A stretch of 64,000 nucleotides of DNA, taken from NCBI RefSeq assembly GCF_019711595.1, contig NZ_JAIGNR010000001.1, forward strand, positions 1,116,001-1,180,000, given 5' to 3'. Within the stretch, counting starts at the first letter, position 1. Every line of letters begins with the position of its first letter. Positions 1 through 64,000 of this stretch are shown here, in pieces. The position numbers and the translations under genes are program-made. The notes beneath the pieces were generated by a model. The model saw only the letters and a list, made by a program, of their open reading frames with translations. It was not told where the DNA came from and searched no databases. The DNA is from Qipengyuania sphaerica (GTDB taxonomy: Bacteria > Pseudomonadota > Alphaproteobacteria > Sphingomonadales > Sphingomonadaceae).

Positions 1-1179
1 GATGAGTTCGGTCGCGAAAGTTTGTGCGAGTTCTGCGCCCATCTGCCGAAGGGGACCATACCCATGAGGCTGAAAGAATGCGACCACACGGCCGGGGTGC
101 GCACGAAGGGTGCGTAAGGTGGCGGCGCATTTCTCCGGGTTGTGGCCAAAGTCGTCGATCACCGTGATGGCTGCGTGGTTTGTGCCGACAATATCGAACC
201 GGCGGGCCAGGCCTTCGAAACCTTCAAGAGCCTCGACCGCAGCGCTTACGGGTATTCCTGCCGCAGCAGCACCTGCGATTGCCGCGAGTGCGTTGGAAAG
301 ATTATGCCGACCGGGCATATTGAGGCGCAGGGGATGCTCGCTGCCATCGTGGCGATCGATCACCATTGCCGCCTGCCGGACCGGACCTTCGGCAATGCTG
401 CCCGGGATTATGCCTATCTGCGCCTTTTCCTGCTCGATCCCGAAAGTGATCGCCTCTTTCGCGTGTGGCAGCAGAGCGAGCGCTTCCTCGTCATCGGCAT
501 TGATGACCGAGATGCGGCTGCGCGAGAGGTAATCTCCGAAGAGTTGGCGCAATTCGTCCATGCTCTTGTGATCGAGGCTGACATTCAGCAGCACGCCCAC
601 AGCTGGCCGATAAAGCGCGATCGAACCGTCGCTTTCATCCACCTCGCTGACATAAAGGCTGTTCCCGCCCACGACGGCGCTGGCGAAGGGGCGCTCGGGC
701 GAGACGAAGTTCTTCATCACCGCACCGTTCATGATCGTGGGTTCGCGGCCCGTCGCCTCCAGGATCCAGCCGAGCATGCCGGTAACGGTGGACTTGCCGC
801 TCGTCCCCGCAACGGCGAGGCCTGCACCCGAAGTATTGAACAGGATGGAATTGAGCTCGGCACGTGTCAGGCGCAAGCAATCGAGTTCATTTGCCCGCCC
901 GATTTCGGGGACGCTGTCCTCGATCGCAGCAGAGGCAACCACGATCTGGTTACCCGAAACGACACCGCTGCCGTCCTGCGGATGGAGCTCGAAGCCTTGT
1001 TGCTCCAGCGCGGCGAATTTCTCCGGCGTGCGGCCCTGGTCGAAACTGCGGTCCGAGCCTCCAACCTTCGCTCCGCGTCCTTTCAGGATCTGCGCCAGAG
1101 GCAGCATTCCCGACCCGCCAATGCCGACGAAGAAGAACGGGCGGGCAAACAATTCGTCGGGGCTGGGGAAGTCGCTCAT
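1..1179 (-). CDS. Mur ligase, MurC/Mpl-like (3' end outside window)
   Basis: ATP-dependent Mur ligase that would join an amino acid or peptide to UDP-N-acetylmuramate in the cytoplasm. Read from ATG at 1179, the product has a Rossmann-type N-terminus with VGIGGSGM near residue 18, a P-loop GTSGKST at residues 125-131, an ESD-type central motif (VDESDGS) and the C-terminal ligase signature DDFGHNP near residue 345. The P-loop differs from the GTHGKTT usual in MurC and Mpl. The reading frame is still open at position 1, so a few C-terminal residues are missing. It is divergent from an LD-carboxypeptidase only 42 bp away, which favours a recycling role (Mpl: UDP-MurNAc plus recycled peptide) over de novo MurC, which normally sits in the mra/dcw cluster. 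The family call is firm; the choice between Mpl and MurC is inference. Confidence 0.75.
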   Translation of the reverse strand, partial: MSDFPSPDELFARPFFFVGIGGSGMLPLAQILKGRGAKVGGSDRSFDQGRTPEKFAALEQQGFELHPQDGSGVVSGNQIVVASAAIEDSVPEIGRANELDCLRLTRAELNSILFNTSGAGLAVAGTSGKSTVTGMLGWILEATGREPTIMNGAVMKNFVSPERPFASAVVGGNSLYVSEVDESDGSIALYRPAVGVLLNVSLDHKSMDELRQLFGDYLSRSRISVINADDEEALALLPHAKEAITFGIEQEKAQIGIIPGSIAEGPVRQAAMVIDRHDGSEHPLRLNMPGRHNLSNALAAIAGAAAAGIPVSAAVEALEGFEGLARRFDIVGTNHAAITVIDDFGHNPEKCAATLRTLRAHPGRVVAFFQPHGYGPLRQMGAELAQTFATELI

Positions 1180-1221
1180 TTTGCACGCGCTATGCAGTTG
1201 TAAGCGCAAAGACAAGCGGGC

Positions 1222-2058
1222 ATGGTCGCACACGTGCACCGACCGATCCGAAAAGTGGCGATCTGCGCGCCTGCCACCCCGCTGCGTCGGAAGTATGCCG
1301 ATGCCGTTGCCGAACTGGCTGCTTCCGAATTCCCGGACCTTGAGCTCGCCTTTCACGAACAGTGTTTCGAGCAGGAGGGGCATTTTGCCGGAAGCGACGA
1401 GGTCCGCCTCGCAGCGCTACTCGAATGCGCGGACGATCCCGAGGTCGATGCGGTCTGGTTCGCCAAGGGTGGCTACGGCTCGAACCGCATCGCGGCGAAG
1501 TTCATCGGGCAGGCTGGCCAAGAGGCAAAGGACAAGGCTTTCATCGGCTATTCCGACTGCGGGACGCTGCTGGGCGCACTGTACCGGGCGCGCATAGGCC
1601 ACCCCGTTCATGCCCCGATGCCGGTCGATATCAAGCGCGATGGCGGGGATGATGCCGTGCGCCGCGTGCTTGTATGGATGTCGGGCGATGACGGCGGCCT
1701 CGAGCCTGCCCTGTCCGGGCGGCCCAGGGTTGCCTTCAACCTCTACACGCTGGCCATGCTTGTCGGCACGCAATTCATGCCTGCGCTCGAAGGCCACGAA
1801 GTGATCATCGAGGAGGTGGGCGAATACGAGTATGCGATCGACCGGTTGATGTTCCACCTGATCGAGCATTTGCGCGGCATCGCTGGTATCCGTCTCGGGG
1901 AAGTGACGGCAATACCCGAAAACGACCGCCCCTTCGGCTCCGATGCTGAAGAAATCGTGCGCTATTGGTGCCAACGCTACGGCATCGCCTACCTCGGGCG
2001 AGCGGCCATCGGGCACACCTCTGCCAACAGGATCGTCCCCTTCGGCCTTGAGGCTTGA
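1222..2058 (+). CDS. ldcA: LD-carboxypeptidase, peptidase family S66
   Basis: Cytoplasmic serine peptidase that removes the terminal D-Ala from recycled murein tetrapeptides. The 278-residue protein shows the S66 pattern: nucleophile Ser111 in GYSDCG, a Glu in IIEEVGEYEY (residues 195-204) and His265 in IGHTS. The N-terminal VAICAPATP strand is typical for the family. It starts 42 bp from the divergent Mur ligase gene, so the two promoters must overlap or lie partly in coding sequence. Together the pair can trim tetrapeptide to tripeptide and re-attach it to UDP-MurNAc, if the ligase is Mpl-like. The protein is slightly shorter than the roughly 300 residues common for LdcA. fabD follows 40 bp downstream on the same strand. 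Confidence 0.85.
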   Translation: MVAHVHRPIRKVAICAPATPLRRKYADAVAELAASEFPDLELAFHEQCFEQEGHFAGSDEVRLAALLECADDPEVDAVWFAKGGYGSNRIAAKFIGQAGQEAKDKAFIGYSDCGTLLGALYRARIGHPVHAPMPVDIKRDGGDDAVRRVLVWMSGDDGGLEPALSGRPRVAFNLYTLAMLVGTQFMPALEGHEVIIEEVGEYEYAIDRLMFHLIEHLRGIAGIRLGEVTAIPENDRPFGSDAEEIVRYWCQRYGIAYLGRAAIGHTSANRIVPFGLEA

Positions 2059-2098
2059 GCGATGCGCGCCTAAGCGCGCCGGCAAGAAGGAGAGATTC

Positions 2099-3037
2099 AT
2101 GACTGCATTCATCTTCCCCGGACAGGGGAGCCAGAAGGTCGGCATGGGCGTAGAGCTCGCCGAGGCCAGCCAGCATGCCCGCGAAGTTTTCGAGGAAGTC
2201 GACGAGGCGCTGAAGCAGAACCTTTCCGGTGTGATGAAGGACGGTCCCGAGAGCGAACTGACGCTCACCTCCAATGCCCAACCCGCAATCATGGCGAATT
2301 CCATCGCCACACTGCGCGTCTTGGAGAAGGAATTTGGCGTATCGCTGGCCGACAAGGCTGATTGTGTCGCGGGCCACTCGCTGGGCGAATATAGCGCTTT
2401 GTGTGCCGCTGGTTCCTTTGGACTGTCGGAAACCGCCAAGCTGCTCCGCCTGCGCGGGATCGCGATGCAAGATGCCGTTCCCATCGGCGTGGGTGCGATG
2501 GCTGCTCTGCTTGGGGCCGACATCGAGAAAGCCACTGCGCTCGCCGAAGCCGCTTCCGAAGGCCAGGTCTGCGAAGTCGCCAACGACAACGACCCGACGC
2601 AGGTCGTCATCTCCGGTCACGCCGAGGCAATCGACCGCGCGATCGAGATGGCCAAGGATCACGGCATCAAGCGCGGCATAAAGCTGCCCGTTTCCGCGCC
2701 GTTCCACTGCTCGCTGATGGAACCGGCCGCACAGCGCATGAAGATAGCGCTTGGCAATACCTCGCCCACCGGTTTCACCGTGCCGCTCTACGCCAATGTC
2801 ACTGCCGCGCGTGTGACTGATCCGGCGGAAGAGCAGGCCCTGCTGGTTGACCAGGTCACCGGCCGCGTGCGCTGGCGCGAAAGCGTTCTGGCCATGCGCG
2901 AAGCGGGTGTCGAACGTTTCGTCGAACTGGGCGGCAAGGTGCTTGGGCCCATGGTCGGCCGGATCGATAAGGAGGCGACGACCATCAGCCTCGTCACCAT
3001 GGAAGACCTCGAGAATTTCGCGAAGGAGAACGCCTGA
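2099..3037 (+). CDS. fabD: malonyl-CoA:ACP transacylase FabD
   Basis: Transfers malonyl from CoA to acyl carrier protein to start type II fatty acid synthesis. The 312-residue product begins with the FabD signature FIFPGQGSQ and has the nucleophile Ser94 in GHSLGE, plus the conserved PFHCSLM histidine near residue 204. The start at 2099 is chosen over upstream in-frame codons because AAGGAGAG lies just before it and the protein then begins at the family N-terminus. The stop overlaps the start of fabG by one base (TGATG at 3035-3039), which implies translational coupling. Length and motifs are normal for the family. Confidence 0.96.
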   Translation: MTAFIFPGQGSQKVGMGVELAEASQHAREVFEEVDEALKQNLSGVMKDGPESELTLTSNAQPAIMANSIATLRVLEKEFGVSLADKADCVAGHSLGEYSALCAAGSFGLSETAKLLRLRGIAMQDAVPIGVGAMAALLGADIEKATALAEAASEGQVCEVANDNDPTQVVISGHAEAIDRAIEMAKDHGIKRGIKLPVSAPFHCSLMEPAAQRMKIALGNTSPTGFTVPLYANVTAARVTDPAEEQALLVDQVTGRVRWRESVLAMREAGVERFVELGGKVLGPMVGRIDKEATTISLVTMEDLENFAKENA

Positions 3038-3789
3038 TGTTCAGCCTCGAAGGCAAGACCGCCCTCGTCACCGGTGCCAGCGGCGGCATCGGGTCATCCA
3101 TTGCATATGCGCTCGCCCGGCAGGGCGCGCGCCTGGCGCTTTCCGGCTCGAACGGCGACAAGCTGCGCGCCTTTCGCGAACAGCTCAACGCAGACACCGG
3201 CGGCGACCACGTTGAGATCACCTGCAATTTGTCCGACACGACGCAGGTCGAGGAGCTGATCCCCGCCACCGTCGACACGCTCGGCAGCATGAACATCCTC
3301 GTAAACAATGCCGGCATCACGCGCGACAATCTCGCCATGCGGATGAAGGACGAGGAGTGGGACGAGGTGATCCGCATCAACCTCGAAGCCAGCTTCCGCC
3401 TGATGCGCGCCAGTGCACGTCCGATGATGAAGGCCAAGGGTGGCCGCATCATTTCCATCACCAGCGTGGTGGGCCATACGGGCAATCCGGGGCAGATGAA
3501 CTATGTCGCAGCCAAGGCGGGCCTGACCGGCATGAGCAAGAGCCTCGCGCAAGAACTTGCCAGCCGCAACATCACGGTGAATTGTGTTGCCCCCGGCTTC
3601 ATACGGACCGCGATGACCGATGCCCTCAACGACGACCAGAAAGCGGCAATCAACAGTCGGATCCCGATGGCCCGCATGGGCGAGGGTGACGAAATCGGTG
3701 CAGCCGTTGCCTATCTCGCTAGCGACGAAGCCGGTTATGTCACGGGCCAGACGATCCACGTGAACGGCGGCATGGCGATGCAGGGCTAA
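3037..3789 (+). CDS. fabG: 3-oxoacyl-ACP reductase FabG
   Basis: NADPH-dependent SDR that reduces 3-oxoacyl-ACP to 3-hydroxyacyl-ACP in fatty acid elongation. The 250-residue protein has the dinucleotide motif TGASGGIG (12-19), NNAG (90-93) and the catalytic triad Ser143, Tyr156, Lys160 in the YVAAK context. Position directly after fabD with a one-base overlap supports FabG over other SDRs. No acpP or fabF follows, so the fab cluster is abbreviated; dnaN lies 146 bp downstream. Confidence 0.95.
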   Translation: MFSLEGKTALVTGASGGIGSSIAYALARQGARLALSGSNGDKLRAFREQLNADTGGDHVEITCNLSDTTQVEELIPATVDTLGSMNILVNNAGITRDNLAMRMKDEEWDEVIRINLEASFRLMRASARPMMKAKGGRIISITSVVGHTGNPGQMNYVAAKAGLTGMSKSLAQELASRNITVNCVAPGFIRTAMTDALNDDQKAAINSRIPMARMGEGDEIGAAVAYLASDEAGYVTGQTIHVNGGMAMQG

Positions 3790-3935
3790 TTTACGGGTTA
3801 TCCCCAAGGGAAATCCGCCCGCTAGCGTCCAAAGCTTGCGAGGCATGTCAGCCCCGCTAAGGTCGCTATCCGTATTCCGGCGCTGGTGGAGCGATTCCGG
3901 CCTTCACCGCGCCCCTTAGGGACGAAAGAAGGACC

Positions 3936-5060
3936 ATGAAGGCCACAATCGAACGCGCGACGCTGCTGCGCTGTCTCTCCCACGTCCAGTCGGTGGTCGA
4001 GCGCCGCAACACCATTCCCATTCTCTCGAATGTGCTGATCGAGGCGGAAGGCAATGGCCTCAAGGTAATGGCGACCGACCTCGACCTTCAAGTGGTCGAG
4101 CATATCGCAGCTGCCAGCGTGGAAAGCGAAGGGGCGATCACCGTTTCGGCGCACCTACTTTTCGACATCGCGCGCAAACTGCCCGAAGGCAGCCAGGTCA
4201 GCCTCGAAACGGCTGAAAACCGGATGGACGTGAAGGCCGGACGCAGCCGCTTCAAGCTGCCCACACTTCCGCGCGACGATTTCCCCGTGATCGTGGAAGG
4301 CGATTTGCCGACCAGCTTCTCGCTGCCCGCCAAGACGCTGGCCGAGCTTATCGACCGCACGCGCTTTGCAATCTCGACCGAAGAGACCCGCTATTATCTC
4401 AACGGCATTTTCCTCCACGTCTCGGACGAGGACCAGCCGGTGCTCAAGGCCGCCGCGACCGACGGCCACCGTCTCGCCCGCTTCACGCTGGCTAGGCCTG
4501 AAGGCGCGGAAGGCATGCCCGACGTCATCGTGCCGCGCAAAGCCGTGGCCGAACTGCGCAAGCTGCTCGACGAGAAGATGGACGGCGATGTGCAGGTGGA
4601 CCTTTCCGCCAGCAAGATCCGCTTCACGCTCGGCGGCGAGGGCGGGGTGGTCCTCACCAGCAAGCTGATCGACGGCACGTTCCCCGACTATTCGCGCGTC
4701 ATCCCGACGGGCAACGACAAGCTGCTCAAGATCGACCCGAAGAGCTTCTTCGCCGGTGTCGACCGCGTGGCGACCATCGCCACCGAGAAGACCCGCGCGG
4801 TGAAGATGGGGCTCGACAAGGACAAGGTGACGCTCACTGTTACCTCGCCCGACAATGGCACGGCATCGGAAGAGCTGGCAGCACAATATGGTTCGGACGG
4901 CTTCGAAATCGGCTTCAACGCCGGTTATCTGAAGGACATCCTCAGCCAGATCGATTCCGACGAAGTGGAAATCCACCTCGCCGACGCTGGCGCGCCGACG
5001 CTGATCCGCAAGAACGACGACAGCCCCGCGCTGTACGTGCTGATGCCGATGCGGGTGTAA
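3936..5060 (+). CDS. dnaN: DNA polymerase III sliding clamp, beta subunit
   Basis: Ring-shaped processivity clamp that tethers DNA polymerase III and binds clamp-loader, MutS and ligase partners. The 374-residue product matches the full-length beta clamp, starting MKATIERATLLRCL, with NTIPILSNVL near residue 29, and ending YVLMPMRV, the usual C-terminal clamp signature. A purine-rich GAAAGAAGG precedes the ATG. The gene is not beside dnaA or recF and follows fabG after a 146 bp gap, so it probably has its own promoter there, although no convincing -35/-10 pair was found. Confidence 0.97.
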   Translation: MKATIERATLLRCLSHVQSVVERRNTIPILSNVLIEAEGNGLKVMATDLDLQVVEHIAAASVESEGAITVSAHLLFDIARKLPEGSQVSLETAENRMDVKAGRSRFKLPTLPRDDFPVIVEGDLPTSFSLPAKTLAELIDRTRFAISTEETRYYLNGIFLHVSDEDQPVLKAAATDGHRLARFTLARPEGAEGMPDVIVPRKAVAELRKLLDEKMDGDVQVDLSASKIRFTLGGEGGVVLTSKLIDGTFPDYSRVIPTGNDKLLKIDPKSFFAGVDRVATIATEKTRAVKMGLDKDKVTLTVTSPDNGTASEELAAQYGSDGFEIGFNAGYLKDILSQIDSDEVEIHLADAGAPTLIRKNDDSPALYVLMPMRV

Positions 5061-5116
5061 GCCCCTCGCAATTGTCATGACCTGCCGCTAGCGTCGCTCC
5101 GCAAAGGAGAGACGCG

Positions 5117-6196
5117 ATGCAGCAGGTCCATGTCCAGAAATCCGACCTTACCAACGCCGAGGTGGTCGAGGTGGACGCTGGCGCACTCGCTGATGGGGCG
5201 GTGCGGCTGGCGATCGAGAGCTTCTCGGTCACGGCAAACAATGTGACCTATGCCGTAGTCGGCGACGGCTTCGGATACTGGAACTTCTTCCCTGCGCCGG
5301 AAGGCAAGGGGATCGTGCCGATGTGGGGCCATGCGCGGGTAGAGGATAGCAACCATCCCGAATTCGCCGAGGGCGAGCGGGTCTATGGCTACCTCCCCAT
5401 GGCGAGCCATCTGGATGTTGTGCCTGGCAAGGTGAGCGCCGGAGTATTCGTCGACATGGCGGCGCATCGCCAGCCGATGAGCCCGATCTACAACCAGTAT
5501 TCGCGCCTCGCTGCCGATCCCGAGCACGATCCTGCGCGCGAGGGCGAGCGCATGATCTTCGGTCCGCTGTTCAAGACGGGCTTCCTGATAGAGTATTTCA
5601 TGCGTAGCGAGGACTGGTTCGGGGCAGGGCAAGTCATCCTCACCAGCGCCTCGTCCAAGACCGCGATGGGACTGGCGAGTGTCGCCAAACGCCATTCGCC
5701 GCAAGTGAAGCGGATTGGCCTGACCTCGCCCGGCAATGTGCAGTTCGTGAGGGACAGCGGCCTCTATGACGAGGTGCTATCGTATGATGCGGTCGGTGAA
5801 ATCGCGGGTGAACCGAGCGTAACTGTCGATTTCGCAGGCAATGCCAAGCTACTAGGCCAGCTTCACCACCACCTTGGCGACAATCTCAAATACTCCTGCC
5901 TTGTTGGCGCGACTCATATCGAGGAACGCGGTGCGGGGCTTGGCGCGGGCGGTGACCTCCCCGGTCCTACGCCGACGCTGTTTTTCGCGCCCGACCATGC
6001 CGTCTCGCTGTTCAAGGAGCACGGGCCGGAAGAAGCCGGAGCGATGGTCGCCGAAAGCTGGCACGGTTTCATGGAAGATGCTGGTAGTTCGGTGGAAATC
6101 GAGCGCCACAGCGGCCTTGGGGCGGCGCGTGATGTCTTCGTGGAGATGGTCGGCGGCAAGGTCGATCCCGCCAAGGGCATCGTGATCGAGCCCTAG
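5117..6196 (+). CDS. DUF2855 family protein
   Basis: The 359-residue protein belongs to the DUF2855 family, a poorly characterised group related in fold to medium-chain dehydrogenases. It has an N-terminal segment with FSVTANNVTYAVVGD, a conserved YWNFFPAP near residue 55 and a Rossmann-like region from about residue 175 (VILTSASSKTAMGLA). No zinc-binding residues of alcohol dehydrogenases are apparent. An AAAGGAGAG ribosome binding site precedes the ATG. Its stop codon shares the bases CTAG (6193-6196) with the stop of the convergent MDR oxidoreductase. Function is unknown; a redox role is only inferred from fold similarity. Confidence 0.8.
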   Translation: MQQVHVQKSDLTNAEVVEVDAGALADGAVRLAIESFSVTANNVTYAVVGDGFGYWNFFPAPEGKGIVPMWGHARVEDSNHPEFAEGERVYGYLPMASHLDVVPGKVSAGVFVDMAAHRQPMSPIYNQYSRLAADPEHDPAREGERMIFGPLFKTGFLIEYFMRSEDWFGAGQVILTSASSKTAMGLASVAKRHSPQVKRIGLTSPGNVQFVRDSGLYDEVLSYDAVGEIAGEPSVTVDFAGNAKLLGQLHHHLGDNLKYSCLVGATHIEERGAGLGAGGDLPGPTPTLFFAPDHAVSLFKEHGPEEAGAMVAESWHGFMEDAGSSVEIERHSGLGAARDVFVEMVGGKVDPAKGIVIEP

Positions 6197-7203
6197 ATCT
6201 CGACCGCGATCTTGCCGAAGTGGCTGCCACTCTCCTGGTGGCGGAACGCCTCGGCCAAATTCTCCAGCGCAAAGGTATCGCTGATCTGCGGGCGGATACC
6301 GTTCGCTTCTATCGCGGCAACCATGTCCTGCTGCATCTTCCGACTGCCCACGGTGAGGCCCTGCACCGTGAGGTTTTTCGAAAACAACAGCGCCGTCTGC
6401 ACTGGTCCCGCAAAGCCTGCGAGAACTCCGATCAAGGCGACATGGCCCCCAACGCGCGTTGCCAGCATCGATTGGTCGAGCGTTCCGGCTCCTCCGATTT
6501 CGACTACGCAATCCACCCCCTGACCACCGGTAATTTCAAGCGCTTTCGGACCCCAGGCCTGCACTTCCTTGTAGTTGATCAGATGGTCCGCCCCGAGCTC
6601 CTTCACGCGCTCCAACTTCTCGTCCGAGGAACTGGTTGCGATGACAGTCGCGCCCGCCGCCTTGGCGAATTGCAGGGCGAAGATCGACACCCCGCCGGTG
6701 CCCTGCACCAGCACCGTGTCACCCGGCTTCAGCGCGTAGTCCACGAATAACGCCCGCCAGGCAGTCAGCCCGGCACAGGTGAGCGTTGCTGCCTCGGCGT
6801 GGCTGAACCCGGCAGGCGCGCGGGTAAACCAATGGGAGGGCGCGGTAATCGCTTCACGCGCATAGCCGTCGATTCCGTCACCCGGAACGCGGGTGAAAGC
6901 GGTCTGCGGCGGCGAGCCATCAAGCCAGTCGGGAAAGAAAGTGCTCAAGACCCTGTCGCCAACCGCAAACTCATTCACGCCGTCCCCGACCGCAGTGATC
7001 ACGCCTGCGCCGTCTGACATGGGTATGCGGCCTTCCGCGGTCGGAATCATCCCCTTCACGACGGCATAGTCATGGTAATTGAGCGAACTGGCTTTCAACT
7101 CGACAGTAATCTCGCCAGCCGCTGGCGGCGGGGCATCTTGGACAACCACCAAGGACAGGGCATCAAGCGTGGAGGGGCTCGCAGCGGTACGAATGGCTTT
7201 CAT
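6193..7203 (-). CDS. zinc-free MDR-family NAD(P)-dependent oxidoreductase
   Basis: Medium-chain dehydrogenase/reductase, 336 residues, of the quinone-reductase-like type. It has a GroES-like N-terminal half with SSLNYHDYAVVKG near residue 39, where Cys-zinc enzymes would carry a metal ligand, so it is probably zinc-independent. The nucleotide-binding motif is VQGTGGVSIFALQ near residue 165. It is last in a minus-strand run; its ATG overlaps the stop of the preceding small membrane-protein gene by four bases, indicating coupling. The substrate cannot be told from sequence. Confidence 0.85.
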   Translation of the reverse strand: MKAIRTAASPSTLDALSLVVVQDAPPPAAGEITVELKASSLNYHDYAVVKGMIPTAEGRIPMSDGAGVITAVGDGVNEFAVGDRVLSTFFPDWLDGSPPQTAFTRVPGDGIDGYAREAITAPSHWFTRAPAGFSHAEAATLTCAGLTAWRALFVDYALKPGDTVLVQGTGGVSIFALQFAKAAGATVIATSSSDEKLERVKELGADHLINYKEVQAWGPKALEITGGQGVDCVVEIGGAGTLDQSMLATRVGGHVALIGVLAGFAGPVQTALLFSKNLTVQGLTVGSRKMQQDMVAAIEANGIRPQISDTFALENLAEAFRHQESGSHFGKIAVEI

Positions 7204-7784
7204 AGTGGTTCGTTCTCAGTAGCCGGCGCTCGTGCCGCCTCTTCCGCTTCCTCTGCCTCTGTGAGGATGGCAGCAAGTTTTTCGCGATATGCACTCGCAT
7301 ACCAGGCGGGACGATCGGAAATCGGTTGGGCGAGGGCGGCTGCAAACTCGTCATCGAAGTCGGGATCTGGGCGCATGTTGGCGTGAGAGACGAGGTAAAC
7401 TGCGCGAAAACCGGGTGCGGCGAGCCAGAAGCCGATATTTGCGCGAAACTTCTCCCATTCCGGTTTTGGCAGTATTCCCTCGCGAAACTCTTCGAAACGC
7501 AGCCGTGTTGCGAATATTATCGAAGTGACGACGATGTGGTAACGCGCCAATTCATAGTCGCTGAGAGAGGGATCGCCCTGGCTGGCACGCAGGAATAGTG
7601 GGCCAAGGTCCGGCTTGGAAAGCTGCGCCATCATCTCGAGTATCTGCACTTCGCGGGCGCGTTTCACATCGCGGCGCTGCTGCTGCGAGACTTGCCTTAT
7701 CTGGATCCCGACGAAGACCAGAGAGCCAACCAGCGCTACTGCCGCAATGACCTGACTGATGAAATAGACGGCTTCGAGATTCAT
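7200..7784 (-). CDS. hypothetical membrane-anchored protein
   Basis: A 194-residue protein of unknown function. From the ATG at 7784 it begins MNLEAVYFISQVIAAVALVG, a single predicted transmembrane helix over about residues 5-27, followed by a basic polar segment (RQVSQQQRRDVKRAREVQ) that may be helical or coiled coil. The rest is soluble and ends with a Glu/Ala-rich tail. An earlier in-frame start at 7832 would put 16 polar residues before the helix and is less likely. It lies 7 bp after the amidohydrolase stop and overlaps the MDR gene start, so it belongs to the same transcript. Confidence 0.7.
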   Translation of the reverse strand: MNLEAVYFISQVIAAVALVGSLVFVGIQIRQVSQQQRRDVKRAREVQILEMMAQLSKPDLGPLFLRASQGDPSLSDYELARYHIVVTSIIFATRLRFEEFREGILPKPEWEKFRANIGFWLAAPGFRAVYLVSHANMRPDPDFDDEFAAALAQPISDRPAWYASAYREKLAAILTEAEEAEEAARAPATENEPL

Positions 7785-7791
7785 GCTCCCG

Positions 7792-9543
7792 TTATTCCGC
7801 TGCTTCTGCCAACTCAGCGCGCTGCGGACCACGGATCAGGCCGCCCGGCGTCTCGCCGGTCCATTCGCCCTCGCGAAAGGTGACGGTTCCGTTCTTGATG
7901 GTTGCGACGTAGCCTTCTGCCTTCTGCAGCAGTCGCTTGCCGCCAGCGGGCAGGTCGAAGGCGAGCCAAGGCTTGCCGAGTTTCAGCCGCTCCATGTCGA
8001 TAATGTTGATGTCGGCGAGAAAGCCGGGAGCGATGACACCGCGGTCTTCCAGGCCATAAAGCCGTGCCGTGTCCGCGCACTGGCGCTTGATGGCGTTCTC
8101 CAAGCTAATTGTCCCGCGCTCGCGGTCGCGCACCCAATGTTGCAGCATGAATGTAGGCGAGGCGGCATCGCAGATCGTGCCGCAATGCGCGCCGCCGTCC
8201 GACAACGAGTTCACCGTATCGTCGGCTTGCTGCAGATCGTGGAGGAAATCGAGATTGCCGTCTGCGTAGTTGAGGATCGGCAGGTAGATGAAACCCTTGC
8301 CATCGTCGCTGCATAGCAGGTCGTAGGCATATTCGTCGCCCGATACGCCTGCAGCCTTGGCGCGTTCGAGGATGCTTTCGGCAGCAGTCGGTTCGTAGTT
8401 GAAATCGGGGTCCATCTCGAACTGCATGTTCCAGCCGCCGCAGACGACCATGATAAGGCCGATGATATCCTGGTTCACTTCGGAAAAGTCGTGCTGCTCG
8501 GCGATAATGCGCGCCTTGAATTCAGGATCGAACAGCTTCGCCTTCTGCTCTTCCCAAGGCAGGTCCTCTATCTCTTTCCAGGCCGGCTTGAGGCGGAAGG
8601 GGTGGACCGTGCCGCGCCATGCCATGACGATGCCGTTCCCGCGCAATGCGATCTGGGCGACGATATTCGCGCCATTGTCGTTCTCGGCGCGCATCGAGGA
8701 AATCTGTTCGTCGAGCGGCATTTCCTTGGCGATCGATTGCAAGGCGGCATAGGTGCAGGGCAGGCCGGTCTCGCGGCTCAGCGCGCCCATCCAGCCGAAT
8801 TCGTCCCAGTCGCGCTTCATGTCGCTGGCCATTTCGAACACGCCGTGACCTGCGCGGCCCATGGCGCGGCCGATTTCGACGAGTTCTTCCTTGGTCGCGG
8901 TGGTGCCGGGGACGACCTCGCCATCGATATCGCGGTGGAGGACGGTGCGCGAAGTCGAGAAACCCAGCGCCCCGGCTCGAACGCCTTCCTCTACGATGGC
9001 CGACATCTGGCGGATATCCTCTTCAGTAGGCACGGCGCCCGGGCGCTCGCGATCGCCAAGGACATAGGCGCGTACCGAACCATGCGGGACATGTGTGCCG
9101 ACATCGACCGTGCGCGGCAGTTTTTCCAGCGCGTCGAGATATTCGGGGAAGGTCTCCCAGTCCCAGCTCATCCCCTCGGCGAGTGCGGTTCCGGGAATGT
9201 CTTCGACCCCTTCCATCAGGCCGATCAGCCATTCGTGCTTGTCGGGCTTGGCGGGTGCGAAGCCGACGCCGCAATTGCCCATGACGACCGTGGTCACGCC
9301 GTGCCAGCTGCTGGGAGCCATCTCCTGGTCCCATGTCGCTTGGCCGTCGTAATGCGTATGGATGTCGACGAAGCCGGGCGTGACGAGCAGCCCGCTCGCA
9401 TCGATTTCTTCTGCCGCATCGCCCGAGACATCGCCAACCTGGGCGATCAATCCGTCCTTAACGGCGACATCCCCTGTAAATCGCGCTGCTCCGGTCCCGT
9501 CGACGATAGTCCCGCCGCGAATGATCAGGTCGAATGCTGACAT
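7792..9543 (-). CDS. D-aminoacylase / N-acyl-D-amino-acid deacylase family amidohydrolase
   Basis: Metal-dependent amidohydrolase of 583 residues. It has the beta-strand start [15 protein letters not shown], the metal-binding HTHYDG near residue 67, the family GNCGVGFAP motif with its conserved cysteine, and a C-terminal active-site Asp region LSDGGAHCG. It ends with the usual composite-domain segment [13 protein letters not shown]. The start at 9543 follows GAGAGGAG. Characterised relatives release D-amino acids from N-acyl-D-amino acids or hydrolyse cyclic ureides; the real substrate is unknown. It sits 75 bp downstream of the PHA depolymerase-like gene and heads a three-gene tail on the same strand. 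Confidence 0.85.
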
Positions 9544-9618
9544 GGTGTGGCTCCTCTCTCTCGAAAGGGAAAGTTCCACAATGCAACTGGTCTGGCAAGC
9601 GGCCTTTCGGCCAAGCGG

Positions 9619-10455
9619 TTAGGCGGCGCGGCGCTGCTCGGCCTCGGTCAGGGGCGCATCGAGGAATTCACGCAGGCTCGCAACGCTCTCGTCGGCATGG
9701 GTCAGCAGGAACAGGTGACCGCCATCCTCGAACACTTCGAGCCGCGAGTTGCGGATCATGGTGTTCAGGATCTTGCCGTTGATCAGCGGTACGATCTGGT
9801 CGTCGCCGCCCATCATGATCAGCACTTCCTTTTCCATGAAGGGCAGGGCGGGCAGGCTGGTCCAGCCGAGCATGGCAATAAGCTGGTAGAGATAGCCGCG
9901 CGGTGAAGGTGGCTTGAGACGACCGATATGCTCGGCCTTGCTGCCGGGCCGTTTCGTCATGCCGCCATAGAGCGTCATGAAGTGCTCATTCATGAACTTA
10001 GGGTCCACATAGCGGCGCGGATTGGCCATCTTGCTGAGAGCGGCCGGATTGCCCGGCACCATGAGCATCCCAGCCGTCGTCGCCACCAGGACCAGGCGGC
10101 GGGTACGGCCCGGATGCTGGAGTGCAAAGTGCTGCGCCATCGCGCCGCCCCAGCTCACGCCCATCACGTCGACTTCGCCGATACCCAGCTGGTCGAGGAT
10201 CTGGCTTGCCGTCCAGCTCATGGTGAAGGGGTTGTAGGGGACTGTCGGGTCGGGACTTTCCCCCGTGCCCGGCATGTCGAACATGACGAAACCGCGTTCC
10301 TTGAGGCGCTCGGCGAGAGGCGCGACCGCTTCGATATTGGCGCCTATACCGTTGAAGAACAGGATCGGTGGGTGGTCGGACTGTTTGTCCAGCCGCCAAT
10401 GCGCCACCCGCAATGTGCGTCCGCCAGCTTCGATCATTTCGATCTTGGCCGTCAT
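9619..10455 (-). CDS. alpha/beta hydrolase, PHA depolymerase (PhaZ)-like
   Basis: Alpha/beta hydrolase of 278 residues with an oxyanion strand LFFNGIGAN, nucleophile elbow GVSWGGAMAQ, an acid region near GGDDQIVP and a His in EDGGHLFLL. These fit the intracellular medium-chain-length PHA depolymerase family, the type encoded beside class II PHA synthases in pseudomonads. It lies directly after a PHA synthase gene on the same strand (44 bp), which supports a role in mobilising storage polymer. Two starts are possible: ATG at 10455 with AAGGACGAG before it, or GTG at 10479 with AAAGGA; the family N-terminus does not settle this. Confidence 0.8.
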   Translation of the reverse strand: MTAKIEMIEAGGRTLRVAHWRLDKQSDHPPILFFNGIGANIEAVAPLAERLKERGFVMFDMPGTGESPDPTVPYNPFTMSWTASQILDQLGIGEVDVMGVSWGGAMAQHFALQHPGRTRRLVLVATTAGMLMVPGNPAALSKMANPRRYVDPKFMNEHFMTLYGGMTKRPGSKAEHIGRLKPPSPRGYLYQLIAMLGWTSLPALPFMEKEVLIMMGGDDQIVPLINGKILNTMIRNSRLEVFEDGGHLFLLTHADESVASLREFLDAPLTEAEQRRAA

Positions 10456-10498
10456 CGGCTCGTCCTTCGATGCAGTCACACGAGATCCTTTGTCGTTC

Positions 10499-12187
10499 TC
10501 AGCAAGCTTCCATAACGTAAAGACCGGGGGCAGGGTCCAGTGGCTTGAACTCCTTGTTCCCCGTTTTCGTCGGAGCCTTCTTCTTCTCGCCTGAGCGCTG
10601 CTGCACCCAGTTCATCCAGTAGGGCCACCAGGACCCCGCGACCTCTTCCGTGCCTTCGAGCCACTTGTCGGCTGTCTCGGGCAGCTTCTTCTTCCCGTCC
10701 TTCTGGATGTAATACTTTGCCTTCGGGTTACCCGGAGGGTTCAAAATCGCCTGCATGTGCCCCGAATGCGACAGGACGTAGGTGATGTCCTTGGAACCGA
10801 AAAGGCGGGTTGAGCGATAGGTTGCCTTCCACGGGGTGATATGGTCGGTCACGCCGCCAAGGATGAAAAGGTCGCTGGTGACCTTGGACAGGTCGATCTT
10901 GTGGTCGACCATCTCGACCTCGCCCTGCTTGGTGAAGGCGAGTGTTTCGAAGACGGTCAGGAAGTCGCCCATAAGCGCGCCCGACAAATTGGTCGCATCG
11001 GCATTCCAGAACAGCACGTCAAAGGCTGGCGGATCCTGGCCGAGCAGGTAGTTATTGATCACGTAATTCCAGATGAGGTCGTTGGGCCTTAGCCATGCGA
11101 AGCCACGAGCCAGATCGTCGCCCTTGATCACGCCCTTTTTCGAGGCGCGGCGACGGGCCAGTTCGAGGCCGTTCTCGCTGACGAGCGAACCTGCCTCAAT
11201 GTCGTTTTGCTTGGGGTGGAGCACGCACACCATCAGGGTGAGGCTGCCGAGGATATTGTCCCCGTCCGATGCGAGCTTGCTGGCAAGCATTGCGGCGGTC
11301 TGCCCGCCCGAACAACCGGCGGAGACGTTTACCTTCTTGCTGCCGGTGATCTTGCTGACCGCCTCCATTGCCTCGCGGCAGGAGTTCACATAATCGGCCA
11401 TGTCCCAATGGCCCTGATCCTTGCTGGGGTTTTTCCAGCTGATGACGAAAGTCTGGATACCGTTGTCGACCTGGTATTTCACCACCGACTTCTCGGGGCT
11501 GAGGTCGTTGATATACATCTTGTTGATTTGCGGCGGGATGGTCAGCTGGGGGACTTCGTAGACCTCGTCGGTCGTCGGCGCGTAGTGCACCAGTTCCATC
11601 ATCTCGGTGCGCAGGACCACATCGCCTTTCGAGGTGGCGATATTCTCTCCCAGCTTAAACGGCTTCTTGTCGACCTGGCTGACCATGCCCTTGTTGTGGA
11701 CCATGTCGTCATAGGCATTCTTGAGCCCCTTCACGAGGCTGAGGCCACCGCTGGTGATCGCCATCTTCTGCGCGCTGGGATTGCCCACCAACGTATTGGT
11801 TGGCGCGAGGCTGTCGATGATGATGTTGGAGATGAAGCGCGCGCGGTCCTTCTCCAGTTCGTCCAATTCGAGATCTTCGAGCCAGCGCGCCGCACCTTTC
11901 TGCACTGCTAGGTAGTACTGCATGCCGGCGCGCATGAAGGGGTTGTACTGCCAGGTAGGGTCCTGGAAGCGGCGGTCCTTGGGATCGGGAGCAAGCTCGC
12001 TCTTGCCGGTCATGATCTTGATCATGTCCTCGCCCATCGCCTGGCTATGCTTCATTAGGCGCTGCGGGTCCGAAGCCGTTTCGCGCAGCATCACTGCGAC
12101 CGCGCCGAATATGTCCTCGCGCGTCAGGCCGATAAGCGGGCCGAGGGCGCTGGTGTGCTGGGCGGCTTCGTCTTCGAGCTTGGGCAT
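10499..12187 (-). CDS. phaC: class II-like poly(3-hydroxyalkanoate) synthase PhaC
   Basis: Polymerises (R)-3-hydroxyacyl-CoA to storage polyester at the granule surface. The 562-residue protein has the synthase N-terminal domain (QYNPFMRAG near residue 80), the nucleophile Cys292 in AGCSGGQ, an Asp in GGVTDHITPW and a His in SGHMQAILNPP. The tryptophan-rich WWPYWMNW segment near the C-terminus is also typical. The box reads A-G-C-S-G-G, whereas the textbook lipase-like box is G-x-C-x-G-G, so the first Gly is Ala here. A PhaZ-like gene follows and a 3-hydroxybutyrate dehydrogenase gene lies elsewhere in the window. No phasin, phaA or phaB gene is present nearby. Confidence 0.88.
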   Translation of the reverse strand: MPKLEDEAAQHTSALGPLIGLTREDIFGAVAVMLRETASDPQRLMKHSQAMGEDMIKIMTGKSELAPDPKDRRFQDPTWQYNPFMRAGMQYYLAVQKGAARWLEDLELDELEKDRARFISNIIIDSLAPTNTLVGNPSAQKMAITSGGLSLVKGLKNAYDDMVHNKGMVSQVDKKPFKLGENIATSKGDVVLRTEMMELVHYAPTTDEVYEVPQLTIPPQINKMYINDLSPEKSVVKYQVDNGIQTFVISWKNPSKDQGHWDMADYVNSCREAMEAVSKITGSKKVNVSAGCSGGQTAAMLASKLASDGDNILGSLTLMVCVLHPKQNDIEAGSLVSENGLELARRRASKKGVIKGDDLARGFAWLRPNDLIWNYVINNYLLGQDPPAFDVLFWNADATNLSGALMGDFLTVFETLAFTKQGEVEMVDHKIDLSKVTSDLFILGGVTDHITPWKATYRSTRLFGSKDITYVLSHSGHMQAILNPPGNPKAKYYIQKDGKKKLPETADKWLEGTEEVAGSWWPYWMNWVQQRSGEKKKAPTKTGNKEFKPLDPAPGLYVMEAC

Positions 12188-12254
12188 GGGCGGTTCGATT
12201 CCTCTCGTTGTTCCGTTTGCAAGATAACGGGCGGTGCGACCCTGCCGTTCCGGC

Positions 12255-13562
12255 TCAGCGTAATGCCGCGATCATACTCTCGATGTCGACAAATTTTTCG
12301 CGCGGCGATCCGTCGCGAGCTGCGGCAATTTCCGCTTCCTCGATTTTTTGCCAATCGCTGAATTTGACGATGTCGATTCCGCGCTTCTCGGCGAGCTCGT
12401 CGAAGCCTTCGCGGCCAGCCTTGCGCGAACCTTCGCCGATGTCCTCTGCGACCAGTTCGACCACGCCGTAACCGTCCGGGCGGTTGGTCCCGATCGTGCC
12501 GGTCGGCCCGCGCTTGGCCCAACCGACGCAATAGAGGCCGGGCAGGATACGGCCTTCGTCATTGGCGAAACGGCCCGCGCGCTCGTCGAAGGGGACACCC
12601 TCGATGGGTGAGGATCGGTAGCCGATACAAGTCACAACAAGGTCAGCCGCTACATCGTAGATTTCGCCCGTGCCGACAGCGCGGCCTTTCTCGATGGTAG
12701 TTCGCTCGACCTCGACTGCGGAGACCTTCCCCCCGTCGCCCTTGAAACTCTTGGGATTGGCGAAAAAGTCGAATTCGATGGTGATCGGCGTTTCGCCGTG
12801 AATGCTTTCGGGAATGGCGGCGAAATCGCGCAGCAAAGTCACCGATTTGCGAAGGCCCGGCTCGAGAATGGCATCGTCGTCCGGCGGGGGTAGGTCTGCC
12901 TTGTCGACATAGGGGCTGGCACGTTCAAGCTGCATCAGCTCGCCCAATTCTTTGGGCGTCATCATGATCTGGTGCGGCCCGCGCCGGCCGAGGATGGTGA
13001 CGGTTTCGACATTCGAACCGCGAAGTGCCTCCAGCGCATGCAGGACGATATCCGAGCCCTCCATTTCGCCTTCGGTTTTAGAGAGAATGCGGGCTACATC
13101 GAGCGCCACGTTGCCCATTCCGACGACCACGGCATGCTTGCCAGATAGATCCGGCCCAAGTCCGGCGAAGTTCGGATGTCCGTTGTACCATCCGACAAAA
13201 GCCGCGCTGCCGAACACATTCGCGAGATCCTCGCCCTCAAGACCCAGCTCGCGGTCATAGGGCGCGCCGGTGGCGAATATTACTGCATCGTAGAGCTGCT
13301 GGAGTTCGGCAACCGATACATCGGTACCCACGTGCACATTGCCGACAAAGCGCACATTCGCGGTAAGCGCGGTCTTTTCATACCGCATCGACACTTTCTT
13401 GATCGACTGGTGGTCCGGCGCGACCCCAGTACGGATCAGTCCGTAAGGTACGGGCAGGGCATCGAACACGTCGACCCGTACATCCTCTCCCCATTGCTTC
13501 CCCGCCGCCTCGGCCGTGTAATAGCCCGCCGGACCCGAACCCACGATGGCGATGTGCCGCAT
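12255..13562 (-). CDS. ferredoxin/adrenodoxin-type NADP+ reductase (FprA-like)
   Basis: FAD-dependent reductase of 435 residues that moves electrons between NADP(H) and ferredoxin. It shows the FAD motif IVGSGPAGYYTAE at the N-terminus, the conserved PYGLIRTGVAPDH segment, the NADP motif VVGMGNVALDVAR and the C-terminal GWAKRGPTGTIGTNR signature of adrenodoxin-reductase-like enzymes. The start at 13562 (MRHIAIVGSG) follows GGAGAGAGGGAG; an upstream ATG would add 11 unusual residues. It lies 67 bp upstream of phaC on the same strand. With korAB present in the window, a ferredoxin pool is expected in this organism; direct partnership is inference. Confidence 0.9.
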   Translation of the reverse strand: MRHIAIVGSGPAGYYTAEAAGKQWGEDVRVDVFDALPVPYGLIRTGVAPDHQSIKKVSMRYEKTALTANVRFVGNVHVGTDVSVAELQQLYDAVIFATGAPYDRELGLEGEDLANVFGSAAFVGWYNGHPNFAGLGPDLSGKHAVVVGMGNVALDVARILSKTEGEMEGSDIVLHALEALRGSNVETVTILGRRGPHQIMMTPKELGELMQLERASPYVDKADLPPPDDDAILEPGLRKSVTLLRDFAAIPESIHGETPITIEFDFFANPKSFKGDGGKVSAVEVERTTIEKGRAVGTGEIYDVAADLVVTCIGYRSSPIEGVPFDERAGRFANDEGRILPGLYCVGWAKRGPTGTIGTNRPDGYGVVELVAEDIGEGSRKAGREGFDELAEKRGIDIVKFSDWQKIEEAEIAAARDGSPREKFVDIESMIAALR

Positions 13563-13680
13563 AGGCGCTTTACTCCCTCTCTCCTTCGCTACCATGGCGT
13601 GCGCTCACTCCGCTTGCAAGAAGCTGCGCTATTCCGCGCTGTTGGCGAGGGGTGATGGTTATGCGTTTAGTAAGGTTTTA

Positions 13681-13690
13681 CACCTAGGTG
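13681..13690. promoter_or_regulatory. perfect 10-bp palindrome in divergent intergenic region
   Basis: CACCTAGGTG lies in the 188 bp between the divergently transcribed ferredoxin reductase gene and the first GGDEF/EAL gene. It is 60 bp before the GTG start of the latter. It could be a regulator-binding site, but no convincing -35/-10 boxes flank it and a single short palindrome is weak evidence. Confidence 0.25.
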
Positions 13691-13750
13691 CAACTTGCCG
13701 GAATGAGTGCAAACGGGTGAGGGGATGGCTGTCTAGCCTCGAAGCGAACT

Positions 13751-15940
13751 GTGGGTTTCTTTTCCAGAAATATCAAAGCGCGCGACACCGAGGACGAGCA
13801 GACGCTCGACCCGATTGCGGAGCATGATTATTCCCGCCGCGTCGAACTGCTCGAGAGTTTCGAGAAATCCGGCCTCGGCTGGTTCTGGGCAACTGACGGA
13901 CAGGGTCGCCTGATCTACATGTCCAAAAGCGCCCTGGACCGCTTCGGCAAGACCGAAGCAGACGTATACGGAACGCTTCTTACCGACCTTGTCGAAAACG
14001 ACCGCAGCGACAGCGACGACGAATATGCGCGCGAAAACCGCCCGCTTGCCTATTACCTAGGCGCACGCAACTCGATCACCCAGCTGCAGGTGAAGCTTCC
14101 GCTGCGCGGCGAGGACATGTACCTCGAACTCGCCGGCAAACCGCACTTCGACGACAGCAACCGGTTTGTCGGCTATCGTGGTAGCGCCAAGGACATTACC
14201 CGAAGCCGCGAGAGCCGGCGCGATGCCGAGCGCCTTTCGCAATATGATTCCCTGACCGGCCTTGCCAATCGTCACCGCATGAACAAGCGGCTCGACAACG
14301 CTCTGGCGCAGTATCGCAATTCGAAGCGTTCCTGCGCACTGATGATGCTAGATCTCGACCGCTTCAAACAGGTAAACGACACTCTGGGCCATCCGGCTGG
14401 CGACGAACTGCTGAAGCAAGTCGCAGCCCGGCTCGGTCAGATCATGAACCACGGAGGCGAAATCGGGCGTCTTGGGGGTGACGAGTTCCTGATCATGCTG
14501 CCCGATCTGGATGATCGCGGTGAGTTGGGTGAACTGGCGACGCGTGTGATCCAGATGATCGCGCAGCCTTATTCGATCAACGGCTCCCGGGCCATTATCG
14601 GCGTATCGCTGGGTATAGCCATCGCACCCTATGACGGCCTTGACGCCGAAGAATTGATCAAGGCCGCCGACCTTGCCCTCTATGCAGCCAAAGGTGGTGG
14701 CCGTGGGCAATACCGTTTCTATTCGAGCGATCTCAAGGAAGGCGCCAAGCTCCGCCGGATCCTGGAGGAGGATCTGCGCGATGCCCTCATCAAGGATGAG
14801 CTGGTCATGCACTACCAGCCGATCGTCAAGGCCAAGGATTACAAGCTCTCCGGCTTCGAGGCGCTGATCCGCTGGGAGCATCCCGAGCGCGGTTTCATCT
14901 CACCCGAGATCTTCATCGCCTGCGCCGAGGACATCGGCCTCATAACGCAAATCGGCGAATGGGCGCTCAACAAGGTATGCGAACAAGCGCAGCAATGGCC
15001 CGTCGAATTGCGCGTTGCCGTAAACGTGTCACCGACACAATTCGGCGGCGACGATTTCGTGCAGGTCGTCCAGCGCGCGTTGAAAAAGTCTGGCCTCGAT
15101 CCCACACGGCTCGAGCTGGAAATTACCGAGAGCGTCTTTGCTGGCGACGACGAACAGACACTGGGAATCTTCAAGGAACTGAAGGATCTCGGTGTACGGC
15201 TGGCGCTCGACGACTTCGGGACCGGCTATTCGTCGATGAGCTACCTACGAAATGCCCCCTTCGACAAGATCAAGATCGACCAGAGCTTTGTTCGCGGCAG
15301 TACCGAAGAGGGCAACAACAATTCAGCGATCATCAGCGCTGTCGTAAGCCTGGCGCAGGCGCTGAAAATGGAAACCGTTGCCGAGGGCACGGAAACCAAG
15401 GACGAACTCGAACTGGTCATCGATCGCGGCGCCAGCCACATCCAGGGTTACATCTTCTCCCGACCGATCACCAACGAGGAGGCGCTTGAACGGCTGGCCA
15501 AGGGAGAGCTCGAATACGAGCCGCGCGGACCGGAGAAATACCGCGCCGAACGCAAAACCGTGTACCGTACCGTGGGCGCGATCCACGAAGACCATCGCTA
15601 CAAGGTTACGCTTCGCAATATCTCCAAGTCCGGCGCGCGGATCGAAGGTCTTCTCGATGTGCCTGTAGGAACCGAATTCGTTATCGACTTGGGTGACGGA
15701 CAACTCGCTGTCGCGACGGTCCGAAGGTCGAAAAAGCAGGTCCAGGGGGTGGAATTCGAAACCCCGCTGATTAGCGATGGCGCAGATGGCCTGTGCACCC
15801 GCCATCGCGTGTCACCTTATGAAATCGAAGCTGCTGGAAAACCGCTCGCCGCGCTTTCCAAGGACGTGTACGGCCAGCTTGCTGCAGATCGCCCCATCAG
15901 CATTCCGCGCTTCGCTGAGGTCGATACATCCACTGGGTGA
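13751..15940 (+). CDS. PAS-GGDEF-EAL-PilZ c-di-GMP protein, intact EAL
   Basis: Four-domain cyclic-di-GMP protein of 729 residues, predicted cytoplasmic with no membrane segment. Domains are a PAS-like sensor (about 35-155), GGDEF cyclase (160-325) with an exact GGDEF at 242-246, EAL phosphodiesterase (340-590) and PilZ (about 600-690). All main EAL catalytic positions are present: E370 of EAL, N425, E457, D487-D488, K508, E545 and Q565. There is no RxxD inhibitory site five residues before GGDEF. The PilZ part has RxxxxR-like residues near 600 and NISKSG near 623. The start is GTG with no strong ribosome site, but the N-terminus aligns with that of the adjacent paralogue. It may make or degrade c-di-GMP; the net activity cannot be predicted. 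Confidence 0.9.
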   Translation: MGFFSRNIKARDTEDEQTLDPIAEHDYSRRVELLESFEKSGLGWFWATDGQGRLIYMSKSALDRFGKTEADVYGTLLTDLVENDRSDSDDEYARENRPLAYYLGARNSITQLQVKLPLRGEDMYLELAGKPHFDDSNRFVGYRGSAKDITRSRESRRDAERLSQYDSLTGLANRHRMNKRLDNALAQYRNSKRSCALMMLDLDRFKQVNDTLGHPAGDELLKQVAARLGQIMNHGGEIGRLGGDEFLIMLPDLDDRGELGELATRVIQMIAQPYSINGSRAIIGVSLGIAIAPYDGLDAEELIKAADLALYAAKGGGRGQYRFYSSDLKEGAKLRRILEEDLRDALIKDELVMHYQPIVKAKDYKLSGFEALIRWEHPERGFISPEIFIACAEDIGLITQIGEWALNKVCEQAQQWPVELRVAVNVSPTQFGGDDFVQVVQRALKKSGLDPTRLELEITESVFAGDDEQTLGIFKELKDLGVRLALDDFGTGYSSMSYLRNAPFDKIKIDQSFVRGSTEEGNNNSAIISAVVSLAQALKMETVAEGTETKDELELVIDRGASHIQGYIFSRPITNEEALERLAKGELEYEPRGPEKYRAERKTVYRTVGAIHEDHRYKVTLRNISKSGARIEGLLDVPVGTEFVIDLGDGQLAVATVRRSKKQVQGVEFETPLISDGADGLCTRHRVSPYEIEAAGKPLAALSKDVYGQLAADRPISIPRFAEVDTSTG

Positions 15941-16045
15941 CGAAGTCGGGATTTCTGACAAAATAGCTGCCACTGTTAGGGCGATGCTAACCATTCGGCA
16001 CTAGTCAGATCGAACCTGAAAAGGCATCGATGAGGTTGAGAGCAC

Positions 16046-18265
16046 ATGGGCGCCATGCCCTTCACCGAATTCTTCAAGGGCCGAAAATCGGGCGATTCTG
16101 CAGCAGCAGACGGCCGGTACGTCCCGGAAGCACCCCAGTTCTCGGGGTCGGACAAGCTCGCCATTGTCGAACAGCTCGAAAGTTCCGGTGTGGCCTGTTT
16201 TTGGGCGACCGACGTGCGCGGCGTGCTCACCTATCTTAGCCCGGCAATCCACCAGAAACTGGGTCGCAAGGGTGACAAGGCCTTCACCGACCCGCTCCAG
16301 CATATCCTCCAGCCTGTGCCTGGCGACGGCGATGCCCGTTCACTCGGCTTGAAGCTGGGCACGCGAAAGAGCTTCGCAAACCTCACGGTCGAGACCGGCG
16401 ACATGAATGCCGACCTCGTGCTGCGCCTTTCGGGCCGCCCGATTTACGACGATGCGCAAATCTTCGTCGGTTTCCGCGGCACGGCCAGCGACATCACCGA
16501 GGAATACCGGAGTGAAGAGGAAGCAAGCCGGCTCGCCAAATTCGATTCGCTGACGGGCCTCTCCAACCGACACCGAATGGAGCAGCGCATCGACTCCACG
16601 CTCCAGACTTTCCGCAGCGCCAAGCGCGCCGCAGCGCTGATGATGCTCGATCTCGACCGCTTCAAGCAGGTCAACGACACGCTAGGCCACGCGGCCGGCG
16701 ATCAGCTGCTGCAGCAGGTGGCAGAGCGTCTCAACACGGTAATCGCGGGTCGCGGCGAGATTGGCCGCCTTGGTGGCGACGAATTTCAGGTTCTCATCCC
16801 GGACATGGACGACCGCGGCGAACTCGGTGAGATTGCCAAAAAGATCATCCAGATGCTCTCGCAGCCCTATTCGGTTGAGGAAGGGCGCTGTACCATTGGC
16901 TGCTCAGTCGGTGTTGCGATTGCACCGTACGACGGAGTCGAGCGCGAAGAGCTGACGCGTGCTGCGGACCTTGCGCTCTATGCTTCGAAGAACGGCGGTC
17001 GCGGCCAGTTCCGCTTCTACGCAGCCGATCTCGAGCATGAGGCCAACTTGCGCAAGCGCATGGAAGAGGACCTCGCCGAGGCGATCGAAGAGGGCAATTT
17101 CACTCTCGAGTACCAGCCTTGCGTCGATCTTGCGTCCAACAAGGTCATCGCTCTCGAAGCTCAATATTGCTGGGAAGATGAAGAGCGTGGGCGTGTCTCG
17201 CAAGAGACCTTCATTCCGGTCGCGGAAGGCAGCCGCCTTATTATCCCGATTGGGGAATGGGCACTGCGCAAGGCTTGTGAAGAAGCGTGCGAATGGCCTG
17301 ACAGCCTTCGTCTGTCGATCAACGTCTCGCCGGTCCAGTTCGAGGCGCAAGGCTTCGTCGAAATGGTTGAGACCGTGCTTAAGGAAACGGGTTTCGATGC
17401 CTCGCGCCTCGAGCTTGAGCTCAATGAATCCGTTCTGCTCGGAGATGCCAGCAAAGTCGACGCGGCGCTCGGTGCGCTTTTCAAGCTCGGTGTACGGCTT
17501 ACCCTCGACCAGTTCGGTTCGGGCCTTTCTTCGATCGCCTATCTGCGCCGTGCTCCATTCAACTCGCTCAAGATCGGGGCGAACTTCTTCGAGCCTGTTA
17601 TGGGCAACGATCTCGGTGACATGGAGCTTGTCCGGGCGGTGGTAGCGCTGGCCGGCGCGATGGGCATGGAAACGAGTGCAACCGGTGTCCATGCGATGGA
17701 TCTCATGGCTGAGCTCAAGAAGATCGGCGTCGAACACATCCAAGGCTACGTGTTCTCCGACGCAGTGGGCCAGGACATCGTGCTCGAGGAAATCGCCAGT
17801 GGGGACTGGGTACTCGAGCCGACAGATAACGGGCGCCAGCGTGCGGGTCGCCGCACTGTGTTCCGGAAAATCGGCCTGATCCACGAAGATCACTACTATG
17901 ATGTCACCCTGCGCAATCTCTCGCGCTCTGGTGCCATGATCCAGGGGCTCGAAGATGTCCCGACCGGGACCCAATTCGTTCTCGACTTCGGCCAGGGACA
18001 GCTGGCGGTCTGCACGGTACGCCGGACGATGGACGATACACAGGGCGTGGAATTCGAACAGGAACTGGTCGATGACGGGGCAGGGGGGCTGTGCACCCGC
18101 CACCGTGTCAGCCCCTATGCGCTCGCAGCTGCCGGCGCACCGCTTACGGCGCTTCCCCCGGGCAAATACAGCCAGGCACCCGAGGCTTCTCCCGGCAGCT
18201 TCGCTCAGTTCAAGCTCTCCGACAACGCACCAAAGCAAGGCGGAGGACCGCAGGAAGGTCTCTGA
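16046..18265 (+). CDS. PAS-GGDEF-EAL-PilZ c-di-GMP protein, degenerate EAL
   Basis: Tandem paralogue of the preceding gene, 739 residues with the same domain order. GGDEF is intact at 243-247, so cyclase activity is plausible. The EAL domain is damaged: EAL is E-A-Q (371-373), the DD pair is D488-Q489, KID is K-I-G, and the AEG glutamate is T546. N426, E458, K509 and Q566 remain. Loss of the second Asp of the metal pair and of the AEG Glu predicts no phosphodiesterase activity, leaving a possible c-di-GMP-binding or regulatory role. A C-terminal PilZ domain (RNLSRSG near 622) follows. The pair is separated by 105 bp and most likely arose by duplication. Confidence 0.9.
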   Translation: MGAMPFTEFFKGRKSGDSAAADGRYVPEAPQFSGSDKLAIVEQLESSGVACFWATDVRGVLTYLSPAIHQKLGRKGDKAFTDPLQHILQPVPGDGDARSLGLKLGTRKSFANLTVETGDMNADLVLRLSGRPIYDDAQIFVGFRGTASDITEEYRSEEEASRLAKFDSLTGLSNRHRMEQRIDSTLQTFRSAKRAAALMMLDLDRFKQVNDTLGHAAGDQLLQQVAERLNTVIAGRGEIGRLGGDEFQVLIPDMDDRGELGEIAKKIIQMLSQPYSVEEGRCTIGCSVGVAIAPYDGVEREELTRAADLALYASKNGGRGQFRFYAADLEHEANLRKRMEEDLAEAIEEGNFTLEYQPCVDLASNKVIALEAQYCWEDEERGRVSQETFIPVAEGSRLIIPIGEWALRKACEEACEWPDSLRLSINVSPVQFEAQGFVEMVETVLKETGFDASRLELELNESVLLGDASKVDAALGALFKLGVRLTLDQFGSGLSSIAYLRRAPFNSLKIGANFFEPVMGNDLGDMELVRAVVALAGAMGMETSATGVHAMDLMAELKKIGVEHIQGYVFSDAVGQDIVLEEIASGDWVLEPTDNGRQRAGRRTVFRKIGLIHEDHYYDVTLRNLSRSGAMIQGLEDVPTGTQFVLDFGQGQLAVCTVRRTMDDTQGVEFEQELVDDGAGGLCTRHRVSPYALAAAGAPLTALPPGKYSQAPEASPGSFAQFKLSDNAPKQGGGPQEGL

Positions 18266-18317
18266 CCGCTTGCTTTGATGCTGACAGCAAGTTGCAGCGC
18301 CGCTAAAGGGCGCGGCG

Positions 18318-20135
<1,818 letters not shown>

Positions 20136-20186
20136 CGATTTGCTGCGGAAATTGCAAAACTTGCTTGTGATGTTAGGCTAAATCGA

Positions 20187-21299
20187 ATGGCGAAATTAGA
20201 CAACATCGAGCCGAAATTTCTCCTTCTCGATATCGAGAATCCGCGATTTGGCTTGGCTGAAGCTGAAAGCCAAAGCGAAGCCATCGAAATTTTGGCTCAG
20301 AAGGCTAACTTACGCGAACTCTGGGACTCCATTTTGTTGAAAGGGTTTGAACCCTTTGAACCTTTGGTGGCTTTTCCAGACGGAGGCAATTTTATAGTCG
20401 TGGAAGGCAATCGTCGCCTAGCGGCGGTCAAATCGCTTTTGGAGCCTTCCCTTCTCGCGAATGTGAAGATTTCCGTCCCCGAGTTGCAAAGCAATTTTGT
20501 GACCAAGTCTCTGGAAAAAATACCGGTTAATGTGGTTTCGAAGCGTGACGAAGCCGACGATTATATCGGGTTCAAACACATTAACGGACCATCTAGCTGG
20601 GACGCTCTTGCAAAAGCTAGGTTCGCCGTAAGACTGTTTGAAAAAATGGATCTGCCAAGTGGGAACGACGACAATCGAATAGAAATTTTGGGTAAGAGGC
20701 TTGGTGATGGACGTCAGTTGATCCTCCGAAGCTTGGTTGCCTTCAAGATCATCGAGCAGTCCATCGAACTTGGCTATCTGGACGAACTAGAGGTTAAGAC
20801 GAACTCTCTAGATTTTTCGCATCTATATACGATGTTGCCAAATCGTGATGTCAGATTTTATCTTGGCCTAGGGGAGGACCCCTTAAACGAAGCCTCGGTT
20901 GTCAGCGACCCTATCCCTCAAAGTCATCACGATAATCTCCGCTATATGATGATGTGGCTTTTCGGAGACGAAAAGAATCGGCCCCTCATCCAACGCCAAG
21001 GATCTGATCGCCCTAAACTCCAAAAAGTGCTTTCATCACAGGACGCAACTGAAACCTTGGAGCTTACCGGAGATTTTGAGAGGGCTGTTGAGGAGGCGGG
21101 TTTCTTCACAGATAATTGGCTCGCAGATACCGTAAAACTTTCGACACTTTCGAAGAGTGTTGCTGACGGAATTACTGATCTCCCACCAGAACTCAGTGCC
21201 GATGATTTGGAAAAAGCCAATGCGCGATTAATCTCGAGTCAAAGAAACGTTAAAAGCGCTGTTGCATCTTTGAATTCCCTTTTCAGCGATGAAGATTGA
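20187..21299 (+). CDS. ParB-like (ParB/Srx fold) protein of accessory cassette
   Basis: A 370-residue protein with an N-terminal ParB/sulfiredoxin-like domain: DIENPRF at 15-21, a helical segment with EPFEPLVAF near 55-63 and EGNRRLAAVK at 73-82, matching the ParB GxxRxxA box. The C-terminal two thirds are helical and unlike chromosomal ParB, and no helix-turn-helix of the Spo0J type was recognised. The gene is AT-rich and uses codons unlike its neighbours (many TTT, AAA, GAT), implying transfer. Its stop lies inside the next gene (11 bp overlap), so the two are co-translated. Together with the adenine methyltransferase nearby it may form a defence or modification cassette; that function is inference. 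Confidence 0.7.
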   Translation: MAKLDNIEPKFLLLDIENPRFGLAEAESQSEAIEILAQKANLRELWDSILLKGFEPFEPLVAFPDGGNFIVVEGNRRLAAVKSLLEPSLLANVKISVPELQSNFVTKSLEKIPVNVVSKRDEADDYIGFKHINGPSSWDALAKARFAVRLFEKMDLPSGNDDNRIEILGKRLGDGRQLILRSLVAFKIIEQSIELGYLDELEVKTNSLDFSHLYTMLPNRDVRFYLGLGEDPLNEASVVSDPIPQSHHDNLRYMMMWLFGDEKNRPLIQRQGSDRPKLQKVLSSQDATETLELTGDFERAVEEAGFFTDNWLADTVKLSTLSKSVADGITDLPPELSADDLEKANARLISSQRNVKSAVASLNSLFSDED

Positions 21300-22326
21300 G
21301 GTTGCACCGGTAGCGACCGGAGAGGAAATTCGAACCATCGCTTTTGCCATCGAGCTTGCTGCATTTTTCAACGGTGAGGTGCGAGTTGATAGCATTGAGT
21401 GGGATATTGATCCGCTGACTGATTGGTACATTAATAGCGAAGTTGCCGAAGAAGAGCGTGATGCGTACTTAGAAGAGCGTCAGCAGGCGGAAGACGAAGC
21501 TCGCGAGGCAACACTATCGCGCCTGGTCTCGGTTTTTAAAGAACGATCTAAGAGTCTTGGCGCTGTTTATCCCCTTGAACTGGATTTAGAAAACGGCGTC
21601 CTTCTTCGTCGCGTTGAGAATTTCGCATGCGTGCCGCAAGTTGCATGCTACATTTGGCTGGCGCTGTTTCGGGCTAGCCATTCGGCATATGAATGCCTTA
21701 TTGTTGACGGCGAAAGTCGCTCAAAAATCCATAGTCATTTTAAGAATGTGTTCGAGCTAATTGCTGCCTTTTCAGCGATAGGCCAGTTTCCCGGATATGC
21801 ATGGTACCTTGGAAGCTCGCGCGACGTCAAAAAGCTCTTGAGACGGCTGGGCTATGTCACGCACCGAGTCGGTAGTGGCGTAGTGAAGAACATCGACGCG
21901 ATGGATATCAATCAGGTAAACGACAATGACGGTGGCGTGGATGTGCTGCTATATCGGCAAGGTCAGGTTCCTATTATCCATCTTGTTGGGGCGACAATAC
22001 AGAAGCAACAACGAAAAAATAAAATTATGGGGCAGCGAGAGAAGGAACGTTTTAGAAGATTCTTCCAAAACAATATAAACTTGCCTCTTCAAGGTATTTT
22101 GGCAATACCTTTTGAAAAGTCTGAGGTTGATGCCTTAAACTGCGCTGAGGAAGATTGTCTCTATTTTCACGCCGAAAACATTATTGACAGCCTTGGGATG
22201 GTGTCGTCATACGAGCCAGCAAAATACAGGCATCTAGGTCTTCAATTGCGTGACAAGACGATTGGGGGGCTAAGAGACTTATCTTTAGATGAAGCGGATG
22301 TGATCAAAGACTGCTTCGCGGCGTGA
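21289..22326 (+). CDS. unknown protein, possibly restriction-nuclease-like
   Basis: A 345-residue protein I cannot place in a named family. The N-terminus (about 35-75) is acidic and Glu-rich and probably helical. The central part includes GYAWYLGSSRDVKKLLRRLGY (170-190). From residue 211 it reads NDNDGGVDVLLY followed by a beta-rich HLVGATIQKQQRK. An Asp in GG-x-D followed by a strand with Gln and Lys resembles the layout of PD-(D/E)xK nucleases, but the exact (E/Q)xK spacing is not clear, so this is only a lead. It overlaps the ParB-like gene by 11 bp and its 3' end overlaps the convergent methyltransferase gene by 23 bp. Base composition is AT-rich like the rest of the cassette. Confidence 0.55.
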   Translation: MKIEVAPVATGEEIRTIAFAIELAAFFNGEVRVDSIEWDIDPLTDWYINSEVAEEERDAYLEERQQAEDEAREATLSRLVSVFKERSKSLGAVYPLELDLENGVLLRRVENFACVPQVACYIWLALFRASHSAYECLIVDGESRSKIHSHFKNVFELIAAFSAIGQFPGYAWYLGSSRDVKKLLRRLGYVTHRVGSGVVKNIDAMDINQVNDNDGGVDVLLYRQGQVPIIHLVGATIQKQQRKNKIMGQREKERFRRFFQNNINLPLQGILAIPFEKSEVDALNCAEEDCLYFHAENIIDSLGMVSSYEPAKYRHLGLQLRDKTIGGLRDLSLDEADVIKDCFAA

Positions 22327-23164
22327 TAAGCAACTCCCGTTCATTGTATTTTTTCTGAAGACTATAACGGATGGGGAAACTCCCGACCTCAGCGTGCGAG
22401 TATATCTCGTGAATTAAAGGATGATCGTCATAGGTCATCATCCAGTTTTTAATCGATTTCTTTCGTTTCAAGGCGCTGGAGAGTTCGCGGTGTTTTTTCT
22501 CATTCATCGTGTTGAGGTAAAGTCTACTCCCTGCTGTGACGTAAGGAGGATCAATGAAGAAGAAAGTTGAACGGGCTAACGGTGCTTTAAATGACCTCAG
22601 GAATTTAACGCCGTCCATATTCGACGTGATGATGATCTCACGTTTGTCAGCAAAAAATTCCACTCTCTTTATCATTGTTTCGCGATAGAAACGGGCATCG
22701 AGCTTCCATTTGCCAGATTGCTCGTAGCCTCCAACAGGTCCAGCCCCGAGAATGATCCCAGAACGATTGGTTCGGTTCATGAAAAATGTCGCAAAACCGA
22801 GATCGAATTCAGAGTCAGCAGTTCGAGGGTCCGCTACCAACTGGTGCATTCGTCTCCAATTATCGATAGTAATTTCAGTATCTCGAATACGGTCTATGAA
22901 CTGCGAGTTATGATCTAGGATTGCATTCCACGCCGCAAAAATTCTCGGATCTGCGTCGTTTAGATAGAGTCGATCGACAACATTTTGCGCCAACAGTTCG
23001 ATTGCTGCGCCCGCCCCACCCGCGTAAGGTTCTGCATAGCCGCTAATTTCGCAGTCGCTACACGAAAGTGCGTCATAAATCTTGGGGGTGAGGACAGCCT
23101 TTCCGCCCGGATAACGGAACGGTGATTTTCCACTTCCGCCTTGGGGGCGAACATCGAAGTCCAT
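22304..23164 (-). CDS. D12-class adenine-specific DNA methyltransferase
   Basis: DNA N6-adenine methyltransferase of the Dam/DpnII (D12) class, 286 residues. It has the class opening FRYPGGK at 16-22, the SAM-binding EPYAGGAG at 45-52, NDADP at 69-73 and the catalytic DPPY at 205-208. The target sequence cannot be read from the protein. It is AT-rich and convergent with the unknown protein of the cassette, with a 23 bp overlap of the 3' ends. If the neighbouring gene encodes a nuclease, this enzyme would protect host DNA; alternatively it is an orphan modification enzyme. A partner recognisable as a standard type II endonuclease is not present. Confidence 0.88.
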   Translation of the reverse strand: MDFDVRPQGGSGKSPFRYPGGKAVLTPKIYDALSCSDCEISGYAEPYAGGAGAAIELLAQNVVDRLYLNDADPRIFAAWNAILDHNSQFIDRIRDTEITIDNWRRMHQLVADPRTADSEFDLGFATFFMNRTNRSGIILGAGPVGGYEQSGKWKLDARFYRETMIKRVEFFADKREIIITSNMDGVKFLRSFKAPLARSTFFFIDPPYVTAGSRLYLNTMNEKKHRELSSALKRKKSIKNWMMTYDDHPLIHEIYSHAEVGSFPIRYSLQKKYNERELLITPRSSL

Positions 23165-23252
23165 GGGAATACTTTGCTAACTGTGGTGCTAGCCGCAGAG
23201 TGATAACTTTCGCCGGCCGTGAGGTCAATCGCTACTAGAGCTTCTCGTTAGA

Positions 23253-24104
23253 CTAATCCCACCCCTCATCCTTGACCGTCCGCCAGCGCGGGTTCTCCTC
23301 CTCGCTGTCCTCCCCGTCGCCCGCCTCGTCCTCCGGCTCGTCGTCTTCCCAGACGATGCCCCAGTCGTTGTGGGGGCCGTCCTCGACATGGCCGGGCCTG
23401 TACATCGGGTGCTCCGGGTCGCGTAGCGGGCTGTAGCCTTCCTCGCGATCGGCGGCGATTGCGGCTTCCAGCGCCAGCCTCGCGGCGCGGACGCGGGGGC
23501 TTTCCCATTGCTCCTCCTTCTCGCGGATCATGTCGATCTTGGCGTTGATCGATGCCATCGTCGCGACTTCCTCCTGCAGCTGCTCGGCGGCGCGTTCGGC
23601 CTCCCATTCCTTGCGCCACTTGGTGCGCAGGCGGGTGAGCTCCATCGTGTCGATGGCGTTCATGCCCTTGGGCTTGCCTTCGGTGAAGCGCTCGGGCGCG
23701 CGGTTTCTCAGCATGAACATGAGCAGGCGGTCGTTATAGGAAATGCGCGTGCCGACGAGCTGGCCGTAGGAGTACACGGGCACCTCCACCCCGTTCAGGG
23801 CGCGGTCCATGGCGACGTCCTCGATCCGCTGCACGCCGAGATCGAGCGCGGCTTGCCAGGCCTTGCGGAAGCTTTCCGCGCCCGGTTGGCGGCGCAGGTG
23901 GTAGGCGCCCACCGTGCTCATGTTGACCGCGCGGCAGGCGGCCTGGACGCTGCCGGTATCGGCGAGCGCCTCGATGAAGCGGCGCTGGCGGTCCTCGGTC
24001 CAGCCGTCGTGGCGCCTGGTCTGGCGCGGGACGGGGGTGAAGGAGGGGAGTTCACCTGCGGGGACGGGAAGGCGGGTTTCGCGATTGTCGGCGCGGCGGG
24101 TCAT
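23253..24104 (-). CDS. HTH protein resembling phage terminase small subunit
   Basis: A basic-then-acidic protein of 283 residues. The N-terminal half has a helix-turn-helix-like segment (RRFIEALADTGSVQAACRAV then MSTVGAYHLRRQ) of the type found in terminase small subunits. The middle is rich in charged helices and the C-terminus is strongly acidic (DDEPEDEAGDGEDSEEE). GC content is high and codon use matches the chromosome, unlike the AT-rich cassette just before it. The start is uncertain: ATG at 24104 with GAGAG before it, or ATG at 24119. No large terminase, portal or capsid gene is nearby, so it is either a phage remnant or a domesticated DNA-binding protein. Confidence 0.6.
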   Translation of the reverse strand: MTRRADNRETRLPVPAGELPSFTPVPRQTRRHDGWTEDRQRRFIEALADTGSVQAACRAVNMSTVGAYHLRRQPGAESFRKAWQAALDLGVQRIEDVAMDRALNGVEVPVYSYGQLVGTRISYNDRLLMFMLRNRAPERFTEGKPKGMNAIDTMELTRLRTKWRKEWEAERAAEQLQEEVATMASINAKIDMIREKEEQWESPRVRAARLALEAAIAADREEGYSPLRDPEHPMYRPGHVEDGPHNDWGIVWEDDEPEDEAGDGEDSEEENPRWRTVKDEGWD

Positions 24105-24415
24105 GCGGGCTCTCGTCATACGAAAAAGGCCGGGACAATGCCCCGACCCTCTTGCGGTAGGAAAGTGGAATAGGAGACGCGTTCTTTGTTTCCGCACCCG
24201 CATCCGCGGGTGCGTCCTCGCTAGACGTGCGGCAAGCCGCACCCGCTGCGGGCGGGCGGTCGCCCTTGCGGTCCGCTGGTCGCGGACCGGACCAGCGCTA
24301 GACGGCTAACCTTGTTCTTGGTCGCGGCAGCCAAAGGCCGACTGGCCGTCGCGCCCTATGGCGCGGAAGCCTAAGGGAGCGGACGCGACCGCCGGCGCTT
24401 GAGGCTAAACAAAAA
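24105..24415. repeat. hairpin-rich GC-rich intergenic stretch
   Basis: This gap between the HTH gene and proA contains no convincing gene. It holds several perfect inverted repeats: an 8-bp stem with 4-nt loop at 24194-24213, a 6-bp stem at 24228-24241, and a 7-bp stem with 5-nt loop at 24270-24288. The word GCTAGACG occurs twice, at about 24220 and 24297. Open frames cross it on both strands, as expected for GC-rich repeats. It may be a dispersed intergenic repeat or the leader/trailer of proA; no copy elsewhere in the window was noticed. Confidence 0.5.
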
Positions 24416-25681
24416 TCAGGGTCGGGTCTGACCGTCGCCGTGCACGAGATACTTGAAGCTGCACAGCTGCTCGAGGCCGACGGGGCCACGCGCGTGCATC
24501 TTGCCGGTGGCGATCCCGATTTCCGCGCCCATGCCGAATTCGCCCCCGTCCGCGAACTGCGTGCTGGCGTTGCGCATGACGATGGCGCTGTCGATGCTGG
24601 TCATGAACTTGCGCGCGGCATCGTCGTCCTCGGTCATGATCGCATCGGTGTGGTGGCTGGAATGCTCGGAGACCCAGGCGATGCCTTCGTCAAGGCCGTC
24701 GACGACCTTCACGGATGCGATGGGGTCGAGATATTCGGTGTTCCAGTCGGCCTCGGTGGCGGGCTTGATGCTGCTGTCGATGGCGACTGCTTCCTCGTCG
24801 CCGCGCAATTCGCAGTCGCTGCCCATGATCGCGGTGAGGCGGGGGACGAAATCCTTCGCCACCGCGCGGTCGACCACGATGCTCTCGGTCGCGCCGCAGA
24901 CGCCGGTGCGGCGCAGCTTGGCGTTGCGGATGACCTCGGCCGCCTTGTCGAGATCGGCCGCCTCGTGGACGTAGCTGTGGCAATTGCCGTCGAGGTGGAG
25001 GAGGGTGGGGACGCTCGCCTGGTCGCGCACCAACTCGACGAGCCCGCGCCCGCCGCGCGGGATGACGAGGTCGACATATTCGTCGGCCTTGAGGAGTGCT
25101 GCGACGGCCTCGCGGTTGGTGGTGCCGACGGTCTGGACGGCATCTTCCGGCAGGCCCGCCGCGGCGAGCCCCTTGCGCATGCATTCGACGATCACGCGGG
25201 TCGAATGGCGGCTTTCGCTGCCACCGCGCAGGATCACCGCATTGCCGCTCTTCAGGCACAATGCGCTGGCATCGGCGCCGACATTGGGGCGGCTTTCGTA
25301 AATCATCCCGATCACGCCGATGGGCACGGCGACACGTTCGATCTTGAGGCCGTTGGGGCGATCGAAGGTCGCGAGGCTGCGGCCGACGGGGTCGGGCAGT
25401 TCGGCGATTTCCTCCAGCGCGCCGGCCATGCCTTCGATGCGGTCTTCGGTCAGCTTGAGGCGGTCGATAAAGCTGTCGGGCTTCTTGCCTTCGACGCTCT
25501 TCACGTCCTCGGCATTGGCTTCGAGCAGTTCGGACGTGGCTTCACGCAGCGCCTTCGCCGCCTCGCGCAGAGCGAGGTTCTTGGCATCGGTGCTGGCCGA
25601 TAGCAGGCCCTGAGCCGCCTTGCGGGCGTTCCGGCCGAGCGTGGTGATGTGGATCTGCGGGTCGAGTGTCTGGTCGTTCAT
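24416..25681 (-). CDS. proA: gamma-glutamyl phosphate reductase ProA
   Basis: Second enzyme of proline synthesis, reducing gamma-glutamyl phosphate to glutamate-5-semialdehyde with NADPH. The 421-residue protein matches ProA throughout: [18 protein letters not shown] near residue 118, [13 protein letters not shown] near 210, the catalytic cysteine in [10 protein letters not shown] near 258 and the C-terminal [12 protein letters not shown]. It is 43 bp downstream of proC on the same strand, so proC-proA is probably one transcript, with proB divergent upstream. Confidence 0.96.
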
Positions 25682-25724
25682 GAAATCTCTCTTGGTTCGT
25701 GTGCGGGGCAGGAGGCGCTGGGGG

Positions 25725-26522
25725 TCAGCGCAGCTCTACCGCCCGGTCGTAGGCTGCCTGCAGTGTAGCATGCAGACGGTCGGAAAGGCCACTATCGCCG
25801 TTGAGGGCATCGAGGCCGGCGGCGGTGGTGCCGCCCTTGCTGGTCACCGAATTGCGCAAATCCTCGAGGCTGGGTGCATCGGGCTCGCTGGCCATGGCGA
25901 TTGCGCCGCCGATCGTGGCGAGCACCATTTCGCGCGCTTCGTCTTCGGAAAAGCCCTGCGCCATCGCGGCTTCGGCATAGGCGCGAGCGATCTCGAAAAC
26001 ATAGCCCGGGCCAGAGCCGGCGACGGCGGTCACCCGGTCGATCTTTTCTTCGGTTTCCACAACAATGGTCGTGCCTGCGCGGCCCATGAAATCTTCCGCG
26101 TGCGCCATGTGATCGGCACTCGCATGCGGGCCGGGGCAGAGGCCGCTCACGCCGCGACCAATCGCTGCAGGCAGGTTCGGCATAGTACGGATGACCGGCG
26201 CATCGCCCATGAGCTTCGACAGGCGATCAGCCGAATAACCTGCGGCGATCGACAGCACATAGCCGCTTTGCGCAAGATTCTCCGCATAGGCGGGCATGAT
26301 GTCGTCGATCATCTGCGGCTTGACCGCAGCGATGATGCAATCGAAGGTTTCGGAGGCGATCGCATCGCGGTCGCGCACCAGTCGAACACCTTCGGGAAGG
26401 CCGCTCGCCATTGGGTCCACGACGGTGAAACTTTCATCGCCGCTCGTCCATTGTGACAGTAGTGCGGAGCCCATTTTTCCGCATCCGATGATAAGTACTG
26501 AATTGATGATCGTATAAATCCG
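25725..26522 (-). CDS. proC: pyrroline-5-carboxylate reductase ProC, start codon unresolved
   Basis: NAD(P)H-dependent reductase for the last step of proline synthesis. The first ATG in frame (26474) falls inside the cofactor motif: the sequence upstream reads [11 protein letters not shown] in frame, and that ATG encodes the Met of GCGKMG. The Rossmann strand is therefore encoded upstream, but between a TAG near 26547 and the motif I see no ATG, GTG or TTG. The only candidates are ATT (26522) or ATC codons; the end given assumes ATT. The remainder is normal, with PAIGRGVSG and the C-terminal [13 protein letters not shown] signature. Either a rare start codon is used or the 5' end has been disrupted by the AT-rich DNA beside it. 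Confidence 0.8.
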
Positions 26523-26720
26523 TTTCCGCGTATAAGATACGCTCTAGTTCCTTATGGCGATTTGAGCCTGTAGTGTTAATTCAATTCGACTGCGCATTTA
26601 TTTATCAAAGTATTTGTGAATACTTCTGCATTCGGTATTCATTGAAAATTTGGTTGTGCACTGCACCATTACCATCTATGTTGTATCACAGAAATTTCAA
26701 GGCAGATACATATTCATTCT
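26523..26720. promoter_or_regulatory. AT-rich divergent region between proC and proB with dyads
   Basis: About 200 bp of conspicuously AT-rich DNA separates the divergent pro genes. Three perfect dyads are visible: GCGTAT-AAG-ATACGC at 26528-26542, AAGTATT-TGTG-AATACTT at 26608-26625 and GTGCA-C-TGCAC at 26656-26666. They could be regulator sites or RNA hairpins. The region should hold promoters for both transcripts, but no -35/-10 pair can be assigned with confidence. Its composition differs sharply from the surrounding genes. Confidence 0.45.
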
Positions 26721-27869
26721 ATGACCAAAAAACGTAATATTGTTGTCAAGATCGGCTCGGCCCTCCTGGCTAATCAGGAAATGCTTACGCCCCGCTACGG
26801 TTTCCTCCAGCGTCTGCTCGAGGACGTCGCACACCTGCGCGCCGATGGAAACGAAGTTATCCTTTGCTCCTCCGGTTCTGTGGCCTTGGGCCTCCGCATC
26901 ATCGGGGAAACGCCCCAGAGCGCCGGGATCTCCGACAAGCAGGCGGCCGCCGCCTGCGGCATGCCGCTTCTGCTCAATGCCTACAAACAGGTGGGGCACG
27001 AGTTCGGCTTCGAGATCGCGCAGGTCCTGCTGACGCTGGGCGATTTCGAGGACCACCGCAGGTTCCTCAACACGCGCAACACTGTCGCCCGGCTTCTCGA
27101 AGCGCGCGTAATGCCGATCGTGAACGAGAACGACACGATCACTACTGAGGAAATCCGGGTGGGCGATAACGACCGCCTTGCGGCCAAAGTAGCGCAAATG
27201 GTCGGCGCAACCGACCTCATCATTCTGACCGGTGTCGATGGCCTCTATGACCGCAACCCCGACGACCCTGACGCCGAATTCATCCCAGAAGTGACCGATG
27301 TCGCCCCCTATATGGAAGCGACCCGTGGAAAGAGCACGCTCGGCACGGGCGGGATGGAAACCAAGCTCCAGGCGGCCAACATGGCACAGGAAGCAGGCGT
27401 CACGACATGGATCGCGCAGGGCGAGGTCGACCGCCCGTTATCCACCGTGCTCGACGGCAGTCGACGCGCCACTAAGGTCTTGCCGCACCCGAACCCGCTT
27501 TCAGGGTGGGACAGCTGGATTGCCAATCGCCTGCAGATGGCCGGCAGCCTGGTTGTCAGCGAAGCCGTGGCCAGTGCGCTTGCCATTGGCGACCGCCCGA
27601 TCTGCCGCGCCGACGTCATCAGCATGGATGGCGATTTCACCCGCGGAGACGTGCTGCATATCTATGATAGCAAGGGTATCGAGCGGGCCCGCGGCCTGTC
27701 GGATTTCACATCGGAGGAAATCCGGGTGATGACGAACAATCCCGACACCGATGCCGAGCAACTGCTGGGTTACAAGACGCGCGGGAATATCGTGCGCAGC
27801 AACAACCTCGTCATGCTTGAGACGCGCCACCTTCTCTGGGATGCACCCGAAGCACTGGGTGAGGGGTGA
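26721..27869 (+). CDS. proB: glutamate 5-kinase ProB with PUA domain
   Basis: First enzyme of proline synthesis, phosphorylating glutamate with ATP, and the usual site of proline feedback inhibition. The 382-residue protein has the kinase N-terminus VVKIGSALL, the CSSGSVALG loop, the substrate loop PIVNENDTI near residue 131, and GTGGMETKLQAA near 211. A C-terminal PUA domain occupies about residues 280-370. The start is preceded by AT-rich DNA with only a weak ribosome site (AAGG about 20 bases upstream). It is divergent from proC-proA, so all three steps from glutamate to proline are encoded within 3.5 kb. Confidence 0.96.
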   Translation: MTKKRNIVVKIGSALLANQEMLTPRYGFLQRLLEDVAHLRADGNEVILCSSGSVALGLRIIGETPQSAGISDKQAAAACGMPLLLNAYKQVGHEFGFEIAQVLLTLGDFEDHRRFLNTRNTVARLLEARVMPIVNENDTITTEEIRVGDNDRLAAKVAQMVGATDLIILTGVDGLYDRNPDDPDAEFIPEVTDVAPYMEATRGKSTLGTGGMETKLQAANMAQEAGVTTWIAQGEVDRPLSTVLDGSRRATKVLPHPNPLSGWDSWIANRLQMAGSLVVSEAVASALAIGDRPICRADVISMDGDFTRGDVLHIYDSKGIERARGLSDFTSEEIRVMTNNPDTDAEQLLGYKTRGNIVRSNNLVMLETRHLLWDAPEALGEG

Positions 27870-27987
27870 ACCCGCCAAAATTTTTCCAAGGCTCTTGAAA
27901 CCAGATCGATCCTGTCGCATTTAGTCAATGCGGGCCGGGCCCCTCTGGCGAGCGCGCTTCTTTGCAAGGCGTTCGTGATGTCGGACC

Positions 27988-28005
27988 GCATCGGATAACC
28001 GATGC
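27988..28005. other. perfect stem-loop after proB
   Basis: GCATCGG-ATAA-CCGATGC forms a 7-bp perfect stem with a 4-nt loop 119 bp after the proB stop. It is not followed by a T run, so it is not a classical terminator, but it may still affect transcript ends between proB and the DUF465 gene. Confidence 0.35.
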
Positions 28006-28063
28006 GTGCTGGCGGGCCAATGTATCCCTCCCCCATCCCAGGCTGCTAGCCCATCGGTTGTCC

Positions 28064-28084
28064 GATCGATTTTCATTATCGATC
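28064..28084. promoter_or_regulatory. inverted repeat upstream of DUF465 gene
   Basis: GATCGAT and ATCGATC are perfect inverted arms separated by the 7 bases TTTCATT. The repeat ends just before a CACGGAG ribosome site and 13 bp before the ATG at 28098. It could act as an operator or as a hairpin that controls translation initiation. Confidence 0.35.
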
Positions 28085-28097
28085 ACGGAGACATGCG

Positions 28098-28283
28098 ATG
28101 ACGGCCCGCACTTTCAGACTTACCCAGATCCACCAGAAGATCGACGAGCGACTGCGCCTGGAGCAATTGAAAAAGTCTCCGGACACGCTTGAAATCTCTC
28201 GCCTCAAGCGGATGAAGCTCCGCGTGAAGGACGCCCTGCATCGCCTTTTGCGTACGCAGAAAACCGTTCTGGCAAAGCGCTAA
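28098..28283 (+). CDS. YdcH/DUF465 family small protein
   Basis: A 61-residue, highly basic helical protein matching the DUF465 family: FRLTQIHQKIDERLRLEQ followed by LEISRLKRMKLRVKDALHRL. Such proteins are short helical hairpins, common in alphaproteobacteria, with no established function. An ATG three codons-plus out of frame at 28093 is excluded by reading frame; the ATG at 28098 has ACGGAG about 8 bases before it. It lies 23 bp upstream of nhaA on the same strand and may be co-transcribed. Confidence 0.85.
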   Translation: MTARTFRLTQIHQKIDERLRLEQLKKSPDTLEISRLKRMKLRVKDALHRLLRTQKTVLAKR

Positions 28284-28306
28284 GCAATAGGCGAGGATAG
28301 TAAGTC

Positions 28307-29503
28307 ATGGTACAGGCGATCGCCCCGATGCTGCGTGAATTCCTGCAAAAGGAATCTGCCGGCGGCATAGTCCTCATATTTGCCGCTGCATTGGCACTGG
28401 CGATCGCCAATTCCCCCCTGGCACCGCAATATCTCGGCTTCCTCGAGATACCGGTGGTGGCTGCAATCGGCAGCTTCGTTATCGACAAGCCTTTGCTCTT
28501 GTGGATCAACGACGGGCTGATGGCCGTGTTTTTCTTCCTTGTCGGTCTCGAAGTGAAGCGCGAGGTGCTGGAGGGCCAGTTGTCCTCCTGGAACAAGGCC
28601 TCACTTCCGCTTGTTGCAGCGATCGGAGGCATGGCGCTTCCCGCACTTGTCTTCATCGGCCTGAACCTCGATTCGCCCGAGAACATTCGGGGCTGGGCGA
28701 TCCCGGCTGCAACCGATATCGCTTTCGCCCTCGGTGTGCTCTCATTGCTCGGTCCGCGCGTCCCTGTTGCGCTCAAGGCTTTGTTGCTCGCCATCGCGGT
28801 TATCGACGACATCGGTGCGATCACCATCATTGCCCTGTTCTATTCGGGCGAACTCGACACAGGCATGCTCGGCGCGGCGGCGGTTGTCTTCGTGATTATG
28901 CTCGCGCTCGGAAGGGCGAAGGTCCAGTCCACCATCCCCTACATCTTGCTCGCAATCCTGATGTGGGCCTTCGTGCTCAAGTCGGGCGTGCACGCGACCC
29001 TGGCGGGCGTTGCCGCGGCCCTGACGATCCCGCTCGATGCCAATAGCGACCATGGCCCGCTGGAGCGGATGGAACATGCGTTGCACCCGTGGGTGGCCTT
29101 CCTCGTCATTCCGATCTTCGGTTTCGCGAATGCCGGCGTGTCGCTCGTTGGACTGGAGGCATCGGCCTTGCTCGATCCACTTCCGCTCGGCATCGCTCTC
29201 GGACTGCTTGTCGGCAAGCAGCTGGGCATCTTCGGGTTCGCCTGGATTGCCGTGAAGACCGGCCTCGCCAGGCTCCCCGATGAGGTGAATTGGCGCCAGA
29301 TCCATGCACTGTCGCTTCTGGCTGCGATCGGTTTCACCATGAGTCTCTTTATCGGCAACCTCGCTTTCGCCACGGCAGAGCAGGTGGATGCTGTCAAACT
29401 CGGCGTGCTGGCGGGATCGACCATTGCTGCCTTTGCCGGATATTTTCTCCTCAAAAGCGCGCTTCCCGCCACAGCGGAGCCTATCGAGAGTTATAAGGAA
29501 TGA
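28307..29503 (+). CDS. nhaA: Na+/H+ antiporter NhaA
   Basis: Inner-membrane antiporter that exports sodium in exchange for protons. The 398-residue protein is predicted to span the membrane 11-12 times and carries the family signatures: AATDIAFALGVL with D137, and AVIDDIGAI with the ion-binding pair D167-D168, then GKQLGIF and IGFTMSLFIGNLAF. The start follows GGCGAGGATAG. Its stop overlaps the terC start by four bases, linking sodium/pH homeostasis with a TerC-type transporter. A marine or saline habitat would fit, but this is inference. Confidence 0.95.
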   Translation: MVQAIAPMLREFLQKESAGGIVLIFAAALALAIANSPLAPQYLGFLEIPVVAAIGSFVIDKPLLLWINDGLMAVFFFLVGLEVKREVLEGQLSSWNKASLPLVAAIGGMALPALVFIGLNLDSPENIRGWAIPAATDIAFALGVLSLLGPRVPVALKALLLAIAVIDDIGAITIIALFYSGELDTGMLGAAAVVFVIMLALGRAKVQSTIPYILLAILMWAFVLKSGVHATLAGVAAALTIPLDANSDHGPLERMEHALHPWVAFLVIPIFGFANAGVSLVGLEASALLDPLPLGIALGLLVGKQLGIFGFAWIAVKTGLARLPDEVNWRQIHALSLLAAIGFTMSLFIGNLAFATAEQVDAVKLGVLAGSTIAAFAGYFLLKSALPATAEPIESYKE

Positions 29504-30531
29504 TGGAATTTTTCACCCAGGACTGGCTCGGAACCCCAATCTGGTTCTGGGCCTCATTCCTTGCCATCGTGATCGTCCTGACCGCGTTCGACCTTGGCTT
29601 TCTTCACAAGGAGGATCGCGAGCTGGGTATCGGCGAAAGCCTGAAGCTGAGCGCCTTCTACATCGGCGTGGCGCTGCTGTTCGGCGTGTGGGTATGGTTC
29701 GAGCGCGGCGAGCAGTCGGGAATGGAATATTTCACCGGCTTCTTCATCGAGAAGGCGCTGTCGATTGACAATGTCTTCGTGATCAGCCTGATTTTCACCT
29801 ATTTCGCCATTCCGCCTAAGTACCAGTACCGGGCCCTGCTGTGGGGTATCATGGCGGTGATCGTGCTGCGCGGCCTGATGATCGCGGGCGGTGCGGCTCT
29901 TCTGTCACAGGCCTACTGGGTGCTGTATATCTTCGCCGCGTTCCTTGTTTTCACCGGTATCAAGATGTTCTTCGCCGGTGACGAGCCGATGGACGTCGGC
30001 AAGAATCCGGTCGTCCAGTGGATCAGCAGGCACATGCGGGTGACGAAGGAGCTTCATGCTCAGCATTTCTTCGTGAAGGTGCCCGACGAAAAGACGGGCA
30101 AGATGGTGCGTGCGGCCACTCCGCTGTTCCTGGCGCTGGTGGTTATCAATCTTGCCGATCTCGTGTTTGCGGTCGACAGCGTGCCTGCGATCTTCGCGAT
30201 CACGACCGATACGTTCATCGTCTATACCAGCAATATCTTTGCGATCCTCGGATTGCGGGCGCTCTACTTCGCGCTCGCGGCGATGGTGCACCGGTTCCAC
30301 TACCTCAAATACGCGCTGGCCGCTGTCCTGGTATTCATCGGCAGCAAGATCTTTGTCGCCGACTTCCTGCTCGGCGGTGCCAAGTTCCCCGCGTGGATCA
30401 GCCTTGGGGTTACGGCAGCCCTGATCGCAGCCGGCGTGCTCTACTCCTTGTGGAAGACACGGGGCGAGGAAGAGGAGGATTGGCCGGCGACCCCGGAGCT
30501 GCCCGATGGCCAGCGGGGAAATCGGGCATAA
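29500..30531 (+). CDS. TerC/Alx family integral membrane protein
   Basis: A 343-residue polytopic protein of the TerC family, whose members include the alkaline-induced manganese exporter Alx and tellurium-resistance TerC. Signatures are FIEKALSIDNVFV near residue 82 and FAVDSVPAIFAI near 225, each with the acidic residues thought to bind metal. About eight to nine transmembrane segments are visible, and the C-terminus is acidic and soluble. It overlaps nhaA by four bases; the second ATG at 29503 has a better placed AAGGA. No ter operon partners are present, so an Alx-like metal or pH role is likelier than tellurite resistance. Confidence 0.88.
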   Translation: MMEFFTQDWLGTPIWFWASFLAIVIVLTAFDLGFLHKEDRELGIGESLKLSAFYIGVALLFGVWVWFERGEQSGMEYFTGFFIEKALSIDNVFVISLIFTYFAIPPKYQYRALLWGIMAVIVLRGLMIAGGAALLSQAYWVLYIFAAFLVFTGIKMFFAGDEPMDVGKNPVVQWISRHMRVTKELHAQHFFVKVPDEKTGKMVRAATPLFLALVVINLADLVFAVDSVPAIFAITTDTFIVYTSNIFAILGLRALYFALAAMVHRFHYLKYALAAVLVFIGSKIFVADFLLGGAKFPAWISLGVTAALIAAGVLYSLWKTRGEEEEDWPATPELPDGQRGNRA

Positions 30532-30574
30532 CTTCACTTGGCGTTCAGCGGGGTGCTGGTTATAGGCTCCCCGC

Positions 30575-31375
30575 ATGACGACCCACTCGCGCACCAGCCG
30601 CATGCTCGCCCTCGGCGCTCTCGCCGCCGCAACCGTGTTCACCGCCTCGTGCGGAGGGGGCTCTAGCCGTCCAAAGGACACCGCCTATGTCGCGCGCGAC
30701 GTGGAAACGCTTTACGCCGAAGCGAAGGAATTGCTCGACACCGGCCGCCCCAAGCTGGCCGCCGCGCTGTTCGACGAGGTCGAGCGCCAGCACCCCTATT
30801 CGCCCTGGGCCCGCCGTGCCCAGCTGATGGCTGCTTTCAGCTATTACGTGTCGGGCGATTACAACAAGACCGTGACGACCGCGCAGCGCTTCCTGACCAT
30901 CCATCCGGGTAACAAGGATGCGCCCTACGCCTATTACCTGATCGCGCTCAGCTATTACGAGCAGATCAGCGACGTGCAGCGCGACCAGAAGGTGACCGAA
31001 CAGGCGCTGAAGGCGCTCCAGGAAGTCAATCGCCGCTTCCCGCAGAGCGAATACGCGTCCGATGCGCGGCTCAAGATCGACCTCGTGCAGGATCACCTGG
31101 CGGGCAAGGAAATGGAGATCGGCCGTTATTACGAGCGTTCGGGCAAGTGGATCGCCGCGCAGATCCGCTTCCAGAACGTGATCGATACCTACCAGACGAC
31201 GAGCCATGCTCCCGAGGCGCTTTACCGCCTTGTCGAGACCAGCCTCGCACTGGGTATCAAGCCCGAAGCGGTGAAATACGCTGCCGTGCTCGGCGCGAAC
31301 TATCCCGGCAACGAATGGTACGAGAAGGCCTACGAGCTGATCGAAGACCATGCTGCCGGCGTTTCCGCCAGCTAA
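30575..31375 (+). CDS. bamD: outer membrane assembly lipoprotein BamD
   Basis: Lipoprotein of the BAM complex that folds outer membrane beta-barrel proteins. The 266-residue precursor has a signal peptide ending at a lipobox with Cys26 (FTASC), then TPR-like repeats beginning DVETLYAEAKELLDTG and the BamD-typical HPYSPWARRAQLM. It is followed by recN after 76 bp, an order seen widely in alphaproteobacteria, which supports the call. No lpxC lies directly upstream in this window. Confidence 0.94.
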   Translation: MTTHSRTSRMLALGALAAATVFTASCGGGSSRPKDTAYVARDVETLYAEAKELLDTGRPKLAAALFDEVERQHPYSPWARRAQLMAAFSYYVSGDYNKTVTTAQRFLTIHPGNKDAPYAYYLIALSYYEQISDVQRDQKVTEQALKALQEVNRRFPQSEYASDARLKIDLVQDHLAGKEMEIGRYYERSGKWIAAQIRFQNVIDTYQTTSHAPEALYRLVETSLALGIKPEAVKYAAVLGANYPGNEWYEKAYELIEDHAAGVSAS

Positions 31376-31451
31376 GCGCCGGGCGACTATTCACAAGTCG
31401 ATCATAAGGGGAACGGTGACGTAGGCTTTCGCCTGCGTTACAGGGGCAGCA

Positions 31452-33116
31452 ATGCTCACCCGCCTTTCCATCCGCAATATTGTGCTGATCGAGGCGCTCG
31501 ACCTCGATTTCGGGCGCGGGCTCGGCGTGCTTACGGGCGAGACGGGGGCGGGCAAGTCTATCCTGCTCGATTCGCTGGGGCTGGTGCTGGGAAATCGCGC
31601 CGATAGCGGACTGGTCCGCGCTGGCGAGGAAAAGGCGAGCGTTTCGGCGAGCTTCGAATTTGCCGCTCTGCCCGATGCGATCTCCGATGCGCTCGACGAT
31701 GCCGATATCGAAATCGAAAAGGGCGAACCGCTCATCATCCGCCGCCAGCTAAAGGCGGACGGGGGCAGCAAAGCTTTCATCAACGACCAGTCGGTCGGCG
31801 TGGCCTTGCTGCGTGAAATTGCCGGTGCGCTTGTCGAACTCCACGGCCAGCATGACGACCGCGGCCTCGTCAATCCGCGCGGACATCGGGCGCTGCTCGA
31901 CCGGTTCGCGGGCGCGGATACGGTCCGTGTGGAGCAGGCGTGGACCAAGTGGCGCGAAACCGGGGCGCGGCTGAAGGAAGCGCGCGAGGCGGTGGAGCAG
32001 GCCAAGCTCGACCAGGATTTGCTGCTCGCGCATCTGGCCGAATTGACTGCGCTCGAGCCGCAGGCAGGCGAGGAAGCGCGGCTCGCGGAGACACGCGCCG
32101 ACATGCAGAAGGGCGAACGGCTCTCGGGCGATCTCGAGGAATTGCGCCACCTTTGGGAAGGTTCGGACTCGCCGCTCGCATCGCTGAGGGTCGCGGCGCG
32201 CAAGCTCGACCGGATCGCGCCGGAACACGCCTTGCTGGCCGATGCGCTGGCGGCCCTCGACCGCGCCGTGATCGAGGCGGGCGAGGCGGAGGACAAGTTG
32301 CAGGCCGCGGCCGAGGCACTGGTGCATGACCCCGCCGCATTGGAAGAGGCCGAGACCCGGCTGTTCGAACTGCGCGCGCTGGCTCGCAAGCACCGCTGCG
32401 AGGTCGACGAACTGCCCGAGAAAATGCGCGAGATGCGCAGCCAGCTCGATTCCATCGAAGGCAGCGAGGCCGAACTCGATGCACTGGAGGCGGCGGCCGG
32501 GGAGGCGGGCAGGCGCTACAAGGCCGAAGCCGAAGCGCTCCACGCAAACCGCGTGGCGGCGGCTCTTCGTCTCGACGAGGCTGTCGCCCGTGAACTGGCT
32601 CCGCTCAAACTGGATGCTGCTCGCTTCAAAACCGCGGTGGCCGAGCTTCCCGAGGATCGCTGGGGCCCGCACGGCATGGACAGCGTCGAATTCCTCATCG
32701 CCACCAATCCCGGTGCCGATTTCGCCCCGCTCAACAAGATTGCCAGCGGCGGCGAACTCTCGCGCTTCATCCTCGCGCTCAAGGTCGCATTGGCCGAACA
32801 GGGCGGGGCGGCGACGGTGATCTTCGACGAGATCGACCGCGGCGTGGGCGGGGCAGTTGCAAGCGCCATCGGTGAACGCCTTGCAAGGCTGGCGAGCGGG
32901 GGGCAATTGCTTGCCGTAACGCACTCGCCCCAAGTCGCTGCGCGTGGGCAGACGCATTACATGATCGCGAAGAGCTCGGACGGGACGGTCACCCGCACCA
33001 GCGTGGCCTTGCTCGACGAAGCCGGGCGACAGGAAGAGATTGCGCGCATGCTGTCTGGCGCCGAAGTGACGCCCGAGGCGCGGGCGCAGGCGGACCGGTT
33101 GCTCGAAGGCGTCTAG
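31452..33116 (+). CDS. recN: DNA repair protein RecN
   Basis: SMC-like ATPase that acts in double-strand break repair. The 554-residue protein has Walker A GETGAGKS near residue 32, an ABC signature SGGELSRF near 435 and Walker B VIFDEIDRGVGG near 455, separated by a long charged helical region predicted to form a coiled coil. The LTHSP-type switch appears as VTHSPQVAARG. It is 76 bp after bamD and 55 bp before a lipoprotein gene. Confidence 0.96.
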   Translation: MLTRLSIRNIVLIEALDLDFGRGLGVLTGETGAGKSILLDSLGLVLGNRADSGLVRAGEEKASVSASFEFAALPDAISDALDDADIEIEKGEPLIIRRQLKADGGSKAFINDQSVGVALLREIAGALVELHGQHDDRGLVNPRGHRALLDRFAGADTVRVEQAWTKWRETGARLKEAREAVEQAKLDQDLLLAHLAELTALEPQAGEEARLAETRADMQKGERLSGDLEELRHLWEGSDSPLASLRVAARKLDRIAPEHALLADALAALDRAVIEAGEAEDKLQAAAEALVHDPAALEEAETRLFELRALARKHRCEVDELPEKMREMRSQLDSIEGSEAELDALEAAAGEAGRRYKAEAEALHANRVAAALRLDEAVARELAPLKLDAARFKTAVAELPEDRWGPHGMDSVEFLIATNPGADFAPLNKIASGGELSRFILALKVALAEQGGAATVIFDEIDRGVGGAVASAIGERLARLASGGQLLAVTHSPQVAARGQTHYMIAKSSDGTVTRTSVALLDEAGRQEEIARMLSGAEVTPEARAQADRLLEGV

Positions 33117-33171
33117 CGCGGGCACTCCATCGACATCGAAGCGTTGACCCGCCGCAACATACGGAGGTCGC

Positions 33172-33696
33172 ATGCGCAAGATAATCTCTGCATTTCTCGC
33201 CCTGTCCTGCGCCGCCTGCGCGCCGTCACTCCCGCGCTATGCCGTGCCGGAAGATGCCGCGCCGACAGGCTTTTACGAGGACCAGTCCCGGCCCGACCTC
33301 GCCTTGCTCGAATATCGGCTCGCCAAATATTTCGCGTGGAATGAACGCCCCTACGAAACCGTTTGCGCGGTTGCAGAGAAGGTGGATCCCTCCCGGCAGG
33401 ACAGCGTGGCCGTCCCGCTTGATCCGGCGATCGAGCGTAAGCTGCTCCGCCGCTTCCCCATGCTCACGCCCTCGGGTGGCTGCAAACGGGAAGGTCTTTC
33501 GATCATCGACAGCGACACGGGCGTCCAGGCGGCCTTGTTCGACGTCCATGAACTCGAATGTGAAACCTCCGTCCGATGCAGCGCCTGGGGCGGCTATTAC
33601 GCCAACGGCCAGCATGGCTGGAGCTGGTACTGGCTCGACTGGAACGGGCGCGAATGGAAGATCACCAAACGCGATCTGGGGATAGTGCTCACCTGA
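33172..33696 (+). CDS. hypothetical lipoprotein
   Basis: A 174-residue protein of unknown function. The N-terminus MRKIISAFLALSCAACAPS is a short lipoprotein signal peptide with Cys16 as the likely acylated residue. The mature part is soluble and has three further cysteines in a C-terminal stretch (GGCKR, ELECETSVRC) and an aromatic GWSWYWLDWNG segment. A GGAGG ribosome site precedes the ATG. It lies between recN and ligA on the same strand but has no obvious link to DNA repair. Confidence 0.7.
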   Translation: MRKIISAFLALSCAACAPSLPRYAVPEDAAPTGFYEDQSRPDLALLEYRLAKYFAWNERPYETVCAVAEKVDPSRQDSVAVPLDPAIERKLLRRFPMLTPSGGCKREGLSIIDSDTGVQAALFDVHELECETSVRCSAWGGYYANGQHGWSWYWLDWNGREWKITKRDLGIVLT

Positions 33697-33723
33697 GGGG
33701 CGAGGCTATGGCGAATCCGGTGA

Positions 33724-35799
<2,076 letters not shown>

Positions 35800-35844
35800 T
35801 CTCGCGATCATGGAAACTTACCCGCGCGCTCGTGTTGGGACAGT

Positions 35845-36954
35845 GTGAGTCGCTCGCCTATCCTGTTCCTGACCGTCCTTATCTTGGGCGCGTTCCTTTT
35901 CCTCGCCACGGCGCTCAGCACGCCGGGTGAAAGTGCTGCCGATTTCGAGAAGCGGGTCCTGCTCGCCGAACAAAAATCGTCACCGCCGCCAGAACCCGAA
36001 TTGACCGAGGCGCAGGTCGCTCTCGAAAACGAACTTCGCGAGCTGGGAGAGAACTTCAACGGCGTTGCGGGCATCGCGGTCACCGATGCCGATACGCTTG
36101 CCACCATGAGCTATGACGGCGACACGCCTTTCCCGCAGCAGAGTGTCAGCAAGCTGTGGGTCTCGCTCACGGCTCTCGATCTTGCGGACGATGGCGCCCT
36201 CGATCTTGCCGAGCCCGTCACGATCGGGCGCGAGGACCTGACCGTATTCCACCAGCCGATCCGCAATTACGTGAAGGCGCGCGGGTCATACTCTACCGAC
36301 TATTCCGACCTGCTCGAGCGCGCCATCACCGAGAGCGACAACACGGCGAACGACCGGCTCCTGCGCAGGGTCGGCGGGCCGCAAGCGGTCGAGGGCTTCC
36401 TGCGCCGCAACCGCATCGAAGGCGTCCAGTTCGGCACCGACGAACGGACCAAGCAGAGCGAAATTGCGGGTCTCGAATGGAAGCAGTCCTATGCCATGGA
36501 CCGTGCGTTCTACGACGCGCGCGACAAGGTACCCGAGCAGGAGCGCCGCCGTGCGTTCAACGCCTATCTGGCCGATCCGATGGACGGTGCGAGTGCGGAA
36601 GGCTTGGCCAAGGCGCTTGCGCGCCTCGCGCGGGGCGATTTGCTTTCGGATGATTCCACCGAGCTATTGTTGTCGACCATGGAGCAAACTAGGAGCGGTC
36701 CGCGCCGGTTAAAGGGCGGTGTACCCGGTGGCTGGAAGATCGCGCACAAGACCGGGACGGGCCAGTATTTCGACGGGATGCAGTCGGGCTACAACGATGT
36801 CGGCATCCTCACCGCGCCCGACGGTTCGCAATACGCACTGGTAGTGCTGATCGGTCGCACGCGCGCCTCCTATGCCGCGCGCATGGCAATGATGCAGGAA
36901 GTGACGCGCAGCGTGGTGCGCTATCACGAGGCGCTACCCGACAAGGCGGCCTAG
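35845..36954 (+). CDS. class A beta-lactamase-fold serine hydrolase
   Basis: A 369-residue exported or membrane-anchored protein starting with GTG. A hydrophobic segment at residues 6-25 is a signal anchor or signal peptide. The mature part has the class A active-site set: S100-x-x-K103 (SVSK), S164-D165-N166 and K302-T303-G304. It could be a beta-lactamase or a related peptidoglycan hydrolase; the omega-loop glutamate could not be assigned by eye. Its stop shares CTAG (36951-36954) with the stop of the convergent DUF2459 gene. Confidence 0.82.
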   Translation: MSRSPILFLTVLILGAFLFLATALSTPGESAADFEKRVLLAEQKSSPPPEPELTEAQVALENELRELGENFNGVAGIAVTDADTLATMSYDGDTPFPQQSVSKLWVSLTALDLADDGALDLAEPVTIGREDLTVFHQPIRNYVKARGSYSTDYSDLLERAITESDNTANDRLLRRVGGPQAVEGFLRRNRIEGVQFGTDERTKQSEIAGLEWKQSYAMDRAFYDARDKVPEQERRRAFNAYLADPMDGASAEGLAKALARLARGDLLSDDSTELLLSTMEQTRSGPRRLKGGVPGGWKIAHKTGTGQYFDGMQSGYNDVGILTAPDGSQYALVVLIGRTRASYAARMAMMQEVTRSVVRYHEALPDKAA

Positions 36955-37631
36955 TTAGCTGCCGGTTCCTCGATCCATTTCATCACCCCGCCGGGCATTG
37001 GAGTCCAGCTACCCATCTTCACCCCCGCCTCGGCCAGCGTGTCGGCCGTCCACTGGTTGCAGGTGTTAGCGAGGTGATAGGTGCCCGGCGCATCGTAGAA
37101 GACGTCCCAATCGGCATATCCGGGATAGACTTCGCGGTCCTCGGGGGAAGGGACCTGCGCCTCAATCGCGGCGACCAGCTTCGCATATTGCGCCTCGGTG
37201 AGGCGGAGCGGGCGGTTCGATGGGCCGGGGGCAGGGCGGACATAATGCGAGGCGTGGATAAGGCCGTCGCCGCCGGTTGCGGCATTCAATGCGGTGGAAA
37301 GGTCGAGGTCGCCCCATGTCGGCGTGTTGAGGAAAACCTCGCGCTCACCCCAGCTTACGGCGACGTGGGTGTAGGGGCGGTTCGGGGCCGGCAGGTCGCT
37401 CGCGGGAAAGTCGGTACGCCAGTCCTTCACATTGCTGACCAGCGGCATGACGATCTCGGTGTGGATGCCGTTGTCGCCGACCATGATTTCGATACCGCGT
37501 TCGGGCTGTGTCCAGTCCGAATTGCGCGGAATCGAACTGCCGATCCATGCCGAGAGAAGAAACAGGATGACCGCGAGGGCCGGAATACCGATGATCCACG
37601 CAGCAATCCGCAGCAGGCGATGTTTCGTCAC
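36951..37631 (-). CDS. DUF2459 / TIGR02117 family membrane-anchored protein
   Basis: A 226-residue protein with one N-terminal transmembrane helix (about residues 8-28) and a soluble domain containing NGIHTEIVMP, SWGEREVFLNTPTWGD and a conserved NTCNQWTA. These fit the DUF2459 family, of unknown function, and the Cys/His/Trp pattern suggests an enzyme. The start is taken as GTG at 37631, whose GTGA overlaps the prmA stop by four bases; the ORF could also begin at 37667. It is the last gene of a minus-strand run. Confidence 0.75.
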   Translation of the reverse strand: MTKHRLLRIAAWIIGIPALAVILFLLSAWIGSSIPRNSDWTQPERGIEIMVGDNGIHTEIVMPLVSNVKDWRTDFPASDLPAPNRPYTHVAVSWGEREVFLNTPTWGDLDLSTALNAATGGDGLIHASHYVRPAPGPSNRPLRLTEAQYAKLVAAIEAQVPSPEDREVYPGYADWDVFYDAPGTYHLANTCNQWTADTLAEAGVKMGSWTPMPGGVMKWIEEPAAN

Positions 37632-38530
37632 CGCACGCGGCTCTTGCGCAGCCACAGGATCGACCAATCGCCATTGGTGACGCGGCGAGCGAGACGGAAG
37701 CCCTGCTTGCGATAGGCGGCGCGAACCTCGGCCTCCTGCGTCTGGAGAAGCCCGGCAAGCAGCAAGCTTCCGCCGGGCTCAGTCGCCCTGGCGAAATCGG
37801 GTGCAAGCTCGACCAAGGGACCGGCAAGGATGTTGGCGATCAGCAAATCATAAGGCGCGCGGGCCAGGATTAGCGGGTGGTCCGTGCCGGGAGCGATGAC
37901 CATCGTCAGTTCGCCCGGTCCCGCGCCTTCTGGAATGTAGTTGGTCTCGCAATTGTCCTCCACGACGCCGGCGCACACGTAATCGATGTCCGAAGCCGTC
38001 GCCTTGGCGTGCGGCCACAAATGCATTGCCGCGAAGGCAAGCAGGCCCGTGCCCGTTCCGATATCGGCATGGTTTTTTACCACCAGACCTTCGCGCTTCA
38101 TCAGGTCGAGCATGGCGAGGCAGGCAGCGGTAGTTTCGTGCTGTCCGGTCCCGAAGGCCTGGCTGGCGGGGATGACGAAATCGACCAGCGTGTCGTCTGC
38201 CGGATATTCGGGCGTACGGACATGGAAACGGCCCGCGCGGATCGGTTCTACACCTTGCTGGCTGAGCGTAACCCAGTCCTCTTCGGGCAGCTTTTCTGTC
38301 ACGAGTTGGGGTGCGTCATCGGCAAACAGCCCGGCGACAGCCTTCTTGTCCGCTGCCGTGGGCTTGCGATCGAGCCAGACTTCGAGGATCCAGTCCTCGG
38401 GCTTGTCTTCGGCGATCTCGCGTCCGGAGACGACCAGTTCCTCGGGAAAGTCCCAAGCCTCGTCGTGGGCAAGGAGGGCTGCCTGGACGGTTTTCTTCCC
38501 GGCCTCTCCCGACAGCTTCCACGCGCTCAT
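37628..38530 (-). CDS. prmA: ribosomal protein L11 methyltransferase PrmA
   Basis: SAM-dependent enzyme that trimethylates ribosomal protein L11. The 300-residue protein has the PrmA-specific FGTGQHETT near residue 125, SAM motif I DIGTGTGLLAFAA near 154 and the catalytic region ANILAGPLVELA near 213. The ATG at 38530 overlaps the stop of the metallo-beta-lactamase gene by four bases and the stop overlaps the next gene, so three genes are translationally coupled. Confidence 0.92.
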   Translation of the reverse strand: MSAWKLSGEAGKKTVQAALLAHDEAWDFPEELVVSGREIAEDKPEDWILEVWLDRKPTAADKKAVAGLFADDAPQLVTEKLPEEDWVTLSQQGVEPIRAGRFHVRTPEYPADDTLVDFVIPASQAFGTGQHETTAACLAMLDLMKREGLVVKNHADIGTGTGLLAFAAMHLWPHAKATASDIDYVCAGVVEDNCETNYIPEGAGPGELTMVIAPGTDHPLILARAPYDLLIANILAGPLVELAPDFARATEPGGSLLLAGLLQTQEAEVRAAYRKQGFRLARRVTNGDWSILWLRKSRVR

Positions 38531-39453
38531 CGAGCCGCCTCTTTCGCGAGCCGTGTATCGAGTGCTTTGGTCAGCTTGTCGGCATAGCGCTGGCATTCAC
38601 CCGGCTCGCCGTAGGTGCCGTCACGCAATCGCTTGATTAACCCGCTCGCCGAAGGGTGCGGGGTGACGAGATAGTCGCACTGGAGGAATCGCACCTTGTC
38701 GATGCTGTTGCGGAAAGCAGCCACGACGTCGGGATGATCGCTGAAGCGATAGTCGTCGGCGGAAACGGGCGACAGACTGTCGGCATAGGCCATCCGGCGG
38801 CAAACGGGCGGTTCGCCGGGCAGGTTGCAGGACCACCATGTCCAGCTGAGCGCTCCAGGCGAGTGCCCGGGAGTGGCGTGGGCAGTGAATTTCAAATTGC
38901 CCAATTCCAGCGTTCCGCCATCGGCCACGATCCGGTCGACAGTCACGCCGGGGAAGGGTGGATGGTCCACATTTGCTTGCGGGTCGTCGGCCGCGACCAA
39001 ACCGCTTTCGAGCACCGGCTTGGCGGCTGCCGATGCAATCACCTGCGCTCCCGTCGCCGCCTTGAGAGCCGCGTGGCCGCCGACGTGATCGAAATGCTCA
39101 TGGCTCATCAGGATATACTTGATGCCCCGCGGGTCGACGCCGAGCGAGCGGATGCTGGCAAGGATGTTGGGTACTGCCTCGGAGATGCCGCTGTCGATCA
39201 GCACATGGCCTTCCTCGCCGGTGACGAGGATGGCCGAGATACCGCAGGTGCCCACGTAATAGGTGTGGCCCATGAGAGAGAACGGGCGGGCGGGCTTGTC
39301 CCAGTCGTCCCAAGGTTCGCAGGCTTCGTGAAACGGCTCATCCGGTACGGCGGGAAGAGACGTCACCGGCGCTTCGGGCGCTGGGGCTTCATTCGTTGCG
39401 ACCGTGCAGGCCGACAGGGCAAAAGCCAGAGGCAGGACAATTCTAGCGGACAT
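38527..39453 (-). CDS. subclass B3-type metallo-beta-lactamase, lipoprotein
   Basis: A 308-residue exported zinc hydrolase. The signal peptide ends in a lipobox with Cys16 (FALSAC), so it is probably a membrane lipoprotein. The metal site is complete: HEHFDH at 118-123, the second His in ATPGHSPGALSW near 194 and a third in VTPHPS near 262, the pattern of B3 enzymes. Three cysteines (GTCG, WWSCNL, PPVCRR) suggest a disulfide as in several B3 members. The start at 39453 is chosen to give the lipobox a normal length. It overlaps prmA by four bases and the SDR gene by 11 bp, an unusual placement for a resistance gene and more like a resident gene. Confidence 0.87.
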   Translation of the reverse strand: MSARIVLPLAFALSACTVATNEAPAPEAPVTSLPAVPDEPFHEACEPWDDWDKPARPFSLMGHTYYVGTCGISAILVTGEEGHVLIDSGISEAVPNILASIRSLGVDPRGIKYILMSHEHFDHVGGHAALKAATGAQVIASAAAKPVLESGLVAADDPQANVDHPPFPGVTVDRIVADGGTLELGNLKFTAHATPGHSPGALSWTWWSCNLPGEPPVCRRMAYADSLSPVSADDYRFSDHPDVVAAFRNSIDKVRFLQCDYLVTPHPSASGLIKRLRDGTYGEPGECQRYADKLTKALDTRLAKEAAR

Positions 39454-40153
39454 AGCTCGCCCCATTGGCATCGAGGGTCGCGCCCGTCAGGCTCGGCGGG
39501 GCGTCGAGTGCACAGAATTCGATCAGCCGCGCGATTTCTTCGGGCTCCGCCACGCGGCCGAGCGGGATATCGGCCAGCAACCCGTCGCCGCCGCGGCTTT
39601 CGAGATAGTCGCCTGCCATCGACGTGTCGGTAAAGCCCGGGGTGATGGCGAAACTGTAGATTCGCTCGGCTGCGTAAGCGCGCGCGATGCTCTTGTGCAT
39701 GGCGAGCATTCCGCCCTTGCTCGCGGCATAGTGCCAGTGCGCCGGCGAATCGCCGCGTTGTCCGGCGCGGCTCGCGACATGGATGATGCGGCCGCTCTCG
39801 CCCGTCTGCTGCCAGTGCTGCACGGCATAGCGCGACAGCTGCGCCGCTGCGGTGAGGTTGATGCGCATGGTGTCCTCCCACCCGTCGAGCCATTCGATGT
39901 CTGAACGATCTATCGGATTCGGCGAGAACATCCCCGCATTGTTCACCAGCACGTCGATCTCGCCGCCGGCCTGCCGCATCGCGGCCTCCCACAGTAGCTG
40001 CGGGGCCTGCGGGTCGCGGAAATCGGCTGCAATCGTGCCGAAGCCTTCGCCGGTGGTGGATTGCCCGATGACCTTGGCCCCGCGATCCTCGAGCGCCTTG
40101 CGCGCCGCCGCGCCGATCCCGCGCGACGAGCCGGTAAGGAGAATGCATGTCAT
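39443..40153 (-). CDS. SDR family oxidoreductase
   Basis: A 236-residue short-chain dehydrogenase with the cofactor motif TGSSRGIG (7-14), NNAG (71-74) and catalytic Ser128, Tyr142 and Lys146. The start at 40153 gives the normal SDR N-terminus; the longer open frame upstream adds 44 unlikely residues. Substrate is unknown; the C-terminal TGATLDANGASYVR resembles 3-oxoacyl-ACP reductase-like SDRs. It is the first gene of the SDR, metallo-beta-lactamase, prmA, DUF2459 run and is divergent from sdhC with a 110 bp gap. Confidence 0.85.
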   Translation of the reverse strand: MTCILLTGSSRGIGAAARKALEDRGAKVIGQSTTGEGFGTIAADFRDPQAPQLLWEAAMRQAGGEIDVLVNNAGMFSPNPIDRSDIEWLDGWEDTMRINLTAAAQLSRYAVQHWQQTGESGRIIHVASRAGQRGDSPAHWHYAASKGGMLAMHKSIARAYAAERIYSFAITPGFTDTSMAGDYLESRGGDGLLADIPLGRVAEPEEIARLIEFCALDAPPSLTGATLDANGASYVR

Positions 40154-40263
40154 GCAGGCGCTATTCGAAACTTTGCGGCAAATGTCGAGGCCGGACGCCT
40201 TGCGTGCGGCCACAGCTTCGCTAAGGAGGCGCACACGAATTACCCGTAACGGACGCACAATCC

Positions 40264-40644
40264 ATGGCAAACCGCCCGCTTTCACCGCATCTGCAAATCT
40301 GGAAATGGGGCCCGCACATGCTGGTCTCGATCCTCCACCGTGTGACGGGGGACGGCCTCGCGCTGGTCGGCCTCGGCGTTCTGCTCTGGTGGCTCGGCGC
40401 GATGGCAGGCGGCGCGGATAGCTACGCCACCTTCGTCGAGCTTATGGGCTCGCCGGTCGGCATGATCGTGCTGGTGGGCCTGAGCTGGGCCTTCTTCACC
40501 CACATGATGAGCGGCCTCAGGCACTTCGTGCTCGACATCGGTGCGGGTTACGAGCTCGACACCAACAAGCTTTGGTCGATCCTTTCGCCGGTTCTCGGCA
40601 TCCTCCTTACCGCCGCCTTCTGGGCCGCGATCCTTCTCAAGTGA
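40264..40644 (+). CDS. sdhC: succinate dehydrogenase cytochrome b556 subunit
   Basis: Membrane anchor of complex II, 126 residues with three transmembrane helices. It carries the SdhC signatures SPHLQIWKW at the N-terminus, SILHRVTG with the quinone-site Ser/Arg, and HMMSGLRHFVLD with the heme-ligand His. It opens a sdhC-sdhD-sdhA run with 9 bp to sdhD. Confidence 0.95.
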   Translation: MANRPLSPHLQIWKWGPHMLVSILHRVTGDGLALVGLGVLLWWLGAMAGGADSYATFVELMGSPVGMIVLVGLSWAFFTHMMSGLRHFVLDIGAGYELDTNKLWSILSPVLGILLTAAFWAAILLK

Positions 40645-40653
40645 GTTCAATCG

Positions 40654-41040
40654 ATGAGTGACGGAACCCCCATCGGACGCGTGCGCGGGCTCGGCCCGGC
40701 GCATGAAGGCGCGCATCACTGGCTGGTGCAGCGCTTCACCGCCATCGGCAATCTCGTGCTGGCGCTGTTCCTTGCGATCAGCCTCGCCATGTTGCCGGCT
40801 TACGATTTCGCCACCGTGACCAAATGGGCCTCGCAGACGCTGCCCGCCACCGCGCTGGCGCTGCTGATCGTGAGCGTCTTCTGGCACGCGCGCCTCGGCC
40901 TGCAGGTCCTGATCGAGGACTATGTCCACGATGCCGGCACCAAGTTCGGCGTGCTCACCCTTCTCAACCTTGCAACTATCGGCGGCGCAGCCTTCGGTCT
41001 CGTATCGATCGCCCGCATCGCTCTCGGAGGAGCCGCCTGA
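40654..41040 (+). CDS. sdhD: succinate dehydrogenase membrane anchor subunit
   Basis: Second membrane anchor of complex II, 128 residues with three helices. [22 protein letters not shown] is typical of alphaproteobacterial SdhD, and [16 protein letters not shown] contains the probable heme His and quinone-site Tyr/Asp. Its TGA overlaps the sdhA ATG by one base (41038-41042). Confidence 0.94.
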
Positions 41041-42881
41041 TGGCCCGCACCGACACTTTCGAAATCGGCGGTCGCAGCTACCCGATCATCGACCACACCT
41101 ATGACACCGTCGTCGTGGGCGCGGGGGGCTCGGGCCTGCGCGCCACCATGGGCAGCGCCGAAGCGGGCCTGAAGACGGCCTGCATCACCAAGGTCTTCCC
41201 GACGCGCTCGCACACCGTTGCGGCTCAGGGCGGTATTGCCGCCAGCCTCGGCAACAACACGCCCGACCACTGGTCGTGGCACATGTACGATACCGTCAAG
41301 GGCTCCGACTGGCTCGGCGACCAGGACGCGATCGAATACATGGTCCGCGAAGCCCCGCAGGCGGTTTACGAGCTGGAGCACGCAGGCGTGCCCTTCAGCC
41401 GCAACAAGGACGGCACGATCTACCAGCGCCCCTTCGGCGGTCACATGCAGAACATGGGCGAAGGCCCGCCGGTGCAGCGCACCTGCGCAGCGGCCGACCG
41501 TACCGGCCACGCCATGCTCCACGCGCTCTACCAGCAGAGCCTGAAGTATGACGCCGACTTCTTCATCGAGTATTTCGCGCTCGACCTGATCATGGAAGAC
41601 GGCCCCGACGGCAAGATCTGCCGCGGCGTCATCGCCATGTGCCTCGACGATGGCACGATCCACCGCTTCCGCAGCCACGCAGTCGTGCTCGCGACGGGCG
41701 GTTATGGCCGCTGCTACTTCACCGCGACATCGGCACACACCTGCACCGGCGACGGTGGCGGCATGGTGCTGCGCGCTGGCCTGCCGCTGCAGGACATGGA
41801 ATTCGTCCAGTTCCACCCGACCGGCATTTACGGCGCAGGCGTGCTGATCACCGAAGGTGCGCGCGGCGAGGGCGGTTACCTCACCAATTCCGAAGGCGAG
41901 CGGTTCATGGAACGCTATGCGCCTTCCGCGAAGGACCTTGCCAGCCGCGACGTCGTCAGCCGCTCGATGGCGCTGGAGATGCGCGAAGGCCGCGGTGTCG
42001 GCCCCGATGGCGACCACATCTTCCTCCACCTCGATCACATCGATCCCAAGGTGCTGGGCGAGCGCCTGCCGGGCATCACCGAAAGCGGCAAGATCTTCGC
42101 CGGTGTCGACCTCACCAAGCAGCCGCTGCCGGTCACCCCGACGGTGCATTACAACATGGGCGGCATCCCCTGTAACTTCCACGGCGAAGTCATGGCGGGC
42201 GACCCGAAGGATCCGGAAAAGATCGTCCCCGGCCTGTTTGCGGTCGGCGAGGCGGCCTGTGTCTCGGTCCATGGCGCGAACCGCCTTGGCTCGAACTCGC
42301 TGATCGATCTCGTGGTCTTCGGCCGCGCGACCGGCCATCGGCTCCGCGATATCATCAAGCCCGGTGCGAGCCACGCCGAACTGCCTTCCGATAGCGCGGA
42401 CATGGCACTGGGTCGTCTCGACCACTTCCGCCATGCCGACGGAAGCTCGCCCACCGCAGAGGTGCGCGGCGAGATGCAGAAGGGCATGCAGCGCCACGCC
42501 GCCGTGTTCCGTGACAGCAAGCTGCTCTCGGAAGGTGTCGAAGTGCTCAAGAACGTCAACAAGCGGATGCAGGACCTCAAGGTCTTCGACCGCTCGCTGG
42601 TGTGGAACACCGACCTCGTCGAAACGCTCGAGCTCGACAACCTCATGGCGCAGGCCAATGTCACCATGGCATCGGCCGAAAACCGCAAGGAAAGCCGCGG
42701 CGCCCACGCACACGAAGACTTCCCCGAGCGTGACGACAAGAACTGGATGAAGCACACTATCGCCTGGTTCGAAGGCTGGGGCGGAAACGGCGGCGGCGTG
42801 AAGATCGACTACCGTCCGGTCCACGAATACACGCTGACTGACGATGTGAAGTACATCGAGCCGAAGAAGCGGGTGTACTGA
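41040..42881 (+). CDS. sdhA: succinate dehydrogenase flavoprotein subunit
   Basis: FAD-containing catalytic subunit that oxidises succinate to fumarate. The 613-residue protein has the FAD motif [12 protein letters not shown] near residue 25, the covalent flavin His in [10 protein letters not shown], the active-site HPTGIYGAG region and the NMGGIPCN and [19 protein letters not shown] motifs. The start at 41040 is chosen because it overlaps the sdhD stop and gives the family N-terminus. The expected sdhB does not follow; the next genes are unrelated. Confidence 0.97.
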
Positions 42882-42885
42882 TCCG

Positions 42886-43419
42886 ATGGCGGGGGCGCAG
42901 TTTCGATACGATCTGCGCATCCCGCCAGGGATAGTATTTTTCCAGATTGGCCTGGCTGTAGCCTTCGTTGCCTACGTAATGTCGGGCGCGCTGTCGGCTG
43001 CGCTGGATGGGGACCCTCTGACGGGCTCGGTAAATTTCGACCTGGTAATCGTGATTTTTGGCTTCTTCGCGCTGCTTGGCATGCCCTGGCTTCTCATCAA
43101 GCTTTGGCGCCAGCGTGTTTTCGAACCCACTATCGAACTCGACCCCATGGGAGTTGCCGTGACCGGCCATTCCTTTTCCGGTGATACGGTGCGCATAGCG
43201 TATGGCGAGGTAAAGCGTCTCATGCTGAAGAAGACGTCCGGCGTGCGTCTGTTGACGATCACTTCCTCGAGCGGTGAAAATATCAGGGTTCGAGACAGGC
43301 TCTTTCCGTCGGAAGCCGATTTCGACGCTTTCCTCATAGAGCTGGAGCGATGTGTCGATCAGGCCGGGACTGGCCGCGAGGTCCCTCCGAATTCCCTGCC
43401 AACGGGTCGTGCAATCTAG
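42886..43419 (+). CDS. hypothetical two-helix membrane protein
   Basis: A 177-residue protein of unknown function that begins 4 bp after the sdhA stop. Two transmembrane helices (about 16-35 and 52-73) are followed by a soluble beta-rich domain (FEPTIELDPMGVAVTGHSF ... VRIAYGEVKRLMLKK) that looks like a small PH-like or SHOCT-free DUF domain. A link to succinate dehydrogenase is suggested only by position. Confidence 0.65.
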   Translation: MAGAQFRYDLRIPPGIVFFQIGLAVAFVAYVMSGALSAALDGDPLTGSVNFDLVIVIFGFFALLGMPWLLIKLWRQRVFEPTIELDPMGVAVTGHSFSGDTVRIAYGEVKRLMLKKTSGVRLLTITSSSGENIRVRDRLFPSEADFDAFLIELERCVDQAGTGREVPPNSLPTGRAI

Positions 43420-43420
43420 C

Positions 43421-44287
43421 GTGTCGAAGGCGATCCTGCTCGCAGCGGCTCTGGTGCTATCAGGCTGTGTAGCCTCCGCAGTCGTAAGGCCGCCAGAGAG
43501 CGCCGGGGTCGAGCCGTTCTATACGAAATACGTATCTGCGCGAGGCATTCCGATCCTTTCCTCCGATCGGGTTCCTGACGAGGCGCTGCTCGCCGCGCGC
43601 GACATGGCGTCTGGGTTGCTCGCTTATCGACCCGACCTAGCCGAATGGCTGGTTGCCAACGACTACCGCGTGGCGATCATCGCGGAAGAAGAGGCGCTGC
43701 TCGACTTGCCCGACAAGGCGCACTGGAAGAAGCCGGCGCGTGACGATCCGCGGCTGACGCGGTGCGAATTGAAGCATTACGATACCCGCATCGGCGCACT
43801 CACCGACCGTGCGTATTGGGATGCGCGGGCAAGGGGGATCGGCGGTCCCCGCACGGTGGGTTCGGAGGAGGATGTGCTCGGTCGCTACTCCACCCGCTAT
43901 TGGGGCGAGACGATCTTCGTGCACGAGATGGCGCACAACGTCCTCTTTGCCATCGAAGCTGTCGATCCGTCGCTCTATTCCGAGGTCGAGGCGGCCTATG
44001 CCAATGCGCTTGAAAACGACCTGTGGCTCAACGAATATGCCACCACCACCATCCAGGAATATTGGGCCGAGGGCACGCAGATCTGGTTCAATTCGAACCG
44101 GCTCGTGGTCGTCGATGGCCGCCGTATTCTCGATCATCCGGACCTTAAAGAATACGATCCGAGGCTCTACGCAGCGCTCGGCAAGGCTTATGGCGACAAC
44201 CACCGCCTCAAATCCGATCCCTTCTGGATGAGCGGCGCGCGCGTGCCGCCGGGGCCGATTCCGGAGAATACCGCCGAGGAGTGCTAG
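43421..44287 (+). CDS. lipoprotein with HExxH metallopeptidase motif
   Basis: A 288-residue exported protein. GTG at 43421 gives a lipoprotein signal with Cys16 in LVLSGC; the longer open frame from 43352 lacks this. The mature part has HEMAH at 168-172 and downstream Glu residues in IQEYWAEGTQ (213 and 217) that could complete a gluzincin zinc site. A preceding RARGIGGPRTVGSEEDVLG segment resembles M34-like/ATLF-type domains only loosely. Family is not assigned. The stop shares CTAG (44284-44287) with the convergent cyclophilin gene. Confidence 0.7.
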   Translation: MSKAILLAAALVLSGCVASAVVRPPESAGVEPFYTKYVSARGIPILSSDRVPDEALLAARDMASGLLAYRPDLAEWLVANDYRVAIIAEEEALLDLPDKAHWKKPARDDPRLTRCELKHYDTRIGALTDRAYWDARARGIGGPRTVGSEEDVLGRYSTRYWGETIFVHEMAHNVLFAIEAVDPSLYSEVEAAYANALENDLWLNEYATTTIQEYWAEGTQIWFNSNRLVVVDGRRILDHPDLKEYDPRLYAALGKAYGDNHRLKSDPFWMSGARVPPGPIPENTAEEC

Positions 44288-44925
44288 TCGGTCTCTCCCG
44301 GCTCCACCCGCCGCACGTCGAGGATAGTCACCGGCTCGGCGAGCATCTGGCCCTTCATCCAGCCTTCGCCGGCATCGGGATCGCGCGGAGTCGCGTGGAT
44401 CGCTTCGACCACGTCCATCCCGTCCACGACATAGCCGAAGACCGCATAACCAAGCTGCGTGTTGGGATCCTCGCTCTCGGGCTGGGCGTCGAGACCGGTC
44501 TGGTCCTTGATCATGATCGAGAAATCGCCTGTCGCCGTCCCCGGATCGAGCCGGGCCATCGATAGCGCACCATTGGTGTGGCTGAGACCCGTATCGCTGG
44601 TGGCTTCGTGCGGAATGCCATCGAGGATGCGGTCGGGATTGTTCTGCGTCCCGCCCTGTAACAGCCCGTTTGGCGGCTCGCCCCAATCGAGATGCATCGC
44701 GCGATAGAAGACCGTGCCGTCGAACCGGTCCTCCTCCGCATAGCGCAGGAAATTGGCGGCGGTTAGAGGCGCGCGCTCGGTCTCCAGCGCCACGGTGATG
44801 TCGCCCATAGTCGTTTCGATCACGACAAGCGTGGTAGCCGGCTCGGCTACAGGAAGGGATTTGTCGTCCTGCGCGGAAAGGGGCGCAGCAAGGAGGGCGA
44901 GGCTGATGGCGATCCGCTTTATCAT
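44284..44925 (-). CDS. periplasmic peptidyl-prolyl cis-trans isomerase, cyclophilin type
   Basis: A 213-residue exported cyclophilin that would assist folding in the periplasm. The signal peptide MIKRIAISLALLAAPLSAQ is followed by the cyclophilin core: TTMGDITVALE, APLTAANFLRYA, FDGTVFYRAMH, then NGALSMARLDPGTATGDFSIM and FGYVVDGMDVVEAI. It is the only gene between the metallopeptidase-like lipoprotein and the BlaI-type repressor, which is divergent from it. Confidence 0.88.
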   Translation of the reverse strand: MIKRIAISLALLAAPLSAQDDKSLPVAEPATTLVVIETTMGDITVALETERAPLTAANFLRYAEEDRFDGTVFYRAMHLDWGEPPNGLLQGGTQNNPDRILDGIPHEATSDTGLSHTNGALSMARLDPGTATGDFSIMIKDQTGLDAQPESEDPNTQLGYAVFGYVVDGMDVVEAIHATPRDPDAGEGWMKGQMLAEPVTILDVRRVEPGETD

Positions 44926-45042
44926 GGCTTCAGGATAGCTCTTTCAATCGACACGACAAGTCGCTTGCAGATTGCCGATTGCACTTCGTGGGGCCTCGCC
45001 CGAGCATGAACAACCATTCATCCACGCTTCATGTTTACATTC

Positions 45043-45059
45043 GTAGTCGATATGGCTAC
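45043..45059. promoter_or_regulatory. candidate BlaI/MecI-type operator
   Basis: GTAG-N9-CTAC forms an imperfect dyad 45 bp upstream of the BlaI-type repressor gene. BlaI/MecI family operators are dyads with TAC/GTA half-sites, so the match is plausible for autoregulation. A TTTACA hexamer (45034-45039) overlaps its left side and could be a -35 element. Evidence is limited to this single short dyad. Confidence 0.35.
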
Positions 45060-45103
45060 AGGCGTAATCGAACACGAAGCGCCAGTGAGGGAGTGCATTG
45101 AGA

Positions 45104-45493
45104 ATGGCCAAGCGCAAGCAGGCACCGGGCGAACGCATCAGCGATGCCGAACACGCCGTGATGGAGGCCCTGTGGGACAAGAACCCGCTGTCCGCCTCCG
45201 AAGTCTGCGACAGGGTCTGCGCTGCCAACGATTGGTCGATCCCGACCGTCAAGACGCTCCTCAGCCGCCTCGTCACCAAGGGCGCAGTCGGCACCGAGCC
45301 GGAGGGGCGCAAGTTCCTCTATCATCCGCTTGTCGAACGGGACGATTACGTCGGTGGTGAAAGCCGCCGCCTGGTCGACCGGCTGTTCGGCGGGCGGGCG
45401 GCGCCGCTCTTCGCCCATCTGGCCGAAAACGAGGCGCTGACCGACGAAGATCTCGAGGAAATCGAGGCGCTCTTGAGGGAGATGCGCAAATGA
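45104..45493 (+). CDS. BlaI/MecI/CopY family transcriptional repressor
   Basis: A 129-residue winged-helix repressor: ISDAEHAVMEALWDKNPLSASEV, WSIPTVKTLLSRLVTKG and GRKFLYHPLVERDDY fit the BlaI family, followed by an acidic dimerisation tail. Such repressors are inactivated by cleavage when the paired M56 peptidase is activated. The ATG at 45104 has GAGGGAG upstream; a TTG two codons earlier is less likely. The stop overlaps the M56 gene by four bases, as in classic blaI-blaR1 pairs. Confidence 0.9.
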   Translation: MAKRKQAPGERISDAEHAVMEALWDKNPLSASEVCDRVCAANDWSIPTVKTLLSRLVTKGAVGTEPEGRKFLYHPLVERDDYVGGESRRLVDRLFGGRAAPLFAHLAENEALTDEDLEEIEALLREMRK

Positions 45494-47184
45494 TCGATCT
45501 CTTACGCGAATATTGGGACTGGTTCCTGTTCGACACGCTTTTGTGGACGGGGGCGCTGATCGGGCTGGTGATGCTTCTGCGTCGCCCTGTGGCCCGGCAT
45601 TTCGGGGCGGGCGCAGCTTATGCGCTGTGGTTCCTGCCGCTAGCCCGCCTGGTGATCCCGCCATTCACGCTGCCAAGCTGGATGCGTCCTCTGGCGCGGA
45701 CCGCGCAGGAGCTGGAGCCTGTCTTCGCACTTGAAAACGAAGCAGTCGCCATGCCGGTCGCAATGCCCGAAATGGGCGAACCGATCTTGGTTGTAGCGCC
45801 CGAGCCTTCGATCGATTTTCTCACGCCATTCCTGCTGTTGTGGCTCGGCGGCGCGGCCGTATTCCTGGTTCGCCGCTTCTGGCTCTATTTCGCCTTGCGC
45901 CGCGAGCTGCTCGAAAACGCCCGGCCGGTTGGCGAGGTCGGCACGATCCGCCTCATCGAAACACCTGCGATTTCCGGCCCGATGGCATTCGGCGTGATCG
46001 ACCGGGTCATCGCGCTGCCCGAAGGCTTCATGACCAGCCGCGACCGCTTCCAGCGCGATCTTGCCATCGAGCACGAGCTTTCGCACCACCGTGGCGGCGA
46101 CCTGCTGGTGAACATGGCGGTACAGCCGCTCTTCGCAGTCCACTGGTTCAATCCGCTCGGCTATCTCGGTTGGCAGGCCCTGCGCCGAGACCAGGAAGCC
46201 TTTTGCGATGCCCGTGTAGTGGCCGCCCGTCCGCGTGAGGAACGGGCCGCCTATGCCGGCATCATCGCCGATTTCGCGCGCCTTTCGCCGCGTACGCCGC
46301 GCCCTGCGCTGGCCGCGCCGATGGCCTGTCCGGTTTTGGGGGACAAGTCGATAATCCACCGTTTGAGGAGTCTTTCCATGACCGATATCTCGCCGCGCCG
46401 CCGCCTGCTTGGCCGGGGCGCGCTGGCCAGCGCCTTCCTGGCCGTCCCGCTGACTGCATCGATTTGCTATGCCGAGGGCGCGCCATCGGTGCTGGTGGCC
46501 GCTGCGCATGCTGCCGAACCCGATGTGGACGAGTGGACCGAAGAAGACCTGGACCAGCAGGAACAAGAGCTGGCCGAGGCCGAGGTCGAGATGGAACGCG
46601 CTTTCGAGGAGGCGCGGGAGGACTTTGCTGAAGCCGAAGACGAGCTCGACGAAGCCCGCGAGGAAATTCGCGAAATCCGCGCGGAGCTTGCGCGAGGCGA
46701 AGACGGCAAGCTCGTTCGCCGCAAGATCAGCTACAACGGCAAGGGCTGGGACGAGATGACCCCGGAACAGCGTCGGAAGTTCGAAGCGGAAATGGAGAAG
46801 CTGGAAGCGAACTTTGCCGAAGATGGCGAGATGCGTGTCCAGATGCGCCGGATGAGCCGCGAATTTGCGGAAGGCGGCGCGAAGCATCGTGAAATCAAGG
46901 TGGCGATGGCCGAAGCCCGTGCTGCACATGCCCACGCGGTTGCTGTTGCGCCGAAGGTCGTCGAGGAATGCCGCGACGAATACCAGCCGGTTATCACCGA
47001 ACGTGGCGACGACGGCCGAATGGTGATGTATGTCTGCGAGAGCGCCGGCGAGAAAATTGCCCTGCGCGCCATCCGCCAGGCCCGCACCGCGATTGCGTCA
47101 TCCCCGTCGATCCCGCCAGAAGATCGCGCAGAGGCGCTGCGGGAACTCGATCGGGAAATCGCCGAACTCGAACGCAAGCAATAA
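45490..47184 (+). CDS. M56 (BlaR1-like) membrane peptidase with coiled-coil C-terminus
   Basis: A 564-residue membrane protein with transmembrane helices near 12-30, 42-60 and 108-130, the M56 zinc motif HELSHHRGGD (195-204) in a cytoplasmic loop, and a further hydrophobic segment at about 310-328. In BlaR1 and MecR1 the C-terminal domain is a penicillin-binding sensor. Here it is instead a highly charged Glu/Ala-rich coiled coil (about 345-410) followed by an Arg/Glu-rich region and a short cysteine-containing end (ECRDEY, MYVCES). The ligand is therefore unknown. It overlaps the BlaI gene by four bases and should cleave or regulate that repressor. Confidence 0.85.
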   Translation: MIDLLREYWDWFLFDTLLWTGALIGLVMLLRRPVARHFGAGAAYALWFLPLARLVIPPFTLPSWMRPLARTAQELEPVFALENEAVAMPVAMPEMGEPILVVAPEPSIDFLTPFLLLWLGGAAVFLVRRFWLYFALRRELLENARPVGEVGTIRLIETPAISGPMAFGVIDRVIALPEGFMTSRDRFQRDLAIEHELSHHRGGDLLVNMAVQPLFAVHWFNPLGYLGWQALRRDQEAFCDARVVAARPREERAAYAGIIADFARLSPRTPRPALAAPMACPVLGDKSIIHRLRSLSMTDISPRRRLLGRGALASAFLAVPLTASICYAEGAPSVLVAAAHAAEPDVDEWTEEDLDQQEQELAEAEVEMERAFEEAREDFAEAEDELDEAREEIREIRAELARGEDGKLVRRKISYNGKGWDEMTPEQRRKFEAEMEKLEANFAEDGEMRVQMRRMSREFAEGGAKHREIKVAMAEARAAHAHAVAVAPKVVEECRDEYQPVITERGDDGRMVMYVCESAGEKIALRAIRQARTAIASSPSIPPEDRAEALRELDREIAELERKQ

Positions 47185-47211
47185 CGCAGCACTCCTAGTC
47201 TGCGCACAGGG

Positions 47212-47246
47212 CGGCCGGCTCTCTCCCCTAAGAGAGCCGGCCGTTT
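47212..47246. terminator. bidirectional intrinsic terminator
   Basis: A perfect 13-bp stem (47212-47224 with 47231-47243) closes a 6-nt loop CCCCTA and is followed on the plus strand by TTT. It lies between the stop of the M56 gene (47184) and the stop of the convergent YpfJ-type gene (47261), so it can terminate both. It is by far the strongest hairpin seen in the window. Confidence 0.85.
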
Positions 47247-47260
47247 GCTCGTGAGGCTAC

Positions 47261-48112
47261 TTACCGAACGGTCGTATAGGCATCGCATGCGGCATCATTG
47301 CCGCGCAGGCCCGTGCGCAGGGCTTCGCTACGCTGCGCGCTCGTGCCGTGGGTGAAATTCTCCGAGGAAACCCGCCCGCCGGTCAGCCGGTCGTCGCCGA
47401 TGGCAGAAGCGGCGCGCATTCCCTCCTCGATATCGCCCGCCTCGATGAGGTTGCGGTTCTTGCCCGCCCAGACACCCGCATAACAGTCGGCCTGGAGTTC
47501 CATGCGGACCTGCAGCTGGTTGGCCTGTGCGCGACCGACCGATTGCTGGGCGCTGCGGATCTGCCCCGAAATACCGGTGATCGTCTGGATATGGTGCCCG
47601 TATTCATGCGCGAGGACGTAATAGCGCGCGAAATCGCCGCCGCCCCCGGCCATTCGTGCGAGCTGGTCGTAAAATTCGGTGTCGATATAGATCGTCTGGT
47701 CGCCCGGGCAGTAGAAGGGACCCATCGAGGACTGGCCCGTGCCGCAGGCGGTCCTTACCCCGCCGCTATAGAGGTGGAGGGTCGGCTGCTGGAAGCGATC
47801 GCCGAGGCCCTGTTCCTGGAAAACGCGCGACCACGTCTGGTTGAGCGACTGTAGTCCGTTGCAGGCTTCGCGCGAATATTCGTTGGCGTTGCAGGCCTCT
47901 TCCTCTGTCATGTCGCCGCCGCTGCCGACCTGCGTGCCTTGCTGCACGCTTTCCACCGTGGCGGCGGTCTGGAAGGGATCGAGGCCGAATACGAAATAGC
48001 CCAGCGCAGCGATGATGATCGTGCCGCAACCGACACCGCCAGCCTTGCCGACGCCGCCTCCGCGGCTTCCCTTGACCTGGATATTGTCGGTATTGAACGG
48101 ATTGAGCCGCAT
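47261..48112 (-). CDS. YpfJ-type neutral zinc metallopeptidase family protein
   Basis: A 283-residue membrane-anchored zinc protein. From ATG at 48112, preceded by GGGGAG, it begins with a Gly-rich cytoplasmic tail and a transmembrane helix at about 29-45. The soluble part has HEYGHH at 169-174 and the family MELQADCYAGVWA segment near 222 with the third ligand. Paired cysteines (CNANEYSREAC, TACG, YCPGD) suggest a periplasmic disulfide-bonded domain. Function of YpfJ proteins is not established. Confidence 0.85.
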   Translation of the reverse strand: MRLNPFNTDNIQVKGSRGGGVGKAGGVGCGTIIIAALGYFVFGLDPFQTAATVESVQQGTQVGSGGDMTEEEACNANEYSREACNGLQSLNQTWSRVFQEQGLGDRFQQPTLHLYSGGVRTACGTGQSSMGPFYCPGDQTIYIDTEFYDQLARMAGGGGDFARYYVLAHEYGHHIQTITGISGQIRSAQQSVGRAQANQLQVRMELQADCYAGVWAGKNRNLIEAGDIEEGMRAASAIGDDRLTGGRVSSENFTHGTSAQRSEALRTGLRGNDAACDAYTTVR

Positions 48113-48201
48113 GTGTCTCCCCTTCGTATATGGCCGCTTTACAGCGCGTGCTGCGTGCGCGATGGCCTTCTCGATTGTTACCCTAACGCTCGGAGAGCCA
48201 A

Positions 48202-48957
48202 ATGTTTCTCGCAGGTAAGCGCGCCCTCGTAACCGGATCGACCAGCGGCATCGGCCTTGCCATCGCTCGCGCACTGGCAGCAGAGGGTGCGAAAGTCGTA
48301 CTCAACGGCTTCGGGGACGAAGCGGAGATCGCGAAACTGTGCGAGGAACTAGGCGCGACCCATTCCGGTGCGGACCTCACCGATGTGGCGCAAATCGAGG
48401 AGATGATGGCCGGGACGGGCGGTGTCGACATCCTCGTCAACAATGCCGGGATGCAGCACGTCTCGCCGGTCGAGGATTTCCCGGTCGACAAGTGGGACAA
48501 GATCATCGCGCTGAACCTCACCGCCGCCTTCCACACCACGCGGCTTGCCGTACCGGGGATGAAGGAGAAGGGCTGGGGCCGCATTATCAACACCGCCAGC
48601 GCGCACTCCAAGGTCGCGTCGCCCTTCAAGAGCGCCTACAACTCGGCCAAGCACGGGCTCGACGGCTTCACCAAGACCATCGCGCTTGAGCTGGCGGCAG
48701 ACGGCATCACGGCAAACTGCATCAGCCCCGGCTACGTCTGGACCCCGCTAGTCGAAAACCAGATTCCCGACACGATGAAGGCGCGCGGGATGACGCGAGA
48801 CGAGGTCATCAACGACGTGCTGCTGGTAAAACAGGCGACCAAGAAATTCGTCCAGCCCGAGGAAATCGGCGCGCTGGCGGTTTTCCTCTGCCGTGACGAA
48901 GCGCAGAATGTGAACGGCGCCAACTGGAGCGTCGATGGGGGTTGGACGGCCGAATGA
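48202..48957 (+). CDS. bdhA: 3-hydroxybutyrate dehydrogenase
   Basis: SDR of 251 residues that interconverts (R)-3-hydroxybutyrate and acetoacetate with NAD. The signature set is TGSTSGIGLAIA, NNAGMQHVSPVEDF, Ser133 in NTASAHSKVASPFKSAY, Tyr146 and Lys150, and the substrate-loop PGYVWTPLVENQI. These segments are close to those of known BdhA enzymes. It can feed monomer released from polyhydroxybutyrate into central metabolism, linking it to phaC/phaZ elsewhere in the window. It is divergent from the YpfJ-type gene. Confidence 0.92.
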   Translation: MFLAGKRALVTGSTSGIGLAIARALAAEGAKVVLNGFGDEAEIAKLCEELGATHSGADLTDVAQIEEMMAGTGGVDILVNNAGMQHVSPVEDFPVDKWDKIIALNLTAAFHTTRLAVPGMKEKGWGRIINTASAHSKVASPFKSAYNSAKHGLDGFTKTIALELAADGITANCISPGYVWTPLVENQIPDTMKARGMTRDEVINDVLLVKQATKKFVQPEEIGALAVFLCRDEAQNVNGANWSVDGGWTAE

Positions 48958-49020
48958 CAGCAATTCAGGCATAAAGTTCGGCATTTACATCTGTGTTGCC
49001 CCGGTAATACAGAAGGTCTC

Positions 49021-51253
<2,233 letters not shown>

Positions 51254-51256
51254 TCC

Positions 51257-52438
51257 ATGACCCCCGCTGCCCGCGTCCAGACTTCGATCGAACTCCTCGA
51301 CGCGATCATCGAGGCGGCGAAGTCCAAAGGCGCGCCTGCCGACCGGATCCTTGCCGACTGGTTCCGCAATAACCGCTTTGCCGGGTCGAAGGACCGCCGG
51401 GCGATCCGTGAGCTCGTCTATTCTGCGATCCGTGCCTGCGGCCCCGTGCCCGAAAGCGGACGGGCCGCCATGCTGCGTCTTGCCGAAGTGGACTTGGCGA
51501 TTGCACCGCTGTTCGATGGATCGAACTATGGTCCAAAGCCCATCGGCGATGGTGAGGCTGCAGCAGCAGGCGGTGTCGGCCCGAAGTGGCTTTCCGAAAA
51601 GCTGTCATCCTCGGGCATAGAGGGCGCGGAGGCCGAGGCCCTGCTGGACCGCGCGCCGCTGGACCTTCGCGTCAACACGCTCAAGGCCGACCGCGCCACG
51701 CTTTCCCTGCCAGCAGACGCGGAACCGACCGCTGCGCCCCACGGCCTGCGTCTGGAAACGGGTACGCAGGTGGAACAATGGGCCGAATGGCGCGAGGGCA
51801 AGGTCGAGGTGCAGGACACCGGTTCGCAGCTTGCGTGCCTTGCGGTCGATGCAAAACCGGGTGAGACGGTGATCGACCTGTGTGCTGGGGGAGGGGGCAA
51901 GACCCTCGCTCTCGCTGCGGCGATGGACAATCTCGGCCGCCTGATCGCTTCCGATACCGACCGCGGCCGTCTCTCGCGCCTCGCACCGCGCGCCGAGCGG
52001 GCCGGGGCCACCATTATCGAGACCCGCCTGCTCGATCCGAAACGCGAGTTCGAAGCGCTTGCCGATCTGGAAGGCCAGGCCGATGTCGTAATGGTCGATG
52101 CGCCGTGCTCGGGCACGGGTACATGGCGCCGAAATCCCGAGGCGCGCTGGCGAATCGACGAAGCCGAACTGGCCCGGCTCACGGCGCTGCAGTCGGACCT
52201 GCTCGACCTTGGCGGACGCCTCGTGAAGCCCGGCGGGCGGATCGTATATGTCACCTGTTCGCTGCTCGACGAGGAGGGAGCGGGGCAATTCGATGCCTTC
52301 CTGAACAGGCTTAACGCCTTCAGCGCCAAGGACATTTCGCTTCCCGTTGGCAGCAAGCGTGGGAACGGCACCCGCCTCACACCGTATCACGACGGTACGG
52401 ACGGTTTTTTCATCGCCTGTGCATCTAGCTCGTGTTAG
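51257..52438 (+). CDS. RsmB/RsmF-family RNA m5C methyltransferase
   Basis: A 393-residue SAM-dependent cytosine-5 RNA methyltransferase. It has an N-terminal NusB-like RNA-binding region, SAM motif VIDLCAGGGGKTLALA near residue 207, the catalytic DAPCSGTG near 275 and VTCSLLDEEG near 331. It is most like RsmB (16S C967) but RsmF-like specificity cannot be excluded. It follows guaB by 3 bp and is presumably co-transcribed. Confidence 0.87.
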   Translation: MTPAARVQTSIELLDAIIEAAKSKGAPADRILADWFRNNRFAGSKDRRAIRELVYSAIRACGPVPESGRAAMLRLAEVDLAIAPLFDGSNYGPKPIGDGEAAAAGGVGPKWLSEKLSSSGIEGAEAEALLDRAPLDLRVNTLKADRATLSLPADAEPTAAPHGLRLETGTQVEQWAEWREGKVEVQDTGSQLACLAVDAKPGETVIDLCAGGGGKTLALAAAMDNLGRLIASDTDRGRLSRLAPRAERAGATIIETRLLDPKREFEALADLEGQADVVMVDAPCSGTGTWRRNPEARWRIDEAELARLTALQSDLLDLGGRLVKPGGRIVYVTCSLLDEEGAGQFDAFLNRLNAFSAKDISLPVGSKRGNGTRLTPYHDGTDGFFIACASSSC

Positions 52439-52496
52439 CTTTCCTCTTATGGTTAGCACCCAGCCACCCGCGAAAAGCTCGCTAACGGAGACGATT

Positions 52497-52997
52497 ATGC
52501 GTTTTGCCCCTGCTGCCGCCGCCCTTTCCCTGGCCCTGGCCATGACGGCGAGCATCACGGTAGGGCAAACCCGCGATCCCGATCCGCGCGCCGGCGTGTT
52601 GATCGCACAGGGACAGTCGGCGCTGCGTGCCGGTGATACCCAGGGCGCTATCGACGCTTTCGAATCCGCACTGGCTGTCGATCCCGGCTACACGCCTACG
52701 CTCGTCTACCTGGCCGAGGCTGCCCGTGCGGATGACCTGCAGGGCAAGGCGATCAGCTATTATCGCGAGGCCCTGGCCCGCGACCCGCACAATATCGCGG
52801 CCATCGCCGGCGAAGGTGAGGCGCTGGCAGAGAAGGGCGCGCTGGCAAAGGCGCGGCTCAACCTCGCCAAGGTCCAGTCGATGTGCGGAGATAGCTGCTC
52901 GGAGACGCGCGAGCTTGCCGCCGCCATTGCGCAGGGGCCGCGCGCGCCAGTGCTTACGGCCGAGGCGAATATCCAGCCGCAGCCGCAGACGAACTGA
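52497..52997 (+). CDS. exported TPR-repeat protein
   Basis: A 166-residue protein with a signal peptide (MRFAPAAAALSLALAMTASITVG) and two to three TPR-like repeats (ARAGVLIAQGQSALRAGDTQGAIDAFES-type, then YYREALARDPHN). The ATG at 52497 follows CGGAG; the longer open frame upstream overlaps the RsmB gene and is rejected. It may be a periplasmic scaffold; no partner is evident. Its TGA abuts the stop of the convergent rppH gene with no spacing. Confidence 0.75.
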   Translation: MRFAPAAAALSLALAMTASITVGQTRDPDPRAGVLIAQGQSALRAGDTQGAIDAFESALAVDPGYTPTLVYLAEAARADDLQGKAISYYREALARDPHNIAAIAGEGEALAEKGALAKARLNLAKVQSMCGDSCSETRELAAAIAQGPRAPVLTAEANIQPQPQTN

Positions 52998-53471
52998 TCA
53001 GACCAGCTCGCGAAACTCTTCGAGAACAGCGCGATAGACGCGCTTTTTGAAAGGCACGATCAGCTCGGGCAATTGCTCGGCATCGACCCATTTCCAGTCG
53101 CAGAATTCGGGCGGGTCGTGCGCTTCGAGGTCGATATCCTCGTCCGCGCCCGAAAAGCGCGCGAGGAACCAGATCTGCTCCTGACCGCGATATTTGCCGC
53201 CCCATAGCTTGCCGATGAGCTCTTCGGGCAGGTCGTAGCGGATGGGTTCGCGCGTCTGCTGGATGAGTGTGACGTGCTCGGGCTTCGTACCCGTCTCCTC
53301 GGCAAGTTCGCGCAGGGCCGCTTCCTTGAGGTCTTCCCCTTCATCGACACCGCCCTGGGGCATCTGCCACCAGTCGCCTTCCCTGTTGTCGATCCGGCGA
53401 CCCACGAACACGCGCCCGTCGCCATTGACCAGCATCACACCGACGCAGGGCCGATATCCCAATTCACTCAC
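52998..53471 (-). CDS. rppH: RNA pyrophosphohydrolase RppH
   Basis: Nudix hydrolase of 157 residues that removes pyrophosphate from RNA 5' ends and so triggers mRNA decay. The N-terminus has YRPCVGVMLVN and WWQMPQGGVDEGED, followed by the Nudix box with RELAEETG near residue 56. These and the C-terminal WVDAEQLPELIVPFK fit the alphaproteobacterial RppH/NudH type. Its ATG overlaps the stop of the upstream esterase gene by four bases. Confidence 0.92.
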   Translation of the reverse strand: MSELGYRPCVGVMLVNGDGRVFVGRRIDNREGDWWQMPQGGVDEGEDLKEAALRELAEETGTKPEHVTLIQQTREPIRYDLPEELIGKLWGGKYRGQEQIWFLARFSGADEDIDLEAHDPPEFCDWKWVDAEQLPELIVPFKKRVYRAVLEEFRELV

Positions 53472-54418
53472 TTGTGTCGCTCCACCATCAATTTCACAGC
53501 GCCGAGAAACGCCTCAAGGTCGCTCTGCCCGCTCGGGATCGCCTTTCGCAAGGTGATAAACCCATGGATCATGCCCGAAAACTCGAAATAGGCGGTTTCG
53601 ACGCCTAGCTGGATCAGGTGCGCTGCATATTCACGCCCTGAATCGCGCAAGGGATCGAGCCCGGCGGTGCAGATCACGGTCGGCGGGGTCTTCGAGCAAT
53701 CGGCCACCATGGGCGTGTGGCGCGGATCGGCAGGATCTCCGCCGTATTGCTCGGTAAACCATGCCATGGCAGCACCGGTAAGGAGAAACCCGTCGCCGAA
53801 CAGTTTCGTGCTCTCGTGTCCCGCGCTTTCGCTGGCCACGGGATAGATCGGCGCTTGCACCACCACGGGTACCTGTGCCGGATCGACCGAAAGCTGGTTG
53901 GTGACGACGATCGCAAGATTGCCGCCAGCGCTGTCGCCCATGGGGATGAGGCCGGTAACCTCCCGGCCCAATGCCGCAGGCGAAGTCGCCACCCAGCGCG
54001 CCGCGGCCTCGCAATCGTCGGGCGCGGCGGGGAAGACATGTTCGGGGGCAAGACGATATTCGACCGAGACGACCGGCAGGTCGAGTTGGTGCGAAATCTC
54101 GGTGCAGAGCGCATCGTAGGTATCGACATCGCCGATCACGAAGCCGCCACCATGGAAGAAGGTGACGCAGGGTCCGGCCTCGCGCTCGCTCCGGACATCG
54201 TAAAGCCGCAGCGGGATGTCGCCTGCTGGGCCGGGACAGGAGAGATCCATCTTCACCGCGGTCGCGCGCGGTTCGGCTTCGGCCATGGCCTTCATCGCGC
54301 GCATTTGTGCGCGGCCCGCGACTGCGCCGACCTGGTCGATGGTCTGCGCACCGATCCCCTTCAGCATGTCGAGAAAGGCGCGCACATCGTCACGGACGAA
54401 GTGTTCGGTATCGGCCAT
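53468..54418 (-). CDS. alpha/beta hydrolase of the HSL family
   Basis: An esterase-like enzyme of 316 residues. It has the hormone-sensitive-lipase motif FFHGGGFVIGD near residue 85, the nucleophile elbow GDSAGGNLA near 158, an Asp in AGLDPLRDSG near 252 and His in GMIHGF near 283. ATG at 54418 follows AGAGGGG. Its stop overlaps the rppH start by four bases. Substrate unknown. Confidence 0.88.
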   Translation of the reverse strand: MADTEHFVRDDVRAFLDMLKGIGAQTIDQVGAVAGRAQMRAMKAMAEAEPRATAVKMDLSCPGPAGDIPLRLYDVRSEREAGPCVTFFHGGGFVIGDVDTYDALCTEISHQLDLPVVSVEYRLAPEHVFPAAPDDCEAAARWVATSPAALGREVTGLIPMGDSAGGNLAIVVTNQLSVDPAQVPVVVQAPIYPVASESAGHESTKLFGDGFLLTGAAMAWFTEQYGGDPADPRHTPMVADCSKTPPTVICTAGLDPLRDSGREYAAHLIQLGVETAYFEFSGMIHGFITLRKAIPSGQSDLEAFLGAVKLMVERHK

Positions 54419-54585
54419 TGGATCCCCTCTTGGTTGCAAATCGGGACTTAGCGTGTCCACAGCGCTTTTCCACCGGGCTTTTTGGCGCTAGCAGAGAAAC
54501 TTCATTGCGAGAGAGTGGGGCGGGTCCTAGGTGGCGCTCCCCGAGAGACAGCGCCTGCAATGGCGTGCGACAAGGAATTTTCCGG

Positions 54586-56526
54586 ATGGCAACAGCCGCC
54601 ACCTCGCCTGACGAAGGCCTTCCCGCAAGCCCCGAAGCTATCGTCGTGCGTTTCGCCGGCGACTCGGGCGACGGCATGCAGCTGACAGGGGGGCAGTTTA
54701 CGCTCTCCACCGCGCTTGCCGGGAACGATCTTGCGACCTTCCCCGATTTTCCGGCGGAAATCCGCGCGCCGCAGGGCACGCTGTTCGGGGTTTCGGCCTT
54801 CCAGATCAATTTCGGCAGCCGCTCGATCAACACCGCGGGCGATGCGCCCGATGTGCTGGTGGCGATGAACCCGGCGGCGCTGAAAGTGAACCTTGCAGCG
54901 CTGAAGCCCGGTGGACTGATTATCGCAGACACCGGCGCCTTCACCAAGCGCAACCTCGACAAGGCGCATTACGAGGCCAACCCGCTGGAGGATGGCAGCC
55001 TTGCCAAGTTCGATGTGCTGGCTTTCGACATCAGCGAGAAAACGATCGAGGCGGTCAAGCCTTTCGGCCTCGGCAACAAGGACGCGCTGCGTTCGAAGAA
55101 CATGTGGACGCTTGGCCTTGCGCTGTGGATGTTCGACCGTCCGCGCGAGCCGATCCACGACTGGCTGAAGGCCAAGTTCAAGTCCAAGCCCGACATTGCC
55201 GATGCCAACATCGCCGCGCTCGATGCGGGCCATGCCTATGGCGAGACGGCGGAACTGGCCGGGCCGATGAAGCAGGTCTCGATGCCGCCGGTTCCCTCCG
55301 AACCGGGTCTCTATCGCACTATTACTGGTGCCGAGGCGGTGTCTCTGGGCCTTGTGGCGGGCGCACAATTGGCTGAACTGCCGATGTTCTTCGGCGGCTA
55401 TCCGATCACCCCTGCCAGCGCGATCCTCCACCATCTCGCACGGCTGAAAGAATTCGGCGTAACCACCTTCCAGGCTGAAGACGAGATTGCTGCCATCTGC
55501 GCTGCGATCGGGGCGAGCTATGCGGGGCAGTTGGGTGTCACCAGTTCGTCGGGTCCGGGCATTGCCCTGAAGACCGAGGCCATGGGCCTTGCCATCATCA
55601 CCGAACTGCCGCTGGTCATCGTCAATTCGCAGCGCGGCGGGCCTTCGACCGGCCTTCCGACCAAGACCGAGCAGAGCGACCTTTACCAGGCCGTTTATGG
55701 CCGCAATGGCGATGCGCCGATGCCGGTGATTGCCGCGCGCAGCCCTTCGGATGCTTTCGAGGTCGCAATCGAGGCCTGCCGTATTGCCACGCAGTACATG
55801 ACGCCCGTCATGCTGCTGACCGACGGCTATATCGCCAATGCCGCCGAGCCGTGGAAAGTCCCCGATCCGGCGAGTTACGAGCCGTTCCCGGCGACCTTCC
55901 TCACCGAGCCGAACGACGGTGAGAACTTCCTGCCCTACAAGCGCGACGAAAAGGGCGCGCGCCCCTGGGTCAAGCCCGGCACGCCCGGCCTGATGCATCG
56001 TATCGGCGGGATCGAGAAGCACGAGCTGACCGGCAATATCGACTATTCGCCCGACAACCACCAGCGCATGACCGATGCGCGCAAGGGCAAGGTGCTGGGC
56101 ATTGCCGTGCCCGACCAGGAGGTCGCGCTGGGCGAGACTTCGGGCAAGCTCGCCGTGGTGGGCTGGGGCAGCACCCACGGCCCGATCCACCAGGCGGTGC
56201 GCCGCGCCCGCGAGAAGGGATGCTCGGTCAGCCATATCCACGTGCGCCACATCTGGCCCCTGCCGAAGAACCTGGGCGAGTTGCTGAAGAGCTTCGACCA
56301 CATCCTCGTGCCCGAAATGAACACCGGCCAATTCAAGACCGTGCTGCGTGACCAGTTCCTCGTCGACGCGCAGCCGCTCACTAAAACCAGCGGCCAGCCG
56401 TTCCAGATCGCCGAACTGGAGGCGGAGATCGCCAAGTTCTTCGACGACATTCCCGGCAACGAAGGCGGGCAGGTGAAGGTCAACGACCAGCAGCTACCGA
56501 GCCCCGAAGCGGAGAACGACCAATGA
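54586..56526 (+). CDS. korA: 2-oxoacid:ferredoxin oxidoreductase subunit alpha
   Basis: Fused gamma-alpha subunit of a 2-oxoglutarate-type ferredoxin oxidoreductase, 646 residues. The N-terminal gamma domain reads VRFAGDSGDGMQLTGGQF and the alpha part has FFGGYPITPASAILHHLA near residue 270 and the GVTSSSGPGIALKTEA loop. The start at 54586 has GGAATTTTCCGG before it and gives the normal N-terminus; an upstream open frame is rejected. It is coupled to korB by a four-base overlap. Confidence 0.92.
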   Translation: MATAATSPDEGLPASPEAIVVRFAGDSGDGMQLTGGQFTLSTALAGNDLATFPDFPAEIRAPQGTLFGVSAFQINFGSRSINTAGDAPDVLVAMNPAALKVNLAALKPGGLIIADTGAFTKRNLDKAHYEANPLEDGSLAKFDVLAFDISEKTIEAVKPFGLGNKDALRSKNMWTLGLALWMFDRPREPIHDWLKAKFKSKPDIADANIAALDAGHAYGETAELAGPMKQVSMPPVPSEPGLYRTITGAEAVSLGLVAGAQLAELPMFFGGYPITPASAILHHLARLKEFGVTTFQAEDEIAAICAAIGASYAGQLGVTSSSGPGIALKTEAMGLAIITELPLVIVNSQRGGPSTGLPTKTEQSDLYQAVYGRNGDAPMPVIAARSPSDAFEVAIEACRIATQYMTPVMLLTDGYIANAAEPWKVPDPASYEPFPATFLTEPNDGENFLPYKRDEKGARPWVKPGTPGLMHRIGGIEKHELTGNIDYSPDNHQRMTDARKGKVLGIAVPDQEVALGETSGKLAVVGWGSTHGPIHQAVRRAREKGCSVSHIHVRHIWPLPKNLGELLKSFDHILVPEMNTGQFKTVLRDQFLVDAQPLTKTSGQPFQIAELEAEIAKFFDDIPGNEGGQVKVNDQQLPSPEAENDQ

Positions 56527-57557
56527 ACGCACCCGCTAAGATCGAAACCACGCTCAAGGACTGGGAAACCGACCAAGAGGTTCGCTGGTGCCCGGGTTGC
56601 GGGGACTATGCCATCCTCAAGGCCGTGCAGCGTACGCTGCCGCAGCTGGGGTGTGATCCGGCCAAGACCGTCTTCATCAGCGGCATCGGCTGTTCGAGCC
56701 GGTTTCCCTATTACATGGAAACCTACGGTTTCCACACCATCCACGGCCGCGCACCGGCTTTTGCGACGGGTGCGAAGCTTGCCAATCCCGATCTCGACAT
56801 CTGGCTGGTGACGGGTGACGGCGACGGGCTGTCCATCGGCGGCAACCACCTGATGCATGTGCTGCGCCGCAACGTGAATATGCAGATCATGCTGTTCAAC
56901 AACGAGATTTACGGCCTCACCAAGGGGCAGGCTTCGCCGACCAGCCGCGAGGGAACCAAGTCGCCCTCGACCCCGATCGGCAGCTACGACCATCCAGCTC
57001 GTCCCGCCGCATTCGCGCTGGGCGCAGGTGCGCGCTTCATCGGGCGCGGGTTCGACGTGTCGAAGAACCTGCCCGCCGTGCTCAAGGCCGCCCACGCGCA
57101 CAAGGGTGCGGCCTTCATCGAGATCTTCCAGAACTGCATCGTCTACAACAAGGACGTGTTCGACGATTTCGCCGCGCCCAAGGGTGCCGAAGATCGCCAG
57201 CTCTGGCTCGAAGACGGCAAGCCGATGCTGTTTGCCAAGGACACCAAGGGCATTGCACTCAACCGCGAGAAGCTGTGCCTCGAAGTGGTCGATGTCACCG
57301 ATGGCGATTGGGAAAGCGCGGGCGTGATCGTTCACGACGTCTCCAACCGCTCGGTCGCGCACATGCTGATCGAAATGCCCTTTGGCCCGTTCCCGATGGC
57401 GCTGGGCGTGCTCTATGACGATCCGCGCCCGACGTTCGAGGATGCGGTGATCGCCGAACGCGAGAAATCCAGCGCAGGCAAGGAAGCCAACCTCGCCAAG
57501 CTGCTCGGCAAGGGCCAGACCTGGACCGTCAGCGGAACGGCGCAGGACCCGATTTAA
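56523..57557 (+). CDS. korB: 2-oxoacid:ferredoxin oxidoreductase subunit beta
   Basis: Thiamine-diphosphate beta subunit, 344 residues. It has WCPGCGDYAILKAVQ near residue 22, the SGIGCSSRFPYYM segment, the TPP motif GDGDGLSIGGNH near 99 followed by NNEIYGLTKGQ. Together with korA it would oxidise 2-oxoglutarate to succinyl-CoA and reduce ferredoxin. In aerobes this can replace or supplement the 2-oxoglutarate dehydrogenase complex. The start overlaps korA by four bases. Confidence 0.93.
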   Translation: MNAPAKIETTLKDWETDQEVRWCPGCGDYAILKAVQRTLPQLGCDPAKTVFISGIGCSSRFPYYMETYGFHTIHGRAPAFATGAKLANPDLDIWLVTGDGDGLSIGGNHLMHVLRRNVNMQIMLFNNEIYGLTKGQASPTSREGTKSPSTPIGSYDHPARPAAFALGAGARFIGRGFDVSKNLPAVLKAAHAHKGAAFIEIFQNCIVYNKDVFDDFAAPKGAEDRQLWLEDGKPMLFAKDTKGIALNREKLCLEVVDVTDGDWESAGVIVHDVSNRSVAHMLIEMPFGPFPMALGVLYDDPRPTFEDAVIAEREKSSAGKEANLAKLLGKGQTWTVSGTAQDPI

Positions 57558-57576
57558 GGCCAGGTAGCCTCGCTCG

Positions 57577-58545
57577 ATGGACAATCTGACGCACAGCCTC
57601 GTCGGCGCATTGCTGGGTCAGGCGGGACTGAAGAAGAAAACCGGGCTTGCCATGCCCGCGCTGATCGTCGGGGCGAACCTGCCCGATGTCGATGCGGCGT
57701 GCTTCTTCTGGCTCGAAGGTGCGGAACATTTGGGCTTCCGCCGCGGCATCACCCACGGTCCGCCCGCAATGGTGTTACTGCCGCTGATCCTCGCAGGACT
57801 GCTCTACGGCTTCGACCGGTGGCAGGCGAGCCGTGGCAAGCGGCCCGAGGACCGGTTGCCCGTGAATTTCAAATGGCTGTTCCTCCTGAGCTTCATCGGC
57901 TGCCTGACCCACCCGGCGCTCGACTGGCTCAACGTCTACGGCATCCGCCTGCTCGAGCCGTTTTCGAGCCAGTGGTTCTATGGCGACACGCTGTTCATCA
58001 TCGACGTCTGGCTCTGGGCGCTGATGGGCTTAGCGACATGGTTCTCGCTCCGGCGCGAGAAGCGGGGCGGGGATTGGAAGCGGCCTGCTCGCGTGGCGAT
58101 TGCGGTAGCGCTGGCGTATATCGGGGTGAATGGCTTCATCTCGGACCGGGCGACGCAGATCGATCATCCCGTCTACGCGTTCGATGAAAATATTGCCTCA
58201 CCCGTTCCGCTAGCCTTCTGGAAGCGCGAAGTTATCGTCCCGAGCAATCGCGAGATATTCAACGGTTGGGCAATGCGGATTTATGATCCCTTCGCCCAAG
58301 ATCGATGGACGCAGCCGGACGACTTCCCGGTTGAACCCTGCCTAAGTGCGTCCGAAATCGCTGCGCGCTATCCCGATAACAGCCAGTTGGCCGCCTTCAT
58401 GAAATGGTCGCGCGTCCCCTTCGTGGAAGTGCGTGACGGCAAGGCGATCCTGCGCGATGCACGCTTTTACGATCCTCGAGCGAGGGACAACTTTTCCGTT
58501 ACGGTGCCGCTCGGCGATATGGGGACCGACTGCATCCTTGAATAA
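57577..58545 (+). CDS. DUF457/YdjM-type membrane-bound metal-dependent hydrolase
   Basis: A 322-residue membrane protein with about four transmembrane helices in the first 165 residues. Conserved His/Asp motifs NLTHSLVG, NLPDVDA, RRGITHGP and LTHPALDWLN identify the YdjM/DUF457 family, whose substrate is unclear. The C-terminal 130 residues are soluble. Its TAA abuts the stop of the convergent PAP2 gene with no spacing. Confidence 0.85.
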   Translation: MDNLTHSLVGALLGQAGLKKKTGLAMPALIVGANLPDVDAACFFWLEGAEHLGFRRGITHGPPAMVLLPLILAGLLYGFDRWQASRGKRPEDRLPVNFKWLFLLSFIGCLTHPALDWLNVYGIRLLEPFSSQWFYGDTLFIIDVWLWALMGLATWFSLRREKRGGDWKRPARVAIAVALAYIGVNGFISDRATQIDHPVYAFDENIASPVPLAFWKREVIVPSNREIFNGWAMRIYDPFAQDRWTQPDDFPVEPCLSASEIAARYPDNSQLAAFMKWSRVPFVEVRDGKAILRDARFYDPRARDNFSVTVPLGDMGTDCILE

Positions 58546-59319
58546 TCACCGTGCAGAGGGATCGAGCGTTTGCCCGGCTTTGCTATCCGCTGCAGCCTTC
58601 GCGGGCGCATAAAGCAGCGCTGCCGCCAGAAACGCCCAGCCAGCGCCGCCCAGCCAGCCCGCGACCACATCGCTCGGGAAGTGCACGCCGAGCATCACGC
58701 GGCTCCAGGCGACCATGGCGGACAGCGCCATCGCAGCGCAGATGATGGTGTAGCGCACCGAATGACGGTTGGAGAGCGCCGCGAAGGCGATGGCCATGCC
58801 GATCCAGACGACCGCCGCCGAGAAGCTGTGACCAGAAGGAAAACTCTCACCGCCGGCCTCGGTCAAATGCGGCACGATTTGCGGTCGTTCGCGCCCGACC
58901 AGGAGCTTGACGCCGGTGTTGGCGAGCCAGCCGCCCACCACCGTCGCTGCATAGAGAAACGCCTCGCGCCGCAGCTTGAGGAACAGCAATGCCACCACCG
59001 CTGCCAGTGCAAACAAATTACGCAGGAATACGCCGCCCAGCGCGGTCACGTCGCGGACGCTCTCGAAAACGAGTTCGGGCCCTTTCGGACCCAGCGCTTC
59101 GCCGGTCCGGTAGGACATCAGGCCCCATTGGTCGAAGCTGCCCGTGCGGCCGGTCACGACAAGCCAGACCATGATTGCAAAGCCTGTCCACAGGACAGCG
59201 GCAGCCACCAGCGCTTTCTTGCGGTTGATCGTGAACCCGCGCTCGGGGACGGTCATGGTCTCGGCAGGGATGGGCGCGCTATCGGTCTCGGTCGTATCCA
59301 TGGGGGATGGAACCACCAC
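58546..59319 (-). CDS. PAP2 family membrane phosphatase
   Basis: Phosphatidic-acid-phosphatase/undecaprenyl-pyrophosphatase-type protein of 257 residues with about six helices. The three PAP2 motifs are present: KLLVGRERP, PSGHS and SRVMLGVHFPSD. It could recycle undecaprenyl pyrophosphate or act on lipid phosphates. The start may be GTG at 59319, with GGAAG about 8 bases before it, or ATG at 59301 with no clear ribosome site. It is divergent from the photolyase gene with 23-41 bp between starts. Confidence 0.88.
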   Translation of the reverse strand: MVVPSPMDTTETDSAPIPAETMTVPERGFTINRKKALVAAAVLWTGFAIMVWLVVTGRTGSFDQWGLMSYRTGEALGPKGPELVFESVRDVTALGGVFLRNLFALAAVVALLFLKLRREAFLYAATVVGGWLANTGVKLLVGRERPQIVPHLTEAGGESFPSGHSFSAAVVWIGMAIAFAALSNRHSVRYTIICAAMALSAMVAWSRVMLGVHFPSDVVAGWLGGAGWAFLAAALLYAPAKAAADSKAGQTLDPSAR

Positions 59320-59342
59320 CGGAGCACTTCCGTTCCGCTTGC

Positions 59343-60737
59343 ATGAGTTCCCCCCAAATCGTCTGGCTGCGGCGCGACCTGCGCATGGCCGACCAGCCCG
59401 CCCTCCATGCCGCCGCGCAAGCCGGCCCCGTCATCCCCGTCTATGTCCTCGACGACGAGCGGGCGGGCGACCACGCCTATGGCGGCGCGTCGAAGGTGTG
59501 GCTGCATTATTCGCTGGAGAGCCTTGGCAAGAGTTTCGGCAGCCGCCGCTCGCAGATCGTGCTGCGCAAGGGCGATGCGCCGCAGGTGTTGGCCGCGATC
59601 GCCGACGAGGTGGGCGCGGGGTGTATCCATGCCATCCGCCACTACGAGCCGTGGTGGAAGGAGGCGGAGGACGAGCTTCGCGATGCGCTGGGCGAGGACA
59701 GGCATCTGTGTCTCTACGACGGCAATTACCTGCTGCCGCCGGGTTCGGTGACGACCGGCTCTGGCGATCCTTACAAGATCTACACGCCGTTTTCGAAGTC
59801 GATGCTCGAATGCATGCCGCCGCGCGATGTGCTGGGCGAGCCGGAAACGATTTCCTCGCCCGATACATGGCCCGATAGCGACAAGCTCGAGGACTGGGAC
59901 CTGCTGCCCACCAAGCCCGACTGGGCGGGGGGTATCCGCGAATTCTGGGAGTTCGGCGAGGCTGCCGCGCACGAACGGCTCGACTGGTGGGCGGATGAGG
60001 TCGCTAATTACGACGAGGGCCGCAATCTTCCCTCGAAGGACATCACCTCGCGCCTTTCGCCGCACCTCCACTGGGGCGAGATCAGTCCCGCGCAGGTCTG
60101 GCACAAATTGAAGGACAAGCGCTCGGACGGGTGGAAGACCTTCGCGAAGGAAGTGATCTGGCGCGACTATGCGCAGAACGTGATCGACCAGTTCCCCGAT
60201 TACCCGCGCGACAGCTACCGCGACTATGACGAGCGCACCTTGTGGCGGAACCCCAATGCGGGCCACCTGATCGAGGAGGACCTCGAATGCTGGCAGCGCG
60301 GGATGACCGGCTATCCCATCGTCGATGCCGGGATGCGACAGCTGTGGCAGACGGGCTGGATTCACAACCGCGTGCGAATGATTTGCGCCAGCTTCCTCGT
60401 AAAGCACCTGCTGATCAACTGGCGGCACGGCGAGCAATGGTACTGGGACTGCCTCGTCGATGCCGATTACGGCAATAACGGCGTCAACTGGCAGTGGATT
60501 TCGGGCACCGGCGTCGACAGCAACATGTTCAGCCGCATCATGGCCCCGCTCAGCCAGAGCGAGAAGTTCGATGCTGCGGACTACATCCGCGAATATGTGC
60601 CGGAGTTGGCCGATCTGGGCGACGATTGCATCCACGACCCGCCTGACGACAAGCGCGGCGACTATCCGGTGAAGATGATCGGCCACAAGGAGGCCCGCGA
60701 AAGGGCGCTCGAGGCTTACCAGGCAAGCAAGACGTAG
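59343..60737 (+). CDS. phrB: deoxyribodipyrimidine photolyase (cryptochrome/photolyase family)
   Basis: Light-driven repair enzyme of 464 residues. The antenna domain begins IVWLRRDLRMADQPALHAA; the FAD domain has TGYPIVDAGMRQLW, TGWIHNRVRM, SFLVKHLLINWRHGE and DADYGNNGVNWQWISGTG. The start at 59343 gives the usual N-terminus. A cyclopropane fatty acid synthase-type gene follows 41 bp later on the same strand. Confidence 0.94.
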   Translation: MSSPQIVWLRRDLRMADQPALHAAAQAGPVIPVYVLDDERAGDHAYGGASKVWLHYSLESLGKSFGSRRSQIVLRKGDAPQVLAAIADEVGAGCIHAIRHYEPWWKEAEDELRDALGEDRHLCLYDGNYLLPPGSVTTGSGDPYKIYTPFSKSMLECMPPRDVLGEPETISSPDTWPDSDKLEDWDLLPTKPDWAGGIREFWEFGEAAAHERLDWWADEVANYDEGRNLPSKDITSRLSPHLHWGEISPAQVWHKLKDKRSDGWKTFAKEVIWRDYAQNVIDQFPDYPRDSYRDYDERTLWRNPNAGHLIEEDLECWQRGMTGYPIVDAGMRQLWQTGWIHNRVRMICASFLVKHLLINWRHGEQWYWDCLVDADYGNNGVNWQWISGTGVDSNMFSRIMAPLSQSEKFDAADYIREYVPELADLGDDCIHDPPDDKRGDYPVKMIGHKEARERALEAYQASKT

Positions 60738-60778
60738 CGGACTTGTCGTCCCACGCGCGGCGCGGCATAGCGCGCTCG

Positions 60779-62023
60779 ATGGATATGCAGACCAGCCAGC
60801 GTGGACGCGATTTGCTCGAGGGTGCGAAGCCTTTTGCGAGGCGGCCGGGTTTGTTCGCAAGATTTGTCGCCCCGGGTGTCGAAAAGATGCTCGGGCGGAT
60901 CGACGAGGCGCTGGTCAGCGGCACGATCCATGGCACGCTGCCCGACGGGTCGCCGCGCATTCTCGGTGGCCGCGCACCCGGCTTCGAGGTCCGTTTCGAA
61001 TTGCGCAGTTACAAGGCGCTGGTACGCATCGCGACCAATGGGTCGGTGGGCCTCTACCAGGCGTGGGAAGCGGGCGAGTGGTGGAGCCCGGATCCCATCC
61101 CCCTGTTTGCGCTGTTCATGCAGCATGCCGAACGCCTCGGCGACACGGCCCGCGCTAAGGGGCCGTTCCGCCACGCGCTGAAGCTGGCGCACCTCGTCAA
61201 CCGCAACACGCATGAAGGCGCGCAGAAGAACATTTCCGCGCACTACGACCTCGGCAACGACTTCTACGCCGCATGGCTCGACCCGACGATGAGCTATTCC
61301 TCGGCGCTGGCTGTCGCGGAAGGTCCGCTCGAGGCGGCGCAGAAGCACAAGTGGGCCGCGCTGCACAAGCGTGTAGGCAATGCCGACAAGGTCCTCGAAA
61401 TCGGCTGCGGATGGGGCGCGCTCGCGAACTATTTCCAGCGCGAGGGCAGCCATGTCACCGCTATCAGCCTGTCGGACGAACAACTGGCATGGGCGAGGGC
61501 GCATCACTCGGCCGAGATCGACTTCCGCAAGCAGGATTACCGCGACACCTCCGGCAGCTACGATGCGATCGTCAGCGTCGAGATGGTCGAGGCACTGGGC
61601 CGCGAATACTGGCCGACCTACATGGACTGCATCGCGCGCAACCTGAAACCGGGCGGGCGCGCGGCAATCCAGTACATCTCGATGCGCGACGAGTTGTTCG
61701 ACGATTATGCGAAGAGCGCCGATTTCATCCAGGCCTACATTTTCCCTGGCGGCCTGCTGATCCGCACGAGCGAATTCCGCCGTCTCGCCGAAGAACGCGG
61801 CTTATCTTGGCAGGACCAGTCCGATTTCGGCCTCGACTATGCCGAAACGCTGCGCATCTGGCGCGAGAATTTCGACCGCGCGGTAGAGGAAGGTAACCTG
61901 CCGCCCGGCTTCGACCCGCAGTTCTGCGATCTGTGGCGCTATTATCTGATGTATTGCGAAGGCGGCTTCCGCGGCGGCGGGATCGATGTCCACCAGGTCA
62001 CGCTGGTGAAAGAGGGAGATTGA
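60779..62023 (+). CDS. cyclopropane-fatty-acyl-phospholipid synthase family methyltransferase
   Basis: A 414-residue SAM-dependent enzyme that modifies unsaturated membrane lipids. It has the family NISAHYDLGNDFY near residue 153, LDPTMSYSSALA, SAM motif VLEIGCGWGALA near 206, and the downstream VSVEMVEALGREYWPTY and QAYIFPGGLLI. The start at 60779 is the first of two nearby ATGs. A serine-hydrolase lipoprotein gene follows by 2 bp. Confidence 0.92.
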   Translation: MDMQTSQRGRDLLEGAKPFARRPGLFARFVAPGVEKMLGRIDEALVSGTIHGTLPDGSPRILGGRAPGFEVRFELRSYKALVRIATNGSVGLYQAWEAGEWWSPDPIPLFALFMQHAERLGDTARAKGPFRHALKLAHLVNRNTHEGAQKNISAHYDLGNDFYAAWLDPTMSYSSALAVAEGPLEAAQKHKWAALHKRVGNADKVLEIGCGWGALANYFQREGSHVTAISLSDEQLAWARAHHSAEIDFRKQDYRDTSGSYDAIVSVEMVEALGREYWPTYMDCIARNLKPGGRAAIQYISMRDELFDDYAKSADFIQAYIFPGGLLIRTSEFRRLAEERGLSWQDQSDFGLDYAETLRIWRENFDRAVEEGNLPPGFDPQFCDLWRYYLMYCEGGFRGGGIDVHQVTLVKEGD

Positions 62024-62025
62024 GG

Positions 62026-63246
62026 ATGAAGAGGCTGCTGGTATCCGGACTGGCCCTGGCGATTGCAGGCTGCGTGAACCTGGTGGAGGCACCCGAGGCA
62101 GCGGTCGCACCCCCGGCAGTCACCCAGTCGATGCCTCCGCAGATGGCGAGCCTCGATCCGGCCGACTCGGTTCTGTTCTGGAGCGATGAACGCAGGTCCG
62201 CCGCCTTCCGCAGTATGGAAACCATGTTTCCCGGCCTCGAAGTAGCGCCCGCCAATACTCCGCGCGAGCTGCCGAAGGGCGAGGCCTACGGCGGCGAACT
62301 CATCCAGGGCCTTTACGGCTATCTCACCCAGCTCGATGCGACGGGGATCATGATCCTTGAAGACGGGAAGGTTCGCTTCGAAGCCTACGCCGACGGCTTC
62401 GGCCCGTCGCAGCGCTGGACCAGTTTTTCGGTCGCTAAGAGCTTCACTTCGACTCTGCTGGGCGCTGCCATCGCCGACGGCTCTATCGCCAGCATCGACA
62501 CGCCCGTCGTCGCGATCATCCCGGAACTCGCCGGAACCGCCTATGACGGTGTCACTGTGGGGCAGGTCGCCACGATGACGTCCGGCGTGCGCTGGAACGA
62601 GGATTACACCGATCCCGACAGCGACGTCGCCAAGATGCTGGCGATCGATCCGGTCGAGGGAGAATCGCAGGTCGTCACCTATGCGCGCACGCTCGAACGG
62701 GAAGCGCCGGCGGGCGAGAAGTGGGTCTACAAGACGCTGGAGACCAACCTGCTCGGCCTGATAGTCGAGCGGGCGACGGGTGAAACGCTGGCGAACTACG
62801 CAGCGCGCAAGATCGTGGAGCCGGCCGGGTTCGAGGGCAGGCTGTTCTGGATGCAGGACCTGTCAGGGGGCAATATCGGCGGCTGCTGCCTCTCGCTGCG
62901 CCTTGCGGATTACGCGCGCTTCGGACAATTCGTGCTCGAAGGCGGCGAGGGCGTGGTGCCTGCCAGCTGGTTCACGACAGCCGGCGCGCCGCTGGTTGCC
63001 TTCGACGGCGATTACAAAGGTTTCGGATATGGCTACCAGTGGTGGACCTATCCCGAGGGCAATTTCGGTGCGCAGGGCATCTTCGGCCAGTCGATCACCA
63101 TCGTTCCGGAATACGACATGGTGGTCGCGATCACGGGCAACTGGCCGACCGCGACGAGCAGCGAACGGCGGGCGACCGCGCAGCAGATGATCAAATTGCT
63201 GACGACGAGCCTGTGGCGCCGCGAGATGGGCGCAGGCAACGAATAG
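62026..63246 (+). CDS. serine hydrolase lipoprotein, beta-lactamase (class C/AmpC-like) fold
   Basis: A 406-residue exported protein with lipobox Cys16 (LAIAGC) and an Ala/Pro-rich linker. The catalytic S-x-x-K is S135-VA-K138 (FSVAKSF), followed by a Tyr-containing KWVYKTLETNLLG and a C-terminal FGYGYQWW segment typical of the beta-lactamase/6-aminohexanoate-dimer hydrolase family. A GAGGGAG ribosome site precedes the start just after the cfa stop. True beta-lactamase activity is uncertain. Confidence 0.85.
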   Translation: MKRLLVSGLALAIAGCVNLVEAPEAAVAPPAVTQSMPPQMASLDPADSVLFWSDERRSAAFRSMETMFPGLEVAPANTPRELPKGEAYGGELIQGLYGYLTQLDATGIMILEDGKVRFEAYADGFGPSQRWTSFSVAKSFTSTLLGAAIADGSIASIDTPVVAIIPELAGTAYDGVTVGQVATMTSGVRWNEDYTDPDSDVAKMLAIDPVEGESQVVTYARTLEREAPAGEKWVYKTLETNLLGLIVERATGETLANYAARKIVEPAGFEGRLFWMQDLSGGNIGGCCLSLRLADYARFGQFVLEGGEGVVPASWFTTAGAPLVAFDGDYKGFGYGYQWWTYPEGNFGAQGIFGQSITIVPEYDMVVAITGNWPTATSSERRATAQQMIKLLTTSLWRREMGAGNE

Positions 63247-63390
63247 GCTGAAAGCCAAGCCTCAAACGAGTGGTGGCCGAGGCTCGAAAGCGCACGGCCA
63301 CCGACGACGAGCCATCCGGACAAGGTTCAGGCCAGGCCCATCAGGCCGCCGCCAAAGCTGTCGGTGTCGTCGCCTTTCTCGCGAGATTTC

Positions 63391-63738
63391 TCAGTAAGGG
63401 CGGTAAGCGCCCTGGCCGCTGTAGCGGGCGAGGATGTTGTCGTGCACGATCGGCGAAAGCAGTTCGCTAAACGCACAGCCGACCATGCAGTTTTCCCACC
63501 ACACGACCTGCGCCTGAAGCGATTCGAGGCCCGGCAGCGTCAGCCAGCACATCTGGCCTTCGTGCATGCGGTTGATCGCAGCGGCCGAGAAGCCCGAAAT
63601 GGAGAGGTCATGCACCACGGTCTGGAATGCACGGCCGCCGCTTGCACGCAGCTGGCCGGGAATGGTGATCTTGGTACGCGGCGCGCACCGATCTTCCTGC
63701 GCGACCATCGTGTAGCGATCTTGCGTCTGATAAGTCAT
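63391..63738 (-). CDS. single-domain PilZ protein
   Basis: A 115-residue protein that is almost entirely a PilZ domain: an Arg-rich start (EDRCAPRTKI), then VVHDLSISGFSAAAI with the D/NxSxxG c-di-GMP motif near residue 43. It probably binds cyclic-di-GMP, the same ligand handled by the tandem GGDEF/EAL proteins in this window. It is convergent with the serine-hydrolase gene; between them is a 7-bp inverted repeat (63273-63279 with 63295-63301) that could be a weak terminator. Confidence 0.85.
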   Translation of the reverse strand: MTYQTQDRYTMVAQEDRCAPRTKITIPGQLRASGGRAFQTVVHDLSISGFSAAAINRMHEGQMCWLTLPGLESLQAQVVWWENCMVGCAFSELLSPIVHDNILARYSGQGAYRPY

Positions 63739-63853
63739 AGGCGATCCCTTGCCCTGAGTTCGAGTACCGACATCCCGCGAGCTCGGAGAAAAACGCGCGC
63801 GATATTTATAGGAGTGTCGCCGAACGATCTTAAGGAAAGGTGAGGCCGGAGGG

Positions 63854-64000
63854 TTAACGCGCCTCGTCGACCCGCTCTCGGTGGCCGGTGGGGAAGTCGT
63901 TAACCAGAAGCTCTACGATCCGGGTCGCCACATCCTCGGGCGGCTTTACCGTTGCGGGGTCTTCGCCGGGGTAGGCCTTGGCGCGCATCGCGGTGCGGGT
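63854..64000 (-). CDS. SDR-like protein, C-terminal fragment
   Basis: The last 48 codons of a minus-strand gene that continues beyond the window. The peptide contains TRTAMRAKAYPGEDPATVK and PPEDVATRIVELLVND, the usual C-terminal segment of short-chain dehydrogenases of the YciK/FabG-like type. Only the end of the protein is seen, so substrate cannot be suggested. It stops 116 bp upstream of the PilZ gene start. Confidence 0.65.
   Translation of the reverse strand, partial: TRTAMRAKAYPGEDPATVKPPEDVATRIVELLVNDFPTGHRERVDEAR

Follow-up and report, generated by a model that had tools for sequence, protein, structure and literature searches.

What is the role of the compact, AT-rich trio of genes that lies between lepA and a terminase-like gene in Qipengyuania sphaerica? 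In the window (the whole stretch of 64,000 nucleotides analysed), the trio consists of gene A (20187-21299, plus strand), encoding a 370-aa short-form protein with a predicted ParB-CTPase fold and an HTH region; gene B (21289-22326, plus strand), encoding a 345-aa predicted PD-(D/E)XK (MspJI/Mrr-like) nuclease; and the convergent gene M (22304-23164, minus strand), encoding a 286-aa D12-class adenine-N6 DNA methyltransferase (MTase), the class being assigned by homology. A and B overlap by 11 bp, B and M overlap by 23 bp, and all three genes are intact, with no internal stops. A starts 51 bp past the stop of lepA (18318-20135, plus strand), and the trio ends 88 bp from the stop codon of the terminase-small-subunit-like (terS-like) gene (23253-24242, minus strand), whose earlier recognition as terminase-like is borne out by PHROG (phrog_4044, 1.4e-23). 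The GC content of A, B, and M is 0.467, 0.474, and 0.474, versus 0.588-0.679 in 11 neighbouring genes; GC3 is 0.47-0.49 versus 0.709-0.876; and the fit to the codon use of those neighbours is 0.385-0.386, versus 0.606-0.843 for the neighbours themselves. Coordinates, overlaps, and all three composition measures agree with the preliminary description of a compact unit unlike its surroundings. As that description also held, no integrase or transposase accompanies the trio among the ORFs at 14-32 kb of the window, inspected by eye; eight window proteins (A, B, M, the terS-like protein, and four others) were scanned against family libraries.

Protein A is predicted to carry a ParB-CTPase fold (residues 1-296) and an HTH region. 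Residues 1-149 match PADLOC PD-Lambda-5_A (PDLC03998; 1.8e-26), and residues 3-364 align with the short-form family phrog_3694 (PHROG; 4.7e-59). With the AlphaFold model of A (pLDDT 93.4), Foldseek retrieved Noc (2.7e-5), and VIA retrieved ParB (Z 10.5, 95 residues, 2.4 Å) and KorB (Z 10.2, 195 residues, 4.6 Å). Both the PADLOC match and structure prediction thus uphold the ParB-type fold first suggested for A. The Pfam ParB model left A unmatched up to E=1, and A as a single query found no match in a PDB sequence search; a profile of 14 A sequences found ParB/Spo0J/Noc in the PDB at 3.2e-5 and weaker. The EGNRR motif of A (residues 73-77; 20403-20417, plus strand) is invariant in all 98 aligned short A sequences, and we take it to be the counterpart of ParB nucleotide-binding box II, including the box-II Arg. 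No parA-like partner is apparent by eye in the window neighbourhood (lepA, B, M, the terS-like gene, and proA). According to the consulted part of PMC12704722, nucleotide binding was absent in that study's assay for 17 of 28 purified ParB-fold proteins, so NTP binding is not readable from sequence; a section heading of the same paper states that nucleotide specificity is not reliably predicted by sequence or AlphaFold3.

What does gene B encode? The window's B matches nothing in Pfam, PADLOC, or NCBIfam up to E=1, and 16 relatives of B match nothing in PADLOC and only two weak single-member entries in Pfam (0.031 and 0.083); the B family is absent from the libraries searched. As a single query, B found no relative in genome contigs, phages, plasmids, or 395 other genomes of the order, and the family was recovered only via the neighbours of A. 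The best Foldseek match to the AlphaFold model of B (pLDDT 93.3) is MspJI (7.8e-4, probability 0.99), but with a TM of 0.22. Among the matches that VIA listed for B, most are nucleases by title, with Z at most 7.4 (SdaI, Z 7.4; Nt.BspD6I, Z 7.1; FokI, Z 6.5); Z values below 8 and a TM of 0.22 lie in the range where a common arrangement is possible. The preliminary description had allowed for a non-nuclease fold of B, and the predicted fold is nuclease-like in both Foldseek and VIA. The family profile of B also aligns DGGxD...GQ with MspJI at a sub-threshold E of 0.73, a line used only in combination with the fold match. Other matches of the profile (bromodomains; mS55 at 0.01; and others) were taken for chance.

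The nuclease-like hint noticed earlier in B, a GG-x-D followed by Gln and Lys, falls on the predicted active site. In the segment D214-G-G-V-D218 (21928-21942, plus strand), D214 and D218 are present in 104/104 aligned rows, and D218 is the predicted catalytic Asp. Across the family Q235 is found in 93/104 rows and K237 in 19/104, and Lys stands only at the shifted place in 85/104; the rows with Q235 have Lys at 237 (18), at 245 (74), or at both (1). The window's subfamily makes up the other 11 rows. In all of them position 235 is Ala, and the stretch from Q238 to K245 (22000-22023, plus strand; 11/11) would supply the catalytic residues that remain beside D218. Because Gln at 235 is missing, catalysis by the window's subfamily is less certain. 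We predict that B is a fast-evolving PD-(D/E)XK nuclease akin to MspJI, and that it would cleave DNA.

The convergent D12-class methyltransferase of the preliminary description is confirmed as to class by homology. M matches PADLOC PD-Lambda-5_B (PDLC04018; 1.4e-91), Pfam D12 (PF02086; 2.7e-12), and, in the PDB, 7m6b (2.3e-16), and its sequence contains a DPPY motif (22541-22552, minus strand).

Does the trio occur elsewhere, as had been asked at the outset? Relatives were inspected at 160 loci, 80 bacterial and 80 viral; A as a single query found no match in the viral contigs searched, and an alignment query found the relatives there. The trio recurs widely: B adjoins A in 154 of the 160 (76/80 bacterial, 78/80 viral), and 151 (76/80 and 75/80) have a D12, C5, or N4 methyltransferase nearby. 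The idea that MTase-free loci are common was rejected after a contig-end check of the nine: seven reach a contig end, L145 has a short A, and L165 alone has complete A and B but no recognised MTase. At one locus (L162) A and B are fused in a single 707-aa ORF, the sole fusion found; A relatives of 724-731 aa (L075-L078) had been candidate fusions and were rejected, since the B profile does not match them. Another locus (L146) keeps A and the MTase and has B reduced to a 70-aa piece, a loss of B ahead of its partners that would make sense were B the harmful component. The distances of A and B correlate at r=0.93 (D12, n=62), 0.98 (C5, n=23), and 0.90 (N4, n=14), versus 0.57, 0.39, and 0.88 for A and M, all without species-tree control, and on the tree of A the MTase class has to change nine times. 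Divergence of A is matched by that of B, while M is swapped between classes. In the two closest relatives of A (L092 and L093) the MTase is upstream and codirectional, and the convergent layout of M is thus not essential. The A-B-MTase layout is also carried by P2-like coliphages (Wphi orf98-orf96-mth), at a position that is presumably one of the known prophage defence hotspots.

On the chromosome, the variable slot (20136-23252) is bordered by lepA on one side and the terS-like gene on the other, and A-B-M is its occupant here. In relatives, 55 of 55 lepA-terS-like intervals are filled, a count that accepts only long lepA matches as the border and draws on regions picked for a well-conserved terS-like gene or a close lepA, not at random; with a looser border rule, both borders were found in 18 of 20 regions. 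The cargo often comprises known defence genes, among them RM, reverse transcriptase, GmrSD, SIR2, and AbiEii-like genes. The lepA-terS-like site is a defence hotspot, which answers the earlier question of whether the trio sits in a defence island. Matches to the generic MTase/AAA families of PADLOC are weak evidence of defence, because the window's RecN matches 16 such families. The terS-like gene was considered as a sign of prophage and is not by itself a remnant, since 170 of 199 genomes from the family have a relative of it, frequently in multiple copies; its paralogues border other AT-rich cargo. We view the site as a chromosomal defence slot with repeated turnover of its cargo, and duplicated lepA ends in some genomes hint at how; no lepA-derived or slot-flanking direct repeat was found at 19700-24400 of the window.

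We propose that A-B-M is probably an anti-phage module that works like restriction-modification and is a sister of PD-λ-5: M marks, A recognises, and B cuts. M would methylate a motif on host DNA; A would recognise DNA, probably at unmodified sites, and may switch state with NTP, as its conserved nucleotide-binding-type motif suggests; and B, recruited or activated by A, would cut invading DNA. Support comes from A/B adjacency with an MTase nearby, the L162 fusion and the L146 remnant of B, A-B co-divergence, active-site conservation with a moving Lys, the MspJI alignment, the defence hotspot, and the phage protection given by PD-λ-5. Against it, an A-B pair with a fixed motif would need matching changes whenever M swaps class, and the data leave the swap unexplained. 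The Z values below 8 and the TM of 0.22 for B, the Ala at 235 in the window's subfamily, and the ParB-fold proteins that bound no nucleotide in PMC12704722 also count against it. A more specific version is offered tentatively: A could be an NTP-gated ParB-type clamp; once loaded at unmethylated motifs, it would slide away from them and license B to cut, with MTases and effectors interchangeable. If so, restriction would proceed via a nucleotide-switched clamp, not a helicase motor, and the effector would be nuclease B in A-B-M and the PD-λ-5_A C-terminal domain in PD-λ-5. The searched libraries hold no such predicted nuclease family, and a partner for the ParB fold makes the mechanism testable, directly so in laboratory E. 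coli with the P2-like coliphage copies. The preliminary description is partly supported as a whole: of its "defence or epigenetic module", restriction-type defence is more likely than a purely epigenetic role.

The restriction-like reading has to be weighed against three others. It is unlikely that the trio is a modification-dependent (type IV-like) or abortive device, in which infection sensed by A would turn B against modified DNA or against the host, with M as an antitoxin-like guard or a target-maker. B's nearest fold and active-site match, MspJI, is modification-dependent according to the consulted part of PMC12707154, an interchangeable M is easier to accommodate as a generic guard, and PD-λ-5 has been called a compacted 'RM+Abi' system; however, a nuclease that attacks the methylated DNA of its own host would kill the cell if it were not under tight control, and family libraries and fold searches recognised no modified-base reader domain in A or B. 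Nor is there much chance that A and M act as in PD-λ-5 with B an optional accessory. PADLOC does label A and M as PD-Lambda-5_A and PD-Lambda-5_B, but among the matches listed (25 of 26 families), 0 of 24 PD-Lambda-5_A rows extend beyond residue 155 of A, which means that A lacks the PD-λ-5_A C-terminal domain (profile ~160-466); B adjoins and co-diverges with A; and in 21 of the 80 bacterial loci a long A lies within 5 kb of a short A-B pair, so that the two look like separate modules. Quite improbable is a role outside immunity, as an addiction module or an orphan epigenetic unit carried by phages and mobile DNA, which would fit the frequency of A-B-M in P2-like and other viral contigs, but the chromosomal copies occupy a slot otherwise filled by defence genes, and defence systems are known to reside in prophage and satellite hotspots (PMC9122126, PMC9519451, in the parts consulted).

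How does the trio compare with known systems? It is not described in the open-access journal literature searched, including the consulted parts of PMC9519451, PMC12704722, PMC12839542, PMC12829572, PMC9122126, PMC3710099, PMC10853773, and PMC12707154. A resembles the ParB/Noc/KorB CTPase clamps in predicted fold and invariant GNRR, but differs in that its partner is a predicted nuclease, no ParA-like neighbour was found in the window neighbourhood, and Pfam ParB is unmatched to E=1. A likeness to PDC-M38A comes from the PADLOC profile (715 positions), which matches A residues 39-202; the relatives L075-L078, which may belong with PDC-M38A, differ in having no B-like part and, by eye, a TOPRIM-looking neighbour. 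B shares with MspJI/Mrr-type PD-QxK nucleases the DGGxD...GQ layout and the best Foldseek match, but no fused reader domain was recognised, a ParB-fold partner and an MTase stand alongside, and the Lys is found only at the shifted place in 85 of 104 rows, with the Gln shifted too in the window's 11. As in Type II restriction-modification, a stand-alone MTase lies beside a predicted nuclease that is almost never without one; A-B-M differs in that a third, ParB-fold protein always adjoins the nuclease and the MTase class is swapped. HEPN-ParB fusions combine a ParB-fold protein with HEPN (Saro_3948), and a HEPN family occurs in an operon with ParB and a DNA methylase (Anantharaman et al. 2013, PMC3710099), but in the consulted part of that paper the effector is HEPN.

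Finally, PD-λ-5 is the closest known system to A-B-M, contrary to the first impression that the trio matches no known anti-phage system; the likeness lies in the ParB-like N-terminal domain of A and in M. In the long-A loci, a long A and its MTase are codirectional with nothing between them, whereas the window has B between and M convergent, and PD-λ-5_A-type proteins in relatives are ~425-576 aa long, versus 370 aa and a separate B here. The C-terminal domain of PD-λ-5_A-type proteins has an invariant His and an LRxFLE...H pattern, a motif by which we take it to be HEPN-like. In PD-λ-5, a similar ParB domain would thus bear a different C-terminal domain in place of the partner B, such that one sensor type and one self-mark may feed alternative effectors, and at some loci both kinds of A are adjacent with a single MTase. 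According to the consulted part of Vassallo et al. 2022 (PMC9519451), PD-λ-5 protects E. coli broadly against phages and is a compacted prophage 'RM+Abi' system. Our comparison suggests a modular group of systems, with PD-λ-5 as one of its branches, that joins a ParB-type sensor to exchangeable self-marks and exchangeable effectors.

What kind of system is encoded by the three genes A, B and M? The gene for the ParB-fold protein A (20187-21299, +, 370 aa) overlaps by 11 bp that for B (21289-22326, +, 345 aa), a predicted nuclease, and B overlaps by 23 bp the convergent gene for M, a D12-class DNA methyltransferase (22304-23164, −, 286 aa); the three reading frames, their overlaps and their AT-rich composition agree with the preliminary description. 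Family scans assign A, which matches PADLOC PD-Lambda-5_A over residues 1-149 (1.8e-26) and phrog_3694 over residues 3-364 (4.7e-59), and M, which matches PADLOC PD-Lambda-5_B (1.4e-91) and Pfam D12 (2.7e-12). They leave B unplaced: up to E=1 it matches nothing in Pfam, PADLOC or NCBIfam, and PHROG gives two weak hits (0.03 and 0.11). As sole query, B found no kin in the collections searched.

Searches with A recovered short-form relatives (short A being the window's type) in the P2-like coliphages Wphi and vB_EcoM-12474II and in Pseudomonas phage D14A, where short A is followed by an overlapping or abutting second gene and then by a convergent gene annotated as, or recognisable as, a cytosine-C5 methyltransferase. 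The A-B DNA of 12474II occurs, at 99% or above, in 36 of 5,426 complete E. coli genomes. With an alignment of 14 short A proteins as query for bacterial genomes and viral contigs, we inspected 160 loci (numbered L), the best 80 of 449 confirmed bacterial and the best 80 of 148 viral, many of the latter being near-copies of each other. B adjoins A at 76 of these 80 bacterial and 78 of these 80 viral loci, and a methyltransferase of three profiled classes accompanies the pair at 76 and 75, respectively, which answers the earlier question of whether the trio co-occurs elsewhere. Four of the six loci without an adjoining B stop at a contig edge (L122, L154, L196, L220); L162 encodes A (12-376) and B (383-705) in a single 707-aa reading frame, and L146 retains a 70-aa remnant of B. 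Among the 80 loci inspected in each set, the methyltransferase is D12 at 63 bacterial and 30 viral loci, N4/N6-type at 13 and 3, and C5 at 0 and 42. Seven of the nine loci lacking a profiled methyltransferase run off the contig; A is shortened at L145, and L165 encodes A and B in full, with no recognised methyltransferase in its stretch.

The structure model of B (104-row alignment, pLDDT 93.3) matches MspJI in Foldseek (7.8e-4, prob 0.99, TM 0.22). Re-aligned to 999 chains with VIA, it reaches Z of at least 5 with 49 and Z 8 with none, and Z below 8 is by itself no proof; the top rows, judged by title, are mostly nucleases, among them SdaI (Z 7.4, 125 residues, 3.6 Å), Nt.BspD6I (Z 7.1), FokI (Z 6.5), MspJI (Z 6.4) and a CRISPR ancillary nuclease (Z 6.0). 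Residue conservation lends this predicted fold more weight. Asp214 and Asp218 are present in 104/104 rows. Gln235 is present in 93/93 rows outside the window's subfamily, and in these Lys is at position 237 in 18, at 245 in 74, at both in one and at neither in none; the 11 rows of the window's subfamily have Ala235 with invariant Gln238 and Lys245. The B profile aligns DGGxD...GQ with MspJI (E 0.73), and a passage of PMC12707154 gives the MspJI site as PD-QxK. For the model of A (98-row alignment, pLDDT 93.4) the predicted fold is that of ParB: Foldseek matches Noc (2.7e-5) and ParB (5.8e-5) at a query TM of 0.21, and VIA aligns the model with ParB at Z 10.5 (95 residues, 2.4 Å) and its N-domain plus HTH region with KorB at Z 10.2 (195 residues, 4.6 Å) and a pNOB8-like ParB at Z 9.4 (208 residues). 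EGNRR is invariant in 98/98 aligned short A proteins.

On the tree of 98 short A proteins, methyltransferase class changes nine times by a quick method, versus a mean of 31.0 changes for shuffled classes (0 of 200 as low as nine); the C5 loci form a single group, and D12 and N4-type alternate. With species kinship ignored, pairwise divergences of A and B correlate at r 0.93 in the D12 set (n=62), 0.98 in the C5 set (n=23) and 0.90 in the N4 set (n=14), and those of A and M at 0.57, 0.39 and 0.88, below the A-B values in two of the three classes. In the D12 set B has the lowest mean identity (0.22; A 0.36, M 0.38). Because A-B divergence is tightly correlated, A-M divergence less so, and methyltransferase class changes, our reading of these sequences is that A and B would form one functional unit and that M would be replaceable.

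The module occupies the slot between lepA (18318-20135, +) and a terS-like gene (terminase-small-subunit-like; 23253-24242, −). L032 (same genus) and L033 (same family) hold the same kind of module between these borders, with A only 31-35% identical to that of the window. Together with 40 stretches next to well-conserved terS-like genes in the family and 20 next to close lepA genes in the genus, they make 62 stretches, of which a strict both-border rule keeps 55 and drops seven. None of the 55 intervals is empty; they span 1.5-8.4 kb (median 3.3 kb), and in 52 GC lies at least 3 points below both sides. The lepA–terS-like interval (20136-23252 in the window; L252-L290 and L339-L356) is a single-slot defence hotspot. 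The cargo scan of the first set of stretches covered 86 of 97 selected ORFs. Among the 25 most frequent families out of 73 in Pfam and out of 452 in PADLOC are C5 methylase, Vsr, Eco57I, MmeI-like, type ISP, EcoRI methylase and HNH, together with GmrSD, SIR2, AbiEii-type AAA and reverse transcriptase; copper-resistance genes and a single transposase occur as well. At E 1e-8, a rule that a distant B could escape, the 20 same-genus stretches yield no match to A, B or M. At L254, L260, L279, L284 and L288 the interval contains another fragment of the lepA C-terminus; the one in L260, flanked by cargo on either side, is identical at 105/105 C-terminal residues. Two such lepA fragments are seen where the contig of L264 ends. 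The extra 3'-end pieces look as if arriving DNA had come with a lepA end of its own, and they hint at exchange or integration through lepA. Interval comparison and a direct-repeat search found no second lepA piece in the window.

The terS-like genes (23253-24242 in the window; L296-L338) occur in multiple copies in the family, and at several places on the chromosome they flank AT-rich cargo that is often defence-like; they might have a part in transfer, such as packaging by a phage or a gene transfer agent. At 42 of 43 loci examined the stretch contains a terS-like gene. GC falls by at least 0.06 on the 5' side of the gene at 33 of these 42, on the 3' side at two and in distal sequence at one; the 42 are not independent (shared sites of 19, 5 and 3 loci, plus 15 unlinked). 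Cargo lies 3' of the gene at the lepA site and 5' at other sites. The AT-rich ORFs beside the paralogues, of which 62 of 63 selected were scanned, match GajA, Old, AriA-like ATPases, GmrSD, SIR2, Thoeris ThsB, Cap15 and STALD, and also lipases, LuxR-type regulators and metabolic genes. Two further cases lie in the window's own genome. An AT-rich 660-aa protein with a GGKD...Q pattern (L296, 5744-7726, C4) is flanked by a terS-like gene and by what appears by eye to be an rpsL/fusA/tuf-like gene set, and has no Pfam or PADLOC match at 1e-5; an AT-rich 436-aa protein resembling a dGTPase by eye (L297, 6207-7517, C1), possibly a defence dGTPase, adjoins another terS-like gene.

Computation establishes the composition, the co-occurrence, the coupling of A with B, the predicted folds, the conserved active-site residues and the hotspot. 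We propose that A-B-M is probably a restriction-like defence, in which methylation would mark self, A would be a recogniser with an NTP switch, and B would be the cutter. One observation fits poorly: the class of M changes while A-B keeps to a single lineage, something that a restriction enzyme with a fixed motif should not allow. Either the specificity of A-B changes fast or M has another way of guarding. A modification-dependent or abortive variant of the module is unlikely. Less likely still is that the genes are PD-λ-5 with an accessory gene; A and M match its families, and two of its features, the C-terminal domain of A and the gene layout, are absent from A-B-M. A non-immune role is the least probable.

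How, then, does this candidate restriction-like module relate to PD-λ-5 itself? The long, PD-λ-5-type A proteins (25 aligned rows) have the ParB part in common with short A and differ in their C-terminal domain, which carries an invariant His and an LRxFLE...H pattern and which we take to be HEPN-like. We rejected filing A-B-M as PD-λ-5 because the C-terminal domain and the layout do not fit. In passages of PMC3710099, Saro_3948 is named as a HEPN–ParB fusion, and one HEPN family shares an operon with ParB and a DNA methylase. PMC9519451 describes PD-λ-5, tested in a host from which the mrr region had been deleted, as protecting broadly against phages, and considers it an RM+Abi system in compacted, prophage form. 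Short A has a long PD-λ-5-type A no more than 5 kb away at 21 of the 80 bacterial loci (best 80 of 449), and at 17 of these 21 a D12 methyltransferase gene lies upstream of short A. The usual composite order is long A–methyltransferase–short A–B, seen with a D12 enzyme at L100-L102, L104-L107, L109, L112 and L113 (actinobacterial titles) and at L092, L093, L117, L118 and L151; the PD-λ-5-type A and the A-B pair apparently have one methyltransferase in common. At L075-L078, proteins of 724-731 aa with an A-like N-terminal half and no B part precede a gene that looks by eye like TOPRIM, probably another ParB-based module. At L040 (4803-6763) and L079 (7182-9135), variants of short A precede an Mrr-like protein with a GDGGIDF...GQAKHF-type or ADQGIDF...GQSKHY-type pattern, possibly a further effector variant, and blastp with M found no D12 relative at either locus. 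A-B-M is best seen as a sister module of PD-λ-5 whose effector is a predicted DNA nuclease.
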